From NCBI RefSeq assembly GCF_028622875.1, contig NZ_CP117709.1:1240001-1304000 (forward strand): a stretch of DNA of 64,000 nt. Reading direction: 5' to 3'. Made by a program: the position numbers and the translations under genes. Within the stretch, counting starts at the first letter, position 1. Every line of letters starts with the position of its first letter. The notes below the pieces were generated by a model, which worked only from the letters and a program-made list of their open reading frames with translations, was not told the origin of the DNA and made no database searches. The stretch comes from Streptomyces sp. MMBL 11-1 (GTDB taxonomy: Bacteria; Actinomycetota; Actinomycetes; Streptomycetales; Streptomycetaceae). Shown in pieces: positions 1 to 64,000 of the stretch.

Positions 1-1393
1 CGAAGTTGTTGAGCGCGAAGTCGAAGTGGGCGCTCTGCGAGGGCGGCGGCGGGGGCAGCACGACATCGGCGTGCCGGGAGGTCTCGTTCAGGTACGGGTC
101 GACGCTGACCATGAAGTCGAGCCCGTCGGCGAGGGCCGCGTCGAGGCGGTCTCCGTCGGGCGCGGAGAGCACGGGGTTCGCGGCGATGACCACCAGGGCG
201 CGGATGCGGCCCTCCCCCGGGGTGTCGATCTCCTCGGCGAGGGCGGCGATGGGCAGTTCGCCCTTGGCCTCGGGATGCCCGGAGACCCGGCTCGACCAGC
301 GGCCGAGCGCGAAGCCCTTGCCCGGGACGGCCTGACGCGCCGCCCCGGGTCCGGCGGTCCGTGGGGCGCGCGCGGTCGCGGAGAGCGGGAACATCGCGCC
401 GCCGGGCCGGTCGAGGTTGCCGGTGAGGATGTTGAGGACGTCCACCAGCCAGCTGGCGAGGGTGCCGTGCTCGACGGTGCAGCTGCCGACACGCGCGTAG
501 ACGGCCGCGGTGGGGGCGGCGGCGAGTTCGCGGGCGATGGCGGTGATGGTGTCCGCGTCCACGTCACAGGCGGCGGCGACGGCGTCCGGGGTGAAGTCGG
601 CCAGGGCGGCGGTGAGTTCGTCGATTCCTTCCAGGTGTCCGGCGAGCGGACCGGGGTCGGCGAGCTTCTCCGTCAGGAGGGTGTGCGCGAGCGCGGCCAG
701 CAGAAGGGCGTCCGCTCCGGGCCGGATCGCGACGTGCCGGTCGGCGAGGCGCGCGGTACGGGTGCGGCGCGGGTCGATGACGGTGAGGGTGCCGCCCCGC
801 CGGCGCAGGGCCTTGAGGCGTCCGGGGAAGTCGGGGGCGGTGCAGAGACTGCCGTTGGACTCCAGCGGGTTGGCGCCGATGAGGAGGAGGTGGTCGGTGC
901 GGTCGAGGTCCGGTACGGGGATGGCGTGGGCGTCGCCGTAGAGCAGGCCGCTGGAGACGTGCTTGGGCATCTGGTCCAGGGTGCTCGCGGTGAACACGTT
1001 GCGGGTGCGCAGGGCTCCGAGCAGCAGCGGCGGGTAGAGCGAGCCCGCCACCGTGTGCACGTTGGGGTTGCCGAGGACCACGCCGACGGCCTGCGGCCCG
1101 TGGGTCTCCACCAGGGCCGGTATCCGTGCGGCGATCAGGTCGAACGCCTCGCTCCAGGCTGTCTCGCGCAGCTCCCCGTCGGCGCCGCGCACGAGGGGGA
1201 CGCGCAGCCGGTCGGGGTCGGCGTCGAGCCCGCCGAAGGAGGCGCCCTTGGGGCAGATGAAGCCCCGGCTGAAGATGTCGTCACGGTCACCGCGCGCCCC
1301 GGTGACGGTGGTTCCCTCGATGGTGAGGGTGAGGCCGCAGGTGGCCTCGCAGAGGGGGCAGATACGCGGTGCGGTGCGGGTTTCGTGGGACAT
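1..1393 (-). CDS. Molybdopterin-dependent oxidoreductase (N-terminal part; runs off the window)
   Basis: The reading frame opens at an ATG at 1393, preceded by GGGAGG, and stays open to the window edge, so about 464 N-terminal residues are visible and the C-terminus is missing. The N-terminus has an Fe4S4 motif (C12, C15, C19, then C47 in FICPKG), followed by the molybdopterin fold seen in formate dehydrogenase/nitrate reductase-type enzymes (LIGANPLESNG, then IDPRRTRTARLADRHV). No Tat or Sec signal is seen, so it is probably cytoplasmic. The substrate cannot be told: residue 19 of the Fe4S4 motif is followed by GLTLTIEG, as in many actinobacterial assimilatory-type or uncharacterised members. 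A TetR-family regulator lies upstream on the same strand (stop at 1548). Confidence 0.88.
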   Translation of the reverse strand, partial: MSHETRTAPRICPLCEATCGLTLTIEGTTVTGARGDRDDIFSRGFICPKGASFGGLDADPDRLRVPLVRGADGELRETAWSEAFDLIAARIPALVETHGPQAVGVVLGNPNVHTVAGSLYPPLLLGALRTRNVFTASTLDQMPKHVSSGLLYGDAHAIPVPDLDRTDHLLLIGANPLESNGSLCTAPDFPGRLKALRRRGGTLTVIDPRRTRTARLADRHVAIRPGADALLLAALAHTLLTEKLADPGPLAGHLEGIDELTAALADFTPDAVAAACDVDADTITAIARELAAAPTAAVYARVGSCTVEHGTLASWLVDVLNILTGNLDRPGGAMFPLSATARAPRTAGPGAARQAVPGKGFALGRWSSRVSGHPEAKGELPIAALAEEIDTPGEGRIRALVVIAANPVLSAPDGDRLDAALADGLDFMVSVDPYLNETSRHADVVLPPPPPSQSAHFDFALNNF

Positions 1394-1547
1394 GGGCCCT
1401 CCCGGGGCGGCTGCGGCGACGGCACGCGGACATGGGCCGGGCAGGCGTGGGAGCCCCGGCACGGGCGAGCATACCGACCGGTACGCACGGCGGGGAGGTG
1501 TTGCGCGGGGGAGAAGGCGGACCGGGCCCCCGACCAGGGCCTCCCGT

Positions 1548-2168
1548 TCAGTCGAGCGTCTGGGCGAGGTAGGACCTGACCAGGGTCCGCGTCTCGGCGA
1601 CGATGGCCGCGTCACCCGACGGCTCGGTGCGGAACGCCAGTTGGAGGAGCGCGTCTGCGGCCTCGACACTCACCAGGATCGCCCGGGACAGCCTCTCGTC
1701 GGGCCGGCGGCCGAGGTGGCCGGCGAGCAGCACGGCGAGCCGGTCCGCCAGACGCCTGTTGGCGTCCCCCGCCGCGCCCTCCGCCGGGAGCGGCGGCCCG
1801 AAGTCGACGAGCGCGAAGCCGGGGATGCTTCGCTTCATCGCCAGGTACTCGTCGAGCACCGCGTCGATGGCGGCCCGCCAGTCGGCGGCGGGGAGGTCCG
1901 CGAGCCGGGCGGCGACACGGTCGGCATAGGTGTCCAGGTTGCGCAGCGCCAGCGCGTCGACGAGAGCCCGCTTGTTGGAGAAGAACCGGTAGACGGAGCC
2001 GATGGGCACGTCGGCGCGCTCGGCGACGGCCCGGGTGGTGAGCTGCTCGTAGCCGGTCTCGTCGAGGAGGCCCGCGCAGGAGTCGAGTATCCGGGCCAGC
2101 CGGTCGGCGCTGCGCTGCTGCACGGGGGCGCGGCGGAGGTGCGGGGTGACATGGGGCACGGGCCCCAT
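1548..2168 (-). CDS. TetR/AcrR-family transcriptional regulator
   Basis: A 206-residue protein with a TetR-type N-terminal helix-turn-helix ([18 protein letters not shown], then [20 protein letters not shown]) and a variable C-terminal ligand-binding region. The DNA-binding sequence [19 protein letters not shown] is the typical recognition helix and following segment. I chose the ATG at 2168; a GTG a few codons downstream (VTPHLRR) is also possible. It is divergent from hmgA with a 247-base gap holding a good promoter. It could control hmgA, itself or the downstream molybdoenzyme; the sequence does not decide which. Confidence 0.88.
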
Positions 2169-2325
2169 GATGCCGTGCCCTCCGGACCCCTGTCGTCGGA
2201 CTCCCCCCGCCCCGCCCTTCCGGCGACGACGGCGGGAGGGCGGCCACAGGAGCCGGGCCCGGGCCCGGTGGGCCGCTCCTGCCGCGAAGGGCACGCACAG
2301 GACACGAATGGCTCGATGTATGCCG

Positions 2326-2364
2326 TTGACGTGCCCCGCTCCTATTCCTACGGTAGTGCATAGG
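2326..2364 (+). promoter_or_regulatory. Probable hmgA promoter with overlapping inverted repeat
   Basis: TTGACG (2326-2331) and TACGGT (2349-2354) are separated by exactly 17 bases, a good sigma-70/HrdB-type promoter that would start transcription near 2361, about 55 bases before hmgA. The arms CCTAT (2341-2345) and ATAGG (2360-2364) flank the -10 and may be an operator half-site pair. Confidence 0.55.
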
Positions 2365-2415
2365 ATTCGCCGTCCGGTGGATCCGAGGACTTTTCTTGGG
2401 CACCGGGAGTGCGGG

Positions 2416-3735
2416 ATGAGCGCGATCGACCAGGCGAGGAAGGCGGCCGAGGGGCTGACGTATTCCTCGGGCTTCGGCAACGAGCACGGCTCCGAGGCGG
2501 TTCCCGGAGCGCTGCCGCACGGCCGCAACTCCCCCCAGCGCGCCCCGCTCGGGCTGTACGCGGAGCAGTTGAGCGGTTCCGCCTTCACCGAGCCGCGTGC
2601 GGACAACCGCCGATCCTGGCTCTACCGGATCCGCCCCTCGGCCGTCCACCCGGCCTTCACCCGCGTCGACAACGGGAACCTGCGCTCGGCGCCCTTCACC
2701 GAGACGGTGCCGGACCCGAACCGGCTGCGCTGGAACCCGCTGCCGGATCCCGCGCCCGGCACGGACTTCCTGAGCGGCCTGTGGACGCTCGGCGGCAACG
2801 GCGACGCCGCGCAGCGCGCGGGCATGGCGATCCATCTGTACAACGCCGACTCCTCGATGACCGACCGCGTGTTCAGCGACTCCGACGGCGAGCTGCTGAT
2901 CGTCCCCGAGCGCGGCGGGCTGCTGCTGCGCACCGAACTGGGCCTGCTGCGCGTCGAGCCGGGCCATGTCGCGCTGGTCCCGCGCGGGATCCGCTTCCGG
3001 GTGGAGCTGCTGGAGGAGACCGCGCGCGGATACGTCTGCGAGAACTACGGCCGCCCCTTCGCGCTGCCCGACCTCGGCCCGATCGGCGCCAACGGCCTGG
3101 CGAACGCCCGGGACTTCCTCGCGCCCGTCGCGGCGTACGAGGACCACGAGGGCCCGGTGGAGGTGGTCAACAAGTTCTGCGGGAACCTCTGGTCGGCGAC
3201 GTACGACCACTCGCCGCTCGACGTGGTGGCCTGGCACGGCAACCACACCCCGTACGTCTACGACCTGCGCCGGTTCAACGTGATCGGCACGATCAGCTAC
3301 GACCACCCCGACCCGTCGATCTTCACGGTGCTGACCTCGCCCTCCGACACCCCGGGGCTGGCCGGGGTGGACTTCGTCGTCTTCGCCCCGCGCTGGCTGG
3401 TCGGCGAGGACACCTTCCGCCCGCCGTACTTCCACCGCAATGTGATGAGCGAGTACATGGGCCTGATCGACGGGGCGTACGACGCGAAGGCGGACGGCTT
3501 CGTCCCGGGCGGCGGCTCCCTGCACAACATGATGTCGGCGCACGGCCCGGACCGGGAGACCTTCGACCGGGCGAGCGCGGCGGAGCTGAAGCCGCAGAAG
3601 ATCGACGACGGCCTGGCCTTCATGTTCGAGACCCGCTGGCCGGTCACGGCGACCGCGCAGGCGGCCGCCGCCGGACACCTGCAGCACGGATACGACGAGG
3701 TGTGGCAGGGTCTGAGCCGCAACTTCCGGCCGTAG
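2416..3735 (+). CDS. hmgA: Homogentisate 1,2-dioxygenase
   Basis: This 439-residue protein opens the aromatic ring of homogentisate to maleylacetoacetate in the catabolism of tyrosine and phenylalanine. The length and whole-protein pattern fit the family: the N-terminal [13 protein letters not shown] segment, the central cupin core, and the C-terminal metal-binding region with [31 protein letters not shown] and a final MFETRWP. The His and Glu residues of these motifs (HRN...[13 protein letters not shown]) are the expected Fe(II) ligands. The ATG at 2416 is the start of the conserved protein; the open frame runs further upstream but without homology. A GntR regulator follows 42 bases downstream. 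The protein is cytoplasmic and no oddities were seen. Confidence 0.97.
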
Positions 3736-3777
3736 ACGGCGGAAGGCCGGCAGGGACGGGGCGGGGGCGGGGACGAC

Positions 3778-4674
3778 GTGACAGAGAGCCGGGAGAGGGC
3801 CGGGGCGGACGCCCGGAGGACCGAGGGGGACGGCACGGCCGGGAACGGTACGGCCGGGGGCGGCGCACCCGGGGACGGCACGGCCGGGGACGGCTCGGGC
3901 TCCCGGCCGGCCCCGGTGACGCACCCGCCCGCCTTCGCCCCCGACTCCCTCGTCCTGAACCGGAAGCTGCCTCTCTGGTACCAGGTCTCCCAGTCCCTGC
4001 GGGCCTCCGTGCTGGGCCGCCCCCAGGACGCCTCCGCCCGGCTGCCCACGGAGGAGCAGCTCGCCGCGCACTACGGGGTCAGCGTGCTCACGATGCGCCA
4101 GGCGCTCAAGGAGCTGGAGGCGGAGGGGCTGATCAGCCGGCACCGGCGGCGCGGCACGTTCATCGAGCCGCGCGCCCGGCGGGTCTCCCCGGTCCGGCTG
4201 CTGGGCTCGGTCGACGCGATCGTGGCCCAGCAGTCCGGGGAGGCGACGACCGTTCTCGGCCACGGCCCGACGGCCATACCCGGTGATCTCGCCGAGTTCT
4301 TCCCGGGCTGCGCCGAGGTGACCTGCTACCGGCGGCTGCGCCGCGACGGGGAGAGCGACGAGCCCACCAACTGGGCGGAGAACGCGGTCCGTCCCGACAT
4401 CGCCGCCCAAATCGACGTGGCCGACCTGGAACGCTGGCCGATGACCAAGGTCCTGCGCGACGTCGTCGGGGTGAGGATCTCCCGGATCACCGACACGGTG
4501 GAGGCCCGCCTCGCCGACCCGGTCACCGCCGAGCTGCTCCAGGTCCCGCTGCTCAGCCCGATCCTGCACTACACGGGCGTGACGTACGACGAGGAGGGGC
4601 GCGTGGTGGACGTGGCCCGGATCCGCTACCGGGGCGACCGGTTCTCCTTCTCCGTGACGGTGGAGGCCCACTGA
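3778..4674 (+). CDS. GntR-family transcriptional regulator with UTRA ligand domain
   Basis: A 298-residue protein starting with GTG. The first ~55 residues are a low-complexity Gly/Thr/Asp-rich tail (repeats of GNGTAGGGAPGDGTAGDG type). The GntR winged helix follows (LPLWYQVSQSLRASVLGR, LPTEEQLAAHYGVSVLTMRQ, ALKELEAEGLISRHRRRGTF), then a UTRA effector-binding domain (VTCYRRLRRDGE, LLQVPLLSPILHYTGVTYDEEG). Family members sense small metabolites and usually repress a neighbouring operon. Its position 42 bases after hmgA suggests co-transcription and possibly control of aromatic catabolism, but this is inference. The true start could be downstream of the repetitive leader. Confidence 0.9.
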   Translation: MTESRERAGADARRTEGDGTAGNGTAGGGAPGDGTAGDGSGSRPAPVTHPPAFAPDSLVLNRKLPLWYQVSQSLRASVLGRPQDASARLPTEEQLAAHYGVSVLTMRQALKELEAEGLISRHRRRGTFIEPRARRVSPVRLLGSVDAIVAQQSGEATTVLGHGPTAIPGDLAEFFPGCAEVTCYRRLRRDGESDEPTNWAENAVRPDIAAQIDVADLERWPMTKVLRDVVGVRISRITDTVEARLADPVTAELLQVPLLSPILHYTGVTYDEEGRVVDVARIRYRGDRFSFSVTVEAH

Positions 4675-4745
4675 CCCCGCCCCACGGGCGCGCCGCCCGC
4701 CGTTACGATGCGAAAGGGTCACGGCGGACAGGGGAGGACGGGCAG

Positions 4746-6092
4746 GTGACAGCGCACGGGACAGCGGCGGCCGACGGCGACGGGAACGCCCGGCCCCCGT
4801 CTCCGGGGACGCCCCGGCCGCCGGACGGACTCCGGGCGCAGGACGGACTCCTGTCGCAGGACGGGCTCCTGTCGCTGGACGAGCTGATGCCGTGGTCCGT
4901 GCGACCGCTGCGGACCGGCCGCGCCTGGGTGAGCGGCCCCGACCCCGTGGCGCTCCGGGCCCGCTGGGAACGGCTGGCCGCCGCCGACCCCGCCGAGCAG
5001 GAGCGGCTGTTCGTGCCCACCCGCTCCCGTACGCCGCACACCTCGGTCGCCGCCCTGCCCGGCCGGTCCGCCGGAACGGGCCGCTTCGCCCGGGCCCCGG
5101 GCCCCTGCCCCGACCCCGTACGCATCCTCCACGGCCCCTACGACGAACAGTGGCTGCTCCCCGACCACCGGCTGATCGACGCGGCCCGTCCGGAGCTGTG
5201 GCGGGTCGCCGACGGGCGCCAGCTCTTCGCGGTCGAACACAGCGCCGCACCCGAGGATGCCGGGCCCGCCCTGTCCGTGACCGCGCTGCTGCCCGACGGG
5301 CACTCCCCCGCCGGGCGGCCCGGCCGGATCAGGCCGCTCTACCGCAGGCCCGGCGGCACGGAACCCAACCTGGCGCCGGGGCTCCTGGATCTGCTGCGCG
5401 GGCGGCTCGGCGGCGCGGCGGAGCCGGACGCGTTCACCCCGGAAGCGGTGCTGGCCTGGGTCCTGGCCGCCGCCCGCCCCTCCGCCACCGGCCCCCGGAT
5501 CCCGTTGCCGGCCGACGCGGAGGTGTGGTCGTCGGGGGTGGCGCTCGGCCGGGAGCTGACGCGGCTCCAGTTGCGCGGTTCCCGGGGCGGGGAGCGCCCC
5601 CGGCTGCCGGGCGGACGCAGGCCCTATGTGCGGGCGGCCCTCCCCGCCCGTCCCACGGAGCTGGTCCATGAGGCCGGGGACGAGGCGCTGGTCGTCGGCG
5701 ATGGCCGGATCTCGCCGGTGCCCGCGGCGGCCTGGGAGTTCACGGTGGGCGGGGCGCGGGTGCTGGAGCTCTGGTTCGGCCGCCGGGCCGCGGCGGCGAC
5801 GGGCCGGGGGCCGGACGGGGCGCCCCCGGGCGGTCTCGACGCGGTCGGTGCGCGCGGCTGGCCCCGGGAGTGGACCTCGGAACTGCTCGAACTCATCACC
5901 GTACTCGCTTTGCTGGACGGCACGGCGGGGCCCCGGAAGGAGCTGCGGGCGGCGCTGGAGGCGGGAGAGCTGATCGGGCCCGCCGAGCTGCGGGCGGCCG
6001 GGGTGCTGCCGGTGCCGCCCCCGGCACGGCGTCCCGCATCGGTGCTCGGGCACCAGGAGGAGGGCCCGGAGGGGCAGTTCGCGCTGCTGTAG
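4746..6092 (+). CDS. Orphan protein resembling the C-terminal domain of Type ISP restriction-modification enzymes
   Basis: A 448-residue protein. After a repetitive N-terminus (LRAQDGLLSQDGLLSLDEL) it shows the layout I recognise from the C-terminal target-recognition part of Type ISP enzymes such as LlaBIII: YDEQWLLPDHRLIDAARPELW, then LYRRPGGTEPNLAPGLLDLL, an AFTPEAVLAWVLAAA helix, IPLPADAEVWSSGVALGREL, and the terminal DGRISPVPAAAWEFTVGGARVL. There is no nuclease, helicase or N6-adenine methyltransferase motif (no NPPY) here or in the flanking genes. It is therefore a stand-alone specificity-like module rather than a complete restriction enzyme. Many Streptomyces genomes carry such stand-alone versions (established impression, not checked). 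Function unknown; it may bind DNA. Confidence 0.7.
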   Translation: MTAHGTAAADGDGNARPPSPGTPRPPDGLRAQDGLLSQDGLLSLDELMPWSVRPLRTGRAWVSGPDPVALRARWERLAAADPAEQERLFVPTRSRTPHTSVAALPGRSAGTGRFARAPGPCPDPVRILHGPYDEQWLLPDHRLIDAARPELWRVADGRQLFAVEHSAAPEDAGPALSVTALLPDGHSPAGRPGRIRPLYRRPGGTEPNLAPGLLDLLRGRLGGAAEPDAFTPEAVLAWVLAAARPSATGPRIPLPADAEVWSSGVALGRELTRLQLRGSRGGERPRLPGGRRPYVRAALPARPTELVHEAGDEALVVGDGRISPVPAAAWEFTVGGARVLELWFGRRAAAATGRGPDGAPPGGLDAVGARGWPREWTSELLELITVLALLDGTAGPRKELRAALEAGELIGPAELRAAGVLPVPPPARRPASVLGHQEEGPEGQFALL

Positions 6093-6161
6093 CGGCCGGG
6101 CGAGGAGTCCGCGGGGTGGCCGGAGGTGGCCGGAGCGCCGGTCAGGGGGTAAACACGGTTC

Positions 6162-7358
6162 ATGAACACCTTGCCACTCCCCCTCGACGGCATCACCGTG
6201 GTGGCCGTCGAACAGGCGGTCGCCGCCCCCTTCGCCACCCGTCAGCTCGCCGACCTCGGAGCCCGGGTCATCAAGGTGGAGCGCCCGGACGGCGGCGACT
6301 TCGCGCGCGGCTACGACACGGCGGCGCGCGGTCTCGCCTCGCATTTCGTCTGGTGCAACCGCGGCAAGGAGTCTCTCGCCGTCGATCTGAAGGATCCGCG
6401 GGGCCTCGCGGTGGTCCGCGAACTCGTTGCCGAGGCCGATGTGTTCGTCCAAAATCTGGCCCAGGGGGCGGCGGCCCGGCTCGGCCTCGACGCCGCCGCG
6501 CTCTGCGCGGCGCACCCACGCCTGGTGGCGGTCGACATCTCCGGCTACGGCGCGGAGGGACCGTACGCGCACAAGCGGGCCTACGACATGCTCGTGCAGT
6601 GCGAGGCCGGCCTGGTATCGGTGACGGGGACCGCGGACCGGCCGGCGAAGGCGGGCATTCCCGCGGCGGACATCGCGGCGGCGATGTACGCGTTCTCCGG
6701 GGTGCTCGCGGCGCTGCTGCGGCGGGCGAACACCGGGCGGGGCGGCCCGGTGGAGGTCTCCATGCTGGACGCGCTGGCCGAGTGGATGGGCCACCCGCTG
6801 CACCAGGGGACGCACGGCTCCGCTCCCCCGGCGCGCACCGGCCTCGCGCACTCGGTGATCGCCCCGTACGACGCGTACGTGACGGCCGACGGGGAGCAGG
6901 TGCTGCTGTCGGTGCAGAACGACCGGGAGTGGCGGCGGCTGGCGGAACAGGTGCTCGCGCGCCCCGAGTTGGCGGACCACCCGGACTTCGCGACGAACGC
7001 GGCACGCACCGCGCACCGGGCGCGGACCGACGAGGTGGTGGGCCGGGCGCTGGCGGGCCTGACGGGGCGGGAGGCGCTGGCCGGGCTGGAGGCTGCGGGC
7101 ATCGCGTGCGCCCGGCTGAACACGGTGGCCGATGTGGCGGCGCATCCGCAGCTCGCGGCACGGGACCGGTGGCGGGAGGTGGGGTCACCGGTGGGGCCGT
7201 TGCGGGCGCTGCTGCCGCCGATCACGCTGCCGGGGAGCGAGGAGGCACGGATGGGTGCCGTGCCGGCGCTGGGTGAGCACACCGATGCGCTGCTGCGAGC
7301 CCTGGGGATGACGGAGGAGCAGACATCGGTGCTGCGCCGGGACGGGGTGATCGTCTGA
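6162..7358 (+). CDS. CaiB/BaiF-family (class III) acyl-CoA transferase
   Basis: A 398-residue enzyme moving CoA from an acyl-CoA to a carboxylic acid. The N-terminus LPLDGITVVAVEQAVAAPFATRQLADLGARVIKVERP is the family signature, and NRGKESLAVDLKDPRG with DVFVQNLAQGAAARLGLD supports it. The catalytic Asp of class III transferases lies in the DIAAAMYAFSGVLAALLRR region. The ATG at 6162 starts at the conserved sequence. Neighbours do not indicate the acid or CoA donor; candidates in the family include formyl-, succinyl- and bile-acid CoA transferases. Cytoplasmic. Confidence 0.92.
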   Translation: MNTLPLPLDGITVVAVEQAVAAPFATRQLADLGARVIKVERPDGGDFARGYDTAARGLASHFVWCNRGKESLAVDLKDPRGLAVVRELVAEADVFVQNLAQGAAARLGLDAAALCAAHPRLVAVDISGYGAEGPYAHKRAYDMLVQCEAGLVSVTGTADRPAKAGIPAADIAAAMYAFSGVLAALLRRANTGRGGPVEVSMLDALAEWMGHPLHQGTHGSAPPARTGLAHSVIAPYDAYVTADGEQVLLSVQNDREWRRLAEQVLARPELADHPDFATNAARTAHRARTDEVVGRALAGLTGREALAGLEAAGIACARLNTVADVAAHPQLAARDRWREVGSPVGPLRALLPPITLPGSEEARMGAVPALGEHTDALLRALGMTEEQTSVLRRDGVIV

Positions 7359-7402
7359 ACCGTCCCGAGCGGCGGGCCGGTCCGGACGGGCGACGCCGTG
7401 GG

Positions 7403-7666
7403 TCAGTGGCGGCTGCCGAAGAGCGAGCGCCGCAGTCGCCGCAGCGGCGCGAAGAGCGACACACGTGCGCTCCTGCTCCTGCGGGTGTGCGCGGCATCGC
7501 GCGAGGTCAGCTCGCGCATGAGCAGCGTCGCTTCCGCCGACTCGCGCTGCGGGACGACAGGGCCGCCGAGCACCGCGAGATGGCGGTCGAGGCGCGTACT
7601 GGTCGCACCGCTCCCGCATGTGATGGCAGGCACACGCGGCCTGCTTCGCACCGTTATCTGTTCCAT
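7403..7666 (-). CDS. Small basic conserved hypothetical protein
   Basis: An 87-residue protein starting at the ATG at 7666 (MEQITVRSRPRVPAITC). It is rich in Arg and Ser with a basic C-terminus (RRSRSARVSLFAPLRRLRRSLFGSRH). I do not recognise a named domain; I believe similar short proteins occur in other streptomycetes. No membrane segment or signal peptide is apparent. It converges with the CoA-transferase gene (44-base gap). A longer frame exists upstream of 7666, but its extra residues look like non-coding sequence. The basic tail could bind nucleic acid or membrane; this is speculation. Confidence 0.6.
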   Translation of the reverse strand: MEQITVRSRPRVPAITCGSGATSTRLDRHLAVLGGPVVPQRESAEATLLMRELTSRDAAHTRRSRSARVSLFAPLRRLRRSLFGSRH

Positions 7667-7982
7667 GTCACTCCCCACCCGTACGAGGGCACCCGGTCCG
7701 GGCAGGTTAACCCTATCGTCCCGCGGTGACACCCGTGTATCCCGGCCACAGGATTACGCACACACATACGGAGGTTGACGCCTCGTTACCGCATCCGCGC
7801 GATTCCAGGTCGACTTCGGACCGTTCGGGTGGTTCGCGCGGTTCGGATGGCCCGCCCGGCCGTCCCCCACGCAGGCCGCGTGGGGGACGGCGGGTGGCGG
7901 AACGCTCCGGCGGAAGCGCCGGGCCTCCGGCCAGAGAGCCGAGTTGAGGACGGGACGTCAGAGAGCCGAGTTGAGGAAGGCG
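7667..7982. other. Intergenic region (316 bases) between the small basic gene and the SGNH lipase
   Basis: It holds a perfect 12-base-pair hairpin (7861-7889) and three tandem copies of the lipase gene's last codons (7932-8001, the last being the coding copy). No convincing gene is present. Confidence 0.6.
7861..7889 (-). terminator. Hairpin terminator downstream of the SGNH lipase
   Basis: CGTCCCCCACGC (7861-7872) and GCGTGGGGGACG (7878-7889) pair perfectly around an AGGCC loop, about 95 bases past the lipase stop. There is no U-tract, as is usual in Streptomyces. Confidence 0.6.
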
Positions 7983-8001
7983 TCAGAGAGCGGAGTTGAG
8001 A
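7932..8001. repeat. Three tandem copies of the 3' end of the lipase gene
   Basis: A ~17-base core (CAGAGAGCCGAGTTGAG on the plus strand) recurs at 7932, 7959 and 7984. The last copy contains the lipase's final codons LNSAL and stop. The two outer copies are identical to each other over 19 bases; the coding copy differs by one base. Confidence 0.85.
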
Positions 8002-8786
8002 ACGGGAAGATAGCCGCCCGACTGTCCGGCGGCGGTGGGGTGGTAGGACTCACCGATGTTGAGCCAGTTCACGCTGTGCAGCCAGGAGTTGCCCGAGCAG
8101 ATCTCGTGGCCGGCGAAGGTCGTCCTGACGTCGCCGAAGGTGAAGCCGTGGTCCGCCGCACGCTTGGCGGTGGCCGTGTTCAGGTGGTCGGACGCCCCGT
8201 TGATGGCGGAGCGCTCCTTCTCGCTCAGGCCGGCGATGCAGCCGCCGCCGAGTTGGTAGAAGCGGGGGTAGCCGAGGACGACGACCTGCGCGGAGGGGGC
8301 CTTGGAGCGGATGGCCGTGTACACCGAGTCGAGCCTGCCGGGCAGGGTGGAGTCGACGTAGGCGCGGGCGGTGGCGATCCGGCTGAGGCAGGTGGCCTCG
8401 GACTGCAGGACACAGGTCGTCATGACGTCCGCGAAGCCGGCGTCGTTGCCGCCGACGGAGATCGAGACGAGGTCGGTCGAGGCGTTCACCCGGCCGAGCT
8501 GACTGCCCGTGACGTCTCCGGTCCGGGCGCCGGAGCAGGCGGCGAAGGCGAACGAGGAGGGGGAGTTGGCGGCCGCCCAGAGGGCGGGGTGGGCACGGCT
8601 GCTGCGTTTGCAGCTGGAGCCGTCGTAGCTGCCGGCTCCGACGCCGGAGGAGTACGAGTCGCCGAGGGCGACGTAGTCGACGGCCGCGGCGGACGAGTCG
8701 GCGTTCGCGACCCCCGCACCGGTGAAGGCCAGGGCGACGCCGAGCAGCAGCGAGGACGAGAACGCCACGAGTCTGGACATTTTCAT
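7983..8786 (-). CDS. Secreted SGNH/GDSL-family lipase/esterase
   Basis: A 267-residue precursor with a Sec signal (MKMSRLVAFSSSLLLGVALA ... GVANA, cleavage about residue 29). The mature protein starts with the SGNH block I motif YVALGDSYSSGVGAG (nucleophile Ser in GDSYS), then block II SQLGRVN, block III SVGGNDAGFADV and block V with the catalytic Asp/His (WLNIGESYHPTAAG). Conserved cysteine pairs (SCKRSS, AACSGA, TTCVLQSEATC, GGCIAG, HEICSG) match the extracellular Streptomyces lipase family typified by the S. coelicolor SCO1725/S. rimosus enzymes. A strong AGGAGG at 8791-8796 fixes the ATG at 8786. The motif at 8851-8879 upstream is shared with the second lipase gene. Confidence 0.95.
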   Translation of the reverse strand: MKMSRLVAFSSSLLLGVALAFTGAGVANADSSAAAVDYVALGDSYSSGVGAGSYDGSSCKRSSRAHPALWAAANSPSSFAFAACSGARTGDVTGSQLGRVNASTDLVSISVGGNDAGFADVMTTCVLQSEATCLSRIATARAYVDSTLPGRLDSVYTAIRSKAPSAQVVVLGYPRFYQLGGGCIAGLSEKERSAINGASDHLNTATAKRAADHGFTFGDVRTTFAGHEICSGNSWLHSVNWLNIGESYHPTAAGQSGGYLPVLNSAL

Positions 8787-8850
8787 GGGACCTCCTTGAG
8801 CAGGGGATATCGGCCTACTCCGTAGTAGCAGCAGCCACCCCCCATTGGAA

Positions 8851-8879
8851 GTGTTCATGCCAAAAATAGGGTTGGCGTG
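8851..8879 (-). promoter_or_regulatory. Motif shared with the second lipase gene
   Basis: Read on the lipase strand, a CACGCCAA arm is followed by TTTGGCATGAACAC ending 65 bases before the start codon. The same 14-base element with one change lies 72 bases before the lipase start at 22802. The outer arms form an imperfect inverted repeat. Probable activator or promoter element; no factor is identified. Confidence 0.45.
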
Positions 8880-9021
8880 CTTCCGTCCGCCCCCGAAGGT
8901 TCAGCGCGCGCTCCTTGACGTCCCGCTGTCGCTCCGTCGGTTTCCGACGCCTCGTCGGCCGGGCGCGCGAGCCTGCGAAACCCGGGTGCACGGGGACATC
9001 CCGTGGCGGATCATGGGCGCC

Positions 9022-10116
<1,095 letters not shown>

Positions 10117-10136
10117 CAGCCGGTCGGCCGCTCCGG

Positions 10137-10218
10137 GCACCGCGTGACGCTTCAGCCCCACCCGTACGCGATGCGCACCGCGTGACGCTTCAGGCCCCGT
10201 ACGCGACGCGCACCGCGT
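10137..10218. repeat. Tandem duplication of the 3' end of the GntR gene
   Basis: A 19-base block (GCACCGCGTGACGCTTCAG) occurs at 10137-10155 and 10175-10193, period 38, with a partial third copy from 10210 inside the gene. On the minus strand the extra copy re-encodes AVRIAYG plus a stop, echoing the GntR terminus AVRVAYGA. Confidence 0.8.
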
Positions 10219-10564
10219 CCTCGGCCAGCGAGAGGGCCTGCTGCCGGGTGAGGCCGAGCCGCTCGGCGGTCTCGGCGTACACCCGCGCGGCGGTCGCGGC
10301 CCGCTGCCCGGCAGCTCCCCCGGCGGCCGCGACGAAGGTTCCGTTGCGCCCCCGGGTCTCGATCACCCCGTCCGCCTCCAGGGCCCGGTAGGCCTTGGCG
10401 ACGGTGTTGGCGGCGAGGCCCAGCTCCTCGGCGAAGCCGCGTACGGTCGGGAGCCGGTGGCCGACGGGCAGCGCGCCGGAACGGGCCAGTTCGGAGAGCT
10501 GGGTGCGCAGTTGCTCGTACGGCGCGATGCCGGAGTCCGGGTCGAGGACGATCTTGTCAGTCAC
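10190..10564 (-). CDS. Short GntR (YtrA-type) transcriptional regulator
   Basis: A 124-residue regulator with only a GntR winged helix (GIAPYEQLRTQLSELARSG, LPTVRGFAEELGLAANTVAK, AYRALEADGVIETRGRNGTF) and a ~40-residue helical tail, the compact YtrA-like architecture. The start is GTG at 10564, preceded by GGGGGAG. It is divergent from a GNAT acetyltransferase 70 bases away, so the shared gap may hold its operator. YtrA-type regulators often control ABC transporters, but none is nearby. Confidence 0.88.
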   Translation of the reverse strand: MTDKIVLDPDSGIAPYEQLRTQLSELARSGALPVGHRLPTVRGFAEELGLAANTVAKAYRALEADGVIETRGRNGTFVAAAGGAAGQRAATAARVYAETAERLGLTRQQALSLAEDAVRVAYGA

Positions 10565-10634
10565 GGGCCGATTCTCCCCCACCGGCGGAAAAAGGGGAGG
10601 CGTTCGGAGCGCGGCTGCGCATACGGTCCACCGC

Positions 10635-11552
10635 ATGACTGTGATCGTGCGCGATTTCCGGCCGTCCGACGCTCAGGCGTGGACCGAGGCCCGCCGGGCC
10701 TCCGTCCCCTGGATGGTGGCCACCCCCGAACAGGTCGTCCACGACCTGGCCCACGCCCATCCGGACCGGCACTACCGCCTGCTGGTCGCCGAGGAGGACG
10801 GCGAGATCATCGCCACGGCGCAGGCGGGCATCGCCCACGAGAGCCCCGAGCCGGGGCAGGGGTACTTCACGCCGCAGACGCTGCCCGGCCGCACCAACCG
10901 GGGTGCGGGATCGCTGCTGCTGCGCACGGCGGAGGAGCACCTGGCCGAGGCCGGGGCCACGGTCCTGTACGCGTGGGTCCTGGACAACCCGGAGAGCCTG
11001 GAGTTCGCCCGTAAGCGGGGGTACCGGCCCAGCCGCTCCGCGCACTTCCAGCACCTGGACCTCGCGGGCGGCACCCTGCCGCCCCGCCAGGAGCTCCCGC
11101 CCGGCGTCGAGCTGCGTCCCGGCTCCGACTTCGCCGACGACCCCCGGCCGCTGTTCGAGGCGGACGCCCAGGTGACGGCCGACGAGCCGGGCGACATCAC
11201 CTCCGAGCTGGACGACTACGAGGACTGGCTGACGACCGTCTGGCACCACCCGGCCTTCGACCAGGGGCTCACCTCGGTGGCGCTGGTGGACGGGAAGGTG
11301 GCGGCGTTCAGCGCGGCCACCACCGACGGCGTACGGACGTATCTGAGCGCCATGACCGGCACGCTGCGGGACTTCCGGGGGCGGGGCCTGGCGAAGCTGG
11401 CGAAGAACGACTCGCTGCACCGGGCGCGGGCGGCCGGGTACACGGACGCCTACACCTCCAACGACACCGGCAACGGCCCGATGCTGGCCGTCAACCAGTG
11501 GTTCGGCTACACGGTCTGCGCGACCGAGGTCCGCCATGTCCGCACCCTCTGA
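10635..11552 (+). CDS. GNAT-family N-acetyltransferase (two-lobed)
   Basis: A 305-residue protein with two GNAT-like halves. The N-terminal half begins VRDFRPSDAQAWTEARR and has an acetyl-CoA loop-like region (GRTNRGAGSLLLRTAEEHL). The C-terminal half contains the clearer motif A (LRDFRGRGLAKLAKNDSLHR) and ends with the typical beta-strand segment TSNDTGNGPMLAVNQWFGYT. The acceptor is unknown. Its last 17 bases overlap the next gene, suggesting translational coupling with the DUF402 protein. Confidence 0.88.
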   Translation: MTVIVRDFRPSDAQAWTEARRASVPWMVATPEQVVHDLAHAHPDRHYRLLVAEEDGEIIATAQAGIAHESPEPGQGYFTPQTLPGRTNRGAGSLLLRTAEEHLAEAGATVLYAWVLDNPESLEFARKRGYRPSRSAHFQHLDLAGGTLPPRQELPPGVELRPGSDFADDPRPLFEADAQVTADEPGDITSELDDYEDWLTTVWHHPAFDQGLTSVALVDGKVAAFSAATTDGVRTYLSAMTGTLRDFRGRGLAKLAKNDSLHRARAAGYTDAYTSNDTGNGPMLAVNQWFGYTVCATEVRHVRTL

Positions 11553-12045
11553 GCCCCGCGCGGACCGGACGCGGGGTCTGGTCGTCGCCCTGTCCAAGGC
11601 CGGCCGCACCAAGATCAGGTATCCGGCGGAGCTGGTCCGGGACGACGGCGTCCGCGTCACCGTCCGGGCGCCGTGGGCCGCGCCCGGGGTGCGGGACTTC
11701 GGCTTCGTCCGGTTCGAGCCGGGGGACGTCCTCACCGAGCACTACTGGCGGGACCGGTGGTTCGCGGTGAAGGAGGTCCGCGCCGGCGACGGCGGGCTCA
11801 AGGGCTGGTACTGCGACATCACCAGGCCCGCCGTGCTCGTGGACGGGGTGCTGGCGGTCGAGGACCTGGACCTGGACCTGTGGGTCTCGGCGGACGGCGC
11901 GACGGTCCTGCGGCTGGACGAGGACGAGTTCGCCGAGAGCGGCCTGGCCGGGCTCGATCCGGCGGCGGCCGGGGCGGCGGTCCGGGCCCTGGACGAGCTG
12001 GAGCGCCTGGCCCGGACCGAAGGGCTGACCGGCCTGCTCGGCTGA
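11536..12045 (+). CDS. DUF402-family protein
   Basis: A 169-residue cytoplasmic protein overlapping the acetyltransferase gene by 17 bases. It carries the DUF402 pattern (LTEHYWRDRWFAVKEV, GLKGWYCDITRPAVL, VDGVLAVEDLDLDLWV, DEDEFAESGL). Some DUF402/FomD-like proteins hydrolyse nucleotides or nucleotidylated phosphonates with bound metal ions; whether this one does is unknown. Coupled expression with the GNAT enzyme is likely. Confidence 0.82.
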   Translation: MSAPSEPRADRTRGLVVALSKAGRTKIRYPAELVRDDGVRVTVRAPWAAPGVRDFGFVRFEPGDVLTEHYWRDRWFAVKEVRAGDGGLKGWYCDITRPAVLVDGVLAVEDLDLDLWVSADGATVLRLDEDEFAESGLAGLDPAAAGAAVRALDELERLARTEGLTGLLG

Positions 12046-12072
12046 ACACCCCGTCAGGCGCGGGGGCGGGGC

Positions 12073-12163
12073 CCGGACGGACCGCCGGACGGGCGTACGG
12101 ACCGCCGGGCGCGGCTTTCGTACGGACCGCCGGACGCGGCTGTCGTACGGACCGCCGGGCCGC
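12073..12163. repeat. 25-base tandem repeat after the fusion gene
   Basis: CGTACGGACCGCCGG recurs at 12094, 12119 and 12144 (25-base period), with a degenerate copy from 12073. It lies directly after the stop codon of the minus-strand fusion gene and fills the 118-base gap to the DUF402 gene. Confidence 0.8.
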
Positions 12164-13657
12164 TCAGGGGCGGGGCCGGGACTCGGCGACGAGTTCCACC
12201 TCGTACCCCGCCGGGTCCTCCAGGTAGGCGGCGTGATGCCCCTCGCCGCCCGCGTACGGATGGCGGTCGGGGAACAGCGGCCGCCAGCCGTACGCCGGTG
12301 CCTCGGCCGTCAGGGCGTCGAGGGCGGCCCGGTCCGCGACGTGGAACGCCAGGTGGTTGAGGCCGGGGCGGCGGCGGTCGTGGCCGCTGGCGGCCAGGTC
12401 GGGAGACTGCTCCAGCACGATGTACGTGTCTCCGCGCCGCCAACTGCGGCCGTGGGTCCAGCGCTGGTAGGGGACGTGGCCGAGCCGGCCCAGCAGCCAG
12501 TCCCAGCCGCGCTCCGCCTCCGCCAGGTCCGCCACCCACAACTCGATGTGGTGCACCCGCCCGGTGGTCTGCTCGGCGGCGGGCAGCGGGACGGCACGGC
12601 CGGGGCCACCGGGAACGTACGCCACCGGCTCCCCGTCCCGGTGCCAGTGGATCATGAAGTGCTCGCCCGCCCGGTATCCGTCCAGGCCCGCACGGCAGTA
12701 CGCGACCATGTCGTCCGGCAGGGCGGCCAGCGGGAACCAGTCCAGCTCGGAGCACTTCTCCGGCTCCGCGTTGCGCGGCGGGCGGCCCGGGTCGTACTCC
12801 GCGACGAAGAACCAGCCCATGCGCGCCCCGCCGCCGGGGCCCCGGTGCTGCATCACGAGGGCCACCCGCAGCTCCTCGGGCTCCAGAGCGAGGCCGATCT
12901 CCTCGGCGGCCTCCCGGATCATCGCCTCGCGGACGTCCTCGCCGTCCTCCGCGTGGCCGGAGGGCGCGTGGAGCAGCCCGTCCGCATAGCCGGTGCCGGA
13001 ACGGCGGGCCAGCAGGACGTCCGGGCCCCGGCGCAGGATCAGGTGGACGTCGACGACCTCGGTGTGCCGGTGGGGCGGCATCGCGCGGGCGACCAGCGCA
13101 TAGCGCTCGTCGTCGACCTCCTTGCCCCACAGCCGGGGGTCGGGGGCCAGGTCCTCGTGGTGGACGCGCTCGGTGTGCGCGGAGAGCAGGGCGGTGAGCG
13201 CGGTGGCGGACAGACCGGCGCCGCCCCACACCCCTTCGACGAGAACGAGCCGCCCGCCCGGCTTCAGCAGGCCGAACCAGTGTTCCAGGGCCGCCGCCGG
13301 GTCGGGCAGCAGCCGGACGACGTGCCGGGCCATGATGACGTCGAACGCCCGCTCCCCGACCGGGGGCCGGGCGGCGTCCCCGACGAGGACCTCCGCACCG
13401 GTCCCGACGAGCTTGGCACGGGCCCGCTCGGCCATGCGGGGCGAGCGGTCGACGGCGGTGACGCGGTGACCCTGGCCCGCGGCGAGCAGGGAGAGGCTGC
13501 CGGTGCCGCACCCCAGGTCCAGCACGTCGGCGCGGGTGCCGGGCAGCCAGCCCTCCAGCCGCCCGGCCCAGGCGTCGCGCACCACCGGGTCGAGGAGCCC
13601 GTGGCCGGGCTCCTCGTCGAAGGATCCGGCGGCCGCGTCCCAGTCGATCGTGGTCAT
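12164..13657 (-). CDS. Triple-domain fusion: SAM methyltransferase, Nudix hydrolase, glyoxalase/VOC domain
   Basis: A 497-residue protein with three enzyme-type domains. Residues ~1-180 are a class I methyltransferase with SAM motif VLDLGCGTGSL (45-55) and LLKPGGRLVLVEG. Residues ~199-345 are a Nudix hydrolase; its Nudix box at 234-256 has the canonical G-x5-E-x7-REUxEExGU spacing. Residues ~388-497 are a vicinal-oxygen-chelate domain (HHIELWVADLAEAERGWDWL, HLAFHV, YLEDPAGYEVELV). No frameshift or internal stop breaks it, and the ATG at 13657 starts at the methyltransferase. It ends 13 bases from the tctA stop on the same strand, so it may be co-transcribed with the Tct transporter. Substrate unknown. 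Confidence 0.88.
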   Translation of the reverse strand: MTTIDWDAAAGSFDEEPGHGLLDPVVRDAWAGRLEGWLPGTRADVLDLGCGTGSLSLLAAGQGHRVTAVDRSPRMAERARAKLVGTGAEVLVGDAARPPVGERAFDVIMARHVVRLLPDPAAALEHWFGLLKPGGRLVLVEGVWGGAGLSATALTALLSAHTERVHHEDLAPDPRLWGKEVDDERYALVARAMPPHRHTEVVDVHLILRRGPDVLLARRSGTGYADGLLHAPSGHAEDGEDVREAMIREAAEEIGLALEPEELRVALVMQHRGPGGGARMGWFFVAEYDPGRPPRNAEPEKCSELDWFPLAALPDDMVAYCRAGLDGYRAGEHFMIHWHRDGEPVAYVPGGPGRAVPLPAAEQTTGRVHHIELWVADLAEAERGWDWLLGRLGHVPYQRWTHGRSWRRGDTYIVLEQSPDLAASGHDRRRPGLNHLAFHVADRAALDALTAEAPAYGWRPLFPDRHPYAGGEGHHAAYLEDPAGYEVELVAESRPRP

Positions 13658-13670
13658 GGTGCCGATACTC

Positions 13671-15200
13671 TCAGCCGCGGTCGGCCGTGCGGGACTCCTC
13701 TGCCGTCTCGCGGCCACCGCGCGGCCGTACGATCAGCCGGCCGATCAGCGGCCAGGCCACGATCAGCACCACGATCACGTAGACGGTGACGGAGAACGGG
13801 GTGTTGACCAGGCCCGTCACACTGCCGTCGCTGATCTGGAGCGCGCGGCGCAGCTGCTGTTCGGCGGCCGGGCCGAGGATCACCCCGATGACGGCGGGCA
13901 GCACCGGCAGTCCGTAGCGCCGCATACCGAACCCGATCAGCCCGATGATCAGGAGGATCACCAGGTCGAGGGATTCGCCGCCGACCGCGTACGCGCCGAC
14001 CGCGGCGAAGAAGAGGATGCCCGCGTACAGGTAGGGACGCGGGATCCGCAGGAGCTTCGCCCAGACCGGGGCGAGCGGCAGGTTGAGGGCGAGCAGCAGC
14101 ACCATGCCGACGAAGAGCGAGGCGATGAGGCCCCAGACCAGCTCCGGCTCGCGTTCGAACAGCAAGGGGCCCGGCTGGATCCCGTACTGCTGGAAGGCGG
14201 CCAGCATCACGGCGGCGACGGCGGTGGTGGGCAGCCCGAGCGTGAGCATCGAGACGAGGGTTCCGGCGGCGGAGGCGGAGGCGGCGGCCTCGGGTCCGGC
14301 GACGCCTTCGATGGCCCCCTTGCCGAACTGGTCACGGTGCTTGGAGAGCCGCTTCTCGGTGACGTAACTGAGGAAGGTGGGGATCTCCGCGCCGCCCGCC
14401 GGAATCGCCCCGAAGGGGAAACCGATGACGGGACCGCGCAGCCAGGGCTTCCAGGTGCGCTTCAGGTCGGCGCGGCCGAGCCACGGTCTGCCGACGGGAA
14501 TCGGCTTTCCGGTGGAGCGGCGCAGGTGGGCGGCGACCCAGAGCGCCTCGCCGATCGCGAAGAGCCCGACCGCGACGATGACCACGTCGACGCCGTCGGC
14601 CAGTTGGAGCGAGCCGAAGGTCAGGCGCTGCTGTCCGGTCATCTGGTCGAGGCCGACCAGCCCGATGGTGAGGCCGATGAGGAGCGAGGCGATGCCGCGG
14701 ATGCGGGAGGCGCCGAGGACGGAGGTGACGGCGATGAAGGCCAGCACCATGATGGCGAAGTAGTCGGGGGCCCCGATGCCGATGGCGAGAGAGGCGACGG
14801 TCGGGGCGAGGGCGACCAGCGCGATCGTGCCGATCATGCCGCCCGCGAAGTGGCCGATCGCGGCGGCGGCGAGCGCCTGCGCGCCGCGTCCGCCCTTCGC
14901 CATCGGGTTGCCCTCGATCGCGGCGACCACGGCCGCGCTCTCCCCGGGGGTGTTGAGGAGGATCGAGGTGGTGGAGCCGCCGAACATGGCGCCGTAGTAG
15001 ATCCCGGCGAACATGATGAACGCGCCGGTCGGGTCGAGTCCGTACGTCACGGGGAGCAGCAGCGCCACGGCCATCGCCGGGCCGATGCCGGGGAGCACCC
15101 CGATCGCGGTACCGAGCAGGACGCCGATCGCGGCCCAGAGCAGGTTCATCGGGGTGAGCGCGGTACCGAAGCCGTCGATGAGGGAGTTGAGGGAATCCAT
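13671..15200 (-). CDS. tctA: Tripartite tricarboxylate transporter, large permease TctA
   Basis: A 509-residue membrane protein with ten or more hydrophobic segments. It has the TctA signature near the N-terminus ([20 protein letters not shown] and [20 protein letters not shown]) and the second half-repeat [20 protein letters not shown]. With TctB and TctC it forms a proton- or sodium-coupled, binding-protein-dependent importer for citrate-like di- or tricarboxylates. Last of the tctC-tctB-tctA operon; only 3 bases separate it from tctB. Confidence 0.96.
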
Positions 15201-15203
15201 CGG

Positions 15204-15773
15204 TCAGAGCACCCCCATCAGCGGGCCGCCCGGAAGGGGGACACCGAGCAGGTTGTCGAAGACGAAATAGGTGGCCAGGGAGATGCCGGCCGCGATGAGC
15301 GGATCCCGGCCGTGGTGCCGGCTGCCCAGCGCGTAGGCGGAGCCCCAGAAGAGCAGCGCCCCGGCGATCGGGAAGCCCAGCGGGTCGATCAGGACGGCGG
15401 TGCCGAGGAAGACGCCGGTGAGCAGGAGCACGGTGCGCCAGTCGGCCGGTTCGTCGAGGTCGACGTCCTCGCCGCCCTCCGCCTCTCCGCGTCCGCCGCG
15501 CAGGACGTCGCCGGCGAGCAGGACCGAGATGAGGAGGAACAGACCGCCGATGACGAAGGGGACCGTTCGGGGGCCGACGGGGCCGCGCTGGGCGATGTCG
15601 ACGCTCATGGTGAAGGCATCGGTCAGGACGAGGACGCCGAGCGCGAACAGCAGGACGCAGACGCCGAGTTCGGAGTGCTCGCGCAGCCAGGAGAGGGCGG
15701 TGCTCTCCTCCTGTACGGTTTCGGCGCTCGGCTGTGCTGCGGAGCCAGGGGTTTCGGTGGGATCGGTGGTCAC
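15204..15773 (-). CDS. tctB: Tripartite tricarboxylate transporter, small permease TctB
   Basis: A 189-residue protein with a ~30-residue polar N-terminus and four predicted membrane helices (GVCVLLFALGVLVLTDAF, VPFVIGGLFLLISVLLAGDV, VLLLTGVFLGTAVLIDPLG, LIAAGISLATYFVFDNLLG), the usual TctB plan. The start is GTG at 15773, overlapping the tctC stop by 4 bases (GTGA), so translation is coupled. It partners TctA in the membrane. Confidence 0.93.
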   Translation of the reverse strand: MTTDPTETPGSAAQPSAETVQEESTALSWLREHSELGVCVLLFALGVLVLTDAFTMSVDIAQRGPVGPRTVPFVIGGLFLLISVLLAGDVLRGGRGEAEGGEDVDLDEPADWRTVLLLTGVFLGTAVLIDPLGFPIAGALLFWGSAYALGSRHHGRDPLIAAGISLATYFVFDNLLGVPLPGGPLMGVL

Positions 15774-16747
15774 AGCCCCAGCTCCTTGAGGACGGTGGCG
15801 ACCCGCTGGTTCTGCTCGTCGAGGAAGTCGCCGAAGGGTTCACCGATGAGGAGGGCGTCGTCCCAGCCGTTCTTCTCCATCGACTCCTTCCACTGCTTCG
15901 AGCCGTGGACCTCGCGGATGAGGCCGGTGAGCTTGTCGCGTTCGGCCGGTGAGAGGCCGGGCGGGGCGACGACGCCGCGCCAGTTGGTGAACTCGGTGTC
16001 GAGTCCGGCTTCGCGCAGGGTGGGGGCGTCGAGGCCCGGGACCCGCTTCGGACCGGTCACGGCGAGCAGCCGCAGCTCGCCCGCCTCGATCTGGTCGCGG
16101 TACTCGCCGAGGCCGGAGACCCCGAAGCCGACCTTGTCGCCGAGGATGGAGGCGAGGAGTTCGCCGCCGCCGTCGAACGGGACGTAGTTGACCGTCCTCG
16201 GGGCGATGCCGGCCGCCTGCGCCATGAGCATCGGGGCGAGGTGGTCCGGTCCGCCCGGCGAGGAGCCGCCGCCGACCGGGACGCGGCCGGGGTCCTTCTT
16301 CCAGGCGGCGAGCAGGTCGGCGATGGTCCGGTACGGGGAGTTCTTGGAGACGACGACGATGTCCGGCTCCTCGGTGAGCCGGGCGATCGGGGTGGTGTCG
16401 GCCAGCGTGCTCGGGGACTTGTTGGTGTGGACGGCTCCGACGACGCCGAGTCCCATGGAGAGTGCGAGCTTGCCGTTGCCGTGTTCGCCCACGAGCCGGG
16501 TCAGGCCGACCGTCCCGCCGGCGCCCGGCAGATTGAACACCTCGATGTTGTGGGTGAGTCCGGCGTCCTCGGCGTTCTTGGCCAGGGTGCGCGCGGTGAT
16601 GTCGTAGCCGCCGCCCGGGGTGTTGGGGACCATGAAGCGGAGCCCGGGAATCTGGGTACCGGTGTCGGCACCGTCACCGGAGGACAGCAGAGGTGGCCCC
16701 ACCACCACCAGCAACACGGCCCCGAAGAGGGCGAGGAGAGTGCGCAT
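15770..16747 (-). CDS. tctC: Tripartite tricarboxylate transporter substrate-binding protein TctC
   Basis: A 325-residue exported binding protein of the Bug/TctC family. It has an N-terminal signal or anchor (MRTLLALFGAVLLVVVGPPL) and the family motifs FMVPNTPGGGYDITAR, LPGAGGTVGL and VPVGGGSSPGGPDHL. No lipobox cysteine is seen, so it may be tethered by an uncleaved helix or released. I chose the ATG at 16747, preceded by AAGGCGG; an upstream ATG at 16786 adds 13 residues with no signal character. It is the first gene of the operon and divergent from a response regulator that probably controls it. Confidence 0.93.
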   Translation of the reverse strand: MRTLLALFGAVLLVVVGPPLLSSGDGADTGTQIPGLRFMVPNTPGGGYDITARTLAKNAEDAGLTHNIEVFNLPGAGGTVGLTRLVGEHGNGKLALSMGLGVVGAVHTNKSPSTLADTTPIARLTEEPDIVVVSKNSPYRTIADLLAAWKKDPGRVPVGGGSSPGGPDHLAPMLMAQAAGIAPRTVNYVPFDGGGELLASILGDKVGFGVSGLGEYRDQIEAGELRLLAVTGPKRVPGLDAPTLREAGLDTEFTNWRGVVAPPGLSPAERDKLTGLIREVHGSKQWKESMEKNGWDDALLIGEPFGDFLDEQNQRVATVLKELGL

Positions 16748-16833
16748 TCGCACAGGTTCCGCCTTTCGCTGTGAAGTGGCCCACATGTTGCCTGCGCGTT
16801 AAGAAGCTGTCTCTCTTCCGGTACCAACGGACG

Positions 16834-16862
16834 TTGTGGTCATTGCGGTCGCCGCCTAGCGT
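16834..16862 (+). promoter_or_regulatory. Promoter for a probably leaderless response-regulator mRNA
   Basis: TTGTGG (16834-16839), a 17-base spacer and TAGCGT (16857-16862) lie so that transcription would begin at or next to the GTG start codon at 16869. No ribosome-binding site precedes this GTG. Confidence 0.5.
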
Positions 16863-16868
16863 GGCGGC

Positions 16869-17555
16869 GTGACAACTGTGCTGGTGGTGGACGACGACTT
16901 CATGGTCGCGAAACTGCACAGCCGCTATGTGTCCGCCATGGACGGCTTCGCGGTCGTCGGGGTGGCGCACAACGGGGCCGACGCCTTGCGGGCGGCCGAG
17001 CGGCTGCGCCCCGATCTGGTGCTGTTGGACATCTATCTGCCCGATATGGACGGGATCGGGGTCCTGCGCGCCTTGCGTGCGGCGGAGGAGCGGGACGCGT
17101 CGCGCCCGAGCGCGGACGCCCTGTTCATCACGGCGGCCCGGGACGCGGGGGTGATCCGGGCGGCGCTGCGGGCGGGGGCCCTGCACTATTTGATCAAGCC
17201 GTTCAGCCGGTCCGCGCTCCAGGAGCAGATGCGTCATGTCGCCTCGCTGCGCACCCGCCTGGACAGGCTGGGAGAGGCCCGCCAGGAGGACGTCGACCAG
17301 ATCTTCGGCACCCGCCCGCCCGGCTCGCGCGAGCTGCCGAAGGGCCTGGCCGCGCCCACGGCCGAGCTGGTGGAACGTGCCCTGCGCGACCACCCCGAGG
17401 GGCTGTCGGCGTCGGAGTGTGCCGAGGTGGGGGCGCTGTCCCGGGTGAGCGCGCGTCGCTATCTGGAGTTCTTCGCCGGAACGGGCCGGGCCGAGGTGAC
17501 CCTGCGCTACGGGGGCACGGGCCGGCCGGAGCGCCGCTACCGCTGGACGGGGTGA
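16869..17555 (+). CDS. CitB/DcuR-type response regulator
   Basis: A 228-residue protein with a receiver domain (VLVVDDDFMVAKLHSRYV, phospho-acceptor Asp in LVLLDIYLPDMDGIGVL, TAARDAGVIRAALRAGALHYLIKPF) and a C-terminal winged-helix region (LSASECAEVGALSRVSARRYLEFF) as in citrate/dicarboxylate two-component regulators. It is divergent from tctCBA, the usual arrangement when such a regulator activates the transporter. The partner sensor kinase normally adjacent is absent from this window. Translation probably begins at the 5' end of the mRNA. Confidence 0.9.
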   Translation: MTTVLVVDDDFMVAKLHSRYVSAMDGFAVVGVAHNGADALRAAERLRPDLVLLDIYLPDMDGIGVLRALRAAEERDASRPSADALFITAARDAGVIRAALRAGALHYLIKPFSRSALQEQMRHVASLRTRLDRLGEARQEDVDQIFGTRPPGSRELPKGLAAPTAELVERALRDHPEGLSASECAEVGALSRVSARRYLEFFAGTGRAEVTLRYGGTGRPERRYRWTG

Positions 17556-17763
17556 GGCGGCGGGGGCGTCGTCCGCGCACGCGGTCGGCACGGGGACCGC
17601 GGCGCCGTCCGCACGGCGGCCCTTCGGACGTGGCGCCCGACAAGTGCGGCACCGTCCGCGCGGCGGTCCCGGTCCGGCGCGGCCTCGGCCCGTCGGCCCT
17701 TCGTTCCGGCGGGGCGTGCGACGGGTGCGGGGCTGTCGACACCCACGCGCCGCACCCACCTCG

Positions 17764-17805
17764 TTGCATCACGTCGTCCGATGGCTGACAATCCTGATGT
17801 CATCA
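17764..17805 (+). promoter_or_regulatory. Candidate promoter and palindrome upstream of the htpG-linked regulator
   Basis: TTGCAT (17764-17769) and GACAAT (17787-17792) are 17 bases apart, and a TGATG-T-CATCA palindrome (17795-17805) sits where transcription would begin. GGAGGAGG precedes the ATG at 17832. Together these argue for the 17832 start over the in-frame ATG at 17781. Confidence 0.4.
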
Positions 17806-17831
17806 ATCTGCTGACGATGGAGGAGGAGTCC

Positions 17832-18482
17832 ATGAACGCGGCGGACCAGCCGTCCACGGCCGGTGACGGGGCCAACGGCCCGGCGTCCTTCATCGCCGCC
17901 GCGGCAGCCCTCGCCGCCATGGGCGACGCGCTGCGCGACGCGGAGCGCGGGACCCCCGACGCCGTGGGCCCCGGGCCCGAACAGGCACTGGCCTCCCTGA
18001 CCCTGTTGCGGCAGGTGCGTGAGCATCTCGCGGGCTGGGAGACCGGGTTGATCGAAACCGCCCGCGGCGCGGGCGCCAGCTGGGCCGACCTCGCCCGCCC
18101 GCTCGGTGTCGCCAGCCGCCAGGCCGCCGAACGCCGCTACCTGCGTGGTCGCCCCGGCGCCGCCGGAACCACCGGCGAGCAGCGTGTGGCGGCCACCCGC
18201 CGGGCCAGGGCCGCCGACCGCGCCACCGCCGACTGGGCCCGCGCCAACGCCGCCGACCTGCGTCGGCTCGCCGGGCAGATCACCGCGCTCACGCACCTCG
18301 GCCCCGCCGCGCGTTCGGCCCAGGACGCCCTGCACGCGGCTCTCGGCGCCGCCGACGCGGCCGAGCTCATCGCCCCGCTGGGCGGCATCCGCCCCTACCT
18401 CGATGCCCGCCACACCGGCCTCGCCCGATCCCTGGACTCCCTCGACGCCCGGGCGCACCACCACGCTGCCGGCGGTGACTGA
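17832..18482 (+). CDS. Putative regulator linked to htpG (HSP18-regulator-like)
   Basis: A 216-residue, Ala/Arg-rich, mostly helical protein. Its central segment LIETARGAGASWADLARPLGVASRQAAERRYL looks like a helix-turn-helix, and the rest is probably coiled or helical. I recall similar proteins beside htpG or hsp18 in Streptomyces annotated as an HSP18 transcriptional regulator, but I have no verified function. The ATG at 17832 follows a near-perfect ribosome-binding site. It lies 129 bases upstream of htpG in the same direction, so it may control or accompany the chaperone gene. Confidence 0.65.
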   Translation: MNAADQPSTAGDGANGPASFIAAAAALAAMGDALRDAERGTPDAVGPGPEQALASLTLLRQVREHLAGWETGLIETARGAGASWADLARPLGVASRQAAERRYLRGRPGAAGTTGEQRVAATRRARAADRATADWARANAADLRRLAGQITALTHLGPAARSAQDALHAALGAADAAELIAPLGGIRPYLDARHTGLARSLDSLDARAHHHAAGGD

Positions 18483-18611
18483 CTCCCACCGCCCGGAGCC
18501 ACACCGTGCGGGCAGTACCGTGCCCCACCGAACCACGCCGGTGCCCGGCAACGGCCCCTTCACCATCCCTTATCCGAGCCCCTTCATGCCGTTCCACAGA
18601 AAGAGGTCCCC

Positions 18612-20528
18612 ATGGGCAGCAATGTCGAGACGCTGGAGTTCCAGGCGGAGACACGCCAGTTGCTCCGGCTGGTGATTCACTCGATCTACTCGAACAAGGA
18701 CATCTTCCTGCGTGAGTTGATCTCCAACGCCTCCGACGCCCTGGACAAACTGCGACTGGAGTCGCTGACCGACTCCAGCCTCGAAGCCGCATCGGCCGAC
18801 CTGCACATTTCCCTGGAGGTCGACCCGGAAGCCCGCACCTTGACGGTCCGTGACAACGGGATCGGCATGACCCGTGACGATCTGGTGGAGCTGATCGGCA
18901 CGATCGCCAAGTCCGGCACCGCGGGCATGCTGGAGAAGATCAAGGAATCCCAGGACGCCGCCACCGCCGAGAGCCTGATCGGACAGTTCGGCGTCGGCTT
19001 CTACTCGGCCTTCATGGTCGCCGACAAGGTCACCCTGTGCACCCGGCGGGCCGGCACCGACACCGGTACCCGCTGGGAGTCCGACGGCGAGGGCACCTAC
19101 GCCGTCCAGACCGTCGACGGCCTGGACGTGGGCACCTCGGTCACCCTTCACCTCAAGCCCGCCGACAGCGAGGACGGGCGCGCCGACTACCTGTCCGAGT
19201 CGAAGATCCGTCAGATCGTGAAGCAGTACTCGGACTTCATCCGCTGGCCCATCCGCATGGCCACCGAACGCCCCGGCGCCGACGGCGGGACCACCCGCGA
19301 GACCGACACGCTCAACTCGATGAAGGCACTGTGGGCCCGGCCTCGCACCGAGGTGACCGAGGACGAGTACAAGAAGTTCTACCAGCAGATCAGCCACGAC
19401 TGGCTGCCGCCGGCCGAGACGATCCACATGCGCGCCGAAGGCACCTTCGAGTACGAGGCGCTGCTGTTCATCCCCTCGCAGGCGCCCTTCGACCTGTTCT
19501 CCCGCGAGTCCAAGCCCGGCGTGCAGCTGTACGTCAAGCGGGTGTTCATCATGGACGACTGCGAAGCGCTCATGCCCAACTACCTGCGCTTCGTCAAGGG
19601 TGTCGTGGACGCCCACGACCTGTCGCTGAACGTCTCGCGCGAGATCCTCCAGCACGACCGGCAGATTCACGGGGTGCGGCGGCGCCTGGTCAAGAAGGTT
19701 CTCGGCGCCCTCAAGGACATGCAGTCCAAGGACGCCGAGCGCTACGCGAACGTGTGGGAGCAGTTCGGCCGGGCCCTGAAGGAAGGGCTGGTCGAGGACA
19801 CGGACAACACCGAGGCCCTGCTGCGGCTGGTGTCGGTGGCCTCCACCCACGACCCCGACAGGACCACCACACTGCGCGAGTACGTCGAGCGCATGAAGGA
19901 CGGCCAGGACACCATCTACTACCTGACCGGCGAGAGCCGGGCGATGGTGGAGAACTCCCCGCACATGGAGGCCGTCGCCGCGAAGGGGTACGAGGTGCTG
20001 ATCCTCACCGACCCCGTCGACGAGGTGTGGGTCGACCGCGTCCCGGCCTTCGACGGCCACCCGCTCCAGTCCATCGCCAAGGGCCAGGTGGATCTCGGCG
20101 AGTCGGCCGACGGCGAGGAGGAGGGCGACGCCGCCAGGGCGCAGCGCGAGGAGGAGTTCGCCTCCCTGCTGCCCTGGCTGACCGACGCCCTGTCCGAACA
20201 GGTCAAGCAGGTCCGCCTGTCATCACGTCTGACCACCTCGGCTGCCTGCATCGTCGGCGACGCCCACGACGTGACGCCGACCCTGGAGAAGATGTACCGG
20301 GCCATGGGCCAGCAGATGCCCACCGTCAAGAGGATCCTGGAACTCAACCCCTCGCACCCCTTGGTCGTCGCCCTGCGCACGGCTCACGACGCGAACGCCG
20401 ACGACCCCGCACTCACGGAGGTCGCCGAGCTGGTCTACGGGAGCGCGCTGCTTGCCGAAGGAGGCGACCTGCCCGACCCGGCCCGCTTCACCCGGCTGCT
20501 CGCCGACCGCCTGGCACGCACGCTGTAG
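18612..20528 (+). CDS. htpG: Molecular chaperone HtpG (Hsp90)
   Basis: A 638-residue ATP-dependent chaperone, the normal bacterial Hsp90 length. The N-terminal GHKL ATPase motifs are present: LRELISNASDALDKLR (Asn/Asp magnesium and ATP ligands), DNGIGM, and GQFGVGFYSAFMVA. The middle domain has RVFIMDDCEALMPNYLRFVKGVVD and LNVSREILQ, with a C-terminal dimerisation region. AAGAGGTCCCC precedes the ATG. A strong hairpin follows the stop. It acts in the cytosol on stress-denatured proteins with DnaK; the regulator-like gene upstream probably shares its expression. Confidence 0.98.
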   Translation: MGSNVETLEFQAETRQLLRLVIHSIYSNKDIFLRELISNASDALDKLRLESLTDSSLEAASADLHISLEVDPEARTLTVRDNGIGMTRDDLVELIGTIAKSGTAGMLEKIKESQDAATAESLIGQFGVGFYSAFMVADKVTLCTRRAGTDTGTRWESDGEGTYAVQTVDGLDVGTSVTLHLKPADSEDGRADYLSESKIRQIVKQYSDFIRWPIRMATERPGADGGTTRETDTLNSMKALWARPRTEVTEDEYKKFYQQISHDWLPPAETIHMRAEGTFEYEALLFIPSQAPFDLFSRESKPGVQLYVKRVFIMDDCEALMPNYLRFVKGVVDAHDLSLNVSREILQHDRQIHGVRRRLVKKVLGALKDMQSKDAERYANVWEQFGRALKEGLVEDTDNTEALLRLVSVASTHDPDRTTTLREYVERMKDGQDTIYYLTGESRAMVENSPHMEAVAAKGYEVLILTDPVDEVWVDRVPAFDGHPLQSIAKGQVDLGESADGEEEGDAARAQREEEFASLLPWLTDALSEQVKQVRLSSRLTTSAACIVGDAHDVTPTLEKMYRAMGQQMPTVKRILELNPSHPLVVALRTAHDANADDPALTEVAELVYGSALLAEGGDLPDPARFTRLLADRLARTL

Positions 20529-20560
20529 CCACCGGGTGCGGCCCGGCATCCGATGCACCC

Positions 20561-20597
20561 GCCCGCGTCGCCGGCCCGTACGGGCGCCGACGCGGGC
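20561..20597 (+). terminator. Terminator hairpin after htpG
   Basis: GCCCGCGTCG (20561-20570) pairs with CGACGCGGGC (20588-20597), and the loop itself contains a GCCCGTACGGGC palindrome, giving a tall GC-rich hairpin 33 bases past the stop. Confidence 0.65.
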
Positions 20598-20743
20598 GGG
20601 TTCCTGAGCGCCCTCTTAGCCGTGCCTTAAAGCGACCATAAGGATGGCCCCTACCCCCTCCCATCAGGCCTTTTCAGCCTTTCGAGCGGCTAGCTTGCTG
20701 ATCGCCACCCTCACAGCTGTGCTGTTTCGAAGGAGATCCGCCC

Positions 20744-21778
20744 ATGACCGCTCGTCGCAGGACCGCCGGCATCCTCGCCCTCGGTTTCGCACCGCTCGCA
20801 CTGGCCGGGCTGACTGCCGCCCCGGCCGCCGCGCACGGTTCGCTCACCGACCCGGTGAGCCGGGTGTCGGCGTGCTTCGCGGAGGGGCCGGAGAGCCCTG
20901 TGTCGGCGGCGTGCCGGGCGGCGGTCGCGGCGGGCGGGACCCAGGCGCTGTACGACTGGAATGGGGTGAACATCGCCAACGCGGCGGGCAAGCATCGTGA
21001 GTTGATCCCGGACGGCAAGCTGTGCAGCGCGGCCAACGACAAGTTCAAGGGCCTGGACCTTCCGCGCGCCGACTGGCCGGCCACCGCGATGTCTGCGGGC
21101 AAGCACACCTTCCGGTTCCGTGCGACGGCTCCGCACCGGGGCTCGTTCGAGCTGTATCTCACCAAGCCCGGTTACGACCCCACGAAGCCGCTGGCCTGGT
21201 CGGACCTGGAGGCGAAGCCCTTCGCCGGGGCCACCGACCCGGTGCTGGAGAACGGTTCGTACGTCTTCGACGGGACGATCCCCGAGCGCTCCGGGCGGCA
21301 GCTGGTCTACACGGTCTGGCAGCGCTCCGACTCCCCCGAGGCGTTCTACGCCTGCTCCGACGTGACGTTCGGCGGCGCTCCGGCCGGCGGTGGAGCGGAG
21401 AACAAGGAGGGGCAGCAGGGGTCCGGCGACAACTCCGGTGCCGAAACCCCGGCACCGGCCCCCTCCGCCCCGTCCGAGGACGCGATCGCCGAGGGTTCCG
21501 AGAAGTCGTCGGTCGAGCACAACGGCCACGGGGACGACGACGCGAACACCGGGGCGAAGGTCACCGCCGCCGCCCCGCCCGCCCCGGCGGAAAAGACCGG
21601 GGGCAACGCCCCCGAGGTCAACACCGCGAGCCAGGACGAGGAGCTGGCCGAGACGGGTGGCTCCAGCAGCAGCACCTTCCTGGCCATCGGGGGCGCCGGG
21701 GCGCTCGCCGCCGGCGCGGCCGTACTGTTCGCCTCGCAGCGCAGGCGGGCCACCGCGGCGGGGCGCCACGGCCGCTGA
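20744..21778 (+). CDS. Cell-wall-sorted AA10 lytic polysaccharide monooxygenase
   Basis: A 344-residue precursor. The signal peptide ends ...TAAPAAA so that the mature protein begins with His31 (HGSLTDPVSR), the invariant copper-binding N-terminal histidine of AA10 enzymes; the second copper histidine is H121 (SAGKHTFRF). The catalytic module ends near residue 207 (FYACSDVTFG). A Pro/Ala/Glu-rich linker of ~90 residues follows, then LAETG (301-305), a hydrophobic helix and a QRRR tail: a class E sortase-type sorting signal. It should be covalently attached to peptidoglycan and oxidise chitin or cellulose there. GAAGGAGA precedes the ATG. Confidence 0.92.
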   Translation: MTARRRTAGILALGFAPLALAGLTAAPAAAHGSLTDPVSRVSACFAEGPESPVSAACRAAVAAGGTQALYDWNGVNIANAAGKHRELIPDGKLCSAANDKFKGLDLPRADWPATAMSAGKHTFRFRATAPHRGSFELYLTKPGYDPTKPLAWSDLEAKPFAGATDPVLENGSYVFDGTIPERSGRQLVYTVWQRSDSPEAFYACSDVTFGGAPAGGGAENKEGQQGSGDNSGAETPAPAPSAPSEDAIAEGSEKSSVEHNGHGDDDANTGAKVTAAAPPAPAEKTGGNAPEVNTASQDEELAETGGSSSSTFLAIGGAGALAAGAAVLFASQRRRATAAGRHGR

Positions 21779-21802
21779 CCGCCGCAGCACCCCCTCCCCT
21801 AC

Positions 21803-21838
21803 CCCTGCCGCGTCCCTCCGGGACGTCGGGCGCGGCAG
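21803..21838. terminator. Bidirectional terminator between the LPMO and lipase genes
   Basis: CCTGCCGCG and CGCGGCAGG arms enclose a smaller GTCCC/GGGAC hairpin in the gap between the two convergent genes. Confidence 0.55.
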
Positions 21839-21908
21839 GACGTGACGGGCCGGGGTCCGCTGTCCGCACCGTCGGACGCCGGGCCCCGGCCCGTCGTCGC
21901 GCGGTCGG

Positions 21909-22802
21909 TCAGCCGATGACCGAGGCGCAGGTGGTCGGGGTGGCGCGTGCCGGGTCGAGGGCGTTGGCCACTTCGTGGAAGGCGATGCGGTCGATGGTCC
22001 CGATCGCCACGTGCTCGGACAGGTCGACCGGGCACAGGTCCTGGAGCAGCACGTTGCGTACGTTCGGCCCGTCCAGGTACTGCGTGCGGTACGGGGTCAC
22101 GACCTGGTCGTACTTGGTCGCGATGACGGTGTAGCGGACGCCGGGGACGGTGTCGCCGCCCGCGGTGAGCTTGGTGATGAAGGGTGATCCCGCGATCTGG
22201 TCGGCGAGTCCGGGGGTGTTGTCGCTGATGAACTTCTCGACGCCGGGGAAGTACGGCAGCAGCTTGGTGAGGCCGAGCAGCGTGGTGCCGTGGTTGTCCG
22301 GGGCGATACCGACGAGGGCGTTGACCTTGTCGGCACCGCCGAGGAACTTCAGGTAGTAGTTCGGCATCATGCCGCCCTGGGAGTGGCCGACGAGGTCGGC
22401 CTTCGGGGCTCCGGTGGCGTCGAGGACCTTGTCGACGAACACGTCGAGCTGTTCGGCGGACTTGTCGATGGGGCCGAGGCCGTGGAAGAACGGCACGCCG
22501 GGGAGCTGACCGTAGTCGAGGGAGAAGACGCAGTAGCCCCGGTTGACCAGGTAGGGGGCGAGGACCAGCCAGTTGTCGATCGCGTTCCCGAAGGTTCCGT
22601 GGACCAGGACGACGGGGCGGGGGTGGGCGGCGGAGGGTTTGCAGGAGTAGTCGTTCCAGCCACGCGAGGTGGCCTCGGCGGCGGCCGGGGTGGCCGCGGT
22701 CGCGGTCGCCGCGGGGGCGACGAGGACGGTGAGGGCGAGGAGCAGGGCGGCGAGCAGGCTGCGCGTGCGGGGAACGCGCGCAGCACGGATCCAGGGCAGC
22801 AT
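21909..22802 (-). CDS. Secreted triacylglycerol lipase (alpha/beta-hydrolase)
   Basis: A 297-residue precursor with a Sec signal (RSLLAALLLALTVLVAPAATATA). The mature domain has the oxyanion-hole motif VVLVHGTFGNAIDNW, the nucleophile elbow GHSQGG, and later acid and His regions (VTPYRTQYL..., LSEHVAIGTIDRIAFHEV). It resembles actinomycete and Propionibacterium-type lipases (family I.7-like). AAGGAGATC precedes the ATG at 22802. The upstream region carries the motif shared with the SGNH lipase and two TTAC-N6-GTAA sites. It is divergent from a membrane-protein gene and convergent with the LPMO gene in a block of secreted enzymes. Confidence 0.94.
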   Translation of the reverse strand: MLPWIRAARVPRTRSLLAALLLALTVLVAPAATATAATPAAAEATSRGWNDYSCKPSAAHPRPVVLVHGTFGNAIDNWLVLAPYLVNRGYCVFSLDYGQLPGVPFFHGLGPIDKSAEQLDVFVDKVLDATGAPKADLVGHSQGGMMPNYYLKFLGGADKVNALVGIAPDNHGTTLLGLTKLLPYFPGVEKFISDNTPGLADQIAGSPFITKLTAGGDTVPGVRYTVIATKYDQVVTPYRTQYLDGPNVRNVLLQDLCPVDLSEHVAIGTIDRIAFHEVANALDPARATPTTCASVIG

Positions 22803-22873
22803 CGTGGGATCTCCTTGCGGCTCAAGGGAGGTGCGATGGCGGTGCGCCCTGTGGCCCGGACCACAAGCTTTAT

Positions 22874-22910
22874 GTGCTCATGCCAAATTACGCACGAGTA
22901 AGGTGGCGTG
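22874..22910 (-). promoter_or_regulatory. Motif shared with the SGNH lipase gene
   Basis: On the lipase strand, CACGCCAC is followed by TTTGGCATGAGCAC ending 72 bases before the start codon. The second element matches the SGNH lipase upstream element at 13 of 14 positions. Confidence 0.45.
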
Positions 22911-22929
22911 GGAAGTTACGCGTCGGTAA
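22888..22929. promoter_or_regulatory. Two TTAC-N6-GTAA inverted repeats in a divergent promoter region
   Basis: TTACGCACGAGTAA (22888-22901) and TTACGCGTCGGTAA (22916-22929) are 28 bases apart, between the lipase and the membrane-protein gene. They look like paired operator sites of a TetR- or MarR-type regulator. Confidence 0.45.
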
Positions 22930-23028
22930 AAACTGGGGCGGCGGCGCTCGTCGGCCCGACCGCCGCGTCGCTACGCCGTTCGGCCCGCCCAGCCTGCGCG
23001 GACGCCGCCGCCCCCGGACCGTGGGGGC

Positions 23029-24081
23029 ATGACTTTCGTCGACGAGGTGAAGAACGCCGTCACCCCACGGGCCGCCCTGCTCGTCATCGGTGTGCTCGGA
23101 CTGCAACTGCTGTTCATCGCGTCCTACGTCGGAGCGCTGCACAAGCCCAAGCCGACGGACGTCGCCTTCGGGGTGGTGGCCCCGCGGCAGATGTCCCAGC
23201 AGCTCGTCGACCGGCTGGACGGGCTCCCCGGCGGGCCGCTCGACCCCCGTACGGTGAGCAGTGCCGCCGAGGCCCGCGAGCAGATCATGAACCGCGACAT
23301 CGACGGCGCCCTGATCGTCTCACCGGAAGGCCGCACCGACACCCTGCTGGTCGCCTCCGGCGGCGGAACGGCTCTGGCCACCTCCCTGGAGCGGATCCTC
23401 ACCGAGGTCGACGCCTCCCAGCAGCGGAGCGTGCGGACCGTGGACGTCGCCCCGGCCTCCGGCGAGGACTTCAACGGGCTCTCGTCCTTCTACCTGGTCG
23501 TCGGCTGGTGCGTGGGCGGCTATCTCTGCGCCTCGATCCTGGCCATCAGCTCCGGCGCCAAACCCGCCAACCGGCAGCGGGCGGCGATCCGGACCGGGGC
23601 CATGGCCCTCTACTCGATCGTGGGCGGCATCGGCGGCGCGATCATCATCGGGCCGGTCCTCGGCGCGCTGCCGGGCAGCTTCTGGGGGCTGGCGGGCCTG
23701 GGCGCCCTGGTCGTCTTCGCGGTCGGCACGACCACGCTCGCCCTGCAGGCGCTCACCGGCATCATCGGCATCGGCCTGGCCGTCCTCATCATCGTCATCG
23801 CGGGCAACCCGAGCGCGGGCGGCGCCTTCCCGCTGCCGATGCTCCCGGACTTCTGGCGGGCGATCGGTCCGGCCCTCCCTCCGGGCGCGGGCACCTGGGT
23901 GGCCCGCTCGATCGCCTACTTCCGGGGCAACGCGGTCACCGGGCCCCTGCTGGTGCTCTCGGCCTGGGCGGTCGTCGGCACGGCGTTGACCCTGCTGCTG
24001 TCGATGCGGCACCGGCCCGGGCAGGACGACGACCACGGTACGGAGACGGCCCGCGCGGCGGGTGGGTCGACGGCCGTCTGA
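23029..24081 (+). CDS. Multi-pass membrane protein, YhgE/ABC-2 permease-like
   Basis: A 350-residue protein with one N-terminal membrane helix (LLVIGVLGLQLLFIASYVGAL), a ~100-residue extracellular domain (DVAFGVVAPRQMSQQLVDRL ... RSVRTVDVAPASGEDFNGLS), then five or six membrane helices. This is the architecture of YhgE/Pip or DUF3533-type ABC-2-like permeases. No ATPase partner gene is adjacent. It is divergent from the lipase gene across a region with two inverted repeats, so it may be under a repressor encoded elsewhere. Substrate unknown. Confidence 0.75.
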   Translation: MTFVDEVKNAVTPRAALLVIGVLGLQLLFIASYVGALHKPKPTDVAFGVVAPRQMSQQLVDRLDGLPGGPLDPRTVSSAAEAREQIMNRDIDGALIVSPEGRTDTLLVASGGGTALATSLERILTEVDASQQRSVRTVDVAPASGEDFNGLSSFYLVVGWCVGGYLCASILAISSGAKPANRQRAAIRTGAMALYSIVGGIGGAIIIGPVLGALPGSFWGLAGLGALVVFAVGTTTLALQALTGIIGIGLAVLIIVIAGNPSAGGAFPLPMLPDFWRAIGPALPPGAGTWVARSIAYFRGNAVTGPLLVLSAWAVVGTALTLLLSMRHRPGQDDDHGTETARAAGGSTAV

Positions 24082-24108
24082 CATCCGCTCCCGCACGGTG
24101 AGATGTTC

Positions 24109-24135
24109 ACGGGGCCGTCCCGGTGACGGCCCCGT
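24109..24135 (+). terminator. Terminator after the YhgE-like gene
   Basis: An 11-base-pair perfect stem (ACGGGGCCGTC / GACGGCCCCGT) with a five-base loop, 28 bases past the stop. Confidence 0.65.
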
Positions 24136-24154
24136 CTGACGCGCGCCCCAATTC

Positions 24155-24184
24155 TTGATGTCCGGTCAGTGCGGGGACTAGGAA
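24155..24184 (+). promoter_or_regulatory. Probable promoter of the phospholipase A2 gene
   Basis: TTGATG (24155-24160), an 18-base spacer and TAGGAA (24179-24184), close to the Streptomyces HrdB consensus. It would give a leader of about 88 bases. Confidence 0.45.
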
Positions 24185-24278
24185 TGACAGGTGCATGACG
24201 ACATGCTGGAGCGGCCTCGTTCCACCCGACGAGGAGCACGGCCAGGACCCTTCCCTTTCCCCCGCACGGAGGTCTCTC

Positions 24279-24776
24279 ATGCGTCGTCGATTCACGGTTC
24301 CGCTCGCCGCGGTCGCCCTGTCACTCCCGCTCAGTCTGATCAGCGCCGCTTCCGCCTCGGCCGCCCCCGCCGACAAGCCACAGGTGCTCAGCTCCTGGAC
24401 CCAGACCAGCGCCTCCAGTTACCACGCCTGGAACACCGCCCGCAACAACCAGGGCGCCTGGTCCGCGTACGGCTTCAACTGGTCGACCGACTACTGCAGC
24501 AGCTCCCCCGACAACCCGTTCGGCTTCCCCTTCCAGACCTCCTGCGCCCGCCATGACTTCGGCTACCGGAACTACAAGGCCGCCGGTACGTTCTCCGCCA
24601 ACAAGGCCCGTATCGACTCCGCCTTCTACGAGGACCTCAAGCGCGTGTGCGCCCGCTACTCGGGCGCGACGAAGACCTCGTGCAACGGCACGGCCTGGAC
24701 CTACTACCAGGCCGTGAAAGCCTTCGGCATCTCCCCGGCCAAGGCGGACACCGGCAATCTGCCCGAGGCCGCCTGA
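24279..24776 (+). CDS. Secreted prokaryotic phospholipase A2
   Basis: A 165-residue precursor. Signal peptide to about residue 29 (MRRRFTVPLAAVALSLPLSL ... ASA), then a ~136-residue mature domain. The active-site segment SCARHDFGYRNYK contains the catalytic His-Asp pair of the Streptomyces violaceoruber-type phospholipase A2, with the upstream calcium-site region GFNWSTDYCS and two more cysteines (KRVCARYSGATKTSC) for disulfides. ACGGAGGT precedes the ATG at 24279; codons upstream of it look non-coding. It hydrolyses the sn-2 ester of phospholipids outside the cell. Converges with a protease gene across a strong terminator. Confidence 0.94.
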   Translation: MRRRFTVPLAAVALSLPLSLISAASASAAPADKPQVLSSWTQTSASSYHAWNTARNNQGAWSAYGFNWSTDYCSSSPDNPFGFPFQTSCARHDFGYRNYKAAGTFSANKARIDSAFYEDLKRVCARYSGATKTSCNGTAWTYYQAVKAFGISPAKADTGNLPEAA

Positions 24777-24821
24777 CCGCCCGGCCACCACGAGACCCGC
24801 CCCACCCCGCCACCGCACAGG

Positions 24822-24853
24822 GGAGAGGCCCCCGGCGTCCCGGGGGCCTCTCC
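24822..24853. terminator. Bidirectional terminator between the phospholipase and protease genes
   Basis: A 14-base-pair perfect stem (24822-24835 with 24840-24853) and a four-base loop, between convergent genes. Confidence 0.75.
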
Positions 24854-24885
24854 GTCTCTCCGTCTCGCTGTGGCGCGGTGGAGCG

Positions 24886-25971
24886 TCAGCCGATCTCGGC
24901 TCCGTACGCGGCCAGCGCCTCCGGTACCGGCTGGAAGAAGGTCGTGCCGCCCGAGGAGCAGTCGCCGCTGCCGCCGGAGGTCAGACCGAGCGCGGTGTCG
25001 TCCGCGAAGAGGGCGCCGCCGCTGTCGCCGGGCTCGGCGCAGACCGTCGTCTGGATGAGGCCGTTGACGATGTCGCCGTTGCCGTAGTTGACCGTGGCGT
25101 CCAGCGCCGTGACCTCACCGTCGTGCACCTGGGTGGTGGAGCCGCTGCGGGTGACCGCCTGGCCGACGGTCGCGTCGCCCGCCCGGGTGATCGCCTGGGT
25201 GGAGCCGTCGTAGAGGTTCACCTCGCTCGGGTGCGCGGTGTCCGAGACGTACTTGACCAGGCCGTAGTCGTTCTCCGGGAAGCTGGAGCCCTCGTTCGCC
25301 CCGATCTCCGGGCCGCCCTGGGTGTCCGACCAGCTGGTGACCGACTCGGTGCAGTGTCCGGCGGTCAGGAAGTACGGCTCGCCGCCCTTGACCACGTTGA
25401 AGCCGAGCGAGCAGCGGGAGCCGGAGCCCCAGATCGCGTCGCCGCCCGCGATCAGCGGCTGGAACTCACCGGCCGTCCTGGTGAGTTCGGCCGTGCCGCC
25501 GAGGCCCTCGACCACGGCCGAGAGCTTCTTCCAGGCCGCGCCGTCGACCGTGCTGTCGGCGGTGACGCGCACCTTGTTGCTGACCGGGTCGACCGCCCAG
25601 GAGGTGCCCGGGATCGTCGCCCGGTCGGTGAGGGTCGCCCGGGCCGACTTCAGATCGGCAAGAGAGTTCTGAACGATTCTGGCCTTGCCGCCCGCCTGAC
25701 GGACCTGCTCGGCGCCCGCCTCGTCGAGGACGTTCACGACGAGGGCCTCGGCCGTGGCGTCGTAGTACGAGCCTGCCGCGTCCGCGCCCAGGTCTCGGTC
25801 CAGGGCGGTGGCCAGTTTTCCGGCCGCGTCCGCGCTGAGGGCCTTGGCCGCGAACGTCGGCACATCGTCACTGGCGTTCGCAGTCTGGAACGTGAATCCC
25901 GCTGCGACGAGGGCGACGACGGCCGAGCCGGCCAGCGTCGCGCGCTTCCTGGATATACGTCGATGCTTCAA
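24886..25971 (-). CDS. Streptogrisin-family secreted serine protease (S1, alpha-lytic type) with a TTG start
   Basis: A 361-residue prepro-protease. The only well-placed ribosome-binding site (AGGAGGT) sits just before a TTG at 25971, giving a classic signal peptide ([18 protein letters not shown] ... TANA). A prodomain of ~115 residues ([20 protein letters not shown] ... [15 protein letters not shown]) is followed by the mature chymotrypsin fold starting near [12 protein letters not shown]. The catalytic triad is visible: TAGHC (His), ENDYG (Asp), AEPGDSGG (Ser). The paralogue streptogrisin B lies 12 kb away. The mature part is closer to streptogrisins than to trypsins; subtype (A, D or other) is uncertain. 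Confidence 0.93.
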
Positions 25972-26409
25972 CTTCGACCTCCTGTGGGGCCGTGTACGGA
26001 GCAAGTGGGGTGCGCGTACACGGAGGATGGGGCGCCCACTATGCCGAGGCGGCGAAACGCGCACAAGGTCGGCTTCCAGACGCGCACATGACATCGACGC
26101 TTCGCACGCGAGGCGTTCACCTGCCCCGGGTCATGCCACGTCGGTTCCGATCGCGAACACCTGGTGCAACCGTGGACGGCCCCTGGGTGAGGACTAGTCC
26201 TGTCCGGTATTCGCCGTTGGTGTCCGGACGGTGGGTCCACCTGTCCGGATGGAGACGGAGATCGTCCGCCGGGGAGCCGTTCCGTACCTTCACAGTTCCT
26301 GTCGCCCAGCAGTCCCGGTAACGCCTCTGATGGGTCATCATCGAAAGGGCAGCACACGCCGGGCACACCGTGTCCGGGCCGGCCGGGTGACCGAGCGGAG
26401 GAGGAACGG
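25972..26409. other. Divergent intergenic region (438 bases)
   Basis: It lies between the protease and the alpha/beta-hydrolase genes, which diverge. I see no gene, hairpin or clear promoter pair; GTCCGG occurs several times between 26198 and 26257 without regular spacing. Confidence 0.5.
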
Positions 26410-27309
26410 GTGCGCAATCGGGTGCTCGCGGCGGACGGGCGGCATCTGATGGTGGAGCGGATGGGGGACCCGCGGGGCAGACCGGTCTTCCTCCTCCACG
26501 GCACTCCGGGCAGCAGACTCGGGCCCGCTCCCCGCTCCATGGTGCTGTACCAGCGCCATACGCAGCTGATCACCTACGACCGCCCGGGATACGGCGGCAG
26601 CGACCGGCACGAGGGCCGCCGGATCAAGGACGTCGTCGAGGACGTGCGGGCCATCGCCGACTCGCTGGGACTGGGACGATTCGCCGTGGTGGGCCGGTCC
26701 GGCGGGGCCCCGCACGCCCTGGCCTGCGCGGCGCTGATGCCGGAACGGATCACCCGGACCGCCGCTCTGGTCAGTCTCGCGCCCCCGGACGCGGCCGGTC
26801 TCGACTGGTTCGACGGGATGACCGCGTCCAATGTGCTCGCGTACTCCACGGCGGCCGACGACCCGAAGAGCCTGGCGGAGTCCTTCATCCTGCGCTCGGC
26901 GCAGATCCGCCGGGACCCGGTCAGGCTCCTGGACGACCTGCGCCGGGAGCTGACCGACTCCGACCGGATGGTGGTCAACGACGCGGGGATCCGCTCCATG
27001 CTGCTGCGCAACTACAGCGAGGGGCTGCGCACCTCGGCGTACGGCTGGATCGACGACGCCATCGCGTTCTGCAGCCCCTGGGGCTTCGATCCCGGCCGGA
27101 TCACCGGCGAGGTGCTCCTCTGGCACGGGGTGAAGGACGTCTTCTCCCCGGTCGGCCACTCCCGCTGGCTGGCCGGGCGGATACCGGGGGCCACCGCCGT
27201 ACTCGAACCGAAGGCGGCCCACTTCGACGCGTTCCCCATGCTCCCCCGCGTCCTCGACTGGCTGCTGGACGAGCGGGAGCACCCGGACGGCCCCGGGCCG
27301 GGAGGGTGA
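26410..27309 (+). CDS. Alpha/beta-fold hydrolase
   Basis: A 299-residue cytoplasmic protein with the alpha/beta-hydrolase pattern: oxyanion-hole motif PVFLLHGTPGSRLG, TYDRPGYGGSD after strand 4, nucleophile elbow VVGRSGGAPHAL (Ser in GRSGG), acid region LLWHGVKDVFSP, and catalytic His in AAHFDAFP. The start is GTG at 26410 after GAGGAAC. The substrate cannot be predicted. It converges with fxsT (18-base gap), so it is not part of the Fxs operon. Confidence 0.9.
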   Translation: MRNRVLAADGRHLMVERMGDPRGRPVFLLHGTPGSRLGPAPRSMVLYQRHTQLITYDRPGYGGSDRHEGRRIKDVVEDVRAIADSLGLGRFAVVGRSGGAPHALACAALMPERITRTAALVSLAPPDAAGLDWFDGMTASNVLAYSTAADDPKSLAESFILRSAQIRRDPVRLLDDLRRELTDSDRMVVNDAGIRSMLLRNYSEGLRTSAYGWIDDAIAFCSPWGFDPGRITGEVLLWHGVKDVFSPVGHSRWLAGRIPGATAVLEPKAAHFDAFPMLPRVLDWLLDEREHPDGPGPGG

Positions 27310-27327
27310 GCCCTCCCGGCCGGACGG

Positions 27328-30300
27328 TCACACCGACATCGGTTCCAGTTCCCGCCGGAACCGCTCCTCGGTCCGGGCCATACGGGTCAGCGGGTGGTCG
27401 TCGCCGAGCTGACGGGACAGCTCGACGACGATCTCCGCCCGCAACTGCGTCGCCTCGTCCTCGCGCCCCAGGGCATCGAGCGTGACCGCCATGTTCGAGG
27501 TCATGGCCAGGGTCTCCGGATGGTGTGCCCCGAGCGCTTCGCGCACCTGCCCGGACAGCCGCTGCTCGGTCTCCAGCACGATGTCCAGCTTTCCCAGGTC
27601 CGCTGTCGCGCTGGCCAGGTTCATCACACAGAACAGGGTGTTGGGGTGCTCTCGGCCGAACGTGTCCCGCATGGAGGCGACGACCAGCTTCAGCACCCGC
27701 TCCGCCGCTTCCGGCTCCCCGGCCACCGTCAGATAGACGCCGAGGTTGTTCTGCGCCGCCAGGGTGTACGGGTGCTTCTCCCCCGGCACCTTCATGAACT
27801 GGTCGACGACCTCCTGCGCCGTGTCCCGCGCCTCGGCGCTCTCGCCCGCCGCGAACAGGTCCGCGGCGAGGTTGAGGTCGCAGGCCAGCGAATCGGGGTT
27901 GGCGATGGTGTACTTCGCCCGGTAGCGGGCGCGGGTCGCCACCGTGAGACGGCGGGCGTCCTCCAGCCTGCCCGCCCTGCGCAGCGACACCGCGAGGCTC
28001 TTCGCCGCGCTCAGCGTGGTGGGAAAGCTGCGGCCCATCGTCTGCTTGAAGCTGTTGTACGTGGTGCTGAGCAGCCCCACCGAGTCCTCGTACCGTCCGA
28101 CCTCCCGCAGGTCACGGGCGAGGTTCATGGCGGAGGACAGGCTGTAGGGGTGTTCCGGTCCGAGCACCTGGGAGCGGAGGTCGTAGACGTCCTGGTCGAT
28201 CTCCCGGGCGCGGGCGTACTGACCGACGCTGCGCAGGTTCAGGGCCAGGTTGTTGGCGGCGGCCAGGGTCCGGGGGTGGGAGTCGTGGAAGATCTGCCCG
28301 AACCCCTCGTGGGCCTCGGTCGCCATCTCGATCGCCCGGGCGTAGTCCCCCAGCAGACCGAGGTCGATGGCCAGACTGCTGGTGGTCATGTACGTGTGCG
28401 GGTGCTCGGGTCCCAGCACCGCCCGCTGCCGCTCCAGGGTGAACTCGTCCAGCTCCTTCGCCTCCACGTAACGCCCGCGGGTGCGCAGGATGTTGGAGAG
28501 GTGGAAGCAGAGGTAGAGGTACTGCAGGTCCCGCTCCCCCAGTTTCTCCTCCCAGATCTCCCGCAGCTCGTCGCCGAGCGCCCCCGCGGTCCTGACGTCG
28601 CCGCGCTTCCAGAGGTAGCGGACCCGGTCGATCAGGAGCCTGCGGGTCTCCGGCTCCTTGCAGTTGCGGGCGTCGGAGGGGCCGAGGTGCGGCCAGATCG
28701 TCGCGAAGCGCGGCCAGGTCTCCGGGTTGTCGATCGGCTCGTCGTCGTCGGGCCGGGCGCCGGCCAGGATGCGGTGGACGACGTGCCGGGCCTCGCGCTG
28801 CTCCTCCTCGCTGAGCTGCGCCTTGATCACGGCCTGGACGAGGCGGTGGACCTGGATGGAGTTGGAGACCTGGTCGACCTTGGCGAGGGCGAACCGGCCG
28901 ATCTCCCGGATGACCCGGCCCAGCACCAGCTTCTCCTGCAGCGAGGAGTCGTACGGCTTCAGCGCGTCGATCATCTCCTTGCTGTAGAGGAGGTTCGCGG
29001 AGATCGGTTCCGGGGCGAAGAACGCGCAGAGCTGGAGCAGCCGCACGGCGGCGGGCGAGCGCTCCTTGAGCCGGGCGATGGAGATGTTCCAGGTCGCGGC
29101 GACCGGTTCCGGGTAGCCGGCCGGCTGGTTGAGCCCGAGGACCTGGGGAGCCTGCTGGGCGAGCTGTTCGAGATAGGTGTCGATGGGGGTGGCGGTCTCC
29201 GCGATCCAGGCGGCAGCCTGCTCCACCGCCAGCGGCAGGTCGCCGACGGCGGTCGCCACCTGGTCGGCGTCCTCGTCGCTGAGCCCCGGCGCCCGGCGCT
29301 GGAGGTGCTCGATCGACTCCTCGCGCAGGAAGACGTCCACGGGCAGCGCGTCCCCGTGCTGGGACCAGCTCTGGTTGCGGGAGGTCACCAGGATGTGGCC
29401 GGAGCCGCCCTGCGGGAAGTAGCGGCGCAGCTGCTCGGGGTCGTCCGCGTTGTCGAAGACCAGCAGCCAGCGGTCCGAGGGCACGCCGCGCCGCAGCAGG
29501 TCGACGGCCTCCTGGGAGGCGGCGGCCATGTCGTCGCCGCCCTGGGCGCCGAGCCGGACGGCGAGCTCGGCGAGCGAGGCGACCACGTCGTCGGGCTGCT
29601 CGGACGATATCCACCACACCAGGTCGTAGTCGGCCATGAAGCGGTGCACGTACTCCAGGGCCACCTGGGTCTTGCCGACGCCGCCGAGTCCGTACAGGGT
29701 CTGCGGCTGCGGCAGGACGACGGCCAGGCCGCCGCCGAGCTGGTCGCGCATCCGCTCCAGGACGAGCGAGCGGCCGGTGAAGCCGGGGTTGCGGGGCGGC
29801 GCGTTCCAGATCCTCGGTACGGTGCCGGGGAAGCGGGGCCCGGGCGAGACCCCGTCCGCCACCTGCACCGGGCGGTCCAGGGCCCGCATCACGGCGGTGG
29901 TGGCGTGCACCTCGTCCAGCCGGAAGAGGTCGACGGGGTTGCGGTCGATGTAGGGGGCGCTCAGGCGTACGTCCCCGACCCGCAGGGGGACCAGCCGGCG
30001 GCGGCCGCTGCCGACGGCCTCCGCGGCGGTCCGCTCCCAGAGCTCGACCGCGCGCTGGGACTTCAGGTAGGCGCTGGAGAGCAGCACCACGGTGCGGGCG
30101 GTGTTCTCCGCGGGAGTCTCGCCGGCCTCCTCGGGAGGACGTTCGGCGGAGACGTCGCGCGGAACCACCCGGAAGCCGGCCCGGGTGAGAATCGATTCGA
30201 GCCAGTCGGCCCACATCCGGTTCTCCGCCACATAGCTGAGGAAGAGATCGGCGGGCAGGGAGGGCCTGCGCCGGGTGAAGGCGTCGCGGATCCGCAGGCG

Positions 30301-31263
30301 GACCTCCTCGCCGATCGGGGGCATCGAGGTGATCTCCCGGTCGGTGATGACCGCGACGAGCCGTTCGAAGGCGGAGAGCAGGGAGTTGGACAGCCCGGCC
30401 TCGTCACCGAAGGTGGCGAGCGTCTCCTCGTAGGCGTAGTAGGGGCGGTAGGGGATCTCCACCGCGCCCCAGTAGGCGGTGAGTTCGTCCCCGGACAGGT
30501 CGCGCGGCAGCCGGTCGAACTTGAGCCGGGCCAGCGCCCGCCCGGCGTCCGCCTTCTCCTTCTCGCCCTCGTCGATGCGCATCGGAACGGGGTAGAGGGC
30601 GATGGGCCGGCCGGTGTTGCGCTCGGCGATCTGGCGGGCGACGGAGGCCGCGCCGTCGATGGACTGGTCGCTGAGGGTGAAGCAGTCGACGAGCACGTCC
30701 GGGAGGTGGACGGTGCAGATGTCGGCGATGTCGCTGAGGCCGGTCCGGCTGTCGATGAGGACGTAGTCGTAGTTGGCCTTCATGTCGTCGCGCAGCGCGT
30801 CGAAGAAGTGGCCGCCGCCGAACCGGTCGTAGAAGTTGTCCCAGTCGAAGGTGGAGACGGTCGCGGAGTATTCGCGGTTCTGCCGTCCGGCGGAGACGAA
30901 GTCGAGCGTGCCGCCCTGCGGGAACTCCCAGCCGAGCGACTCGGGGGTCAGCGACACGGCGTGCGGCTGGATGCGGGCGTAGTCGCGGTGCCAGTCCTCG
31001 GGGCGCTGGGCGGGGCTGGTCGCGGCCCAGGCGTACTCGGTGATCAGGTCGATCACGCCGGTGGTGGCGCCGAGGGTGGCCGGGTCGAGGAAGGGGTGGA
31101 AGAACCGGTGCAGCCCGGGGGCCTCCAGGTCCCAGTCGACGGCCAGCACCCGCTTGCCGTTGGCCGCGAGGATCCAGGCGGTGTTGGCGAGCGCCATGGT
31201 GCGCCCGGTACCGCCCTTGTACGAGTAGAAGGTGACGATGCGCCCGTCACGACCGGCACTCAT
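27328..31263 (-). CDS. fxsT: FxsT: KGG-type P-loop / TIR / NB-ARC / TPR protein of the Fxs system
   Basis: A 1311-residue STAND-type protein. In order: a ParA/MinD-like P-loop domain with KGGTGRT at 16-22 and VDWDLEAPGL; a TIR-like domain (~338-465; DLFLSYVAENRMWADWL, VVLLSSAYLKSQRAVELWER); an NB-ARC NTPase with P-loop GLGGVGKT at 525-532, LVFDNADDPEQL (Walker B) and VTSRNQSW; and about ten tetratricopeptide repeats (~900-1300; units such as GPEHPHTYMTTSSLAIDLGLLG). This matches the FxSxx-COOH-system TPR protein. The ATG start overlaps the fxsC stop (ATGA). It is the last gene of fxsA-fxsBH-fxsC-fxsT. The biochemical role is unknown; the architecture suggests a sensor or signalling NTPase. 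Confidence 0.93.
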   Translation of the reverse strand: MSAGRDGRIVTFYSYKGGTGRTMALANTAWILAANGKRVLAVDWDLEAPGLHRFFHPFLDPATLGATTGVIDLITEYAWAATSPAQRPEDWHRDYARIQPHAVSLTPESLGWEFPQGGTLDFVSAGRQNREYSATVSTFDWDNFYDRFGGGHFFDALRDDMKANYDYVLIDSRTGLSDIADICTVHLPDVLVDCFTLSDQSIDGAASVARQIAERNTGRPIALYPVPMRIDEGEKEKADAGRALARLKFDRLPRDLSGDELTAYWGAVEIPYRPYYAYEETLATFGDEAGLSNSLLSAFERLVAVITDREITSMPPIGEEVRLRIRDAFTRRRPSLPADLFLSYVAENRMWADWLESILTRAGFRVVPRDVSAERPPEEAGETPAENTARTVVLLSSAYLKSQRAVELWERTAAEAVGSGRRRLVPLRVGDVRLSAPYIDRNPVDLFRLDEVHATTAVMRALDRPVQVADGVSPGPRFPGTVPRIWNAPPRNPGFTGRSLVLERMRDQLGGGLAVVLPQPQTLYGLGGVGKTQVALEYVHRFMADYDLVWWISSEQPDDVVASLAELAVRLGAQGGDDMAAASQEAVDLLRRGVPSDRWLLVFDNADDPEQLRRYFPQGGSGHILVTSRNQSWSQHGDALPVDVFLREESIEHLQRRAPGLSDEDADQVATAVGDLPLAVEQAAAWIAETATPIDTYLEQLAQQAPQVLGLNQPAGYPEPVAATWNISIARLKERSPAAVRLLQLCAFFAPEPISANLLYSKEMIDALKPYDSSLQEKLVLGRVIREIGRFALAKVDQVSNSIQVHRLVQAVIKAQLSEEEQREARHVVHRILAGARPDDDEPIDNPETWPRFATIWPHLGPSDARNCKEPETRRLLIDRVRYLWKRGDVRTAGALGDELREIWEEKLGERDLQYLYLCFHLSNILRTRGRYVEAKELDEFTLERQRAVLGPEHPHTYMTTSSLAIDLGLLGDYARAIEMATEAHEGFGQIFHDSHPRTLAAANNLALNLRSVGQYARAREIDQDVYDLRSQVLGPEHPYSLSSAMNLARDLREVGRYEDSVGLLSTTYNSFKQTMGRSFPTTLSAAKSLAVSLRRAGRLEDARRLTVATRARYRAKYTIANPDSLACDLNLAADLFAAGESAEARDTAQEVVDQFMKVPGEKHPYTLAAQNNLGVYLTVAGEPEAAERVLKLVVASMRDTFGREHPNTLFCVMNLASATADLGKLDIVLETEQRLSGQVREALGAHHPETLAMTSNMAVTLDALGREDEATQLRAEIVVELSRQLGDDHPLTRMARTEERFRRELEPMSV

Positions 31264-32600
31264 AGGTCCTCCGCTTCCGTCGCAGGGTCGTGCGGGTCGG
31301 GGATGTAGCTCGTACCGCCCATGGGACCGGTGAGCCGGGTCCGCTCGCCGGAGCCGCCGCCCGGTCCGGGAGGGTAGGCCTTCGCGTGCTTGAGGTACTG
31401 CTGGGCGGCCACCTCGACCACCTGGGGCAGGAGTTGGCCGAACGCCTCCATGGTGGGCACTCCTTTCGCCGCGGCACGGCACAGGGCCCGGCCCTGGCCC
31501 ATCTTGACCGGCATGGTCGCTTCGAGTCTCTCGGTGAGCTCGGCCTCCGCCGCTCGGCTCTGGTGGTCGTCGCGGCTCCACGGCACGACCATGGTGACCC
31601 AGGGCCGGTTCTCCGCGTCGAAGGCGGCGAGCCTGCGGCGGTGGTCCTCGTCCATGAGGGCCCAGCGGTCGACGAGCAGGATCTCGGGGGTGCTGGGCGG
31701 GGCCTTGGCGTCGTGCCGGTCCTCGTCGAACGAGGTAATGACGGCCTGGTAGTTGAGCGAGCGGACCAGTTCCTCCGCCACATAGGCCAGGGGGCGGGCG
31801 GCGGCCGGGTAGTAGGGGTTCCAGTCCTGGGGGTGGTCGCCGTAGTGGTCGCTGTTGCGTCCCTCGGGCAGATCGTGGCGGGTGGGCGCCGCGATGGTGA
31901 TCTGCATCGGCCGGGGAGCGCCGACTCCGCTGCTGGGGGAGCCGAAGGCGCTGGGGGCGAGGCGGTAGTCGACGGGCCGGCCGGTGTCGATGCGGACCGA
32001 GTCGGCGACGCTCACGATGCGTTTGGCCAGTTCGTAGACGGCCCGTTCGTATTCTTCGGCGAAGAGTCTGAGCTTGATCAGGCCGTAGAGGCCGTCGCTG
32101 ACGTAGCGTTCCCCGAAGTCACGGTGGTTGAACTGCAACCGCTCGGCGGAGCCGGGGAGTTGGCTCGGCGGCACCGGTACCCAGAGCGCCGGGACGATGG
32201 CCTCGGCGGGCTGGTTGGAGCGGGCGCGGTGGTGGATGGCGCGCTGTTCGAAGGCGTACCACTCCTTGCCGCACATCTCACTGGCGAAGTAGCGCGGCGA
32301 GAACAGCGGGACGAACACCCGGCAGGTGGCGAGGACGTCGCCGAGCCGCTCGGACCAGCCCTCCCCGGAACGTATCTCCCGGTCCATGAAGCCCGCAGGC
32401 GCGCCCGCGGGTAAGTCGGTCATGGCCATCACATGGCCGCAGAGGTCCTGGAAGAGCCGTTCGACCCACATATCGGGGTCCGTGCCGCCGCCGTACCCCG
32501 GCGTGTGGGCGTAACTGAGAAAGAAATACGGCCGATGGCCCACCGCTCGCTGTTGCGTCGATGCGTGCACACGACCCCCGTCCTGTGTGAGCACTCGCAT
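31260..32600 (-). CDS. fxsC: FxsC: TIR-like protein of the Fxs system
   Basis: A 446-residue protein. The N-terminal ~200 residues are TIR-like (HRPYFFLSYAHTPG, GWSERLGDVLATCRVFVPLF, SPRYFASEMCGKEWYAFEQR), the family I know as TIR-like FxsC. The C-terminal half holds a second alpha/beta domain (AEELVRSLNYQAVITSF ... EILLVDRWALMDEDHRRRLA) and a proline/glycine-rich tail. No membrane segment. It overlaps fxsT by four bases and lies 74 bases after fxsBH. Glu residues in SEMCGKEW occupy the area of TIR NADase catalytic glutamates, but enzymatic activity is unproven. Start at the ATG at 32600; a weak ribosome-binding site leaves some doubt. Confidence 0.9.
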   Translation of the reverse strand: MRVLTQDGGRVHASTQQRAVGHRPYFFLSYAHTPGYGGGTDPDMWVERLFQDLCGHVMAMTDLPAGAPAGFMDREIRSGEGWSERLGDVLATCRVFVPLFSPRYFASEMCGKEWYAFEQRAIHHRARSNQPAEAIVPALWVPVPPSQLPGSAERLQFNHRDFGERYVSDGLYGLIKLRLFAEEYERAVYELAKRIVSVADSVRIDTGRPVDYRLAPSAFGSPSSGVGAPRPMQITIAAPTRHDLPEGRNSDHYGDHPQDWNPYYPAAARPLAYVAEELVRSLNYQAVITSFDEDRHDAKAPPSTPEILLVDRWALMDEDHRRRLAAFDAENRPWVTMVVPWSRDDHQSRAAEAELTERLEATMPVKMGQGRALCRAAAKGVPTMEAFGQLLPQVVEVAAQQYLKHAKAYPPGPGGGSGERTRLTGPMGGTSYIPDPHDPATEAEDL

Positions 32601-32674
32601 CCCGGAAGGAGGAAGGGAGTGGAAGCGAACTCATCATTCCGGAGCGGACCGCTTTCCACCCCCCTGCCGTTCGG

Positions 32675-35020
32675 TCATTCGCACGGCACTTTCTGGTCAG
32701 ATGCCAGGATGTTCGGCGCCTGACCGGACGACGGGAAGCTCCTGCCGCGATTCTTCTCGGTCGCACTCCGTGTTCCGCTGATCTCCTTGCGCACAGCGGA
32801 GATCAGCTGTTTTCCGTCGACCGTCACCTCCGCCGCGTTTTCGATCTTGTCGAGAGCTTCCGGAACACCCGTGAGGAAGCGCGGGTCGTAAAGCCCGAGC
32901 CCCGCCCGTTCGAATGTCTCGGCCAGCAGTCGGGAGAACGTCACGTGTTCGTTCCCCCAAGGCGTCCGATGTTCCCAGGTACCGTCCAAGGCGTAAAGAT
33001 CCGCCACTTCACCGAGCGCCCGCAGTTTCGCCCGGCGGAATCCGCTGAGCAGGCCGAGTGCCAGCTCGTTCGCCTCCGCCGACGGCCCGACGCCGAGCGC
33101 GCCGGGCCCGTGGCGCCCCGGCTCGGCGTCACCACAGGACAGCGGGGTCAGCGTGGTGAGCGTCCGGGCCGCCTCGGCCGCCTGACCGGGTACGGCGTCG
33201 GCCAGCAGCGACCAGGCTGCGCCGACCCGGTACGCCCAGGCGTCGGCGTCCTCCACTGCCAGGCGGTCGGTCGCGGGTGCGTCGAAGCAGTCGCGGAGGG
33301 GGTCGAGGTCGTCCAGCAGGAGTACGGGGGCGGGTTCCCGGCGCAGGACGTGCACGGGCAGCCAGTGCGGGCCCTCGGGCTCATCGGGTGCGATGCGCAG
33401 CTCCGTGCCGGGCGTGTCCTGCGGGCGGCGGACGAGGAATCCGTCGCCCGTGGCGCGCACCACGGCCGTTCCCCGCTCCCCCGGGCCGCCGAGGAGCACG
33501 GTGCCGAGGGTGGGCAGATACAGGCTTCCGTCACGGTAGGCCACGGGCACGGACAGGTCGTCGCGTCCGGCGCGGACGGCTGCGGCGGCCACGGTGGCGC
33601 CGAGCCGTTCGGAGGCGGGCCCCGTCATGCCGCGGCCCGCCTCGACGTCCTCCAGGGCGCCGATCAGCCAGGTGCGGGTGTAGGGGTGCGCGAGCACTCT
33701 GTCGAGCGCGTCGGCGCCCGGGGGGTCGGCCTCCAGCGTCGCCGCGAGCCGCCAGGCGTCGTCCCAGAGAGCCCCGCCCCGCCCGTCGAGGGTGTCGTGG
33801 AGGGCCGCGAGCAGGGTCCGGGTCAGGTCCTGATGGGCGGCGAGCAGTTCGTCCGGCGCCCGGACGGCGGGCGACTCGGTGGCCGCGGCCGTGCGCTCCT
33901 CGATGCCGCGGATCAGGGCGGCCAGGTCGGCGCAGTAGACCGACGGGTTGTCGAAGCCGCTGTCGCCGCCCTCGGGGCCGCTGCCGGAGCGGTACCGGTG
34001 GGTGTAGAGCCCGCCGCCGCAGGAGCGCACGACGGGGCAGCGGCGGCAGGTCTCGCTGACCCCGGCCAGACCGAGCTGCCGCGCCTGGACGCCGGGGTGG
34101 GCCGCGACCTCGTCGAAGGTGTTGCGGAAGACGTCGAACCCGGTGGCGGCGGCGCCCTCGTAGGCGCTCTTGAGCGAGTCGACCTGTTCCAGCTGTCCGT
34201 CGGTCTCGATGACGACGAGGTCGGTGGGGGCCAGGCCGAGGGACTCGGTGAGGCTGGGGCCGCCGTTCAGGCTGGAGAGCACCGAGGCGAACAGACGGAC
34301 GGGCATGGGGCGGCCCTGTTCCGTCCAGCGGTCGAAGACCGTCAGGAGCCAGTCGGCGTACGCGGTGGGCGATCCGTCCGGCCGCGGGGGCGGGTCGTCC
34401 CAGGTGGCGTGCGGCAGCAGGAAGTCGACGAGCGGGGGTTCGAGTCCGGCGAGAGCGTCCTGCACGGCCACCGGGTCGTTGTGGATGTCGACCGTGCACA
34501 GCAGACCGAGGTCCAGGTGGCGGTAGCGCTCCTCGCGGAGCAGTTCGACGGCTCGCAGCACCATCGGGTGGCTGCTGCGTCCATCGGCGAATCGGCGGTG
34601 GCGGTCGTTGGCCGCGCGGTCGCCGTCGAGCGAGATCCCGACCCGGACGTGGAACTCGTCGAAGAGGTCGAGGTAGCGGGGGCTGAGCTGGACGCCGTTG
34701 GTGTGGATCCTGAGGTCCAGCTCAGCGATGCCGTTCAGGGCCGAGCCGAGCTCCTCGCAGACCCGTCGCAGTCGCGCGGGTCCCGCCAGGAGCGGTTCCC
34801 CACCGTGCAGGATCACTGTCACGGAGGGAAGCGCATGCGCCGTCGCATGCTCGGCCAGACGCCGGGCTGTCCAGGAAATTGCCTCGTCGGAGATGGTCTT
34901 GGGGCGTGTCAGCCAGCTCTGATCGGCATGTTCGTAGACATAACAATGATCACAGGCCAGATCGCACCTGCTGTGCACTTTCAGCACGAATTCACGGAAG
35001 GGGACCAGGGGTCCTGTCAT
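32675..35020 (-). CDS. fxsB: FxsBH: radical SAM/SPASM peptide maturase fused to an inactivated beta-hydroxylase domain
   Basis: A 781-residue protein. Residues 1-370 are radical SAM plus SPASM: CxxxCxxC at C19/C23/C26 (CDLACDHC), GGEP (73-76), and SPASM cysteines C325, C328, C334 and C363. FxsB-type enzymes form a cyclophane crosslink in a three-residue aromatic-x-x motif of the FxsA peptide (established for FXS maturases). The C-terminal ~400 residues resemble the aKG/HExxH-type peptide beta-hydroxylases, but the motif that should be HExxH reads SGFRR at 659-663 in an otherwise recognisable AKLRALGEVADLY context, so this half is probably catalytically dead. It follows fxsA by 30 bases. Confidence 0.94.
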   Translation of the reverse strand: MTGPLVPFREFVLKVHSRCDLACDHCYVYEHADQSWLTRPKTISDEAISWTARRLAEHATAHALPSVTVILHGGEPLLAGPARLRRVCEELGSALNGIAELDLRIHTNGVQLSPRYLDLFDEFHVRVGISLDGDRAANDRHRRFADGRSSHPMVLRAVELLREERYRHLDLGLLCTVDIHNDPVAVQDALAGLEPPLVDFLLPHATWDDPPPRPDGSPTAYADWLLTVFDRWTEQGRPMPVRLFASVLSSLNGGPSLTESLGLAPTDLVVIETDGQLEQVDSLKSAYEGAAATGFDVFRNTFDEVAAHPGVQARQLGLAGVSETCRRCPVVRSCGGGLYTHRYRSGSGPEGGDSGFDNPSVYCADLAALIRGIEERTAAATESPAVRAPDELLAAHQDLTRTLLAALHDTLDGRGGALWDDAWRLAATLEADPPGADALDRVLAHPYTRTWLIGALEDVEAGRGMTGPASERLGATVAAAAVRAGRDDLSVPVAYRDGSLYLPTLGTVLLGGPGERGTAVVRATGDGFLVRRPQDTPGTELRIAPDEPEGPHWLPVHVLRREPAPVLLLDDLDPLRDCFDAPATDRLAVEDADAWAYRVGAAWSLLADAVPGQAAEAARTLTTLTPLSCGDAEPGRHGPGALGVGPSAEANELALGLLSGFRRAKLRALGEVADLYALDGTWEHRTPWGNEHVTFSRLLAETFERAGLGLYDPRFLTGVPEALDKIENAAEVTVDGKQLISAVRKEISGTRSATEKNRGRSFPSSGQAPNILASDQKVPCE

Positions 35021-35050
35021 CCCGTCATTCTAGCCGCTTACGACGTGGAC

Positions 35051-35215
35051 TCAGAGAGCCGAATTGAACGTGGAGATCCGGGTGGACCTGGCCGTTGTCG
35101 CACCGCATACGCGGTTGATCTTCCTGGCGGCCTCGGCGCTGCGGACGTCGGTCGCCGAGAGGGTCGCGCGGGTCTTCGCAGAGGCGAAGGAGGGGGTGGT
35201 TCCGTAGGTCTTCAC
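35051..35215 (-). CDS. fxsA: FxsA: FxSxx-COOH precursor peptide
   Basis: A 54-residue peptide ending ISTFNSAL: Phe50-Asn51-Ser52 followed by two residues and the stop, exactly the FxSxx-COOH signature. The leader has a helix-like segment (LSATDVRSAEAARKINRV), one Cys (C37), and a second FxS (Phe10-Ala-Ser12) near the N-terminus. I chose the GTG at 35215 because AGGA sits 6 bases before it. An in-frame ATG at 35257 would give 68 residues but lacks a good ribosome-binding site. It is first in the fxs operon, 30 bases before fxsBH, and is the presumed substrate of that radical SAM enzyme, giving a Phe-to-Ser cyclophane. Confidence 0.85.
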   Translation of the reverse strand: MKTYGTTPSFASAKTRATLSATDVRSAEAARKINRVCGATTARSTRISTFNSAL

Positions 35216-35257
35216 GGCCGTCCTAGGGGGATCCTGAAGGGGTCTGTTTCCGGACAT

Positions 35258-36009
35258 TGAAATGCTGCCGGATTCCGCGTCATCACACGTCCCGGCACGC
35301 GCACTTTACTACCGCGGAGGCTCTTCCACATGCCGGCGGAGCGGCCTTCACACCTGGATACGAAACTCGAAACACACCTTCCGCTCGGCCGCTCGGGTGA
35401 GCGGGGGACGAGCGGCGGAACCGGTGGGCCCGGCGGCCGGCCCCGCTGCCGCCGGCACGCGCAGGTGAGAGGCTTTCCGCCACCGGCGAGACCGCTCGCA
35501 CAGGTGCCGGGCGCGCGCGCCGCGCGGGTCCCGGACGACGGGCGCCGGGCGGCTCCGGCAGGACGGCGGTTCACCCGTTCACCAGCTTCTCGCCAGGGAG
35601 GCCGTGTTCCGCACGGAGGACGCGCACGCGGTCCGGTAAGGGGTTCGCCGGCCCACGGCGCCCGTGATCCGCGCCCGGGCGCGGTGCCGCGACCCGCTCG
35701 GCGCACCGCCGCGGGAGCACATCCACGGCCCCGGTCACCCTCGATGGCCCCTCCCCGCGCGGAGGTGGTCGCGCCCACCGCGGAGGGGGCGGCAACTCAC
35801 GTGTCGACGAACACAGTTGGACTACCTTGCCACAGCGCCGCGAGGTGAGGAAGGACACCCGCGCCGAAGTGGCCGAACCCTTTCGTGGCGACCGTCCGAG
35901 GAGCCGGGACGCTCTTGCCGCGTCCGGCCCTCCCCCCTACTCTCGTGGCCCGGGCGGGCCAGGCGCCACGACCGGCCGGGTCATACGACAACTGCAGACG
36001 GAGGCGTCC
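35258..36009. other. Large divergent intergenic region (752 bases) between fxsA and the SLATT gene
   Basis: Open frames exist on both strands but none shows a recognisable protein or ribosome-binding site. It must hold the fxs promoter (minus) and the SLATT gene promoter (plus). A TA-rich spot at 35303-35311 could be a -10 region on the minus strand, without a clear -35. Confidence 0.5.
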
Positions 36010-36936
36010 ATGACGGCGTTGCCTGAGCCGCTGAGATCCATGGTCTTCAGGAACGATGACCTGCCGGCGCTGTTCCACCACACGGACGCGGTCGCCGTGG
36101 CCCGCCAGCGTGAGGCCGTGAACACCACCCGTACGCAGCTCGCGCTGCTCGTGGCGGGCACGGTGCCCGCTGCGCTGCCCTGGCACCCCGAGGACGGTCC
36201 GGCGGCCCGTGCCCTGTACGGCGCCGCCGTGCTGGCCTATCTGGGCGTGCTCTTCGCGACCTTCCTCGCCTCCCACCGCAAAGCAAAGTCGCACTGGCAA
36301 CTGAACCGCTCGGCCGCCGAGTTCATCAAGTCCAACTGCTGGCGCTACGCGGTCCACGGCGCACCCTTCGACAGCGCGTCCGAGCACCCGGAGGCGCTGT
36401 TCGCCAATCGCCTGGAGGACGGCCTCCAGGAACTGCGGAAAGTGGGCTGGGCCGATCCGCGCGAGGAACTGCCGGATTCCGGCGGCCTCATCACGGATTC
36501 CATGCGCGCGTTACGGAACAAGGCCTACACCGTGCGCAAGGAGACGTATGTACGGGACCGGCTCATCGAGCAGCGGCGCTGGTACCGCAGGCGTCAGGCG
36601 GCTTCCCGGCGCGGGGCGCTCCTGTGGTCGGGCGCCATCGTCGCGCTGACGCTGCCGGCGCTGGCGCTGAGCGTGCTCCAGGTCTTCGGGGTGGCGCGCT
36701 CGTTCGGCCTGACGGGGGCGTTCTCCGCGGCTGCGGCGGCCTGTCTCGCCTGGAACGAGATGCGCCGGCACCATCCGCTGATCTCGGCGCACTCGCTGGT
36801 GGAGAAGGATCTGGAGTCGATGCAGGCCGCCATGGAGACCACCCTCACCGAGCGGCACTGGCCGGCGGCGGTCTTCGAGACCGAGCGGATCGTGTCGCCC
36901 GAGCACACCGACTGGCTCGTCAGACATCGCGTGTGA
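36010..36936 (+). CDS. SLATT/DUF4231-type membrane protein
   Basis: A 308-residue protein with four predicted membrane helices in two pairs (~43-57 and ~67-88; ~205-225 and ~232-248). Each pair is followed by a SLATT-like helix: SAAEFIKSNCWRYAVHGAPF after the first, and LVEKDLESMQAAMETTLTER ... RIVSPEHTDWLVRHR (the DUF4231 ending) after the second. This suggests two SLATT units (SLATT_3 then SLATT_1). SLATT proteins are predicted pore-forming or membrane effectors of nucleotide-sensing conflict systems. GGAGG five bases before the ATG at 36010 fixes the start. A SLOG-like gene lies convergently 66 bases beyond. Confidence 0.8.
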   Translation: MTALPEPLRSMVFRNDDLPALFHHTDAVAVARQREAVNTTRTQLALLVAGTVPAALPWHPEDGPAARALYGAAVLAYLGVLFATFLASHRKAKSHWQLNRSAAEFIKSNCWRYAVHGAPFDSASEHPEALFANRLEDGLQELRKVGWADPREELPDSGGLITDSMRALRNKAYTVRKETYVRDRLIEQRRWYRRRQAASRRGALLWSGAIVALTLPALALSVLQVFGVARSFGLTGAFSAAAAACLAWNEMRRHHPLISAHSLVEKDLESMQAAMETTLTERHWPAAVFETERIVSPEHTDWLVRHRV

Positions 36937-37002
36937 GGCGGAGAGACCGTGCGGGACCGCGCGCCCCGTTCCCGTACGGCCGGTCCGGGGGGCGTCCTCC
37001 GG

Positions 37003-37482
37003 TCAGCCGCGCAGGATCCCGTCCCGCCAGATCACGGTGACCGGGCGGCCCAGGGCGCGGGCGTACGTCACGATGTCGCCCGTGCCGCCGAGGCCGCGGG
37101 CCGGGAGGCCGTCCCAGACCGCGAGCAGCCGGTCGCAGTGGTCGGCGATGTAGGCGCCCGCCGCGTAGTACGCCTCGTCGGTGGAGTGCGGGAAGTCGAG
37201 CCGGACCTCCCGCACCGCGCGCGCCTTGAGCGCCCGGTAGCGGGAGAGGTCGACGGCGTTCTCGAAACAGGCCTCGTAGTCGCCGCTGGGGATGACGGCG
37301 GTCAGTTCGGCGCCGCGGGCGAGGGCGAGGCCGGCGAAGAGCTGGTCGGCGCCGACCGCCAGACTGGAGAGCACCTGCGCCGTGCCGTCGAGGCCGCACA
37401 GCGCGGCCCTCAGACCCGCGAGCACATGCGCCTCGGCCTCGGCGGGGATGGAGCGGTGACCGGTCACTCCGATGCGATTCAC
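37003..37482 (-). CDS. SLOG-family (nucleotide-binding Rossmann-like) protein
   Basis: A 159-residue single-domain protein. It begins RIGVTGHRSIP and has SSLAVGADQLFAGLALARGAELTAVIP, then DRLLAVWDGLPARGLGGTGDIVTYARALGRPVTVIW. The GxxGHR opening and the D-x-W-DG-x-PA-x-G-x-GGT signature are typical of SLOG proteins, which bind or process nucleotide-derived ligands. Start is GTG at 37482. It is convergent with the SLATT-type membrane gene, a partner with which SLOG domains are often linked. The actual ligand is unknown. Confidence 0.8.
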   Translation of the reverse strand: MNRIGVTGHRSIPAEAEAHVLAGLRAALCGLDGTAQVLSSLAVGADQLFAGLALARGAELTAVIPSGDYEACFENAVDLSRYRALKARAVREVRLDFPHSTDEAYYAAGAYIADHCDRLLAVWDGLPARGLGGTGDIVTYARALGRPVTVIWRDGILRG

Positions 37483-37609
37483 GGACCTGCTACCCCCTTG
37501 CCAGCGGAGCACGGCCCGGGGAACGCCCGCCCCGTCGCCCCGCCCCCGTCGCCGTGTGGCGGCGACCCGTCGTGGCGACATCCTCTCAAGAGCTCCCCGG
37601 CGAGCGGGA

Positions 37610-37637
37610 GCCCCCGTCCGGAATTCCGGACGGGGGC
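37610..37637 (-). terminator. Terminator after streptogrisin B
   Basis: A perfect 28-base palindrome centred on GAATTC, 43 bases beyond the sprB stop. Confidence 0.65.
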
Positions 37638-37679
37638 ACGTTTGTACGGACTGCTCCGTACCGACCGGGGTGGGACCGG

Positions 37680-39630
<1,951 letters not shown>

Positions 39631-39823
39631 GCGGTCAACCTTTCCACACCGGCCCCGGGAGGCCGAGGTGCGACCGCGACGCGGAGCCGGTACATGCGGA
39701 ACGGCACGCTCCGCCCTCCCGGAGGGCAGGGCCTCCGACCGTCCCGGAAGAAGCGGGGCGCCACCGGGTCCCGTACACGACCTCCGGGATCCCGCAGCCC
39801 GAACGGCGTCAGCTGACGCCTGC

Positions 39824-41050
39824 TCAGCAGTCGCAGCCGCAGGAGTCGCCGCAGCAGCAACAACCCTCGCCGCACTGACCGCAGCAGTTGCAGGCCTCGC
39901 AGCAGTCTCCGCAGCTCTGGCACGGCGCCTGCCGCCGCTCCCTGCTCCAGGGGTCCTCGTAGCTCCCGCAGCACATCTGGCAGGTGCAGGCGAGCCCGGC
40001 CCAGACCAGGCATCCGGCGATCAGCCCGCGCCGGTCGCGGGGCGGGCGCGGCGGAGGCGGCGCGGCCGGGCCGCCGGGCGGCGGACCGTAGGGGTGGGCG
40101 GGCGGCGGACCGTACGGATTTCCCGGCGGCGGCCCGAAGGAGCCGTCGGGCAGCAGCAGCCCGTCGCCCCCCTGGCCCTCCTGGTGCGAGCAGGACGAGG
40201 TGCCGAACGCCCGGTCGACCGAGCGCCGCAGCTCATGGGCGAGGAGGACGTGCACGAGCCTGTCGTCGGCGAACTCCACCTCCCGCAGCGCGAGCCGTAC
40301 GCCGTGCAGCGCGTCGTCGCAGAGCCGGCGCGCCTCGGACAGCGGGGTGCCGGTGACGGTGAGCGGGTTCCAGGCGCCGGACGCGGCGTCGGCCTCCCGG
40401 TCCTCCACGGCGTCCAGGAGATGGGCGAGCCGCCCGAAGAGCCGGCCGGCCTCCGCGAGCGGCTCGGCGTTCTGCGGCTTCCCGGCGAGGACGGCGGTGT
40501 GCGCGAAAGCGGCCGCGGTGGCGGTCTCGGTCGGTTCGGTGACCGTCAGCAGCGGGGTGCCCGGCCCGGCGAGCGTCTCGATCACGGTCTGCCGGTCGAC
40601 CGCGTCGACCAGGAGGGCGGTGTCGAAGCCGAGGGCCGCCCCGGTCCGCGCGCCCGCCCGGTCCCACCCGGCGGCCACGCGGCGCGCGGCGGCGGCGACC
40701 GGGCGGCGGGCCAACAGCCCGTCCCGGTCCGCGACGTGGTCGCGGACCTTGGCCGAGGCGAGGACGAGCGAGACGGCCGCGGCGAGCCGCGCCCCTTCTC
40801 CCTTGGCGACGGGCGCGGTGCGCATGGCGCGCAGCGGGCAGGGACCGGCGGTGCGCCGGCCCCCGGGCGTTCGGCCCGCCTGAGCCTCCGTCAGGACGGA
40901 GACGATCAGGCCGTCATAGTTCGTGACGATACGGGCGAACTGTCCGTGATCCCCCCTCAGAGCCAGGCACAGGCCGCAGAGATGGGCCATCCACTCGGCC
41001 CTGAGACCTTCGGTGAGCCGGTGGGTGCAGGGCCTCACGATTCCGAACAC
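39824..41050 (-). CDS. DUF5685-type protein with an extreme cysteine-rich tail
   Basis: A 408-residue protein starting with GTG at 41050 (MFGIVRPCTHRLTEGLRAEW, HLCGLCLALRGDHGQFARIV), a conserved actinobacterial N-terminus with paired cysteines. The helical middle is all-alpha (ETATAAAFAHTAVLAGKPQN ...). Residues ~300-345 form a proline-rich linker of repeated GPPP units, and the last ~63 residues carry about 20 cysteines (for example CEACNCCGQCGEGCCCC). The cysteines suggest metal binding (zinc, copper or Fe-S) or disulfide cross-linking. I recall such proteins only by the DUF name; function unknown. Confidence 0.78.
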   Translation of the reverse strand: MFGIVRPCTHRLTEGLRAEWMAHLCGLCLALRGDHGQFARIVTNYDGLIVSVLTEAQAGRTPGGRRTAGPCPLRAMRTAPVAKGEGARLAAAVSLVLASAKVRDHVADRDGLLARRPVAAAARRVAAGWDRAGARTGAALGFDTALLVDAVDRQTVIETLAGPGTPLLTVTEPTETATAAAFAHTAVLAGKPQNAEPLAEAGRLFGRLAHLLDAVEDREADAASGAWNPLTVTGTPLSEARRLCDDALHGVRLALREVEFADDRLVHVLLAHELRRSVDRAFGTSSCSHQEGQGGDGLLLPDGSFGPPPGNPYGPPPAHPYGPPPGGPAAPPPPRPPRDRRGLIAGCLVWAGLACTCQMCCGSYEDPWSRERRQAPCQSCGDCCEACNCCGQCGEGCCCCGDSCGCDC

Positions 41051-41358
41051 GACGATCCCCCGGGAGCCTTTCGGCCGGTGCGCGACGCCCGCGCACCGGA
41101 GCGTCGTGCATCGTATCGAGTGATCCGTTCACCCGTACGTCCGCCGGATCACCCGTACGGCCGGAGCATCATATTTTCCTTCTACAAGCCCTCTTGTGCA
41201 GGAGGAACCCTGACGAATCGCCACATCTTCTGCACCAGTACCGTCACGAATCGCCTGCGAGCCGACTATCCACTTGGCGCGGTATCCGCATCATGGACGA
41301 CCATAGGGATACGAAAGAGATGCGGAACACCAAGGAACCGCGGTGAGAGGAGGCGTCC
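41051..41358. other. Divergent intergenic region (308 bases)
   Basis: Between the DUF5685 gene and the sepF-like gene. A ribosome-binding site GAGGAGG precedes the latter. An AT-richer stretch at 41168-41190 may include promoter elements; no hairpin or gene seen. Confidence 0.45.
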
Positions 41359-41802
41359 ATGGGATCGGTGCGCAAGGCGAGCGCCTGGCTGGGCCTCGTC
41401 GAGGACAACGACGAGCGGTACTACGACGACGAGTACGCCGAGGGTGCGGAGACCGGTACGGGCAACCAGGCCTGGGTCACCGACCCGCGGGTGCAGGTGG
41501 CCGCGGAGGCGGCCGAGGAGCAGGACCGCCGGATCGCGACGGTGACCCCGGACAGCTTCCGGGACGCACGGGCCATCGGCGAGCTCTTCCGGGACGGCGT
41601 CCCGGTGATCGTGAACCTCACGGCCATGGACCCCGCCGACGCCAAGCGCGTGGTGGACTTCGCCGCCGGGCTGATCTTCGGCCTGCGCGGCTCGATCGAC
41701 CGGGTGGCGACCCGGGTCTTCCTGCTGTCCCCCGCCGACACCCAGGTGGTGGCGGGCGAAGCCGCCGGCCGCAGGACCGGCGGCTTCTTCAACCAGAGCT
41801 GA
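41359..41802 (+). CDS. sflA: SepF-like cell-division protein (SflA-type)
   Basis: A 147-residue protein with the SepF architecture: an N-terminal membrane-binding helix ([13 protein letters not shown]), an acidic linker, and a C-terminal SepF core ([62 protein letters not shown]). SepF proteins anchor FtsZ to the membrane. Streptomyces has paralogues SflA and SflB besides SepF; genomic context (from memory, SflA in this chromosomal region) favours SflA, which modulates FtsZ and DivIVA placement. RBS GAGGAGGCGTCC precedes the ATG. It is not in the division-and-cell-wall cluster, as expected for the paralogue. Confidence 0.86.
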
Positions 41803-41843
41803 GCAGGGCGCTCGCCGGAAAGATCCGGTCAACGTGTCCGGCC

Positions 41844-41865
41844 GGACGCGCGTACCGGCGCGTCC
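41844..41865. terminator. Terminator between sflA and the acyl-CoA dehydrogenase gene
   Basis: GGACGCGC and GCGCGTCC with a six-base loop, between convergent genes. Confidence 0.5.
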
Positions 41866-41868
41866 CGC

Positions 41869-43089
41869 TCACCGGAAGGCGTCGAGACCGGTGAGCGCCT
41901 TGCCCAGCACCAGCTGGTGCATCTCCACCGTTCCCTCGTAGGTGAGCACCGACTCCAGGTTCGTGGCGTGCCGCATCACCGGATACTCCAGCGAGATCCC
42001 GTTGGCCCCGAGGATCGTGCGCGAGGTGCGGCAGATCTCGATCGCCTCCCGCACGTTGTTCAGCTTGCCGAAACTGACCTGCTCCGGCCGGAGCCGGCCC
42101 GCGTCCATGCGGCGGCCCAGGTGATGGGCGAGCAGGATGCCCTTGTGCAGCTCCAGGGCCATGTCCGCCAGCTTGGCCTGGGTGAGCTGGAAGCCGCCGA
42201 TCGGCCGGCCGAACTGTTCCCGGCTCCTCGCGTAGTCGAGGGCCGACTCGAAGCTGGCCCGCGCCGCGCCCATGGCGCCCCAGACGATGCCGTAGCGCGC
42301 GTGACTCAGACAGCTCAGCGGGCCGCGCAGCCCGCTCGCGTCCGGAAGCACCGCGTCGGCGGGCAGCCGTACCTCGTCCATGACCAGCTCGCTGGTGACC
42401 GAGGCGCGCAGCGACCACTTGTGGTGGATCTCCGGGGCCGAGAAGCCGGGGGCGTCGGTCGGCACGACGAACCCCCGGATGCCCCGCCCGTCCTCGCCCT
42501 CGTCGGTCTGCGCCCAGACGACGGCAACCCCGGCGACCGAGCCGTTGGTGATCCACATCTTGCGGCCGGTGAGGATCCAGTCCTCGCCGTCGCGCTTGGC
42601 GTACGTCCGCATGCCGGCCGGGTCGGAGCCGTGGTCGGGCTCCGTCAGGCCGAAGCAGCCGATGATGTCGCCGGACGCCATGCCGGGCAGCCACCGCTGC
42701 TTCTGCTCCTCGGATCCGAAGCGGTGGATCGCGTACATGGCGAGCGACCCCTGTACGGAGACGAGTGAGCGGATCCCGGAGTCGGCGGCCTCCAGCTCCA
42801 GGCAGGCGAGCCCGTACTGGACGGCGCTCGCCCCGGCGCAGCCGTACCCGTCCAGGGACATGCCGAGCGCGCCCAGCGCGCCGAGCTCCCGGGCCAGCTC
42901 CCGGATCCCGGGCAGCTCGCCCTTCTCGTACCACTCGGCGATGTGGGGCAGGACGCGGTCGGTGGCCCAGGTGCGGACGGTGTCGCGGATCGCGAGGTCG
43001 TCGGGGCCGAGCAGATCGTCGATGCCGAGGGGATCCAACGCGTCGAACGGCGGCAGCTTCGACGGCTTCGCGGACTCGGTGCTGGACAT
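41869..43089 (-). CDS. gcdH: Acyl-CoA dehydrogenase, glutaryl-CoA dehydrogenase-like
   Basis: A 406-residue flavoenzyme with the acyl-CoA dehydrogenase signatures: GCFGLTEPDHGSDPAGM (FAD/substrate loop), WILTGRKMWITNGSVAG, ARYGIVWGAMGAARASFESA, REQFGRPIGGFQLTQAKLAD, and the C-terminal catalytic-base region NLESVLTYEGTVEMHQLVLG, where the Glu of TYEGT is the expected base. The overall pattern (SVQGSLAMYAIHRFGSEEQK, LGANGISLEYPVMRHATNLE) is that of glutaryl-CoA dehydrogenase, which converts glutaryl-CoA to crotonyl-CoA in lysine/tryptophan breakdown. Start at the ATG at 43089 after GGAGGCAC. A related acyl-CoA substrate is possible. Confidence 0.9.
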   Translation of the reverse strand: MSSTESAKPSKLPPFDALDPLGIDDLLGPDDLAIRDTVRTWATDRVLPHIAEWYEKGELPGIRELARELGALGALGMSLDGYGCAGASAVQYGLACLELEAADSGIRSLVSVQGSLAMYAIHRFGSEEQKQRWLPGMASGDIIGCFGLTEPDHGSDPAGMRTYAKRDGEDWILTGRKMWITNGSVAGVAVVWAQTDEGEDGRGIRGFVVPTDAPGFSAPEIHHKWSLRASVTSELVMDEVRLPADAVLPDASGLRGPLSCLSHARYGIVWGAMGAARASFESALDYARSREQFGRPIGGFQLTQAKLADMALELHKGILLAHHLGRRMDAGRLRPEQVSFGKLNNVREAIEICRTSRTILGANGISLEYPVMRHATNLESVLTYEGTVEMHQLVLGKALTGLDAFR

Positions 43090-43190
43090 GAGGGTGCCTC
43101 CGGCGGCTCGCACGGTGCTCGGAGGGACCGGGGGACGCCCGCCCTCCGAAAACTAGCAGTGGTAGTCAGGGCTCCGCCCGACGTTACGGC

Positions 43191-44951
43191 TCAGTGTGCC
43201 GCTCGTCCAGAGCCGGTCGCCTCGGCCGGCTCGCGCCGCGCGGGCACCATCGGGCGCGGGGCCGGGCGGTCCCGTCCGGCCGGGCGTACGGGGCCGGGGG
43301 CCCGGCGTTCGCCCGCCTCGTACGCGGGGGCCACGGGCGCGGAGGCCGCGGGCGCGTGGGCCATGGGCGCGGCGGCGTCGGCCTCGTCCCGGTGGCACGC
43401 TTCCTTCGGCGGGCAGTCCATGACCTTCGGCAGGCGCAGGGCGGCCAGCGCCCCGAGCAGCAGCAGGCCCGCGCTGACGAACAGGGTGACGTGGAGTCCG
43501 CCGATGAAGGCGTGCCGGGCGGTGGAGCGCAACAGGTCGCCCATCGGGCCGCCCAGCTCCGCGGCCACCTGATAGGCCTCGCCCAGCGAGTGGGAGGCCT
43601 CCGCCCCGGCGCGGGCGGGAACGCCCTTCTCGTGCAGACCGGCGAGGCCGGGGGCGTAGGCGGCGTTCATGACGCTCCCGAGCAGGGCGATGCCAAGCCC
43701 CGCGCCCAGCTGGTACGAGGTCTCCCCGATGGCCGCAGCGCCGCCCGCGCGCTCCGGCGGGGCGTCGCTGAGCATCGACTCGTACGCCCCGAAGAGCGTG
43801 GTCTGCAGTCCGAAGCCGAGCAGGACGAACGCGCAGTTCAGCAGGGCCGGACGGTCGTGCTGGCCCATCGAGGTGAGCAGCAGCACCGAGGACGCGGTGA
43901 GGACGAAGCCCCAGCCGACCATGCGCCGGGGACCGATGCGGCGCAGGGTGTGCGAGCCGGTGGCGCCGGCGGCCATCGCCGCGAAGGTCAGCGGCAGCAG
44001 CCGCAGGCCGGTCTCCAGCGGGCTGAGCCCCAGCACCAGCTGGAGGTACTGGACGGCGATCAGCTGGAGGCCGACCAGCGCCAGCATGGCGAGCACGATG
44101 CAGCCGACGGCGGTGGAGAACGCCGGGCGGGCGAACATCGAGACGTCGATCAGCGGATGCCTGCGGCGCTTCTGGCGGCGCACGAAGAGGATCAGGAGCG
44201 CGAGCCCGAGGGCCAGCGGCCCCAGCGAGACCGGATCAAGAAGCCCCGCGCCGCCGCCCAGACGCTTCACGCCGAGGACGACGCCGAGGACTCCCGCCGC
44301 GGCGGTCAGCGCGCCCAGCACGTCCCACGGGCCGTCGTCGCCGCCGCGCGACTCGGGCAGCAGCCAGCGGCCCAGCGGCAGGATCACGGCCATCAGCGGG
44401 ATGTTGATCAGAAAGACCGAGCCCCACCAGAAGTGCTCGACCAGGAAGCCGCCGACGACCGGTCCGGTGGCGGCGCCGACCGCGGCGACCGCGGTCCACA
44501 CACCGATGGCGAGCGCCCGCTCCCGGCGGTCGGGGAAGACCTGGCGCAGGATCGACAGGGTGGCGGGCATGATCATCGCGCCGCCGACGCCGAGGAGGGC
44601 GCGGGCCGCGATCAGGACGGCCGGGGTATCGGCCGTCGCGGCGAGCGCGGAGGCGACACCGAACAGCGCGTAACCGCAGAGCAGCACGCGGCGTCTGCCG
44701 ATCCGGTCACCCAGCGTGCCGAAGAGGATGAGCAGCGAGGCACAGACGAGGGGGTAGGCGTCGACGATCCACAGGAGGGCCGTGCCGCTCGGGCGCAGGT
44801 CCTCGGTGACGGCCGGTACGGCGACGTGGAGCACGGTCGCGTCGAGGGCGACGACCAGGAGACTGAGGCAGAGGACCACGAGGACGACCCAGCGGTTGGC
44901 GTCGTCGGCGGCCTCGCGCAGCCGGACCCCGGCCGTGGTCGTCCCGGACAT
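43191..44951 (-). CDS. DHA2-family (14-helix) MFS efflux transporter
   Basis: A 586-residue membrane protein with 14 predicted helices, the EmrB/QacA plan. It has motif A between helices 2 and 3 (GTLGDRIGRRRVLLCGYALF), the DATVLHVAVPAVTEDL helix 1 region with its charged residue, and motif C (WTAVAAVGAATGPVVGGFLV). The C-terminal ~80 residues are a soluble tail with an alternating Ala/Pro-rich region (DAAAPMAHAPAASAPVAPAY). RBS GGGAGG is before the ATG. Probably exports drugs or a metabolite; no adjacent TetR regulator is seen. Confidence 0.93.
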   Translation of the reverse strand: MSGTTTAGVRLREAADDANRWVVLVVLCLSLLVVALDATVLHVAVPAVTEDLRPSGTALLWIVDAYPLVCASLLILFGTLGDRIGRRRVLLCGYALFGVASALAATADTPAVLIAARALLGVGGAMIMPATLSILRQVFPDRRERALAIGVWTAVAAVGAATGPVVGGFLVEHFWWGSVFLINIPLMAVILPLGRWLLPESRGGDDGPWDVLGALTAAAGVLGVVLGVKRLGGGAGLLDPVSLGPLALGLALLILFVRRQKRRRHPLIDVSMFARPAFSTAVGCIVLAMLALVGLQLIAVQYLQLVLGLSPLETGLRLLPLTFAAMAAGATGSHTLRRIGPRRMVGWGFVLTASSVLLLTSMGQHDRPALLNCAFVLLGFGLQTTLFGAYESMLSDAPPERAGGAAAIGETSYQLGAGLGIALLGSVMNAAYAPGLAGLHEKGVPARAGAEASHSLGEAYQVAAELGGPMGDLLRSTARHAFIGGLHVTLFVSAGLLLLGALAALRLPKVMDCPPKEACHRDEADAAAPMAHAPAASAPVAPAYEAGERRAPGPVRPAGRDRPAPRPMVPARREPAEATGSGRAAH

Positions 44952-45470
44952 CTACGTACCTCCCGATGAGTCCCTCGCGCTCGGCGGACCGACGGTGACG
45001 TGGGGGGCGCGTTCCCAGGGGCCTGTCGGCCCGGCATCGACGGGCGAGCGAGCCGTCAGCGTACGCGAGTCCGGCGAGGTCACACGTGGCGCATGTCATA
45101 CCCCGGTCCGCCGCACAGTGTGGCGTACGCCATTCCCCCTCCGTCCCCCCTCCGTCCCGGCGGTTCCTGCCCGGGGAGGCCCGGGCGGACGCCGTGACGG
45201 GGTCCGGGCGGACGTCGCGGAGCGCGGCGCGACGGTACGCGCCTCCCCCGAATGGCGGGATCATTTGCCGCGGATTGCCGGTACGCCTCTATTTCCGAGA
45301 GATCAAACACGCTTACGAACGGAACCGGCGGGCAATTGGCCGCACGATCACGGAGGTACTTCTCCCCGGCCGGAAAAGACGCCGTTCCGAGACAAAGTCC
45401 ACATCACATCGTCATCACAAAGAGCCCGGATTGGCCTGCTCACACACTCACTCGCTGTAACGTCGATTGG
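44952..45470. other. Divergent intergenic region (519 bases)
   Basis: Between the MFS and PAP2 genes. Its right half (45250-45470) is noticeably AT-richer than the surroundings and includes the PAP2 promoter. No gene or strong hairpin seen. Confidence 0.5.
45431..45461 (+). promoter_or_regulatory. Probable promoter of a leaderless PAP2 mRNA
   Basis: TTGGCC (45431-45436), a 19-base spacer and TGTAAC (45456-45461) place the start of transcription within 2-4 bases of the GTG codon at 45471, which lacks a ribosome-binding site. Confidence 0.4.
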
Positions 45471-46490
45471 GTGCGTACCGACATCTTTGCCCGGCTGGAC
45501 CGGGAGCCGGAACCGCCGAAGATAGAGGCGCCGCGGATGAGCCGTCACCGCATCGCCCTCTTCGGCGGGACGTTGGCGTTCTATCTCGCCATCGTCTTCG
45601 CGGTGCTGATCACGTCCTGGCTGGTGGCCCTGGACTGGAAGGTCATGCTGTTCCGGCCCTACGAGCAGTGGCCCGAACTGCACGCCTTCCTTGACTACTA
45701 CGTCGTGCTCGGCCAGCGCGGCCCCACCGCGGTGATGGTCGCCTGCTGGCTGGGCTGGCGCTCCTGGCGTCAGCACACGCTCCGGCCGCTGCTGGTCCTC
45801 GGCACGTCCCTGCTGCTGCTCAATGTGACGGTGGGCGCGGTCAAGCTGGGGCTCGGGCGGCTCGGCCCGCACTACGCGACGCAGATCGGCTCGGCCGAGA
45901 TGTTCGCCGGCGGCGATATATTTCCCTCCGGGCACACCGCGAACGCCGTCGTGACCTGGGGAATCCTCGCCTATCTGGCCACCACCCCGCGCGCCAGGCG
46001 CTATCTGTCGGCGGTGTCCGCGACGGTCTCGCTGGGTGTCGGCCTCACCACCGTGTACATCGGTACGCACTGGCTCAGCGATGTCGTGCTGGGCTGGGCG
46101 GCCGGGCTGCTCATCCTGCTGGCGCTGCCCTGGTTCGAGCCGCTCATCGCCCGGACCGAGGCCTGGATCTTCGCGATGCGCGAGCGGTGGCGCGAGCGTC
46201 GCGGCACCGCCGGTCCGGCGGCGCCCGTGACGGGGGCCGGGCCGCAGCCGGTGCTGCTGCCGCAGTCGATGGCCACCGAGTGCCTCGCCGCCGAGACCGT
46301 GCCCGCCGCGGGCGAGCCGGTGCTCCCCGCCGGCCATCCGGCGGGGAGCAGGGCGCGGGCCCACGGCGGGCACCCCGCGCGTCCGGGCACCATGCCGGTC
46401 GCCCCCGCGGGCGTCCGCCGTCCGCCGCCGCACACGGAACGGGGCGCGCGCGGCACCGGCAGCCCGGCGCGCCCGATGAGCGGCGGCTGA
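45471..46490 (+). CDS. PAP2-family phosphatase (membrane)
   Basis: A 339-residue protein with about six membrane helices and a ~110-residue Pro/Arg-rich cytoplasmic tail. It contains the phosphatidic-acid-phosphatase signature: KLGLGRLGPHY (C1-like), FPSGHTANAV (C2), and THWLSDVVLGW (C3). PAP2 enzymes dephosphorylate lipid phosphates (phosphatidic acid, undecaprenyl-pyrophosphate) at the membrane surface. GTG at 45471 was chosen over the open frame running upstream because promoter position and absence of earlier homology agree. Confidence 0.88.
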   Translation: MRTDIFARLDREPEPPKIEAPRMSRHRIALFGGTLAFYLAIVFAVLITSWLVALDWKVMLFRPYEQWPELHAFLDYYVVLGQRGPTAVMVACWLGWRSWRQHTLRPLLVLGTSLLLLNVTVGAVKLGLGRLGPHYATQIGSAEMFAGGDIFPSGHTANAVVTWGILAYLATTPRARRYLSAVSATVSLGVGLTTVYIGTHWLSDVVLGWAAGLLILLALPWFEPLIARTEAWIFAMRERWRERRGTAGPAAPVTGAGPQPVLLPQSMATECLAAETVPAAGEPVLPAGHPAGSRARAHGGHPARPGTMPVAPAGVRRPPPHTERGARGTGSPARPMSGG

Positions 46491-46522
46491 ACCGGACCGC
46501 GAGGAGGGGCGCACCGTCTCCC

Positions 46523-46568
46523 CCGTATGCGGAAGGCCCCGACCTCGGTCGGGGCCTTCCGCATACGG
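46523..46568. terminator. Bidirectional terminator between the PAP2 and I78 genes
   Basis: A 22-base-pair perfect stem (46523-46544 with 46547-46568) with a minimal loop, between convergent genes; one of the tallest hairpins in the window. Confidence 0.85.
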
Positions 46569-46603
46569 CGACCGGGTGCGGGGACCCGGGTGCGGCCGAC
46601 GGG

Positions 46604-46819
46604 TCAGCCCACCCAGCAGCGCGTCACCGTGTCCTCCTCGACCTGGAAGTTGATGCGGCCGTGGCGGAACTCCATGGTGAGGAACGCACCCGGGGGGACG
46701 GCCCGGACCGTGTCCCAGCCGCGGCTCCTGGCCTGCCGCTCGGCGGCGTCGGCGGCGAGGCCGACGTACGAATCGGCGGCGTCGTCCGGCTGTGCTGGAG
46801 GGGTCGGTAGAGATGCCAT
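46604..46819 (-). CDS. I78-family peptidase inhibitor-like protein
   Basis: A 71-residue protein starting MASLPTPPAQPDDA. The rest (SYVGLAADAAERQARSRGWD, VRAVPPGAFLTMEF, RHGRINFQVEEDTVTRCWVG) has the compact I78 inhibitor fold pattern: a short helix, then beta strands with the R-x-N...CW end. No signal peptide is seen, so it may act inside the cell or be exported another way. I78 proteins inhibit serine proteases; this genome encodes two streptogrisins nearby, but a direct link is inference. AAGG precedes the ATG at 46819. Confidence 0.75.
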   Translation of the reverse strand: MASLPTPPAQPDDAADSYVGLAADAAERQARSRGWDTVRAVPPGAFLTMEFRHGRINFQVEEDTVTRCWVG

Positions 46820-47220
46820 GCCTTCACCGTAAGCGGCCCCGGACCGTGACGGAAGGCCGGGCCGGGAGGGCGTCCGGAAGGCGCCCCACTGCATCGTGGG
46901 ATGCCGTGGGGGTCACGCTTGTGTCACAAGATCCCCACACGCGTATACGCGGTTCTATTCACTCGAACGGCCCGATCGGAAGCCTCGGCACGCAATAACG
47001 GGAAACCGCGTTCACCGCGTCACGGGGCGCCGGAAGCCTTCCGGAATCATGGGGGTGACCTGCCTCTTTTCTCGTGGTGCGGAGCGTCGCCCGAATCGCC
47101 GGGACACCGGAATTTCCCGCCCCCGTAAACCGGCCTTTCCATTCCGCACACTTACCCCGGCCGTTCGTCCGTCCGCCGGGCGCGATGCGGTGCGGCGGGC
47201 CGTCGGCCGCACCCGGAGTC
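46820..47220. other. Intergenic region (401 bases) upstream of the I78 gene
   Basis: Contains two perfect palindromes: CTTGTGTCACAAG (46918-46930) and CGCGTATACGCG (46940-46951), 9 bases apart and about 100-130 bases upstream of the I78 start. No gene seen. Confidence 0.55.
46918..46951. promoter_or_regulatory. Tandem palindromes, candidate operators
   Basis: CTTGTG-T-CACAAG (odd-centred, perfect) and CGCGTATACGCG (perfect). Likely binding sites for dimeric regulators; the regulator is unknown. Confidence 0.4.
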
Positions 47221-48186
47221 TCACGGTCCGTCGAGCGAGCGCGTGAGCCGGTCCCTCGCCTCCCGCAGGACCTCGGTCAGCTCCGGCGGCTCGATCACCT
47301 CGAAATCGATCCCCATCATCAGCACGTGGATCACCAGCACGGTGAGGTCCGGCGCGCCCGCGGTCAGCCGGCAGCTGTCCGCGTCGACGGCCTCCAGCAC
47401 CCCGGCGGACGGCGACACCCGCCGGGCGGCCTCCGCCAACGGGGCCTTCAGCAGGATCACGGCCCGTGCCGCGTACGCCGAGACCGCGACGCCCCGGGAG
47501 ACGTACGCCGCCAGATCCTCCGCCGGCGGGGTGCGCGGGGCGAAACGGGGGCCGTGCGGCGGGGTCGGGGTGATCCGGTCCACCCGGAAGGTGCGCCAGT
47601 CCGCCCGGTCTGTATCCCAGGCCACCAGATACCAGCGGCGCTCGGTGCAGACGAGCCGGTGCGGCTCCACGGTCCGGCGCGAGACCTCCCCTCCGTGGGT
47701 CCGGTAGGCGAACCGGAGCCGCTCCGTGTCCCGGCAGGCGGCCGCCAGCTCGGTGAGCACGGCGGGGTCCACGGCGGAGTCGCCCGCCCCGTGCAGCATC
47801 GGCACGGTGAACGCGCCGAGCGCGCTCACCCGGCGGCGCAGCCGGCTCGGCAGCACCTGTTCCAGTTTGGCCAGCGCGCGTACGGAGGTCTCGCCGATGC
47901 CCTCGATGCCGTGCCCGGCGGCCGTGCGCAGGCCGACGGCGACCGCGACGGCCTCCTCGTCGTCCAGCAACAGCGGCGGCAGTTCGGCGCCGGCCCCGAG
48001 CTGGTAGCCGCCGCCGGTGCCCCGGCTGGCGTTCACCGGGTAACCCAGGTCGCGCAGCTTGTCCACGTCACGGCGCACGGTGCGCGGGGTGACGCCGAGC
48101 CGGTCGGCCAGATCGGCGCCGGACCAGTCCCGGTGGGTCTGGAGCAGTGAGAGCAGGCGCAGCAGTCGTGCCGAGGTCTCCAACAT
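47221..48186 (-). CDS. YafY/WYL-domain transcriptional regulator
   Basis: A 321-residue regulator. The N-terminal DeoR-like helix-turn-helix (RLLRLLSLLQTHRDWSGADL, ADRLGVTPRTVRRDVDKLRD) is followed by the WYL domain (RRTVEPHRLVCTERRWYLVAWDTDRADWRTFRVDRI), which senses ligands such as nucleic acids, and a C-terminal extension. Start at the ATG at 48186. A perfect 9-base inverted repeat 19 bases upstream is probably its own operator. No clear target gene is adjacent. Confidence 0.9.
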   Translation of the reverse strand: MLETSARLLRLLSLLQTHRDWSGADLADRLGVTPRTVRRDVDKLRDLGYPVNASRGTGGGYQLGAGAELPPLLLDDEEAVAVAVGLRTAAGHGIEGIGETSVRALAKLEQVLPSRLRRRVSALGAFTVPMLHGAGDSAVDPAVLTELAAACRDTERLRFAYRTHGGEVSRRTVEPHRLVCTERRWYLVAWDTDRADWRTFRVDRITPTPPHGPRFAPRTPPAEDLAAYVSRGVAVSAYAARAVILLKAPLAEAARRVSPSAGVLEAVDADSCRLTAGAPDLTVLVIHVLMMGIDFEVIEPPELTEVLREARDRLTRSLDGP

Positions 48187-48204
48187 AGGGCGAGTCTGCC
48201 AGGG

Positions 48205-48229
48205 GTTGCGGACAGCCTCCGTCCGCAAC
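48205..48229. promoter_or_regulatory. Candidate operator of the WYL regulator
   Basis: GTTGCGGAC (48205-48213), 7 bases, GTCCGCAAC (48221-48229): a perfect inverted repeat just upstream of the regulator's start codon. Confidence 0.5.
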
Positions 48230-48290
48230 TGCCGATCCGCATCCTTCGCGGCCCGCCGGTCCGGGCTCCGGCCGGAGGCGGAGGCGGAGG

Positions 48291-48414
48291 CGGAGGCCGT
48301 GGTCGGAGGTGCAGCACGGACGTGGGGCGGAGTCCGGGGCGGTCAGGTCGAAGGTGAGCCTCCCGACGGGATCGGCGGCGCGGTCGGCCCGTACGGTGAC
48401 GGTGGCGGGGTCAT
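48291..48414 (-). pseudogene. Possible remnant of a gene coupled to the glycosyltransferase
   Basis: An ATG at 48414 overlaps the glycosyltransferase stop (ATGA), but its frame ends after 23 codons. A different frame from about 48410 has strongly coding-like codon use (nearly all third positions G/C) and reads TVTVRADRAADPVGRLTFDL before running into a GGAGGC repeat (48281-48299). One base change would join the ATG to this frame. It may be a decayed or truncated downstream gene. Confidence 0.3.
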
Positions 48415-49694
48415 GCGGCCCTTCCCTTGCGGAGCACGTCGGCGGCCTTGTAGCGCAGGGCGTAGGCCCCGTCGAGGACGCTGCCCCGGGTGCGGTGCAG
48501 CGCGGTGCGCAGAGCCCCGCGCCCGTGGCCCCGGGCGCCGCGGGCGACGAGTTCGGCGAACAGACTCTCGTGGCGCTCGGCGATGCGCGCCGGGTCGAAG
48601 CGGGCCGAGGCGCTCAGCGCGGCCCCGCCCATCCGGTGGCGCAGTCCGTCGTCCTCGATCAGCTGGAGCAGTGCGGCGGCGATCGCGTCCGGGTCGCCGA
48701 CCGGCACCAGCCGCCCGTCGACGCCGTCCTCGACGATCTCGGCCGGTCCGTGCGGACAGTCGGTGGCGACGACCGGCAGACCGCCGCGCATCGCCTCGAC
48801 GATCGTCATGCCGAAGGACTCGCGGTCCGAAGTGACGGCGGCGATCGACCCCTTGGGCCACTCGGCCTCCATCGGGTTGGCCGAGCCCATCAGGAACACG
48901 TGTTCGTGCAGCCCGAGTTGGCCGATGAGGGTGCGCAGCGACGCCCGTTCGTCGCCGGTCGCGTCCCCGCCGCCGTAGATGCGCAGCCGCCAGTCCGGGC
49001 GGGCCGCGGACACCTGGGCGAAGGCCCGCACCAAGAGGTCGTACCGTTTGACCCGGTGGAGCCGGCCTGCCGCGACGACCCACTTCAGGTCGCCGCTCGC
49101 GGGCGGACAGGCGGGCTCGGGAACGGCGTTGGGGATGGCCTCGATCCGCACGCCGGGCAGCTTCAGCCGGCCGCGGTAGTCGTCCGCGTCGGCACGGGTG
49201 ACGGTGGTGAGCGCGTCGAGCAGCGTGTAACGGTGGGCGATCTCGCGGCGCAGCCGGTAGCTGTGGCTGTCGAGCGTCAGGTGCTCCTGCCCGACGCGCA
49301 CCGGCCCGCTGCGGGTCTGCCGGGTGAGGTGCACGTTGAGACCGGGGCGGGTGCCGACGACCACGTCCGCCTCGACCGCCTGGAGGTGAGCGGCGATGCG
49401 GGCGTCGGTGAGCCTGCTGTACTGCTGGTGCCTGCTGTCCCCGCGCGGGAACACCGCGGCGGACCGGGCGTGTTCGGCGTCGCCGCCGTCGTACGTCGCG
49501 CTCTTCTTCCGCAGGTCGACGAGGTGGCGCAGCGTCACGCCCTCGGGCGCGCCGAGGACGGGGGCGTCACGGTGCCGGAAGACGGACACGATCTCGACGT
49601 CGTGCTGCTCGGCGAGCGTACGGGCGAGTGTGAACGTCGTCCGGATGGTTCCTCCGATTCCGTAGGCATTGTGCAGAAGAAAAGAGATATGCAT
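48411..49694 (-). CDS. Family-4-type glycosyltransferase
   Basis: A 427-residue GT-B enzyme. The N-terminal half has the acceptor-side Rossmann motif HISFLLHNAYGIGGTIRTTF. The C-terminal half has the nucleotide-sugar site (WVVAAGRLHRVKRYDLLVRA, RIYGGGDATGDERASLRTLI, and the E-x7-E region ESFGMTIVEAMRGGLPVVATD). It probably transfers a sugar to a lipid or polysaccharide carrier. Start at the ATG at 49694. Cytoplasmic or membrane-peripheral; the sugar and acceptor cannot be told. Confidence 0.9.
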   Translation of the reverse strand: MHISFLLHNAYGIGGTIRTTFTLARTLAEQHDVEIVSVFRHRDAPVLGAPEGVTLRHLVDLRKKSATYDGGDAEHARSAAVFPRGDSRHQQYSRLTDARIAAHLQAVEADVVVGTRPGLNVHLTRQTRSGPVRVGQEHLTLDSHSYRLRREIAHRYTLLDALTTVTRADADDYRGRLKLPGVRIEAIPNAVPEPACPPASGDLKWVVAAGRLHRVKRYDLLVRAFAQVSAARPDWRLRIYGGGDATGDERASLRTLIGQLGLHEHVFLMGSANPMEAEWPKGSIAAVTSDRESFGMTIVEAMRGGLPVVATDCPHGPAEIVEDGVDGRLVPVGDPDAIAAALLQLIEDDGLRHRMGGAALSASARFDPARIAERHESLFAELVARGARGHGRGALRTALHRTRGSVLDGAYALRYKAADVLRKGRAA

Positions 49695-50178
49695 GGTGTC
49701 GCTGTTTCTCCTGTCGGCCTGGCCTGGTCAAGACTGCGTCTCGCAGCAGATTTCCGTCCGAAATACACCGGGAAATCCCGGAGCATCCGCGACCTTGCGC
49801 ACGGTATCCCCGTTCCCTCGCCGGACAGTCGCTGACCTGCGGGTTCCGGAGGCATTCAATCCGGATAGCCGCAGGGCCCGGAAGCATCCGGACCGTGTCC
49901 GCGGGACGTCGGCGTGGCATCCCGGACGGCTACCCGCCATCCGTTCACCAATGCTTTCCTCGACCTTGACAAAGGAGAATGCGGGAAGGTTGCCCGCACC
50001 CCGGTAAAACTTCCGGGTGGAAGGCGAGAGCCGTACGTCGACTGCTCGACGTACCGATGTGTCGACCTGTGCCGCACTTCCGTGCGCCCCGGTGCGTGAC
50101 TCCTGCCACGGATCCCGCGTTGTCTCTTCATGGAGCCCGGGAACCACCCGGCCCACGCACCGAGTTCGAGGAGTCCCC
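49695..50178. other. Divergent intergenic region (484 bases)
   Basis: Between the glycosyltransferase and a conserved hypothetical gene. Contains TTGACA (49966-49971) without a matching -10, and two short hairpins in a row (TGCGGG/CCCGCA about 49980-49998, and an ACCCGG/CCGGGT pair just after). No gene seen. Confidence 0.45.
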
Positions 50179-50961
50179 GTGCCGCGCATGCTCGACGTCA
50201 GCCAGGACGTACGCGCCGAGATCGGCGACGACGAAGCCGACCGGCTGCTCGTCGGCGACAACGCCCCGGGCAGTTACGACTGCACCTCCTGCCGCACCCC
50301 GGGCGACTCCGACCAGGAACGCACCAGCACGGTGCTGTTCATCGGCGACGAGACCGCCGTCCTCGCGTTCGCCCACGCGACGTGCATCCCCTCGCAGGTC
50401 GTCAAGGTCGCGGAGGACCAGCTCCAGGGCGCGGTGCGCAGCATCACCGGAAGCGAGCAGAAGACCACGGAGGGGCGCATGCCCGAACAGGCCGTCCTCG
50501 GCATCACCAGCGGACTCGTCCTCATCGAGGACGATCTCCGCCCGGCCCTGGTCGTCGAACCGACCGGCCCGGTCGCCCGGCCCGGCACCGACGGCAGCGG
50601 GGGCGACGAGTTCCTCCAGCTGCTGCTGGAGCAGGGCTTCCGTCCCGCCCCCGACGTGAACCGGCTGCCCGAGGTCCTCCCGGGCTGGTCCGTGCTGCTG
50701 GCGGTGGGCCAGCTGCACGCGGTGCTGCAGCCGAGCGCCGGCGGGGGCAACCCGGTCGCCTGGTGGCAGGCCCACCAGCCGCTCCAGGTGACCGAGGGCT
50801 GGCGGGCCGCGGTCAACAAGTCGCAGACGGTCCTCGTCTTCGCCGCCCCGGCCGGCACCATCGGCCAGCAGCCGCGCGAGGACCTGCTCCGGGACGCCCT
50901 GGAGAAGGCGGCGGTCAACGGCCTTCTGGTCGCCGCGTCGATGCCGCTGGCCGGGACCTGA
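50179..50961 (+). CDS. Conserved hypothetical protein
   Basis: A 260-residue protein starting with GTG at 50179 after GAGGAG (MPRMLDVSQDVRAEIGDDEA). It has a paired-cysteine segment YDCTSCRTPGD, an acidic beta-rich first half (STVLFIGDETAVLAFAHATC) and a helical second half (WWQAHQPLQVTEGWRAAVNK ... DALEKAAVNGLLVAAS). No signal peptide or membrane helix. I do not recognise a named domain. It lies 89 bases upstream of the next small gene in the same direction, so the two may be co-expressed. Confidence 0.75.
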   Translation: MPRMLDVSQDVRAEIGDDEADRLLVGDNAPGSYDCTSCRTPGDSDQERTSTVLFIGDETAVLAFAHATCIPSQVVKVAEDQLQGAVRSITGSEQKTTEGRMPEQAVLGITSGLVLIEDDLRPALVVEPTGPVARPGTDGSGGDEFLQLLLEQGFRPAPDVNRLPEVLPGWSVLLAVGQLHAVLQPSAGGGNPVAWWQAHQPLQVTEGWRAAVNKSQTVLVFAAPAGTIGQQPREDLLRDALEKAAVNGLLVAASMPLAGT

Positions 50962-51050
50962 TCATGCCCGGCCGGCTCGGGCGCCCTCGCCGGACAGCGT
51001 TTTCTCCGGCGCAGCCGCATCCGACGGGCGGTGAGGTCGTTGGCACCTAC

Positions 51051-51422
51051 GTGCACTCATACGACTCCTCCCGCCAGCATCAGAGTCAGATCCCTGCCAT
51101 GCGTCCTCCGCAGGATCCGTCGGGGGGCGTGTCCCCCACCCCGATCTACGACGCGCTGTACTCCGAGTACCGGCGCTCGTTCCGGGCGTTGCCGGGCGAC
51201 CGGAGCGGCGAGGAGAATCTCGGGTTCCCGGCCTTCGGCGCCGGTCTCTTCGCCTCCAGGACCGCGCTGAGCGCTCACCCCGCTCCCTCCGGGCACAGCG
51301 GCCAGAGCGGGAGCGGCGGGCAGAGCCAGCACACCGGGGGCCTCGGCTCCTGGCAGCGGGTGGGGCGGCATGCGGGACGGCCCCGGCCCGCGGCGCTGCC
51401 GCCGGGGTCACGGGACTCCTGA
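51051..51422 (+). CDS. Conserved small hypothetical protein (Streptomyces-type)
   Basis: A 123-residue hydrophilic protein. Its core (PSGGVSPTPIYDALYSEYRR, SFRALPGDRSGEENLGFPAF) has the look of a strongly conserved actinobacterial sequence; the C-terminal ~50 residues are low-complexity Gly/Ser/Gln. GTG at 51051 was taken; an ATG at 51099 (MRPPQDPSGG) is a plausible alternative. No domain, signal or membrane segment recognised. Confidence 0.6.
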   Translation: MHSYDSSRQHQSQIPAMRPPQDPSGGVSPTPIYDALYSEYRRSFRALPGDRSGEENLGFPAFGAGLFASRTALSAHPAPSGHSGQSGSGGQSQHTGGLGSWQRVGRHAGRPRPAALPPGSRDS

Positions 51423-51460
51423 GCCCGAGGCCGAAAGCCGCACGACCCGAGGACGGAAGC

Positions 51461-51518
51461 CGCACGACGGAGCCCGGGCCGCGCTCTCGCGAGAGCGCGG
51501 CCCGGGCTCCGTCGTGCG
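51461..51518. terminator. 58-base perfect palindrome, bidirectional terminator
   Basis: Bases 51461-51489 are the exact reverse complement of 51490-51518, between the small hypothetical gene and der, which converge. Confidence 0.8.
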
Positions 51519-51524
51519 CGGGTG

Positions 51525-52994
51525 CTACTTGTTGCGGCCGCGCTTCTCGCGGACCCGGACGGAGATGTGGATCGGGGTCCCCTCGAAGCCGAACTCCTCG
51601 CGCAGGCGGCGCTCGACGAAGCGGCGGTAGCCGTGCTCCAGGAAGCCGGAGGCGAAGAGCACGAAGCGCGGGGGCTTGGTGCCCGCCTGGGTGCCGAAGA
51701 GGATGCGCGGCTGCTTTCCGCCGCGGATCGGGTGCGGGTGGGAGGCGACGATCTCACCGAGGAAGGCGTTGAGCCGGCCGGTGGGGACGCGGGTCTCCCA
51801 GCCCTCGATCGCGGTCTCGATCGCCGGCACCAGCTTCTCCATGTGCCGGCCGGTGAGGGCCGAGACGTTGACGCGCGGGGCCCAGGAGATCTGCGCGAGC
51901 TCCGTCTCGATCTCGCGCTCCAGGTAGTAGCGGCGCTCCTCGTCGAGGGTGTCCCACTTGTTGAAGGCGACGACGAGGGCGCGCCCGGCCTCCACGGCCA
52001 TGGTGATGATCCGCTGGTCCTGGACGCTGATGGACTCGCTGGAGTCGATCAGGACGACGGCGACCTCGGCCTTCTCGACGGCGGCGGCCGTACGCAGCGA
52101 GGCGTAGTAGTCCGCGCCCTCCTGGAGGTGGACGCGGCGGCGGATGCCGGCCGTGTCGATGAACTTCCAGGTGATGCCGCCGAGCTTGATCAGCTCGTCG
52201 ACCGGGTCACGGGTAGTGCCGGCCTGCTCGTTGACGACGACCCGGTCCTCACCCGCGATCTTGTTCAGCAGGGAGGACTTGCCGACGTTCGGGCGGCCGA
52301 TCAGGGCGATCCGGCGGGGGCCGCCGAGGGCGGTGCCGAACTTCTGGGCCGGGGCGTCGGGCAGGGCCGCCAGGACCGCGTCCAGCATGTCACCGGTGCC
52401 GCGGCCGTGCAGCGAGGAGACCGGGTAGGGCTCGCCGAGGCCCAGCGACCACAGGGCGGTGGCGTCCGCCTCGCCGCTCTGGCCGTCGACCTTGTTGGCG
52501 CAGAGGACGACGGGCTTGCCGGCCCGGCGCAGCAGCTTGACGACGGCCTCGTCGGTGTCGGTGGCTCCGACGGTCGAGTCGACGACGAAGACGACCGCGT
52601 CGGCCGTCTCGATGGCGTACTCGGCCTGGGCGGCGACGGAGGCGTCGAGGCCGAGCACGTCCTGCTCCCAGCCGCCGGTGTCGACGACCTTGAAGCGGCG
52701 TCCGGCCCATTCGGCCTCGTAGCTGACGCGGTCGCGGGTGACGCCGGGCTTGTCCTGGACGACGGCCTCACGGCGGCCGATGATCCGGTTCACCAGGGTC
52801 GACTTGCCGACATTGGGGCGGCCGACGACGGCGAGCACGGGGAGCGGGCCGTGACCGGCCTCGTCGAGGGCACCCTCGACCTCCTCGGGATCGAAGCCTT
52901 CCTGCGCGGCGAGCTCCATGAACTCCGCGAACTCGGCATCGCCAAGTGCTCCGTGCTCGTGGCCCGAGCCGTCGGAGTGAATCTGGTCGTTCAT
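51525..52994 (-). CDS. der: GTPase Der (EngA), ribosome assembly
   Basis: A 489-residue protein with two tandem Era-like GTPase domains and a KH-like C-terminus, essential for 50S subunit maturation. GTPase 1: [40 protein letters not shown]. GTPase 2: [38 protein letters not shown]. The C-terminal region ([40 protein letters not shown]) is the KH-like domain. The acidic N-terminal ~35 residues ([20 protein letters not shown]) are a common actinobacterial extension. I chose the ATG at 52994 over longer in-frame starts. First in the der-plsC-cmk region read from the right. Confidence 0.97.
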
Positions 52995-53062
52995 GAAGTC
53001 CGTTCCTCTTTGCATCATCATCGATGGACCGCGATCAGCGCGGTCCACTACTCAAGTCTCGC

Positions 53063-53719
53063 CTACCGCCCGGTGAGGCGCTTGGCACTTTCCAGGTGGT
53101 CGGTCAGCTTCGCCTGGATCCGCAGGGTCGCCTCGTCCAGCGCCCTGCGCGTCCGCCGCCCGTCGCCCGCGCTCGCGTCGAACGCGTCACCGAAGACGAC
53201 GTCGACCCGGCTGCGCAGCGGGGGCAGCCCCCGTATCAACCGCCCGCGGCGCTCGGTGCTTCCCAGGACGGCCACGGGGACGATCGGAGCCCCGCCCCGT
53301 ACCGCGAAATACGCGAGTCCGGCCCGCAGCGAGGCGAAGTCCCCTTCGCCCCGGGTGCCCTCGGGGAAGATCCCCAGGACGCCGCCGTCCTCCAGCACGC
53401 CGAGCGCGTGGGTGATGGCGGTGCGGTCGACGACCCGGCGGTCCACCTCGATCTGCCCGATGCCGTGCAGGAACGGGTCGAGGGGGCCGACGAACGCCTC
53501 CTTCTTGATCAGGAAGTGCACCGGCCGGGGCGCGGTGCCCATCAGCATCGGTCCGTCGATGTTGTGTGAGTGGTTCACCGCGAGTATGACGGGTCCGGCG
53601 GCGGGCACGCGCCACGCGCCGAGGACCCTGGGCTTCCACAGCCCGTACATCAGGCCGATGCCGATGGTGCGCCCGACGGCCGCTCCGCGCAGCGTGGGCG
53701 CGCCTGTGGCATCGCTCAC
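53063..53719 (-). CDS. plsC: 1-acyl-sn-glycerol-3-phosphate acyltransferase (PlsC family)
   Basis: A 218-residue enzyme that adds the second acyl chain to lysophosphatidic acid. Motifs: NHSHNIDGPML (NH-x4-D catalytic pair), FLIKKEAFVGPLDPFLHGIG, FPEGTRGEGDFASLRAGLAY and VPVAVLGSTERRG. The start is GTG at 53719, overlapping the cmk stop by 4 bases (GTGA), so it is translationally coupled to cmk. Acts at the inner membrane face. Confidence 0.92.
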   Translation of the reverse strand: MSDATGAPTLRGAAVGRTIGIGLMYGLWKPRVLGAWRVPAAGPVILAVNHSHNIDGPMLMGTAPRPVHFLIKKEAFVGPLDPFLHGIGQIEVDRRVVDRTAITHALGVLEDGGVLGIFPEGTRGEGDFASLRAGLAYFAVRGGAPIVPVAVLGSTERRGRLIRGLPPLRSRVDVVFGDAFDASAGDGRRTRRALDEATLRIQAKLTDHLESAKRLTGR

Positions 53720-54399
53720 GCGGCGACCCGCTTCCCCTCGACGAGGGTGACGACGCACTCGATGACCTGCTGGAGGGTCAACTCGGTGGTGTCCACCTCG
53801 ACGGCGTCGTCCGCCTTGGCGAGCGGCGAGGTCTTGCGGCCGGAGTCGGCGGCGTCCCGCTTGATCAGGGCCTCGCGGGTGGCGGTCAGGTCGGAGCCCT
53901 TGACCTCGCCGCTGCGGCGGGCGGCGCGGGCCTCCGGGGAGGCGGTGAGGAAGATCTTGAGGTCGGCGGCGGGCAGCACGGTGGTGCCGATGTCCCGGCC
54001 CTCGACGACGATGCCGCCGGTCGCCGCCGCGGCGATGGAACGCTGGAGCTCGGTGATGAGCGCCCGCACCTCGGGGACGGCGCTCACGGCGCTGACCTTG
54101 GAGGTGACCTCCTGGGTGCGGATCGGGCCGGAGGCGTCCTCGCCGTCGACGGTGATCGTGGGGGCCGCGGGGTCGGTACCGGAGACGATCACCGGCTTGG
54201 CGGCGGCGGTCGCGATCTCGGCCGGGTCGCCGACGTCGATGCCGTTGTTCAGCATCCACCAGGTGATGGCCCGGTACTGCGCGCCGGTGTCCAGGTAGCT
54301 CAGGCCGAGCTTGGCGGCGACGGCCTTGGACGTGCTCGACTTGCCGGTGCCCGAGGGCCCGTCGATGGCGACGATCACGGAGGAGCGTGCGGTTTCCAC
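53716..54399 (-). CDS. cmk: Cytidylate kinase
   Basis: A 227-residue enzyme phosphorylating CMP/dCMP to the diphosphates. P-loop AIDGPSGTGKSSTSKAVA near the N-terminus, then YLDTGAQYRAITWW, VVEGRDIGTTVLPAADLKIF and TASPEARAARR typical of Cmk. Start taken as the GTG at 54399; another GTG at 54411 has its ribosome-binding site almost touching, and the frame continues far upstream without homology. Coupled to plsC by a 4-base overlap. Confidence 0.95.
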   Translation of the reverse strand: METARSSVIVAIDGPSGTGKSSTSKAVAAKLGLSYLDTGAQYRAITWWMLNNGIDVGDPAEIATAAAKPVIVSGTDPAAPTITVDGEDASGPIRTQEVTSKVSAVSAVPEVRALITELQRSIAAAATGGIVVEGRDIGTTVLPAADLKIFLTASPEARAARRSGEVKGSDLTATREALIKRDAADSGRKTSPLAKADDAVEVDTTELTLQQVIECVVTLVEGKRVAA

Positions 54400-54557
54400 G
54401 GTGGTGGACACCTTCCTGGTACACGGTGCGGGGACGGACGGGCCTGGGAGACGGCCTCGTACCAGGTTACCGAGTACCGGGCGGGCCCTTGTACCCCGTA
54501 GGGGGGAGGCGGTCCACCCGGGCGGGGGTGGCGCCGTCCGGCCGTGCGGGAACCGGG

Positions 54558-55643
54558 TCAGCCGCGGATCGACCAGCCCCGCTCCTGGAGTGCCGTGCCG
54601 AGGGCCGGGGCGGCGCTGGGCTCGACCATGAGCTGGACGAGACCCGCCTGCTGGCCGGTGGCGTGCTCGATGCGGACGTCCTCGATGTTGACCCCGGCCC
54701 GGCCGGCGTCGGCGAAGATCGCGGCCAGCTCGCCGGGCCGGTCCCCGATGAGGACGGCCACGGTCTCGTAGGCGGCGGGGGCCGCGCCGTGCTTGCCGGG
54801 GACCCGGACGCGGCCGGCGTTGCCGCGTCGCAGGACGTCCTCGATGGTGTCGGTGCCCGCGCGCCGCTTCGCCTCGTCCGAGGAGTGCAGGCCGCGCAGC
54901 GCGGTCACGGTCTCCTCCAGGTCGGCGGCGACCCCCGCGAGGACGTCGGCGACCGGGCCGGGGTTGGCGGAGAGGATCTCCACCCACATCCGGGGGTCGG
55001 ACGCGGCGATCCGGGTGACGTCACGGATGCCCTGCCCGCACAGCCGTACGGCGGTCTCGTCGGCCTCCTCCAGCCGGGCGGCGACCATCGAGGAGATCAG
55101 CTGCGGGGTGTGCGAGACGAGGGCCACGGCCCGGTCGTGGGCGTCGGCGTCCATGACGACGGGGACGGCCCGGCACAGGGCGACCAGCTCCAGCGCCAGG
55201 TTGAGCACCTCGGTATCGGTGTCCCGGGTCGGGGTGAGGACCCAGGGGCGGCCCTCGAAGAGGTCGGCGGTCGCGGCGAGCGGGCCGGAGCGCTCCTTGC
55301 CGGCCATCGGATGTGTGCCGATGTACGGGGCGAGGTCGAGGCCGAGCGCCTCCAGCTCGCGGCGCGGGCCGCCCTTGACGCTGGCGACGTCCAGATAGCC
55401 GCGGGCCACCCCGTCGCGCATGGCCCCGGCCAGGACGGCGGCGGTGTGCGCGGGCGGTACGGCAACGATCGCCAGGTCGACCCGGCCCAGGGGCGGCTCG
55501 TCCGTGCCGGCGCCGAGCGCGGCGGCGGTGCGGGCGGAGGAGGCGTCGTGGTCGACGAGGTGCACGTGTACGCCCCGGGCGGCCAGCGCGAGGGCGGCGG
55601 AGGTGCCGACGAGCCCGGTTCCGATGACGAGGGCGGTTCTCAC
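54558..55643 (-). CDS. tyrA: Prephenate dehydrogenase
   Basis: A 361-residue enzyme making 4-hydroxyphenylpyruvate in tyrosine synthesis. N-terminal NAD-binding motif TALVIGTGLVGTSAALAL, active-site region GTHPMAGKERSGPLAATADL with the His-Pro of HPMAG, SHTPQLISSMVAAR, and a C-terminal ACT-like domain (AVLIGDRPGELAAIFADAGR) that could mediate feedback by tyrosine. ATG at 55643 overlaps the aroH stop (ATGA), so chorismate mutase and prephenate dehydrogenase are made together. Confidence 0.96.
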   Translation of the reverse strand: MRTALVIGTGLVGTSAALALAARGVHVHLVDHDASSARTAAALGAGTDEPPLGRVDLAIVAVPPAHTAAVLAGAMRDGVARGYLDVASVKGGPRRELEALGLDLAPYIGTHPMAGKERSGPLAATADLFEGRPWVLTPTRDTDTEVLNLALELVALCRAVPVVMDADAHDRAVALVSHTPQLISSMVAARLEEADETAVRLCGQGIRDVTRIAASDPRMWVEILSANPGPVADVLAGVAADLEETVTALRGLHSSDEAKRRAGTDTIEDVLRRGNAGRVRVPGKHGAAPAAYETVAVLIGDRPGELAAIFADAGRAGVNIEDVRIEHATGQQAGLVQLMVEPSAAPALGTALQERGWSIRG

Positions 55644-56002
55644 TGGGCGATGTCCTTGCGCAGGGCGGCGGTGGCGCCGAGGTAGACGTGGCTGATCTCG
55701 GCGCGCGGGAGATAGGTCTCGACGTGCACGAGGATACGGACGACCCGGGGCATGGCCCCGTCGATGTCCAGCTCCTGGGCGCAGATCAGGGGTACGTCGA
55801 CGATCCCGAGGCCGCGCGCGGCGGCGGCGGGGAAGTCGCTGTGCAGGTCCGGAGTGGCGGTGAACCAGATGCTGATCAGGTCGTCGGCGACGAGTCCGTT
55901 CCGGTCCAGGACGGCCGTCAGCAGTTCACCGACCCGCTGGTCCATGTGCCCGGCCTCGTCCCGGTCCAGCTGGACGGCGCCCCGGACCGCTCGTACCGCC
56001 AC
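55640..56002 (-). CDS. aroH: Chorismate mutase, AroH type
   Basis: A 120-residue monofunctional chorismate mutase of the Bacillus AroH fold (VRAVRGAVQLDRDEAGHMDQRV, LVADDLISIWFTATPDLHSDFPAAAARGLG, VPLICAQELDIDGAMPRVVRILVHVE, ISHVYLGATAALRKDI). Converts chorismate to prephenate for tyrA next to it. Start is GTG at 56002 with GAGGAG upstream; coupled to tyrA by ATGA. Confidence 0.96.
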   Translation of the reverse strand: MAVRAVRGAVQLDRDEAGHMDQRVGELLTAVLDRNGLVADDLISIWFTATPDLHSDFPAAAARGLGIVDVPLICAQELDIDGAMPRVVRILVHVETYLPRAEISHVYLGATAALRKDIAQ

Positions 56003-56363
56003 GTCGCACTCCTCGCTCTTCGCTGAATCGTCCGCGCCTCCGGCCCGGCGCTCCGTGGCGCGGCCGAGTGCTCGTCCCAGCCTAGGTCCTGTCGTCGGAC
56101 TGCCGGACGCCACGCGGCAGACGGCAGTCTGACGACAGGACCTGGATCGGCCGCGGCGTGCCGGGGCACGGCGTTCCGTCCGTGAGACGGGCGGTGACGT
56201 GCACGGGACGCCCGGGGTGCGGGGCCGGGAGCGGCCAGGGCCGTCAGGGCCTCGGACGCCACCCGGGCGGGCGCACGGTCCGCCCGGTTGCTTCGCCCGG
56301 GGGCCCGCCGCCCCCACGATGGCCAGCACCCACCGCACGAGAGCCCTGAGCGAAGGAGAGCCC
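56003..56363. other. Divergent intergenic region (361 bases) with an inverted repeat
   Basis: Between aroH and the Rieske gene. It contains a 22-base near-perfect inverted repeat at 56084-56143 and otherwise no gene or promoter that I can defend. Confidence 0.55.
56084..56143. repeat. 22-base inverted repeat in a divergent promoter region
   Basis: Arms 56084-56105 and 56122-56143 pair at 21 of 22 positions (one G.T), with a 16-base loop. Left arm begins AGGTCCTGTCGTC. Position between divergent genes argues against a simple terminator. Confidence 0.75.
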
Positions 56364-56843
56364 ATGAACGCACGGCGAAGGACGGTGCTGGCCGCGGGTG
56401 CGGCGGGCGCCGCCGCCCTGGCCACCGGCTGCGGATCGTCCGGCGGGAACGACGGGGACGACGACGGGGACACGAGCGGCACGAGCGGTACGCCCACCGC
56501 GTCGGCGGATCCGACGGGCGGGGCGACGGACGGGGCGTCGCCGGACGCGCCGGGCGGCGTGGAGCTGGCCAGGACCGAGGACATCCCGGTCGGCGGCGGC
56601 ACCGTCATCAAGGAGCACAAGGTGGTGGTGACCCAGCCGGAAGAGGGCGAGTTCAGGGCGTTCTCCGCCGTCTGCACCCACGCGAGCTGCCTGGTCTCGA
56701 CGGTGAGCGACGGCACGATCAACTGTCCCTGCCACGGCAGCAAGTACAGCATCACGGACGCGGCGGTCGAGGCCGGCCCGGCGACCCGGCCGCTGCCCGC
56801 CGAGCGGATCACCGTATCGGGGGGCGCGATCCGGCTGGCCTGA
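56364..56843 (+). CDS. Rieske [2Fe-2S] lipoprotein with Tat signal
   Basis: A 159-residue exported electron-transfer protein. N-terminus NARRRTVLAAGAAGAAALATGC has a twin-arginine pattern and a lipobox Cys (LATGC), suggesting a Tat-exported lipoprotein. A ~45-residue Asp/Gly/Thr-rich spacer follows, then the Rieske domain with CTHASC and CPCHGSKY, which bind the 2Fe-2S cluster through two Cys and two His. RBS GAAGGAGA precedes the ATG. Partner unknown; similar lipoproteins occur in many actinobacteria. Confidence 0.9.
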   Translation: MNARRRTVLAAGAAGAAALATGCGSSGGNDGDDDGDTSGTSGTPTASADPTGGATDGASPDAPGGVELARTEDIPVGGGTVIKEHKVVVTQPEEGEFRAFSAVCTHASCLVSTVSDGTINCPCHGSKYSITDAAVEAGPATRPLPAERITVSGGAIRLA

Positions 56844-56867
56844 GCCGGGACCGGTAGCCTCGCGGCC

Positions 56868-57611
56868 ATGATCACCACCGCCGACGAGGCACTCGTACGC
56901 GATCACACGGTCTACGCCTGCGTGATGGGCTCGCGCGCGTTCGGGCTGGCCACGGAGGACAGCGATACGGACCGGCGCGGGGTGTTCCTCGCGCCCACCC
57001 CGCTGTTCTGGCGCTTCGAGAAGCCGCCGACACATGTGGAGGGCCCCGCGCCGGAGCAGTTCTCCTGGGAGCTGGAACGCTTCTGCGAGCTGGCGCTGCG
57101 CGCCAACCCGAACGTGCTGGAGTGCCTGCACTCCCCGCTGGTGGAGTCCGTGGACGACACGGGCCGCGAGCTGCTGGCGCTGCGCGGGGCGTTCCTGTCG
57201 CGGCTCGCGCACGGCACGTTCGTCCGGTACGCGCTGGGCCAGCGGAGGAAGCTGGAGGCCGACGTACGGGTCCACGGCGCGCCGCGCTGGAAGCACGCGA
57301 TGCATCTGCTGCGGCTGCTGGCGAGCTCCCGGGACCTGCTGCGTACGGGCGAGCTGCGCGTCGACGTCGGCGAGGCCCGTGGGGAGCTGCTGGCGGTGAA
57401 GCGGGGCGAGGTGCCCTGGCCGGAGGTGGAGCGCCGGATGAACCGCCTCGGCGAGGAGAACGACGAGGCGGCGACCGGCTCCCCGCTGCCGCCGGAACCC
57501 GACCGGGCGGCCGTGGAGGACTTCCTCGTCCGGACCCGGCGGGCTTCGGCCGACCGCACGACGGGCCGAGCCGGGCTCACACCGTCCGGGGACCGCCCGA
57601 CGCGGCCGTGA
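56868..57611 (+). CDS. RlaP/DNA-polymerase-beta-type nucleotidyltransferase
   Basis: A 247-residue cytoplasmic protein. Signature GSRAFGLATEDSDTDRRGVF contains the GS...DxD pattern of the DNA-polymerase-beta nucleotidyltransferase superfamily, in the RlaP-like subfamily (PF10127-type). The rest is helical (LECLHSPLVESVDDTGRELL, RWKHAMHLLRLLASSRDLLR). Members are linked to RNA repair in some bacteria, but target here is unknown. Its 3' end overlaps the SRPBCC gene on the other strand by 35 bases. Confidence 0.85.
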   Translation: MITTADEALVRDHTVYACVMGSRAFGLATEDSDTDRRGVFLAPTPLFWRFEKPPTHVEGPAPEQFSWELERFCELALRANPNVLECLHSPLVESVDDTGRELLALRGAFLSRLAHGTFVRYALGQRRKLEADVRVHGAPRWKHAMHLLRLLASSRDLLRTGELRVDVGEARGELLAVKRGEVPWPEVERRMNRLGEENDEAATGSPLPPEPDRAAVEDFLVRTRRASADRTTGRAGLTPSGDRPTRP

Positions 57612-58026
57612 GTTCGGCCAGCTTCTGGAATTCGCCCAGGTCGTAGTTGGTCAGGGCGGAGTCCAGGTTGGTCAGCGCCCCCAGGTGCTCGATGAACCCC
57701 TGGGGGTCGTACTCGATCTGCAGGGCGACGCGGCTCGACGTGTCGTCGAGCCGGTGGAAGGTGACTACCCCCGCGTGGTGGACTCCCTCGGTCGTCTTCC
57801 AGGCGATGCGGTCCTCGGGGACCACCTCGGTGAGTTCCGCGACGAAGTGCTTCTCCGCGCCGGGCAGCGAGAGCTGCCAGGCGAAGCGCCGCTCGTCGAT
57901 CGGATCGACGCGCTGGACGTGGCTGAGGAACCTCGGCCACTGGGTGACCTCGCTCCACAGGGACCAGGCGACAGCCACGGGCGCCTCGATGTCGACGGTC
58001 TCGACGAGTGAGGAGGACACGGACAA
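57577..58026 (-). CDS. SRPBCC-family (polyketide cyclase/START-like) protein
   Basis: A 149-residue single-domain protein (VETVDIEAPVAVAWSLWSEV, TQWPRFLSHVQRVDPIDERR, DRIAWKTTEGVHHAGVVTFH, EYDPQGFIEHLGAL), the helix-grip fold used for lipid or aromatic ligands. TTG at 58026 gives the first codon with AAGG at good spacing; a GTG at 58020 is as plausible. Members range from cyclases to stress proteins; specific ligand not predictable. Confidence 0.85.
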   Translation of the reverse strand: MSVSSSLVETVDIEAPVAVAWSLWSEVTQWPRFLSHVQRVDPIDERRFAWQLSLPGAEKHFVAELTEVVPEDRIAWKTTEGVHHAGVVTFHRLDDTSSRVALQIEYDPQGFIEHLGALTNLDSALTNYDLGEFQKLAELTAASGGPRTV

Positions 58027-58097
58027 CCACCGAACCTTCGTACGGGAACAGGTCCGCCCTCTCGTACCCGATCACCCTCCGCTCACTCGGCGAGGAT

Positions 58098-58163
58098 CCG
58101 ACGAGGTCCCGACGGCGACTCGACGGCGATCCGACGGCGACCCGACGGCGACCCGACGGCGAA
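58098..58163. repeat. 11-base tandem repeat downstream of the ADP-ribosylglycohydrolase gene
   Basis: CCGACGGCGAC-type units recur about five or six times between the glycohydrolase stop and the SRPBCC start. Confidence 0.8.
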
Positions 58164-58192
58164 ACGATGACGCGCGCGGCGGCCGGTGCGGC

Positions 58193-59218
58193 TCAGGAGT
58201 CCCAGAGCGCGGCGAGGGAGAGCAGGTCGCTGCGGTACTCGATGCGCTCCGACCATTCCTTGGGCCAGGCCGCCGCGCCCAGATGCGCCCCGGCCAGCGC
58301 TCCGGTCAGGCAGGCGATCGAATCGGAGTCGCCCCGTGTGCAGGCGGCCCGGCGCAGGGCGGTGACGGGCTCCTCGGGGAACAGCAGGAAGCAGTGCAGG
58401 GCGGAGGCGAGGGCTTCCTCGGCGACCCAGCCGTCCCCGGTCCGCTCGCACGGGTCGGTCTCCGGCGACGGATCGCGCAGCGCCTCCTGGACCGTCGCGA
58501 GCGCGGTCAGGCACTCGTCCCAGCCGCGCTGGATGTACGCCTGCGGGGTGGCGTCGCCCGCGTGGCGCCAGAGGTCGCCTAGCCAGCGAGTGTGGTAGCG
58601 GCCCCGGTTCTCGTAGGCGTAACTGCGCAACCGCCCGATCAGCCCGAGGGGTTCGGCGCCCTGGGCGAGCAGGAACACCGCGCGGGCCAGCAGGTCGGAG
58701 GCGGCCAGGGCGGTGGGGTGGCCGTGGGTGAGGGCGGCCTGGAGCTGGGCGGCCCCGGCGCGCTGCTCCTCGCTGAGGCCGGGGACCAGGCCGACGGGGG
58801 CGACCCGCATGTTGGCGCCGCAGCCCTTGGAGTGCGTCTGGCTGGCCTCCTGCCAGAGCCGGGTGTGTTCGAGCAGGCGGCAGGCGGTGAGGCAGGTGTT
58901 GCCCGGGGCCCGGTTGTTGTCCGGTGAGTGGTACCAGGCGACGAACTCCGCGCGGACCGGGTCCACCAGCCGTTCGGGGGTGAGCAGCCCGCTGTCCATG
59001 GCGGTGCGGATGCCCCGGCCCAGGGCGATCGTCATCTGGGTGTCGTCGGAGACGATGGCGGGCTTCAGGAGGGGGATCTGCCGCCAGGGGCCGAACTTGG
59101 CGAGGATGCCGGGCACGTCGTTGAACTCGGTGGGGAAGCCCAGGGCGTCGCCGAGCGCGAGCCCGGTCAGCGCGCCGGTGGCCGCCTGTTTGGTGAGGGG
59201 CGGGGTGGTGATGGTCAT
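58193..59218 (-). CDS. ADP-ribosylglycohydrolase (DraG-like)
   Basis: A 341-residue enzyme of the ADP-ribosylglycohydrolase family, which removes ADP-ribose from proteins or nucleotides using a binuclear magnesium centre. N-terminal ATGALTGLALGDALGFPTEF, then the metal-site motif SDDTQMTIALGRGI, GCGANMRVAPVGLV, and the C-terminal DSDSIACLTGALAGAHLGA providing the other metal ligands. ATG overlaps the nrtR stop (ATGA), placing it last in a four-gene NAD-salvage operon. Its product ADP-ribose is the effector type sensed by NrtR, so the pairing makes functional sense (inference). Confidence 0.93.
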   Translation of the reverse strand: MTITTPPLTKQAATGALTGLALGDALGFPTEFNDVPGILAKFGPWRQIPLLKPAIVSDDTQMTIALGRGIRTAMDSGLLTPERLVDPVRAEFVAWYHSPDNNRAPGNTCLTACRLLEHTRLWQEASQTHSKGCGANMRVAPVGLVPGLSEEQRAGAAQLQAALTHGHPTALAASDLLARAVFLLAQGAEPLGLIGRLRSYAYENRGRYHTRWLGDLWRHAGDATPQAYIQRGWDECLTALATVQEALRDPSPETDPCERTGDGWVAEEALASALHCFLLFPEEPVTALRRAACTRGDSDSIACLTGALAGAHLGAAAWPKEWSERIEYRSDLLSLAALWDS

Positions 59219-59991
59219 CGGTGTCGTCCTTCCGAGGTCGCGTACGACGGGTCCGCGGGTGCGTCCGGTCGCGGCGGGCGCAGGAGTGGCGGGTGCAGGG
59301 CGGTGGCGTCGCCCGCCCGGTAGAGGGCGGCGGGTTTGCCCCGGCCGCCGGTGCGGCGCGGCGGGCCGCCGACCGGCTGGACGAAGCCCGGCGCGCTGAG
59401 CACCTTGCGCCGGAAGTTGGGGCGGTCCAGCTCGACGCCCCAGACGGTCTCGTAGACCTGCTGGAGCTCGCCGAGGGTGAACTCGGCGGGACAGAACGCG
59501 GTGGCCAGGCAGCTGTATTCGAGCTTGGCGCCGATCCGGTCGTGGGCGTCGGCGAGGATCCGGTCGTGGTCGAAGGCCAGCGGTCCGGTGGCACCCGCCT
59601 CCCACCACCGGGCGCTCGCCGCGTCGCCGCCGCCGCGCGGTTCGGGCAGGTCCGGCAGGAGCGCGGCGTACGCGACGGAGACGACCCGCATCCTCGGGTC
59701 GCGGTCCGGGGCGGTGTACGTCCGCAGCTGTTCGAGGTGGAGGGCGCCGACCGTGTCGGGGCCGAGGCCGGTCTCCTCCGCGAGTTCGCGCCGGGCGGCG
59801 TCCTCGGCGGACTCGCGGGGCAGGAGGAAGCCGCCGGGCAGCGCCCACCGCCCCCGGAAGGGCTCCTGGCCGCGTTCGACGAGCAGCACGTGCAGCCGGG
59901 CCTCGCGGACGGTGAAGACCGCGAGGTCGACGGTGACCGCGAACGGGGCGAAGGCGTGCGGGTCGTAGCCCTCGGGAGCGGGGGTGCTCAT
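59215..59991 (-). CDS. nrtR: NrtR-type Nudix regulator of NAD metabolism
   Basis: A 258-residue protein. Nudix domain at ~15-150 with an intact Nudix box (GFLLPRESAEDAARRELAEE, then TGL) and a C-terminal winged helix (FTLGELQQVYETVWGVELDR, PNFRRKVLSAPGFVQPVGG), the NrtR architecture: a transcriptional repressor of NAD synthesis genes that responds to ADP-ribose or related nucleotides. Unlike many described NrtRs, the catalytic box is not obviously broken. ATGA overlaps on both sides. A candidate NrtR box lies upstream of pnuC. Confidence 0.92.
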   Translation of the reverse strand: MSTPAPEGYDPHAFAPFAVTVDLAVFTVREARLHVLLVERGQEPFRGRWALPGGFLLPRESAEDAARRELAEETGLGPDTVGALHLEQLRTYTAPDRDPRMRVVSVAYAALLPDLPEPRGGGDAASARWWEAGATGPLAFDHDRILADAHDRIGAKLEYSCLATAFCPAEFTLGELQQVYETVWGVELDRPNFRRKVLSAPGFVQPVGGPPRRTGGRGKPAALYRAGDATALHPPLLRPPRPDAPADPSYATSEGRHR

Positions 59992-61067
59992 CGGTTCTCC
60001 GGGAGGGGTGCGGCGAAGTCCCAGCCGGTGGCGAGGAGTTCGTCTACGGCGGTGACGGCGGCGGCGAGCCGCGCCTCGGGCGGACCGGTGATCTCGATGA
60101 ACCGGCGGCCCGTGCGGGTGAGTTCGGCGCGGAAGCGGTCGGTCATCCAGGGGCGCAGCTCCTCGCCGTCGCGCAGTCCGTCGTCCTCGAAGGGGACGCC
60201 CTCGTGGTCGGTGAGGAGCCACAGGTGGTGTGCGGCCCGGTCCGCGATCTCCTCGACGAGCGGATTGCGGCCGCCGACGTACCGCTCGTGCCAGACGGTG
60301 GTGGCGAAGGAGTCGGTGTCGCAGAAGAGCACCGGGGACCCGGCGCGGGCGGCGGCCTCCTCCCGGTCGTTCTGGGCCTGCGCGATGAGCGGGAAGTCGT
60401 CGGTGGTGAAGCTGACGTCCTCCCAGGCGGCCCCGGGCCACCGCTCGCGCAGGGCGGCGAGCTTGTGCTCGCTGTACTCGCGCCCGTACTCGGCGACGTA
60501 CCCGGTGCGCGCCCATACCCCGCCGCGTGCGCGGTAGTGGGCGGCGAGCGCCCGCGCGAGGGTGGTGGTGCCGGTGGACTCCGCGCCGAGGACGACGACC
60601 CGGCGGGCGAGGGCGGTCCGCACGGGCGGCCGGAGGAAGTCCCAGCAGCCGGCCGGGTCCTGGCGCACGGCGGTGCCGGAGACCGGGAAGAGCGTGCGGT
60701 CGGGGTCGACGAGGACGGACGCGGCGCCGAAGCGGCGGCCCAGCTCCTCCCCGTACGCCTCCGAGGTGAAGACGGCGTCCACCCGCTCGGGGACGGCGGC
60801 GGTGAAGACGGCCATGTGCGCGTCCCAGACCGCCGGGTCGTTGACGTCCATGTGCGTGTCGTCGACCGCGCCCACCACCGTGACGTCCGGGTGGACCTCG
60901 CGCATCCAGGCGACCCGGTCGGCGAGCGGGACCGACTCCACGGAGGCGGCACAGACCAGCACGGTCAGCCGTTCACAGCGGTCCCGGGCGGTTTCGACGA
61001 GGTGGTGGTGGCCGGCGTGCGGCGGGTAGAACTTGCCGAGGACCAGGCCGTGTCCGTAACGCTTCAT
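59988..61067 (-). CDS. nadR: NadR-like nicotinamide-nucleotide adenylyltransferase/ribosylnicotinamide kinase
   Basis: A 359-residue bifunctional-type enzyme. N-terminal NMN adenylyltransferase with HxGH at 17-20 (GKFYPPHAGHHHLV) and the SGTAVR motif at 140-145. The C-terminal ribosylnicotinamide kinase P-loop reads GAESTGTTT at 161-169 where GxxxxGK(S/T) is expected, so the usual lysine is a threonine (T167). It would turn imported nicotinamide riboside into NAD. ATGA overlaps with pnuC (upstream) and nrtR (downstream). Confidence 0.92.
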   Translation of the reverse strand: MKRYGHGLVLGKFYPPHAGHHHLVETARDRCERLTVLVCAASVESVPLADRVAWMREVHPDVTVVGAVDDTHMDVNDPAVWDAHMAVFTAAVPERVDAVFTSEAYGEELGRRFGAASVLVDPDRTLFPVSGTAVRQDPAGCWDFLRPPVRTALARRVVVLGAESTGTTTLARALAAHYRARGGVWARTGYVAEYGREYSEHKLAALRERWPGAAWEDVSFTTDDFPLIAQAQNDREEAAARAGSPVLFCDTDSFATTVWHERYVGGRNPLVEEIADRAAHHLWLLTDHEGVPFEDDGLRDGEELRPWMTDRFRAELTRTGRRFIEITGPPEARLAAAVTAVDELLATGWDFAAPLPENR

Positions 61068-61720
61068 GCGACCGCCACCTCCGGGGTCCGCGCGTCACGT
61101 GCGGTCAGGTCGCGGTGCCAGCCCCGCAGGCCGACGAGGCAGAGCGCGAGGAACCCGGCGTACAGCAGCGAGGTCAGATACAGCCCCTTGTGGGCGTACA
61201 GCGGGATGTAGACCACGTCGGCCGCGATCCACAGCCACCAGGACTCCAGCCGCTTCCCGCACTGCCCGTACGTCGCCATCAGCGACAGGGACGTCGTCAG
61301 CGCGTCCCAGAACGGGACGGTGGAGTCGGTGGCCCGGGACAGCAGCAGGGTGATCCCGGCGGTCCCCACCGCCCCCGCCGCGAGCAGCCAGGCCCATTCG
61401 GTGCGGGTCGTTCTGCGCACCGGCAGGACGGAGGTTCCTGGTCCACCCCCGTGGGTCCAGGTCCACCAGCCGTACGCGGCGAGGGTGATGAAGACGATCT
61501 GGAGGCCGGCGTCGGCGTACAGACCGGCCTGGGAGAACAGCAGGATGAAGAAGAGGTTGTTGGCGATGCCGATCGGCCAGTTGGCGAGGTGCTGGCGGGC
61601 CACGAGCCAGACGCACAGCGCGCCGCTTCCGAAGCCCAGCACCTCGGTCCAGCTGACCGGGGTGTCCAGGATCGTCACCAGGGGCTGTTGCAGGGGATCG
61701 AGTACGTCCGCGAGGCTCAC
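61064..61720 (-). CDS. pnuC: Nicotinamide riboside transporter PnuC
   Basis: A 218-residue membrane protein with about seven helices and the PnuC residues WPIGIANNLFFILLFSQAGLYADAGLQ and ESWWLWIAADVVYIPLYAHK. It facilitates uptake of nicotinamide riboside, trapped by NadR phosphorylation. GTG start at 61720 with GAAGGAGG. First gene of the operon, downstream of a promoter overlapped by a candidate NrtR box. Confidence 0.95.
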   Translation of the reverse strand: MSLADVLDPLQQPLVTILDTPVSWTEVLGFGSGALCVWLVARQHLANWPIGIANNLFFILLFSQAGLYADAGLQIVFITLAAYGWWTWTHGGGPGTSVLPVRRTTRTEWAWLLAAGAVGTAGITLLLSRATDSTVPFWDALTTSLSLMATYGQCGKRLESWWLWIAADVVYIPLYAHKGLYLTSLLYAGFLALCLVGLRGWHRDLTARDARTPEVAVA

Positions 61721-61736
61721 GCCCGCCTCCTTCTAA

Positions 61737-61777
61737 ATGGTCACTCTGACTATAAAGGCTGGAGAGGGACGGCAAAA
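61737..61777 (-). promoter_or_regulatory. pnuC operon promoter with candidate NrtR box
   Basis: On the minus strand TATAGT (61749-61754) is a near-perfect -10, with TTTTGC 17 bases upstream. ATAGTCA-GAG-TGACCAT (61737-61753) is an inverted repeat (6 of 7 pairs) overlapping the -10, fitting the spacing expected of NrtR sites. Confidence 0.6.
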
Positions 61778-61830
61778 GGCCCGCGGCCGGTTCTGTTCGA
61801 ACTTTCCGAACAGAACCGGCCGCGGGCCTT
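61776..61830 (-). terminator. Terminator of the scpA-scpB-rluB transcript
   Basis: A 24-base-pair perfect stem (61776-61799 with 61807-61830) with a 7-base loop, followed on the minus strand by a short T run, about 40 bases after rluB. Confidence 0.85.
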
Positions 61831-61870
61831 CGCGTGGACGCGGGTGCGGCTGGTCCCCTGACTCAGAGGA

Positions 61871-63208
61871 CTAGAGACCGACCTCGCGCATCAGCATGCC
61901 GACCTCGGTGTTGGTGAGGCGGCGCAGCCAGCCGGACTTCTGGTCGCCCAGCGGGATCGGCCCGAAGGACGTCCGCACGAGCCGCTCGACCGGGAAGCCG
62001 GCCTCGGCCAGCATCCGGCGCACGATGTGCTTGCGGCCCTCGTGGAGGGTCACCTCGACCAGGTAGTTCTTGCCGGTGTTCTCGACGACGCGGAAGTGGT
62101 CGGCACGGGCGTAGCCGTCCTCCAGCTGGATGCCGTCCTTGAGCCGCTTGCCGAGGTCGCGCGGCAGGGGGCCCTGGATGGCTGCCAGGTAGGTCTTCTT
62201 CACGCCGTACTTGGGGTGCGTGAGGCGGTGGGCCAGCTCACCGTGGTTGGTGAGCATGATGATGCCCTCCGTCTCGGTGTCCAGCCGGCCGACGTGGAAC
62301 AGCCGCGTCTCGCGGTTGGTCACGTAGTCGCCGAGGCACTGACGGCCGTCCGGGTCCTCCATCGAGGAGACGACCCCGGCGGGCTTGTTCAGCGCGAAGA
62401 AGAGATACGACTGGGCGGCGACCGTCAGGCCGTCGACCTTGATCTCGTCCTTGTGGACATCGACGCGCTTGCCCTGCTCGACGACGATCTCGCCGTTGAC
62501 CTCGACGCGGGACTGCTCGATCAGCTCCTCGCACGCCCGGCGCGAGCCCATGCCGGCGCGGGCGAGGACCTTCTGCAGCCGCTCGCCCTCCTCCTCGGCC
62601 CCCGGGTGGGTCTTGGGGAGGTTGATGCCGGGCTTGTTGGCATACCGGTCGCGGTTGCGCTGCTCGATCTTGGCGTCCAGCTCACGGGGGCGCGAGGGGG
62701 CCGCACGGCGGAAACCGCCGGTGCGGCCGCTGCCGCCCTGTGCGGGCTTCGGGCCGCCCTTGGCGCCGCCCCGGGCGGCGGAGCCGCGGCCCTTGCGGGG
62801 GCCTTCCTGCTCGGACCGGACGCCGGGGGCGTCGTTGCCGACGTCGTAGCGGCGCTCCTCCGGGCGGGGACGGCGGGGGCGCTGCTCCTCGTCGCGCCCG
62901 CCCTGGTAGCCCGGACGCCCGTCCTGGGAGCCCTGGCGCCCGCCCTGGCCGGAGGAACGGCCTCCCTGACCGGAGGGACGCCCGCCCGGGGCTCCGGGCC
63001 GACCGCCCTGGCCGCCGCCGCGTCCGCCGCCCTGGCCGCCGGGACGACCGCCCTGACCGCCGCCGCCCTGGCCCTGGCGGAAGGACCCGCCGCCGCTGCG
63101 GCCGCCGCTGCTCGCGCCGCCGCTCCGGGGGTTCCGGTTGCCGCCGCCGCTGCTCCGGTTGCCGCTCCCGCCGTTGCCGCTTCCGCTGTTCCTGCCACTG
63201 CTTCGCAT
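61871..63208 (-). CDS. rluB: Ribosomal large-subunit pseudouridine synthase (RluB-type) with a Gly/Arg/Gln-rich N-terminus
   Basis: A 445-residue protein. The first ~190 residues are extremely low-complexity Gly/Arg/Gln/Ser (for example SGGRSGGGSFRQGQGGGG). Then an S4 RNA-binding domain (ERLQKVLARAGMGSRRACEE) and the RluB/RsuA catalytic domain (LNKPAGVVSSMEDPDGRQCL, HVGRLDTETEGIIMLTNHGE with the catalytic Asp in RLDT, EGRKHIVRRMLAEAG). It modifies uridine in 23S rRNA. Start ATG overlaps the scpB stop by one base (TGATG). The long disordered basic tail is common in streptomycetes and may aid RNA binding. Confidence 0.93.
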   Translation of the reverse strand: MRSSGRNSGSGNGGSGNRSSGGGNRNPRSGGASSGGRSGGGSFRQGQGGGGQGGRPGGQGGGRGGGQGGRPGAPGGRPSGQGGRSSGQGGRQGSQDGRPGYQGGRDEEQRPRRPRPEERRYDVGNDAPGVRSEQEGPRKGRGSAARGGAKGGPKPAQGGSGRTGGFRRAAPSRPRELDAKIEQRNRDRYANKPGINLPKTHPGAEEEGERLQKVLARAGMGSRRACEELIEQSRVEVNGEIVVEQGKRVDVHKDEIKVDGLTVAAQSYLFFALNKPAGVVSSMEDPDGRQCLGDYVTNRETRLFHVGRLDTETEGIIMLTNHGELAHRLTHPKYGVKKTYLAAIQGPLPRDLGKRLKDGIQLEDGYARADHFRVVENTGKNYLVEVTLHEGRKHIVRRMLAEAGFPVERLVRTSFGPIPLGDQKSGWLRRLTNTEVGMLMREVGL

Positions 63209-63876
63209 CAAAATTCCGTCTTGTCGTCTGCGTGAGTATCCGGGGTGTCCGGTGCGTCCGGATCGAACGACGGCACACCCTCTAGCGTCTCAGCCTCGAT
63301 CGCGTCCGCCTCCGGGAGGAAGGGCGCGAGCTCCGGGAGCTCGTCCAGGCCGCGCAGGCCCATTCGCTCCAGAAAGTAGTTCGTCGTCCTGTACAGGATC
63401 GCACCTGTTTCGGGTTCCGCGCCCGCCTCCGCCACCAGGCCCCTCTGGAGGAGGGTCCGCATGACGCCGTCGCAGTTCACTCCGCGCACCGCCGAGACCC
63501 GCGAGCGGCTCACCGGCTGCCGGTACGCGACGACCGCCAGGGTCTCCAGCGCCGCCTGGGTGAGCCGGGCGTGCTGGCCGTCCAGGACGAAGCCCTCCAC
63601 GGCCGCCGCGTACTCGGGGCGGGTGTAGAACCGCCAGCCGCCGGCGACAAGCCGCAGGTCGAAGCCCCGGCGCTGCACGGTGTACTCGTCGGCCAGCTCC
63701 CGCAGCGCGTCCGCCACGGCTCTGCGGGGCCGCTGGAGCACCTTGGCCAGGTGGTCGACGGTGGCGGGCTCGTCGACGACCATGAGGACCGCCTCCAGGG
63801 CGGGCTTCAGATCGAGCGCGGCGACCGCGCCCCCGTCGTCCGGTCCGCCGTCCTGTGCGGTGGGCTGCGCGCTCAT
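63208..63876 (-). CDS. scpB: Chromosome segregation protein ScpB
   Basis: A 222-residue partner of SMC and ScpA with tandem winged helices (LDLKPALEAVLMVVDEPATVDHLAKVLQRP; LTQAALETLAVVAYRQPVSRSRVSAVRGVNCDGVMRTLLQRGLV), and an acidic C-terminal tail. ATG overlaps the scpA stop (ATGA). Condenses and organises the nucleoid; operon scpA-scpB-rluB. Confidence 0.95.
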   Translation of the reverse strand: MSAQPTAQDGGPDDGGAVAALDLKPALEAVLMVVDEPATVDHLAKVLQRPRRAVADALRELADEYTVQRRGFDLRLVAGGWRFYTRPEYAAAVEGFVLDGQHARLTQAALETLAVVAYRQPVSRSRVSAVRGVNCDGVMRTLLQRGLVAEAGAEPETGAILYRTTNYFLERMGLRGLDELPELAPFLPEADAIEAETLEGVPSFDPDAPDTPDTHADDKTEF

Positions 63877-64000
63877 TCCCGTACGTCCTCCTCGTCGACG
63901 TCCCCCTCCGGCTTCTGGATCACCTGGATCTCCCGGGCCTCCTGGATCTCCTGGATCTCCTGAGTCTCCTGGATCTCCTGGTCGAACTCGTCCGTCACCA
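63873..64000 (-). CDS. scpA: Probable ScpA C-terminus (runs off the window)
   Basis: About 42 residues ending in a stop that overlaps the scpB start by four bases. The sequence is acidic with a short tandem repeat (QEIQETQEIQEIQEAREIQ). Position before scpB fits ScpA, whose C-terminus varies, but the diagnostic ScpA domains lie outside the window. Confidence 0.6.
   Translation of the reverse strand, partial: VTDEFDQEIQETQEIQEIQEAREIQVIQKPEGDVDEEDVRE

Follow-up and report, generated by a model that had tools for sequence, protein, structure and literature searches.

An Fxs peptide and TIR gene cluster of Streptomyces with conserved SLATT and SLOG neighbours: a possible signalling system

Why a RiPP gene should stand beside genes for TIR and STAND proteins is the question posed by the window, a 64,000-nucleotide stretch of Streptomyces DNA in which fxsA, fxsBH, fxsC and fxsT form a single minus-strand run (27328-35257). 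Fxs clusters are common, with fxsB above the family cut-off in 180 of the 295 genomes searched in the genus, and the searchable literature yielded no experiment on their physiological role, which is so far inferred. In its account of standalone actinobacterial FxSxx systems that have an AP-ATPase as well as an inactive MinD/ParA-like domain, Kaur 2020 (PMC7159879) predicts a toxin or signal peptide and a role in conflict. While Fxs itself and its predicted conflict role are already known, the new element is a partnership with SLATT and SLOG genes, for which the literature search returned neither an Fxs-SLATT nor an Fxs-SLOG link, and which opens the above question to defined assays.

The fxs genes

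The gene identities given in a preliminary description of the locus stand, as all four products score above their curated NCBIfam cut-offs (Table 1), and the four matches together are, judged by sequence, far beyond chance. Its picture of a compact run, with spacings of 30 and 74 bases followed by an ATGA overlap, likewise agrees with the ORF coordinates when fxsT is started at 31263. The longest fxsT ORF is 27328-31581 on the minus strand, and the ATG at 31263, which overlaps the fxsC stop codon, is most likely the start; a shorter start for fxsC, giving 427 aa, is possible. FxsA has the FxSxx C-terminus, ending in FNSAL, and in most related loci small ORFs with an FxSxx end precede fxsB. We take the expected product to be a three-residue cyclophane that joins Phe to Ser. 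The locus resembles the NCBIfam Fxs system in having the four genes in tandem, including the inactivated-hydroxylase form of FxsBH, for which a named model (NF040587) already exists. FxsT matches Pfam TIR_2, NB-ARC, DUF7779 and TPR, with an intact NB-ARC P-loop, and corresponds to the AP-ATPase (NB-ARC) with TIR, TPR and a MinD-like P-loop variant in the FxSxx account of Kaur 2020 (PMC7159879).

Table 1. Features of the fxs locus, with positions in the window. Paired score figures are NCBIfam or Pfam bits / curated cut-off.
Feature	Position	Strand	Remarks
Alpha/beta hydrolase gene	26410..27309	+	Convergent with fxsT; Abhydrolase_1 61.1/25.8
fxsT	27328..31263	-	1311 aa, KGG P-loop/TIR/NB-ARC/TPR; NF040586 1049.2/300, NF047398 (KGGVGR) 150.2/90
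fxsC	31260..32600	-	446 aa, TIR-like with C-terminal FxsC domain; NF040588 238/130, TIGR04276 258/55
FxsC Glu113	32262..32264	-	Aligned with the TIR NADase glutamate
fxsBH	32675..35020	-	781 aa, radical SAM/SPASM maturase with inactivated HExxH extension; TIGR04269 602.8/370, NF040587 515/225
Lost HExxH motif site in FxsBH	33032..33046	-	Residues 659-663, SGFRR; HEFQH in active relatives
fxsA	35051..35257	-	68-aa precursor peptide, end STFNSAL (FxSxx-COOH); TIGR04268 33.2/28
AGTAAAGT box upstream of fxsA	35303..35310	-	Identical in 15/15 aligned close relatives, window included
Candidate SLATT promoter	35915..35943	+	TTGCCG-17-TACTCT, found by eye
Double-SLATT membrane protein gene (SLATT_3 + SLATT_1)	36010..36936	+	308 aa; Pfam 122.9 and 115.4 bits, cut-offs 26.3; NCBIfam 181.1/45, 94.8/41
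SLOG-fold protein gene	37003..37482	-	159 aa, GTG start, convergent with the SLATT gene; fold of predicted model

FxsBH scores 30.9 bits against the model for active aKG-HExxH hydroxylases (TIGR04267), below the cut-off of 40, and lacks an intact HExxH motif; by its sequence, the hydroxylase half of the protein is dead. Since this site is lost, the cyclophane (-2 Da) would be expected with no +16 Da. The family assignment of FxsBH holds, whereas the hydroxylation that its name suggests is contradicted by the residues now at the motif site, a change that the preliminary description omitted. The FxSxx core presented in Kaur 2020 (PMC7159879) is a zincin-like HExxH metallopeptidase, in contrast to the window, where the motif is gone from FxsBH.

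TIR domains of FxsC and FxsT

The claim of two TIR-type proteins is borne out by Pfam TIR_2 matches in both FxsC (37.0/28) and FxsT, but the catalytic glutamate is present in FxsC only. Glutamate occupies this position in all 53 FxsC sequences aligned from SLATT loci; eight FxsC have glutamine instead, and every one of these comes with an additional FxsC-like gene encoding C-G-x-E. FxsT was considered as the NADase and rejected, with V, L, A, I or T at the catalytic position in 95 of the 96 aligned sequences and a gap in one. As the FxsT TIR domain lacks the catalytic residue, FxsC is the probable NADase of the system. Its structure model is moderate (pLDDT 76.3), with weak Foldseek E-values (best 1.0e-3), and PADLOC returned no match for FxsC (at E 0.01) or for the SLOG protein.

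Neighbouring genes

The preliminary description regarded the four genes as a complete system. This proved too narrow: comparison of neighbourhoods rules them out as the whole system, and conserved SLATT and SLOG partners lie just beyond the range it covered. The NCBIfam Fxs model names include no SLATT, SLOG or hydrolase partner, whereas the window has all three as conserved neighbours; passages on SLATT in Kaur 2020 (PMC7159879) tie it to GAP1 systems and not to FxSxx systems. The SLATT and SLOG genes are located outside the fxs operon and converge on each other.

With two hydropathy peaks above 1.4 in addition to its domain matches, the SLATT protein is probably a membrane effector. The SLOG protein has no Pfam or NCBIfam match, but its predicted structure (pLDDT 91.3) is similar in Foldseek searches to YpsA (E 2.5e-7), DprA (about 1e-5), ShosA and the SLOG domain of ThsA (E 5.3e-3), the last being a SLOG domain with 3'cADPR. 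A profile of the SLOG alignment matched nothing among PDB sequences, so the SLOG (SMF/DprA-LOG) assignment rests on the fold of the model, without sequence-profile support. The protein is probably a nucleotide sensor.

On the other side of the run, the alpha/beta hydrolase is a frequent partner of the window's fxs lineage: of 101 fxs loci, 77 have it within their clusters. In 22 of the 101 there is a cluster of ABC-transporter ATPases at a distance of about 8 kb, and the six gene clusters present in at least half of them include no exporter.

Distribution of the partner genes

The window's fxs lineage almost always has SLATT and SLOG as partners. SLATT homologues occur at 55 and SLOG homologues at 53 of 101 fxsB loci; among 87 SLATT matches of at least 220 bits in 291 genomes from the genus, 82 lie no more than 10 kb from an fxsB match among those listed; and the 80 SLATT loci in named genomes have fxsB in 76 cases and SLOG in all. 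The link holds through rearrangement, with the SLATT/SLOG pair placed at the opposite flank in one clade, in short, diverged fxsB lineages, and in one locus from another family (L155; SLATT 148 bits, SLOG 131 bits). Outside the genus, the neighbourhood check covered two of eight SLATT matches.

Mapped onto the FxsB tree, SLATT presence requires at least eight changes. Not every fxs locus has the module, since 33 of the 85 long-FxsBH loci, including all 17 with intact HExxH, lack SLATT. Common flanking genes join 41 of the 55 SLATT loci, so that inheritance accounts for part of the linkage, and SLATT or SLOG distances correlate highly with those of Fxs proteins (0.72-0.86, 50 loci), as common ancestry alone would lead one to expect. 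Three loci (L132, L133, L136) keep SLATT and SLOG with no fxs genes, two full-length loci from named genomes (L203, L244) lack fxsB, and L087 has a SLATT fragment only, with no SLOG found in the locus. Ten weaker SLATT loci have no fxs genes: at five of them a neighbouring protein exceeds a Pfam TIR cut-off, and at a sixth a TIR neighbour is recognized by motif only.

HExxH-intact relatives of the window's FxsBH exist, and within the genus sample loss of the motif accompanies SLATT, which is present at 52 of the 68 long-FxsBH loci without HExxH versus none of the 17 with it. These counts use the pattern HExxHxKL; a looser HExxH pattern had flagged L058, a chance match near the C-terminus. We claim no causal link: a tree-aware test comprised only five independent pairs, hardly any of them differing, and L155 has SLATT and intact HExxH together. 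Where the residue after Phe in FxsA is readable, HExxH-intact loci have Q in 14 of 15 cases, and 52 of the 61 other loci have N, S or D, a pattern that may simply follow clades.

Possible mode of action

The locus is best read, though only tentatively, as an Fxs system for peptide-TIR signalling in which SLOG and SLATT would form a dedicated output module. FxsA would be cross-linked within its C-terminal FNSAL by the radical SAM half of FxsBH. Because the most conserved partners include no exporter, the modified peptide most likely acts in the cell, where it may serve the STAND protein FxsT as ligand or guard. Switching of FxsT would then assemble and activate FxsC, which would produce an NAD-derived compound, either ADP-ribose or one of its cyclic isomers. 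This product might be sensed or gated by the SLOG protein, and the SLATT protein, perhaps as a pore, would alter membrane permeability, leading to cell death or dormancy. We counted against this chain the separate SLATT and SLOG transcription units, the SLATT loci without fxs, the long-FxsBH loci without SLATT, the common flanks of many SLATT loci, the moderate FxsC model with its weak Foldseek matches and the distant ABC ATPase. The regulated conflict or cell-fate switch suggested in the preliminary description is favoured by the FxsC glutamate, the FxsT P-loop and the linked SLOG and SLATT genes, although not within a limit of four genes. If correct, the chain would place a TIR pathway under peptide control and be a bacterial counterpart to receptor-gated immune signalling.

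The logic would be similar to that of Thoeris, as described in PMC11204291, where a TIR enzyme makes a nucleotide and a SLOG domain or TM effector answers, and the SLOG model is weakly similar to the ThsA SLOG domain. In contrast to Thoeris, the window encodes separate SLOG and SLATT proteins together with a peptide and a STAND protein, and no SIR2 or macro match, as expected of ThsA (SIR2-SLOG or TM-macro), was detected in the 12 window proteins scanned with Pfam. Set beside the Thoeris TIR enzyme ThsB, FxsC has a TIR domain with the glutamate but drew no PADLOC match at E 0.01. TIR is also linked to SLATT in firmicute phages, where SLATT is predicted to be a membrane effector regulated by ADPr derivatives (PMC9503650); the account of these pairs in that source mentions no peptide, radical SAM enzyme, STAND protein or SLOG. 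A broader proposal, which we consider somewhat doubtful, is that Fxs is an NLR-like bacterial pathway in which a ribosomal cyclophane peptide is the ligand that licenses or restrains a STAND-TIR receptor, the partner TIR protein emits an NAD-derived messenger and the SLOG-SLATT pair permeabilises the membrane, such outputs being exchangeable between Fxs lineages, with a different one in those lineages of the genus whose HExxH is intact.

The same parts could instead form a developmental switch, timing hyphal lysis or sporulation rather than defence. The common chromosomal neighbours (one flank group for 41 of 55 SLATT loci), unlike those of fast-exchanged defence islands, and the constant AGTAAAGT box would suit such a role, which we nevertheless judge rather unlikely: the domains are those of conflict systems, and the system has a scattered distribution (183 of 295 genomes have fxsB at E 1e-60, and 99 of 291 have SLATT at E 1e-10) whereas development is genus-wide. 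It is distinctly unlikely that the peptide is a secreted antibiotic or signal, with FxsC and FxsT controlling production and SLATT and SLOG protecting the producer or aiding release. Darobactin and other cyclophane-type RiPPs are described as antibiotics in PMC9055067, a membrane protein gene adjoins the precursor gene and the ABC ATPase cluster might serve export, but the clusters shared by at least half of the loci offer no exporter and SLATT genes adjoin TIR genes also where fxs is absent.

Returning to the SLOG-SLATT output module, its two genes might be independent of fxs and share the site by inheritance, with no mechanistic part. The separate transcription units, the three SLATT and SLOG loci without fxs and the large groups with common flanks all argue for this, yet it appears very unlikely given the proximity of strong SLATT matches to fxsB (82 of 87) and a link that persists after rearrangement, with short fxsB lineages and in the other family; the weaker SLATT genes adjoin TIR genes as well.

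Fxs run and its partner genes

The four minus-strand genes of the run form a known system, rightly recognised in the preliminary description: positions and spacings are as claimed there, given an fxsT start at the ATG at 31263, and all four products score above the NCBIfam cut-offs of the Fxs models. TIR_2, NB-ARC, DUF7779 and TPR domains were detected by Pfam in the proteins of the run, and FxsB above the family cut-off is encoded once in the 8.5 Mb genome. The accompanying claim of completeness did not survive, as genes for SLATT and SLOG proteins belong beside the run and make the system larger than four genes. These partners form an overlooked putative output module, strongly linked to fxs.

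The gene divergent from fxsA encodes a protein with SLATT_3 and SLATT_1 domains (Pfam and NCBIfam). It is followed by a convergent gene for a 159-aa protein that had no NCBIfam match and, scanned as a 147-aa piece, no Pfam match. Its structure model (pLDDT 91.3) resembles SLOG-superfamily structures, namely YpsA (E 2.5e-7), DprA, ShosA (2.7e-5) and TM1055 (4.7e-4), and further down the ranking the 3'cADPR-bound SLOG domain of ThsA (5.3e-3) and AMP-bound LOG. Motifs of the GADQLFA-, VWDGxPARG- and GGT-type are kept across 15 aligned relatives of the protein.

Coordinates of features in the window and in loci fetched from other genomes (L handles)
Feature	Locus	Coordinates	Strand
alpha-lytic-type serine protease	window	24886-26094	
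alpha/beta hydrolase	window	26410-27309	+
fxsT	window	27328-31263	-
fxsC	window	31260-32600	-
fxsBH	window	32675-35020	-
fxsA	window	35051-35257	-
SLATT gene	window	36010-36936	+
SLOG gene	window	37003-37482	-
alpha-lytic-type serine protease	window	37680-38642	
SLATT/SLOG pair without fxs	L132	9378-10758	
SLATT/SLOG pair without fxs	L133	10134-11565	
SLATT/SLOG pair without fxs	L136	9053-10564	
KGG-TIR, TIR and SLATT genes	L161	6648-15338	one shared strand
AAC(3)-like gene	L047	11576-12349	

Linkage of SLATT and SLOG to fxs

Linkage was assessed in 100 loci of at most 20 kb each, drawn from the FxsB matches listed with long FxsBH preferred, plus the window. SLATT homologues occur in 55 and SLOG homologues in 53 of these 101 loci; counted by gene clusters, the set contains FxsB (100), FxsT (95), FxsC (89), alpha/beta hydrolase (77), SLOG (53), SLATT (53) and AAC(3)-like (43). 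In the converse search, the window SLATT matched 99 of 291 Streptomyces genomes at E 1e-10. Of the matches, 87 reached 220 bits or more, and 82 of the 87 have a listed FxsB match no further than 10 kb away (67 at up to 4 kb, 15 at 8-10 kb). The other five comprise L134, where a piece of fxsB lies at the end of a contig, L135, a contig of 5.6 kb, and L132, L133 and L136, which contain SLATT and SLOG without fxs genes. L132 and L133 have genes resembling those of the window flanks, as though fxs had been lost from them. A pattern search of named genomes confirmed at least 101 SLATT relatives, the best 80 of which had SLOG in 80 and fxsB in 76 loci (62 of 64 full-length loci); because the alignment used as query was built from SLATTs linked to fxs, these counts indicate a subfamily rarely found without fxs, and no rate over all SLATTs.

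Flank sharing is large, the 55 SLATT loci falling into four groups (41, 12, 1 and 1 loci) between which no flanking gene cluster is shared. The linkage is nevertheless more than synteny. SLATT presence requires at least eight changes on the FxsB tree. One clade (L086, L097, L104, L107, L109) has the SLATT/SLOG pair past fxsT and the hydrolase on the fxsA side; its member L087 has a SLATT fragment alone at that place, with no SLOG found. SLATT also accompanies short FxsB in L121, L126, L129, L137 and L138. A class-wide search found SLATT matches in 21 of 394 genomes, eight outside the genus. Two of the eight were inspected. The first, L155 from another family, carries SLATT (148 bits) and SLOG (131 bits) next to fxsT, fxsC and fxsB, and an end of FxSxx type, FNSSI, can be read upstream of its fxsB. 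The second, L161, where SLATT adjoins a TIR gene and a KGG-TIR gene resembling fxsT, is a different, conflict-type locus without fxsB; the start of a nearby gene there looks vWA-like by eye.

Ten weaker SLATT loci (L139-L148; 131-173 bits with our own model; L147 split in two; a further weak match, G086:C21, left out) had no fxs or SLOG match. A neighbouring protein exceeds the Pfam TIR or ThsB_TIR cut-off in L139, L140, L142, L144 and L146, and in the last four the TIR protein adjoining SLATT, near the middle of the locus, carries WD40 repeats. In the genus, WD40-TIR beside SLATT is a TIR-SLATT arrangement that recurs. The neighbouring TIR of L143 was recognised by motif, Pfam TIR not being among the 25 matches listed; no neighbouring TIR was found by Pfam or motif in L141, L145, L147 and L148.

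FxsBH and the TIR proteins

Against NF040587, the "inactivated beta-hydroxylase extension form" already known to NCBIfam, FxsBH reaches 515 bits (cut-off 225); against the HExxH domain model it stays below the cut-off of 40, at 30.9 bits. The HExxH site reads LLLVHEFQHVKLGA in active relatives but LGLLSGFRRAKLRA in the window. By score and by site, the hydroxylase half is dead, and radical SAM chemistry alone is expected. The window protein sits in a supported 62-row clade of a tree built from 122 FxsB radical SAM domains; the sole loose HExxH match in that clade, L058, is spurious. The residue after Phe of FxSxx is Q in 14 of 15 readable loci with intact HExxH (such as L032, L044 and L084) and N, S or D in 52 of 61 with the inactivated form; it may mark the hydroxylation substrate, or merely clades.

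The FxsC profile places the CGKE glutamate opposite the catalytic Glu in SxWCxxE, a motif found in the TIR domains of plant proteins such as Roq1, and a RUN1 E100A structure with NAD was among the fold matches; the TIR matches of FxsC are weak (best E 0.008 by profile, 1.0e-3 by fold). Of 89 aligned FxsC, 81 have E at this position and 8 have Q; E is present in all 53 from SLATT loci (the set includes no FxsC from two further SLATT loci). Since each of the eight Q loci (L084, L090, L093, L098, L110, L111, L112, L131) has an additional FxsC-like gene with C-G-x-E, every one of the 89 loci encodes at least one TIR with a CGKE-type Glu. In FxsT, the TIR Glu is absent from 96 of 96 aligned proteins, the NB-ARC P-loop Lys is kept in all 96, and Arg replaces Lys in the KGG P-loop of 88.

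Predicted roles

In the parts consulted of Kaur et al. 2020 (PMC7159879), peptide-processing systems of the FxSxx type, some standalone with an AP-ATPase and an inactive MinD-like domain, are described and a toxin or signal peptide is predicted; no link from these systems to SLATT or SLOG is drawn there. SLATT is predicted to be a nucleotide-responsive membrane effector (PMC7159879, PMC9503650). A full-text search, with supplements and most subscription papers beyond its reach, found no Fxs-SLATT or Fxs-SLOG link. We infer that the peptide would act on FxsT, with NAD chemistry, SLOG sensing and a SLATT pore. Among the PADLOC models, FxsT matched two for a candidate system (PDC-M28B; 77.8 and 43.2 bits), FxsBH matched pVip (30.1 bits) and SLATT matched PDC-M09A (14.1 bits), with no match for FxsA, FxsC, SLOG or the hydrolase; the role could be either defence or development.

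Other neighbouring genes and upstream boxes

The AAC(3)-like acyltransferase gene lies mostly between fxsB and fxsC; none was seen in the window. The one protein scanned reached 141 bits, where the cut-off of AAC_3 is 270, so it may be no resistance enzyme. Alpha-lytic-type serine proteases stand on either side of the window cluster, with relatives near 39 of 101 loci. In 10 of 101 loci a protein of about 223 aa, hydrophobic at its start, is encoded upstream of fxsB, its gene standing between SLATT and fxsA in L035 (gene 8); the corresponding place in the window is 752 bp without a called gene.

All 15 relatives aligned, window included, have an identical AGTAAAGT upstream of fxsA (SLATT rows L034 and L043 of the upstream alignment are misplaced owing to an extended gene start). 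A TTGAGAGGATG-like box precedes the SLOG gene, and the SLATT gene of the window has a candidate promoter, TTGCCG-17-TACTCT.
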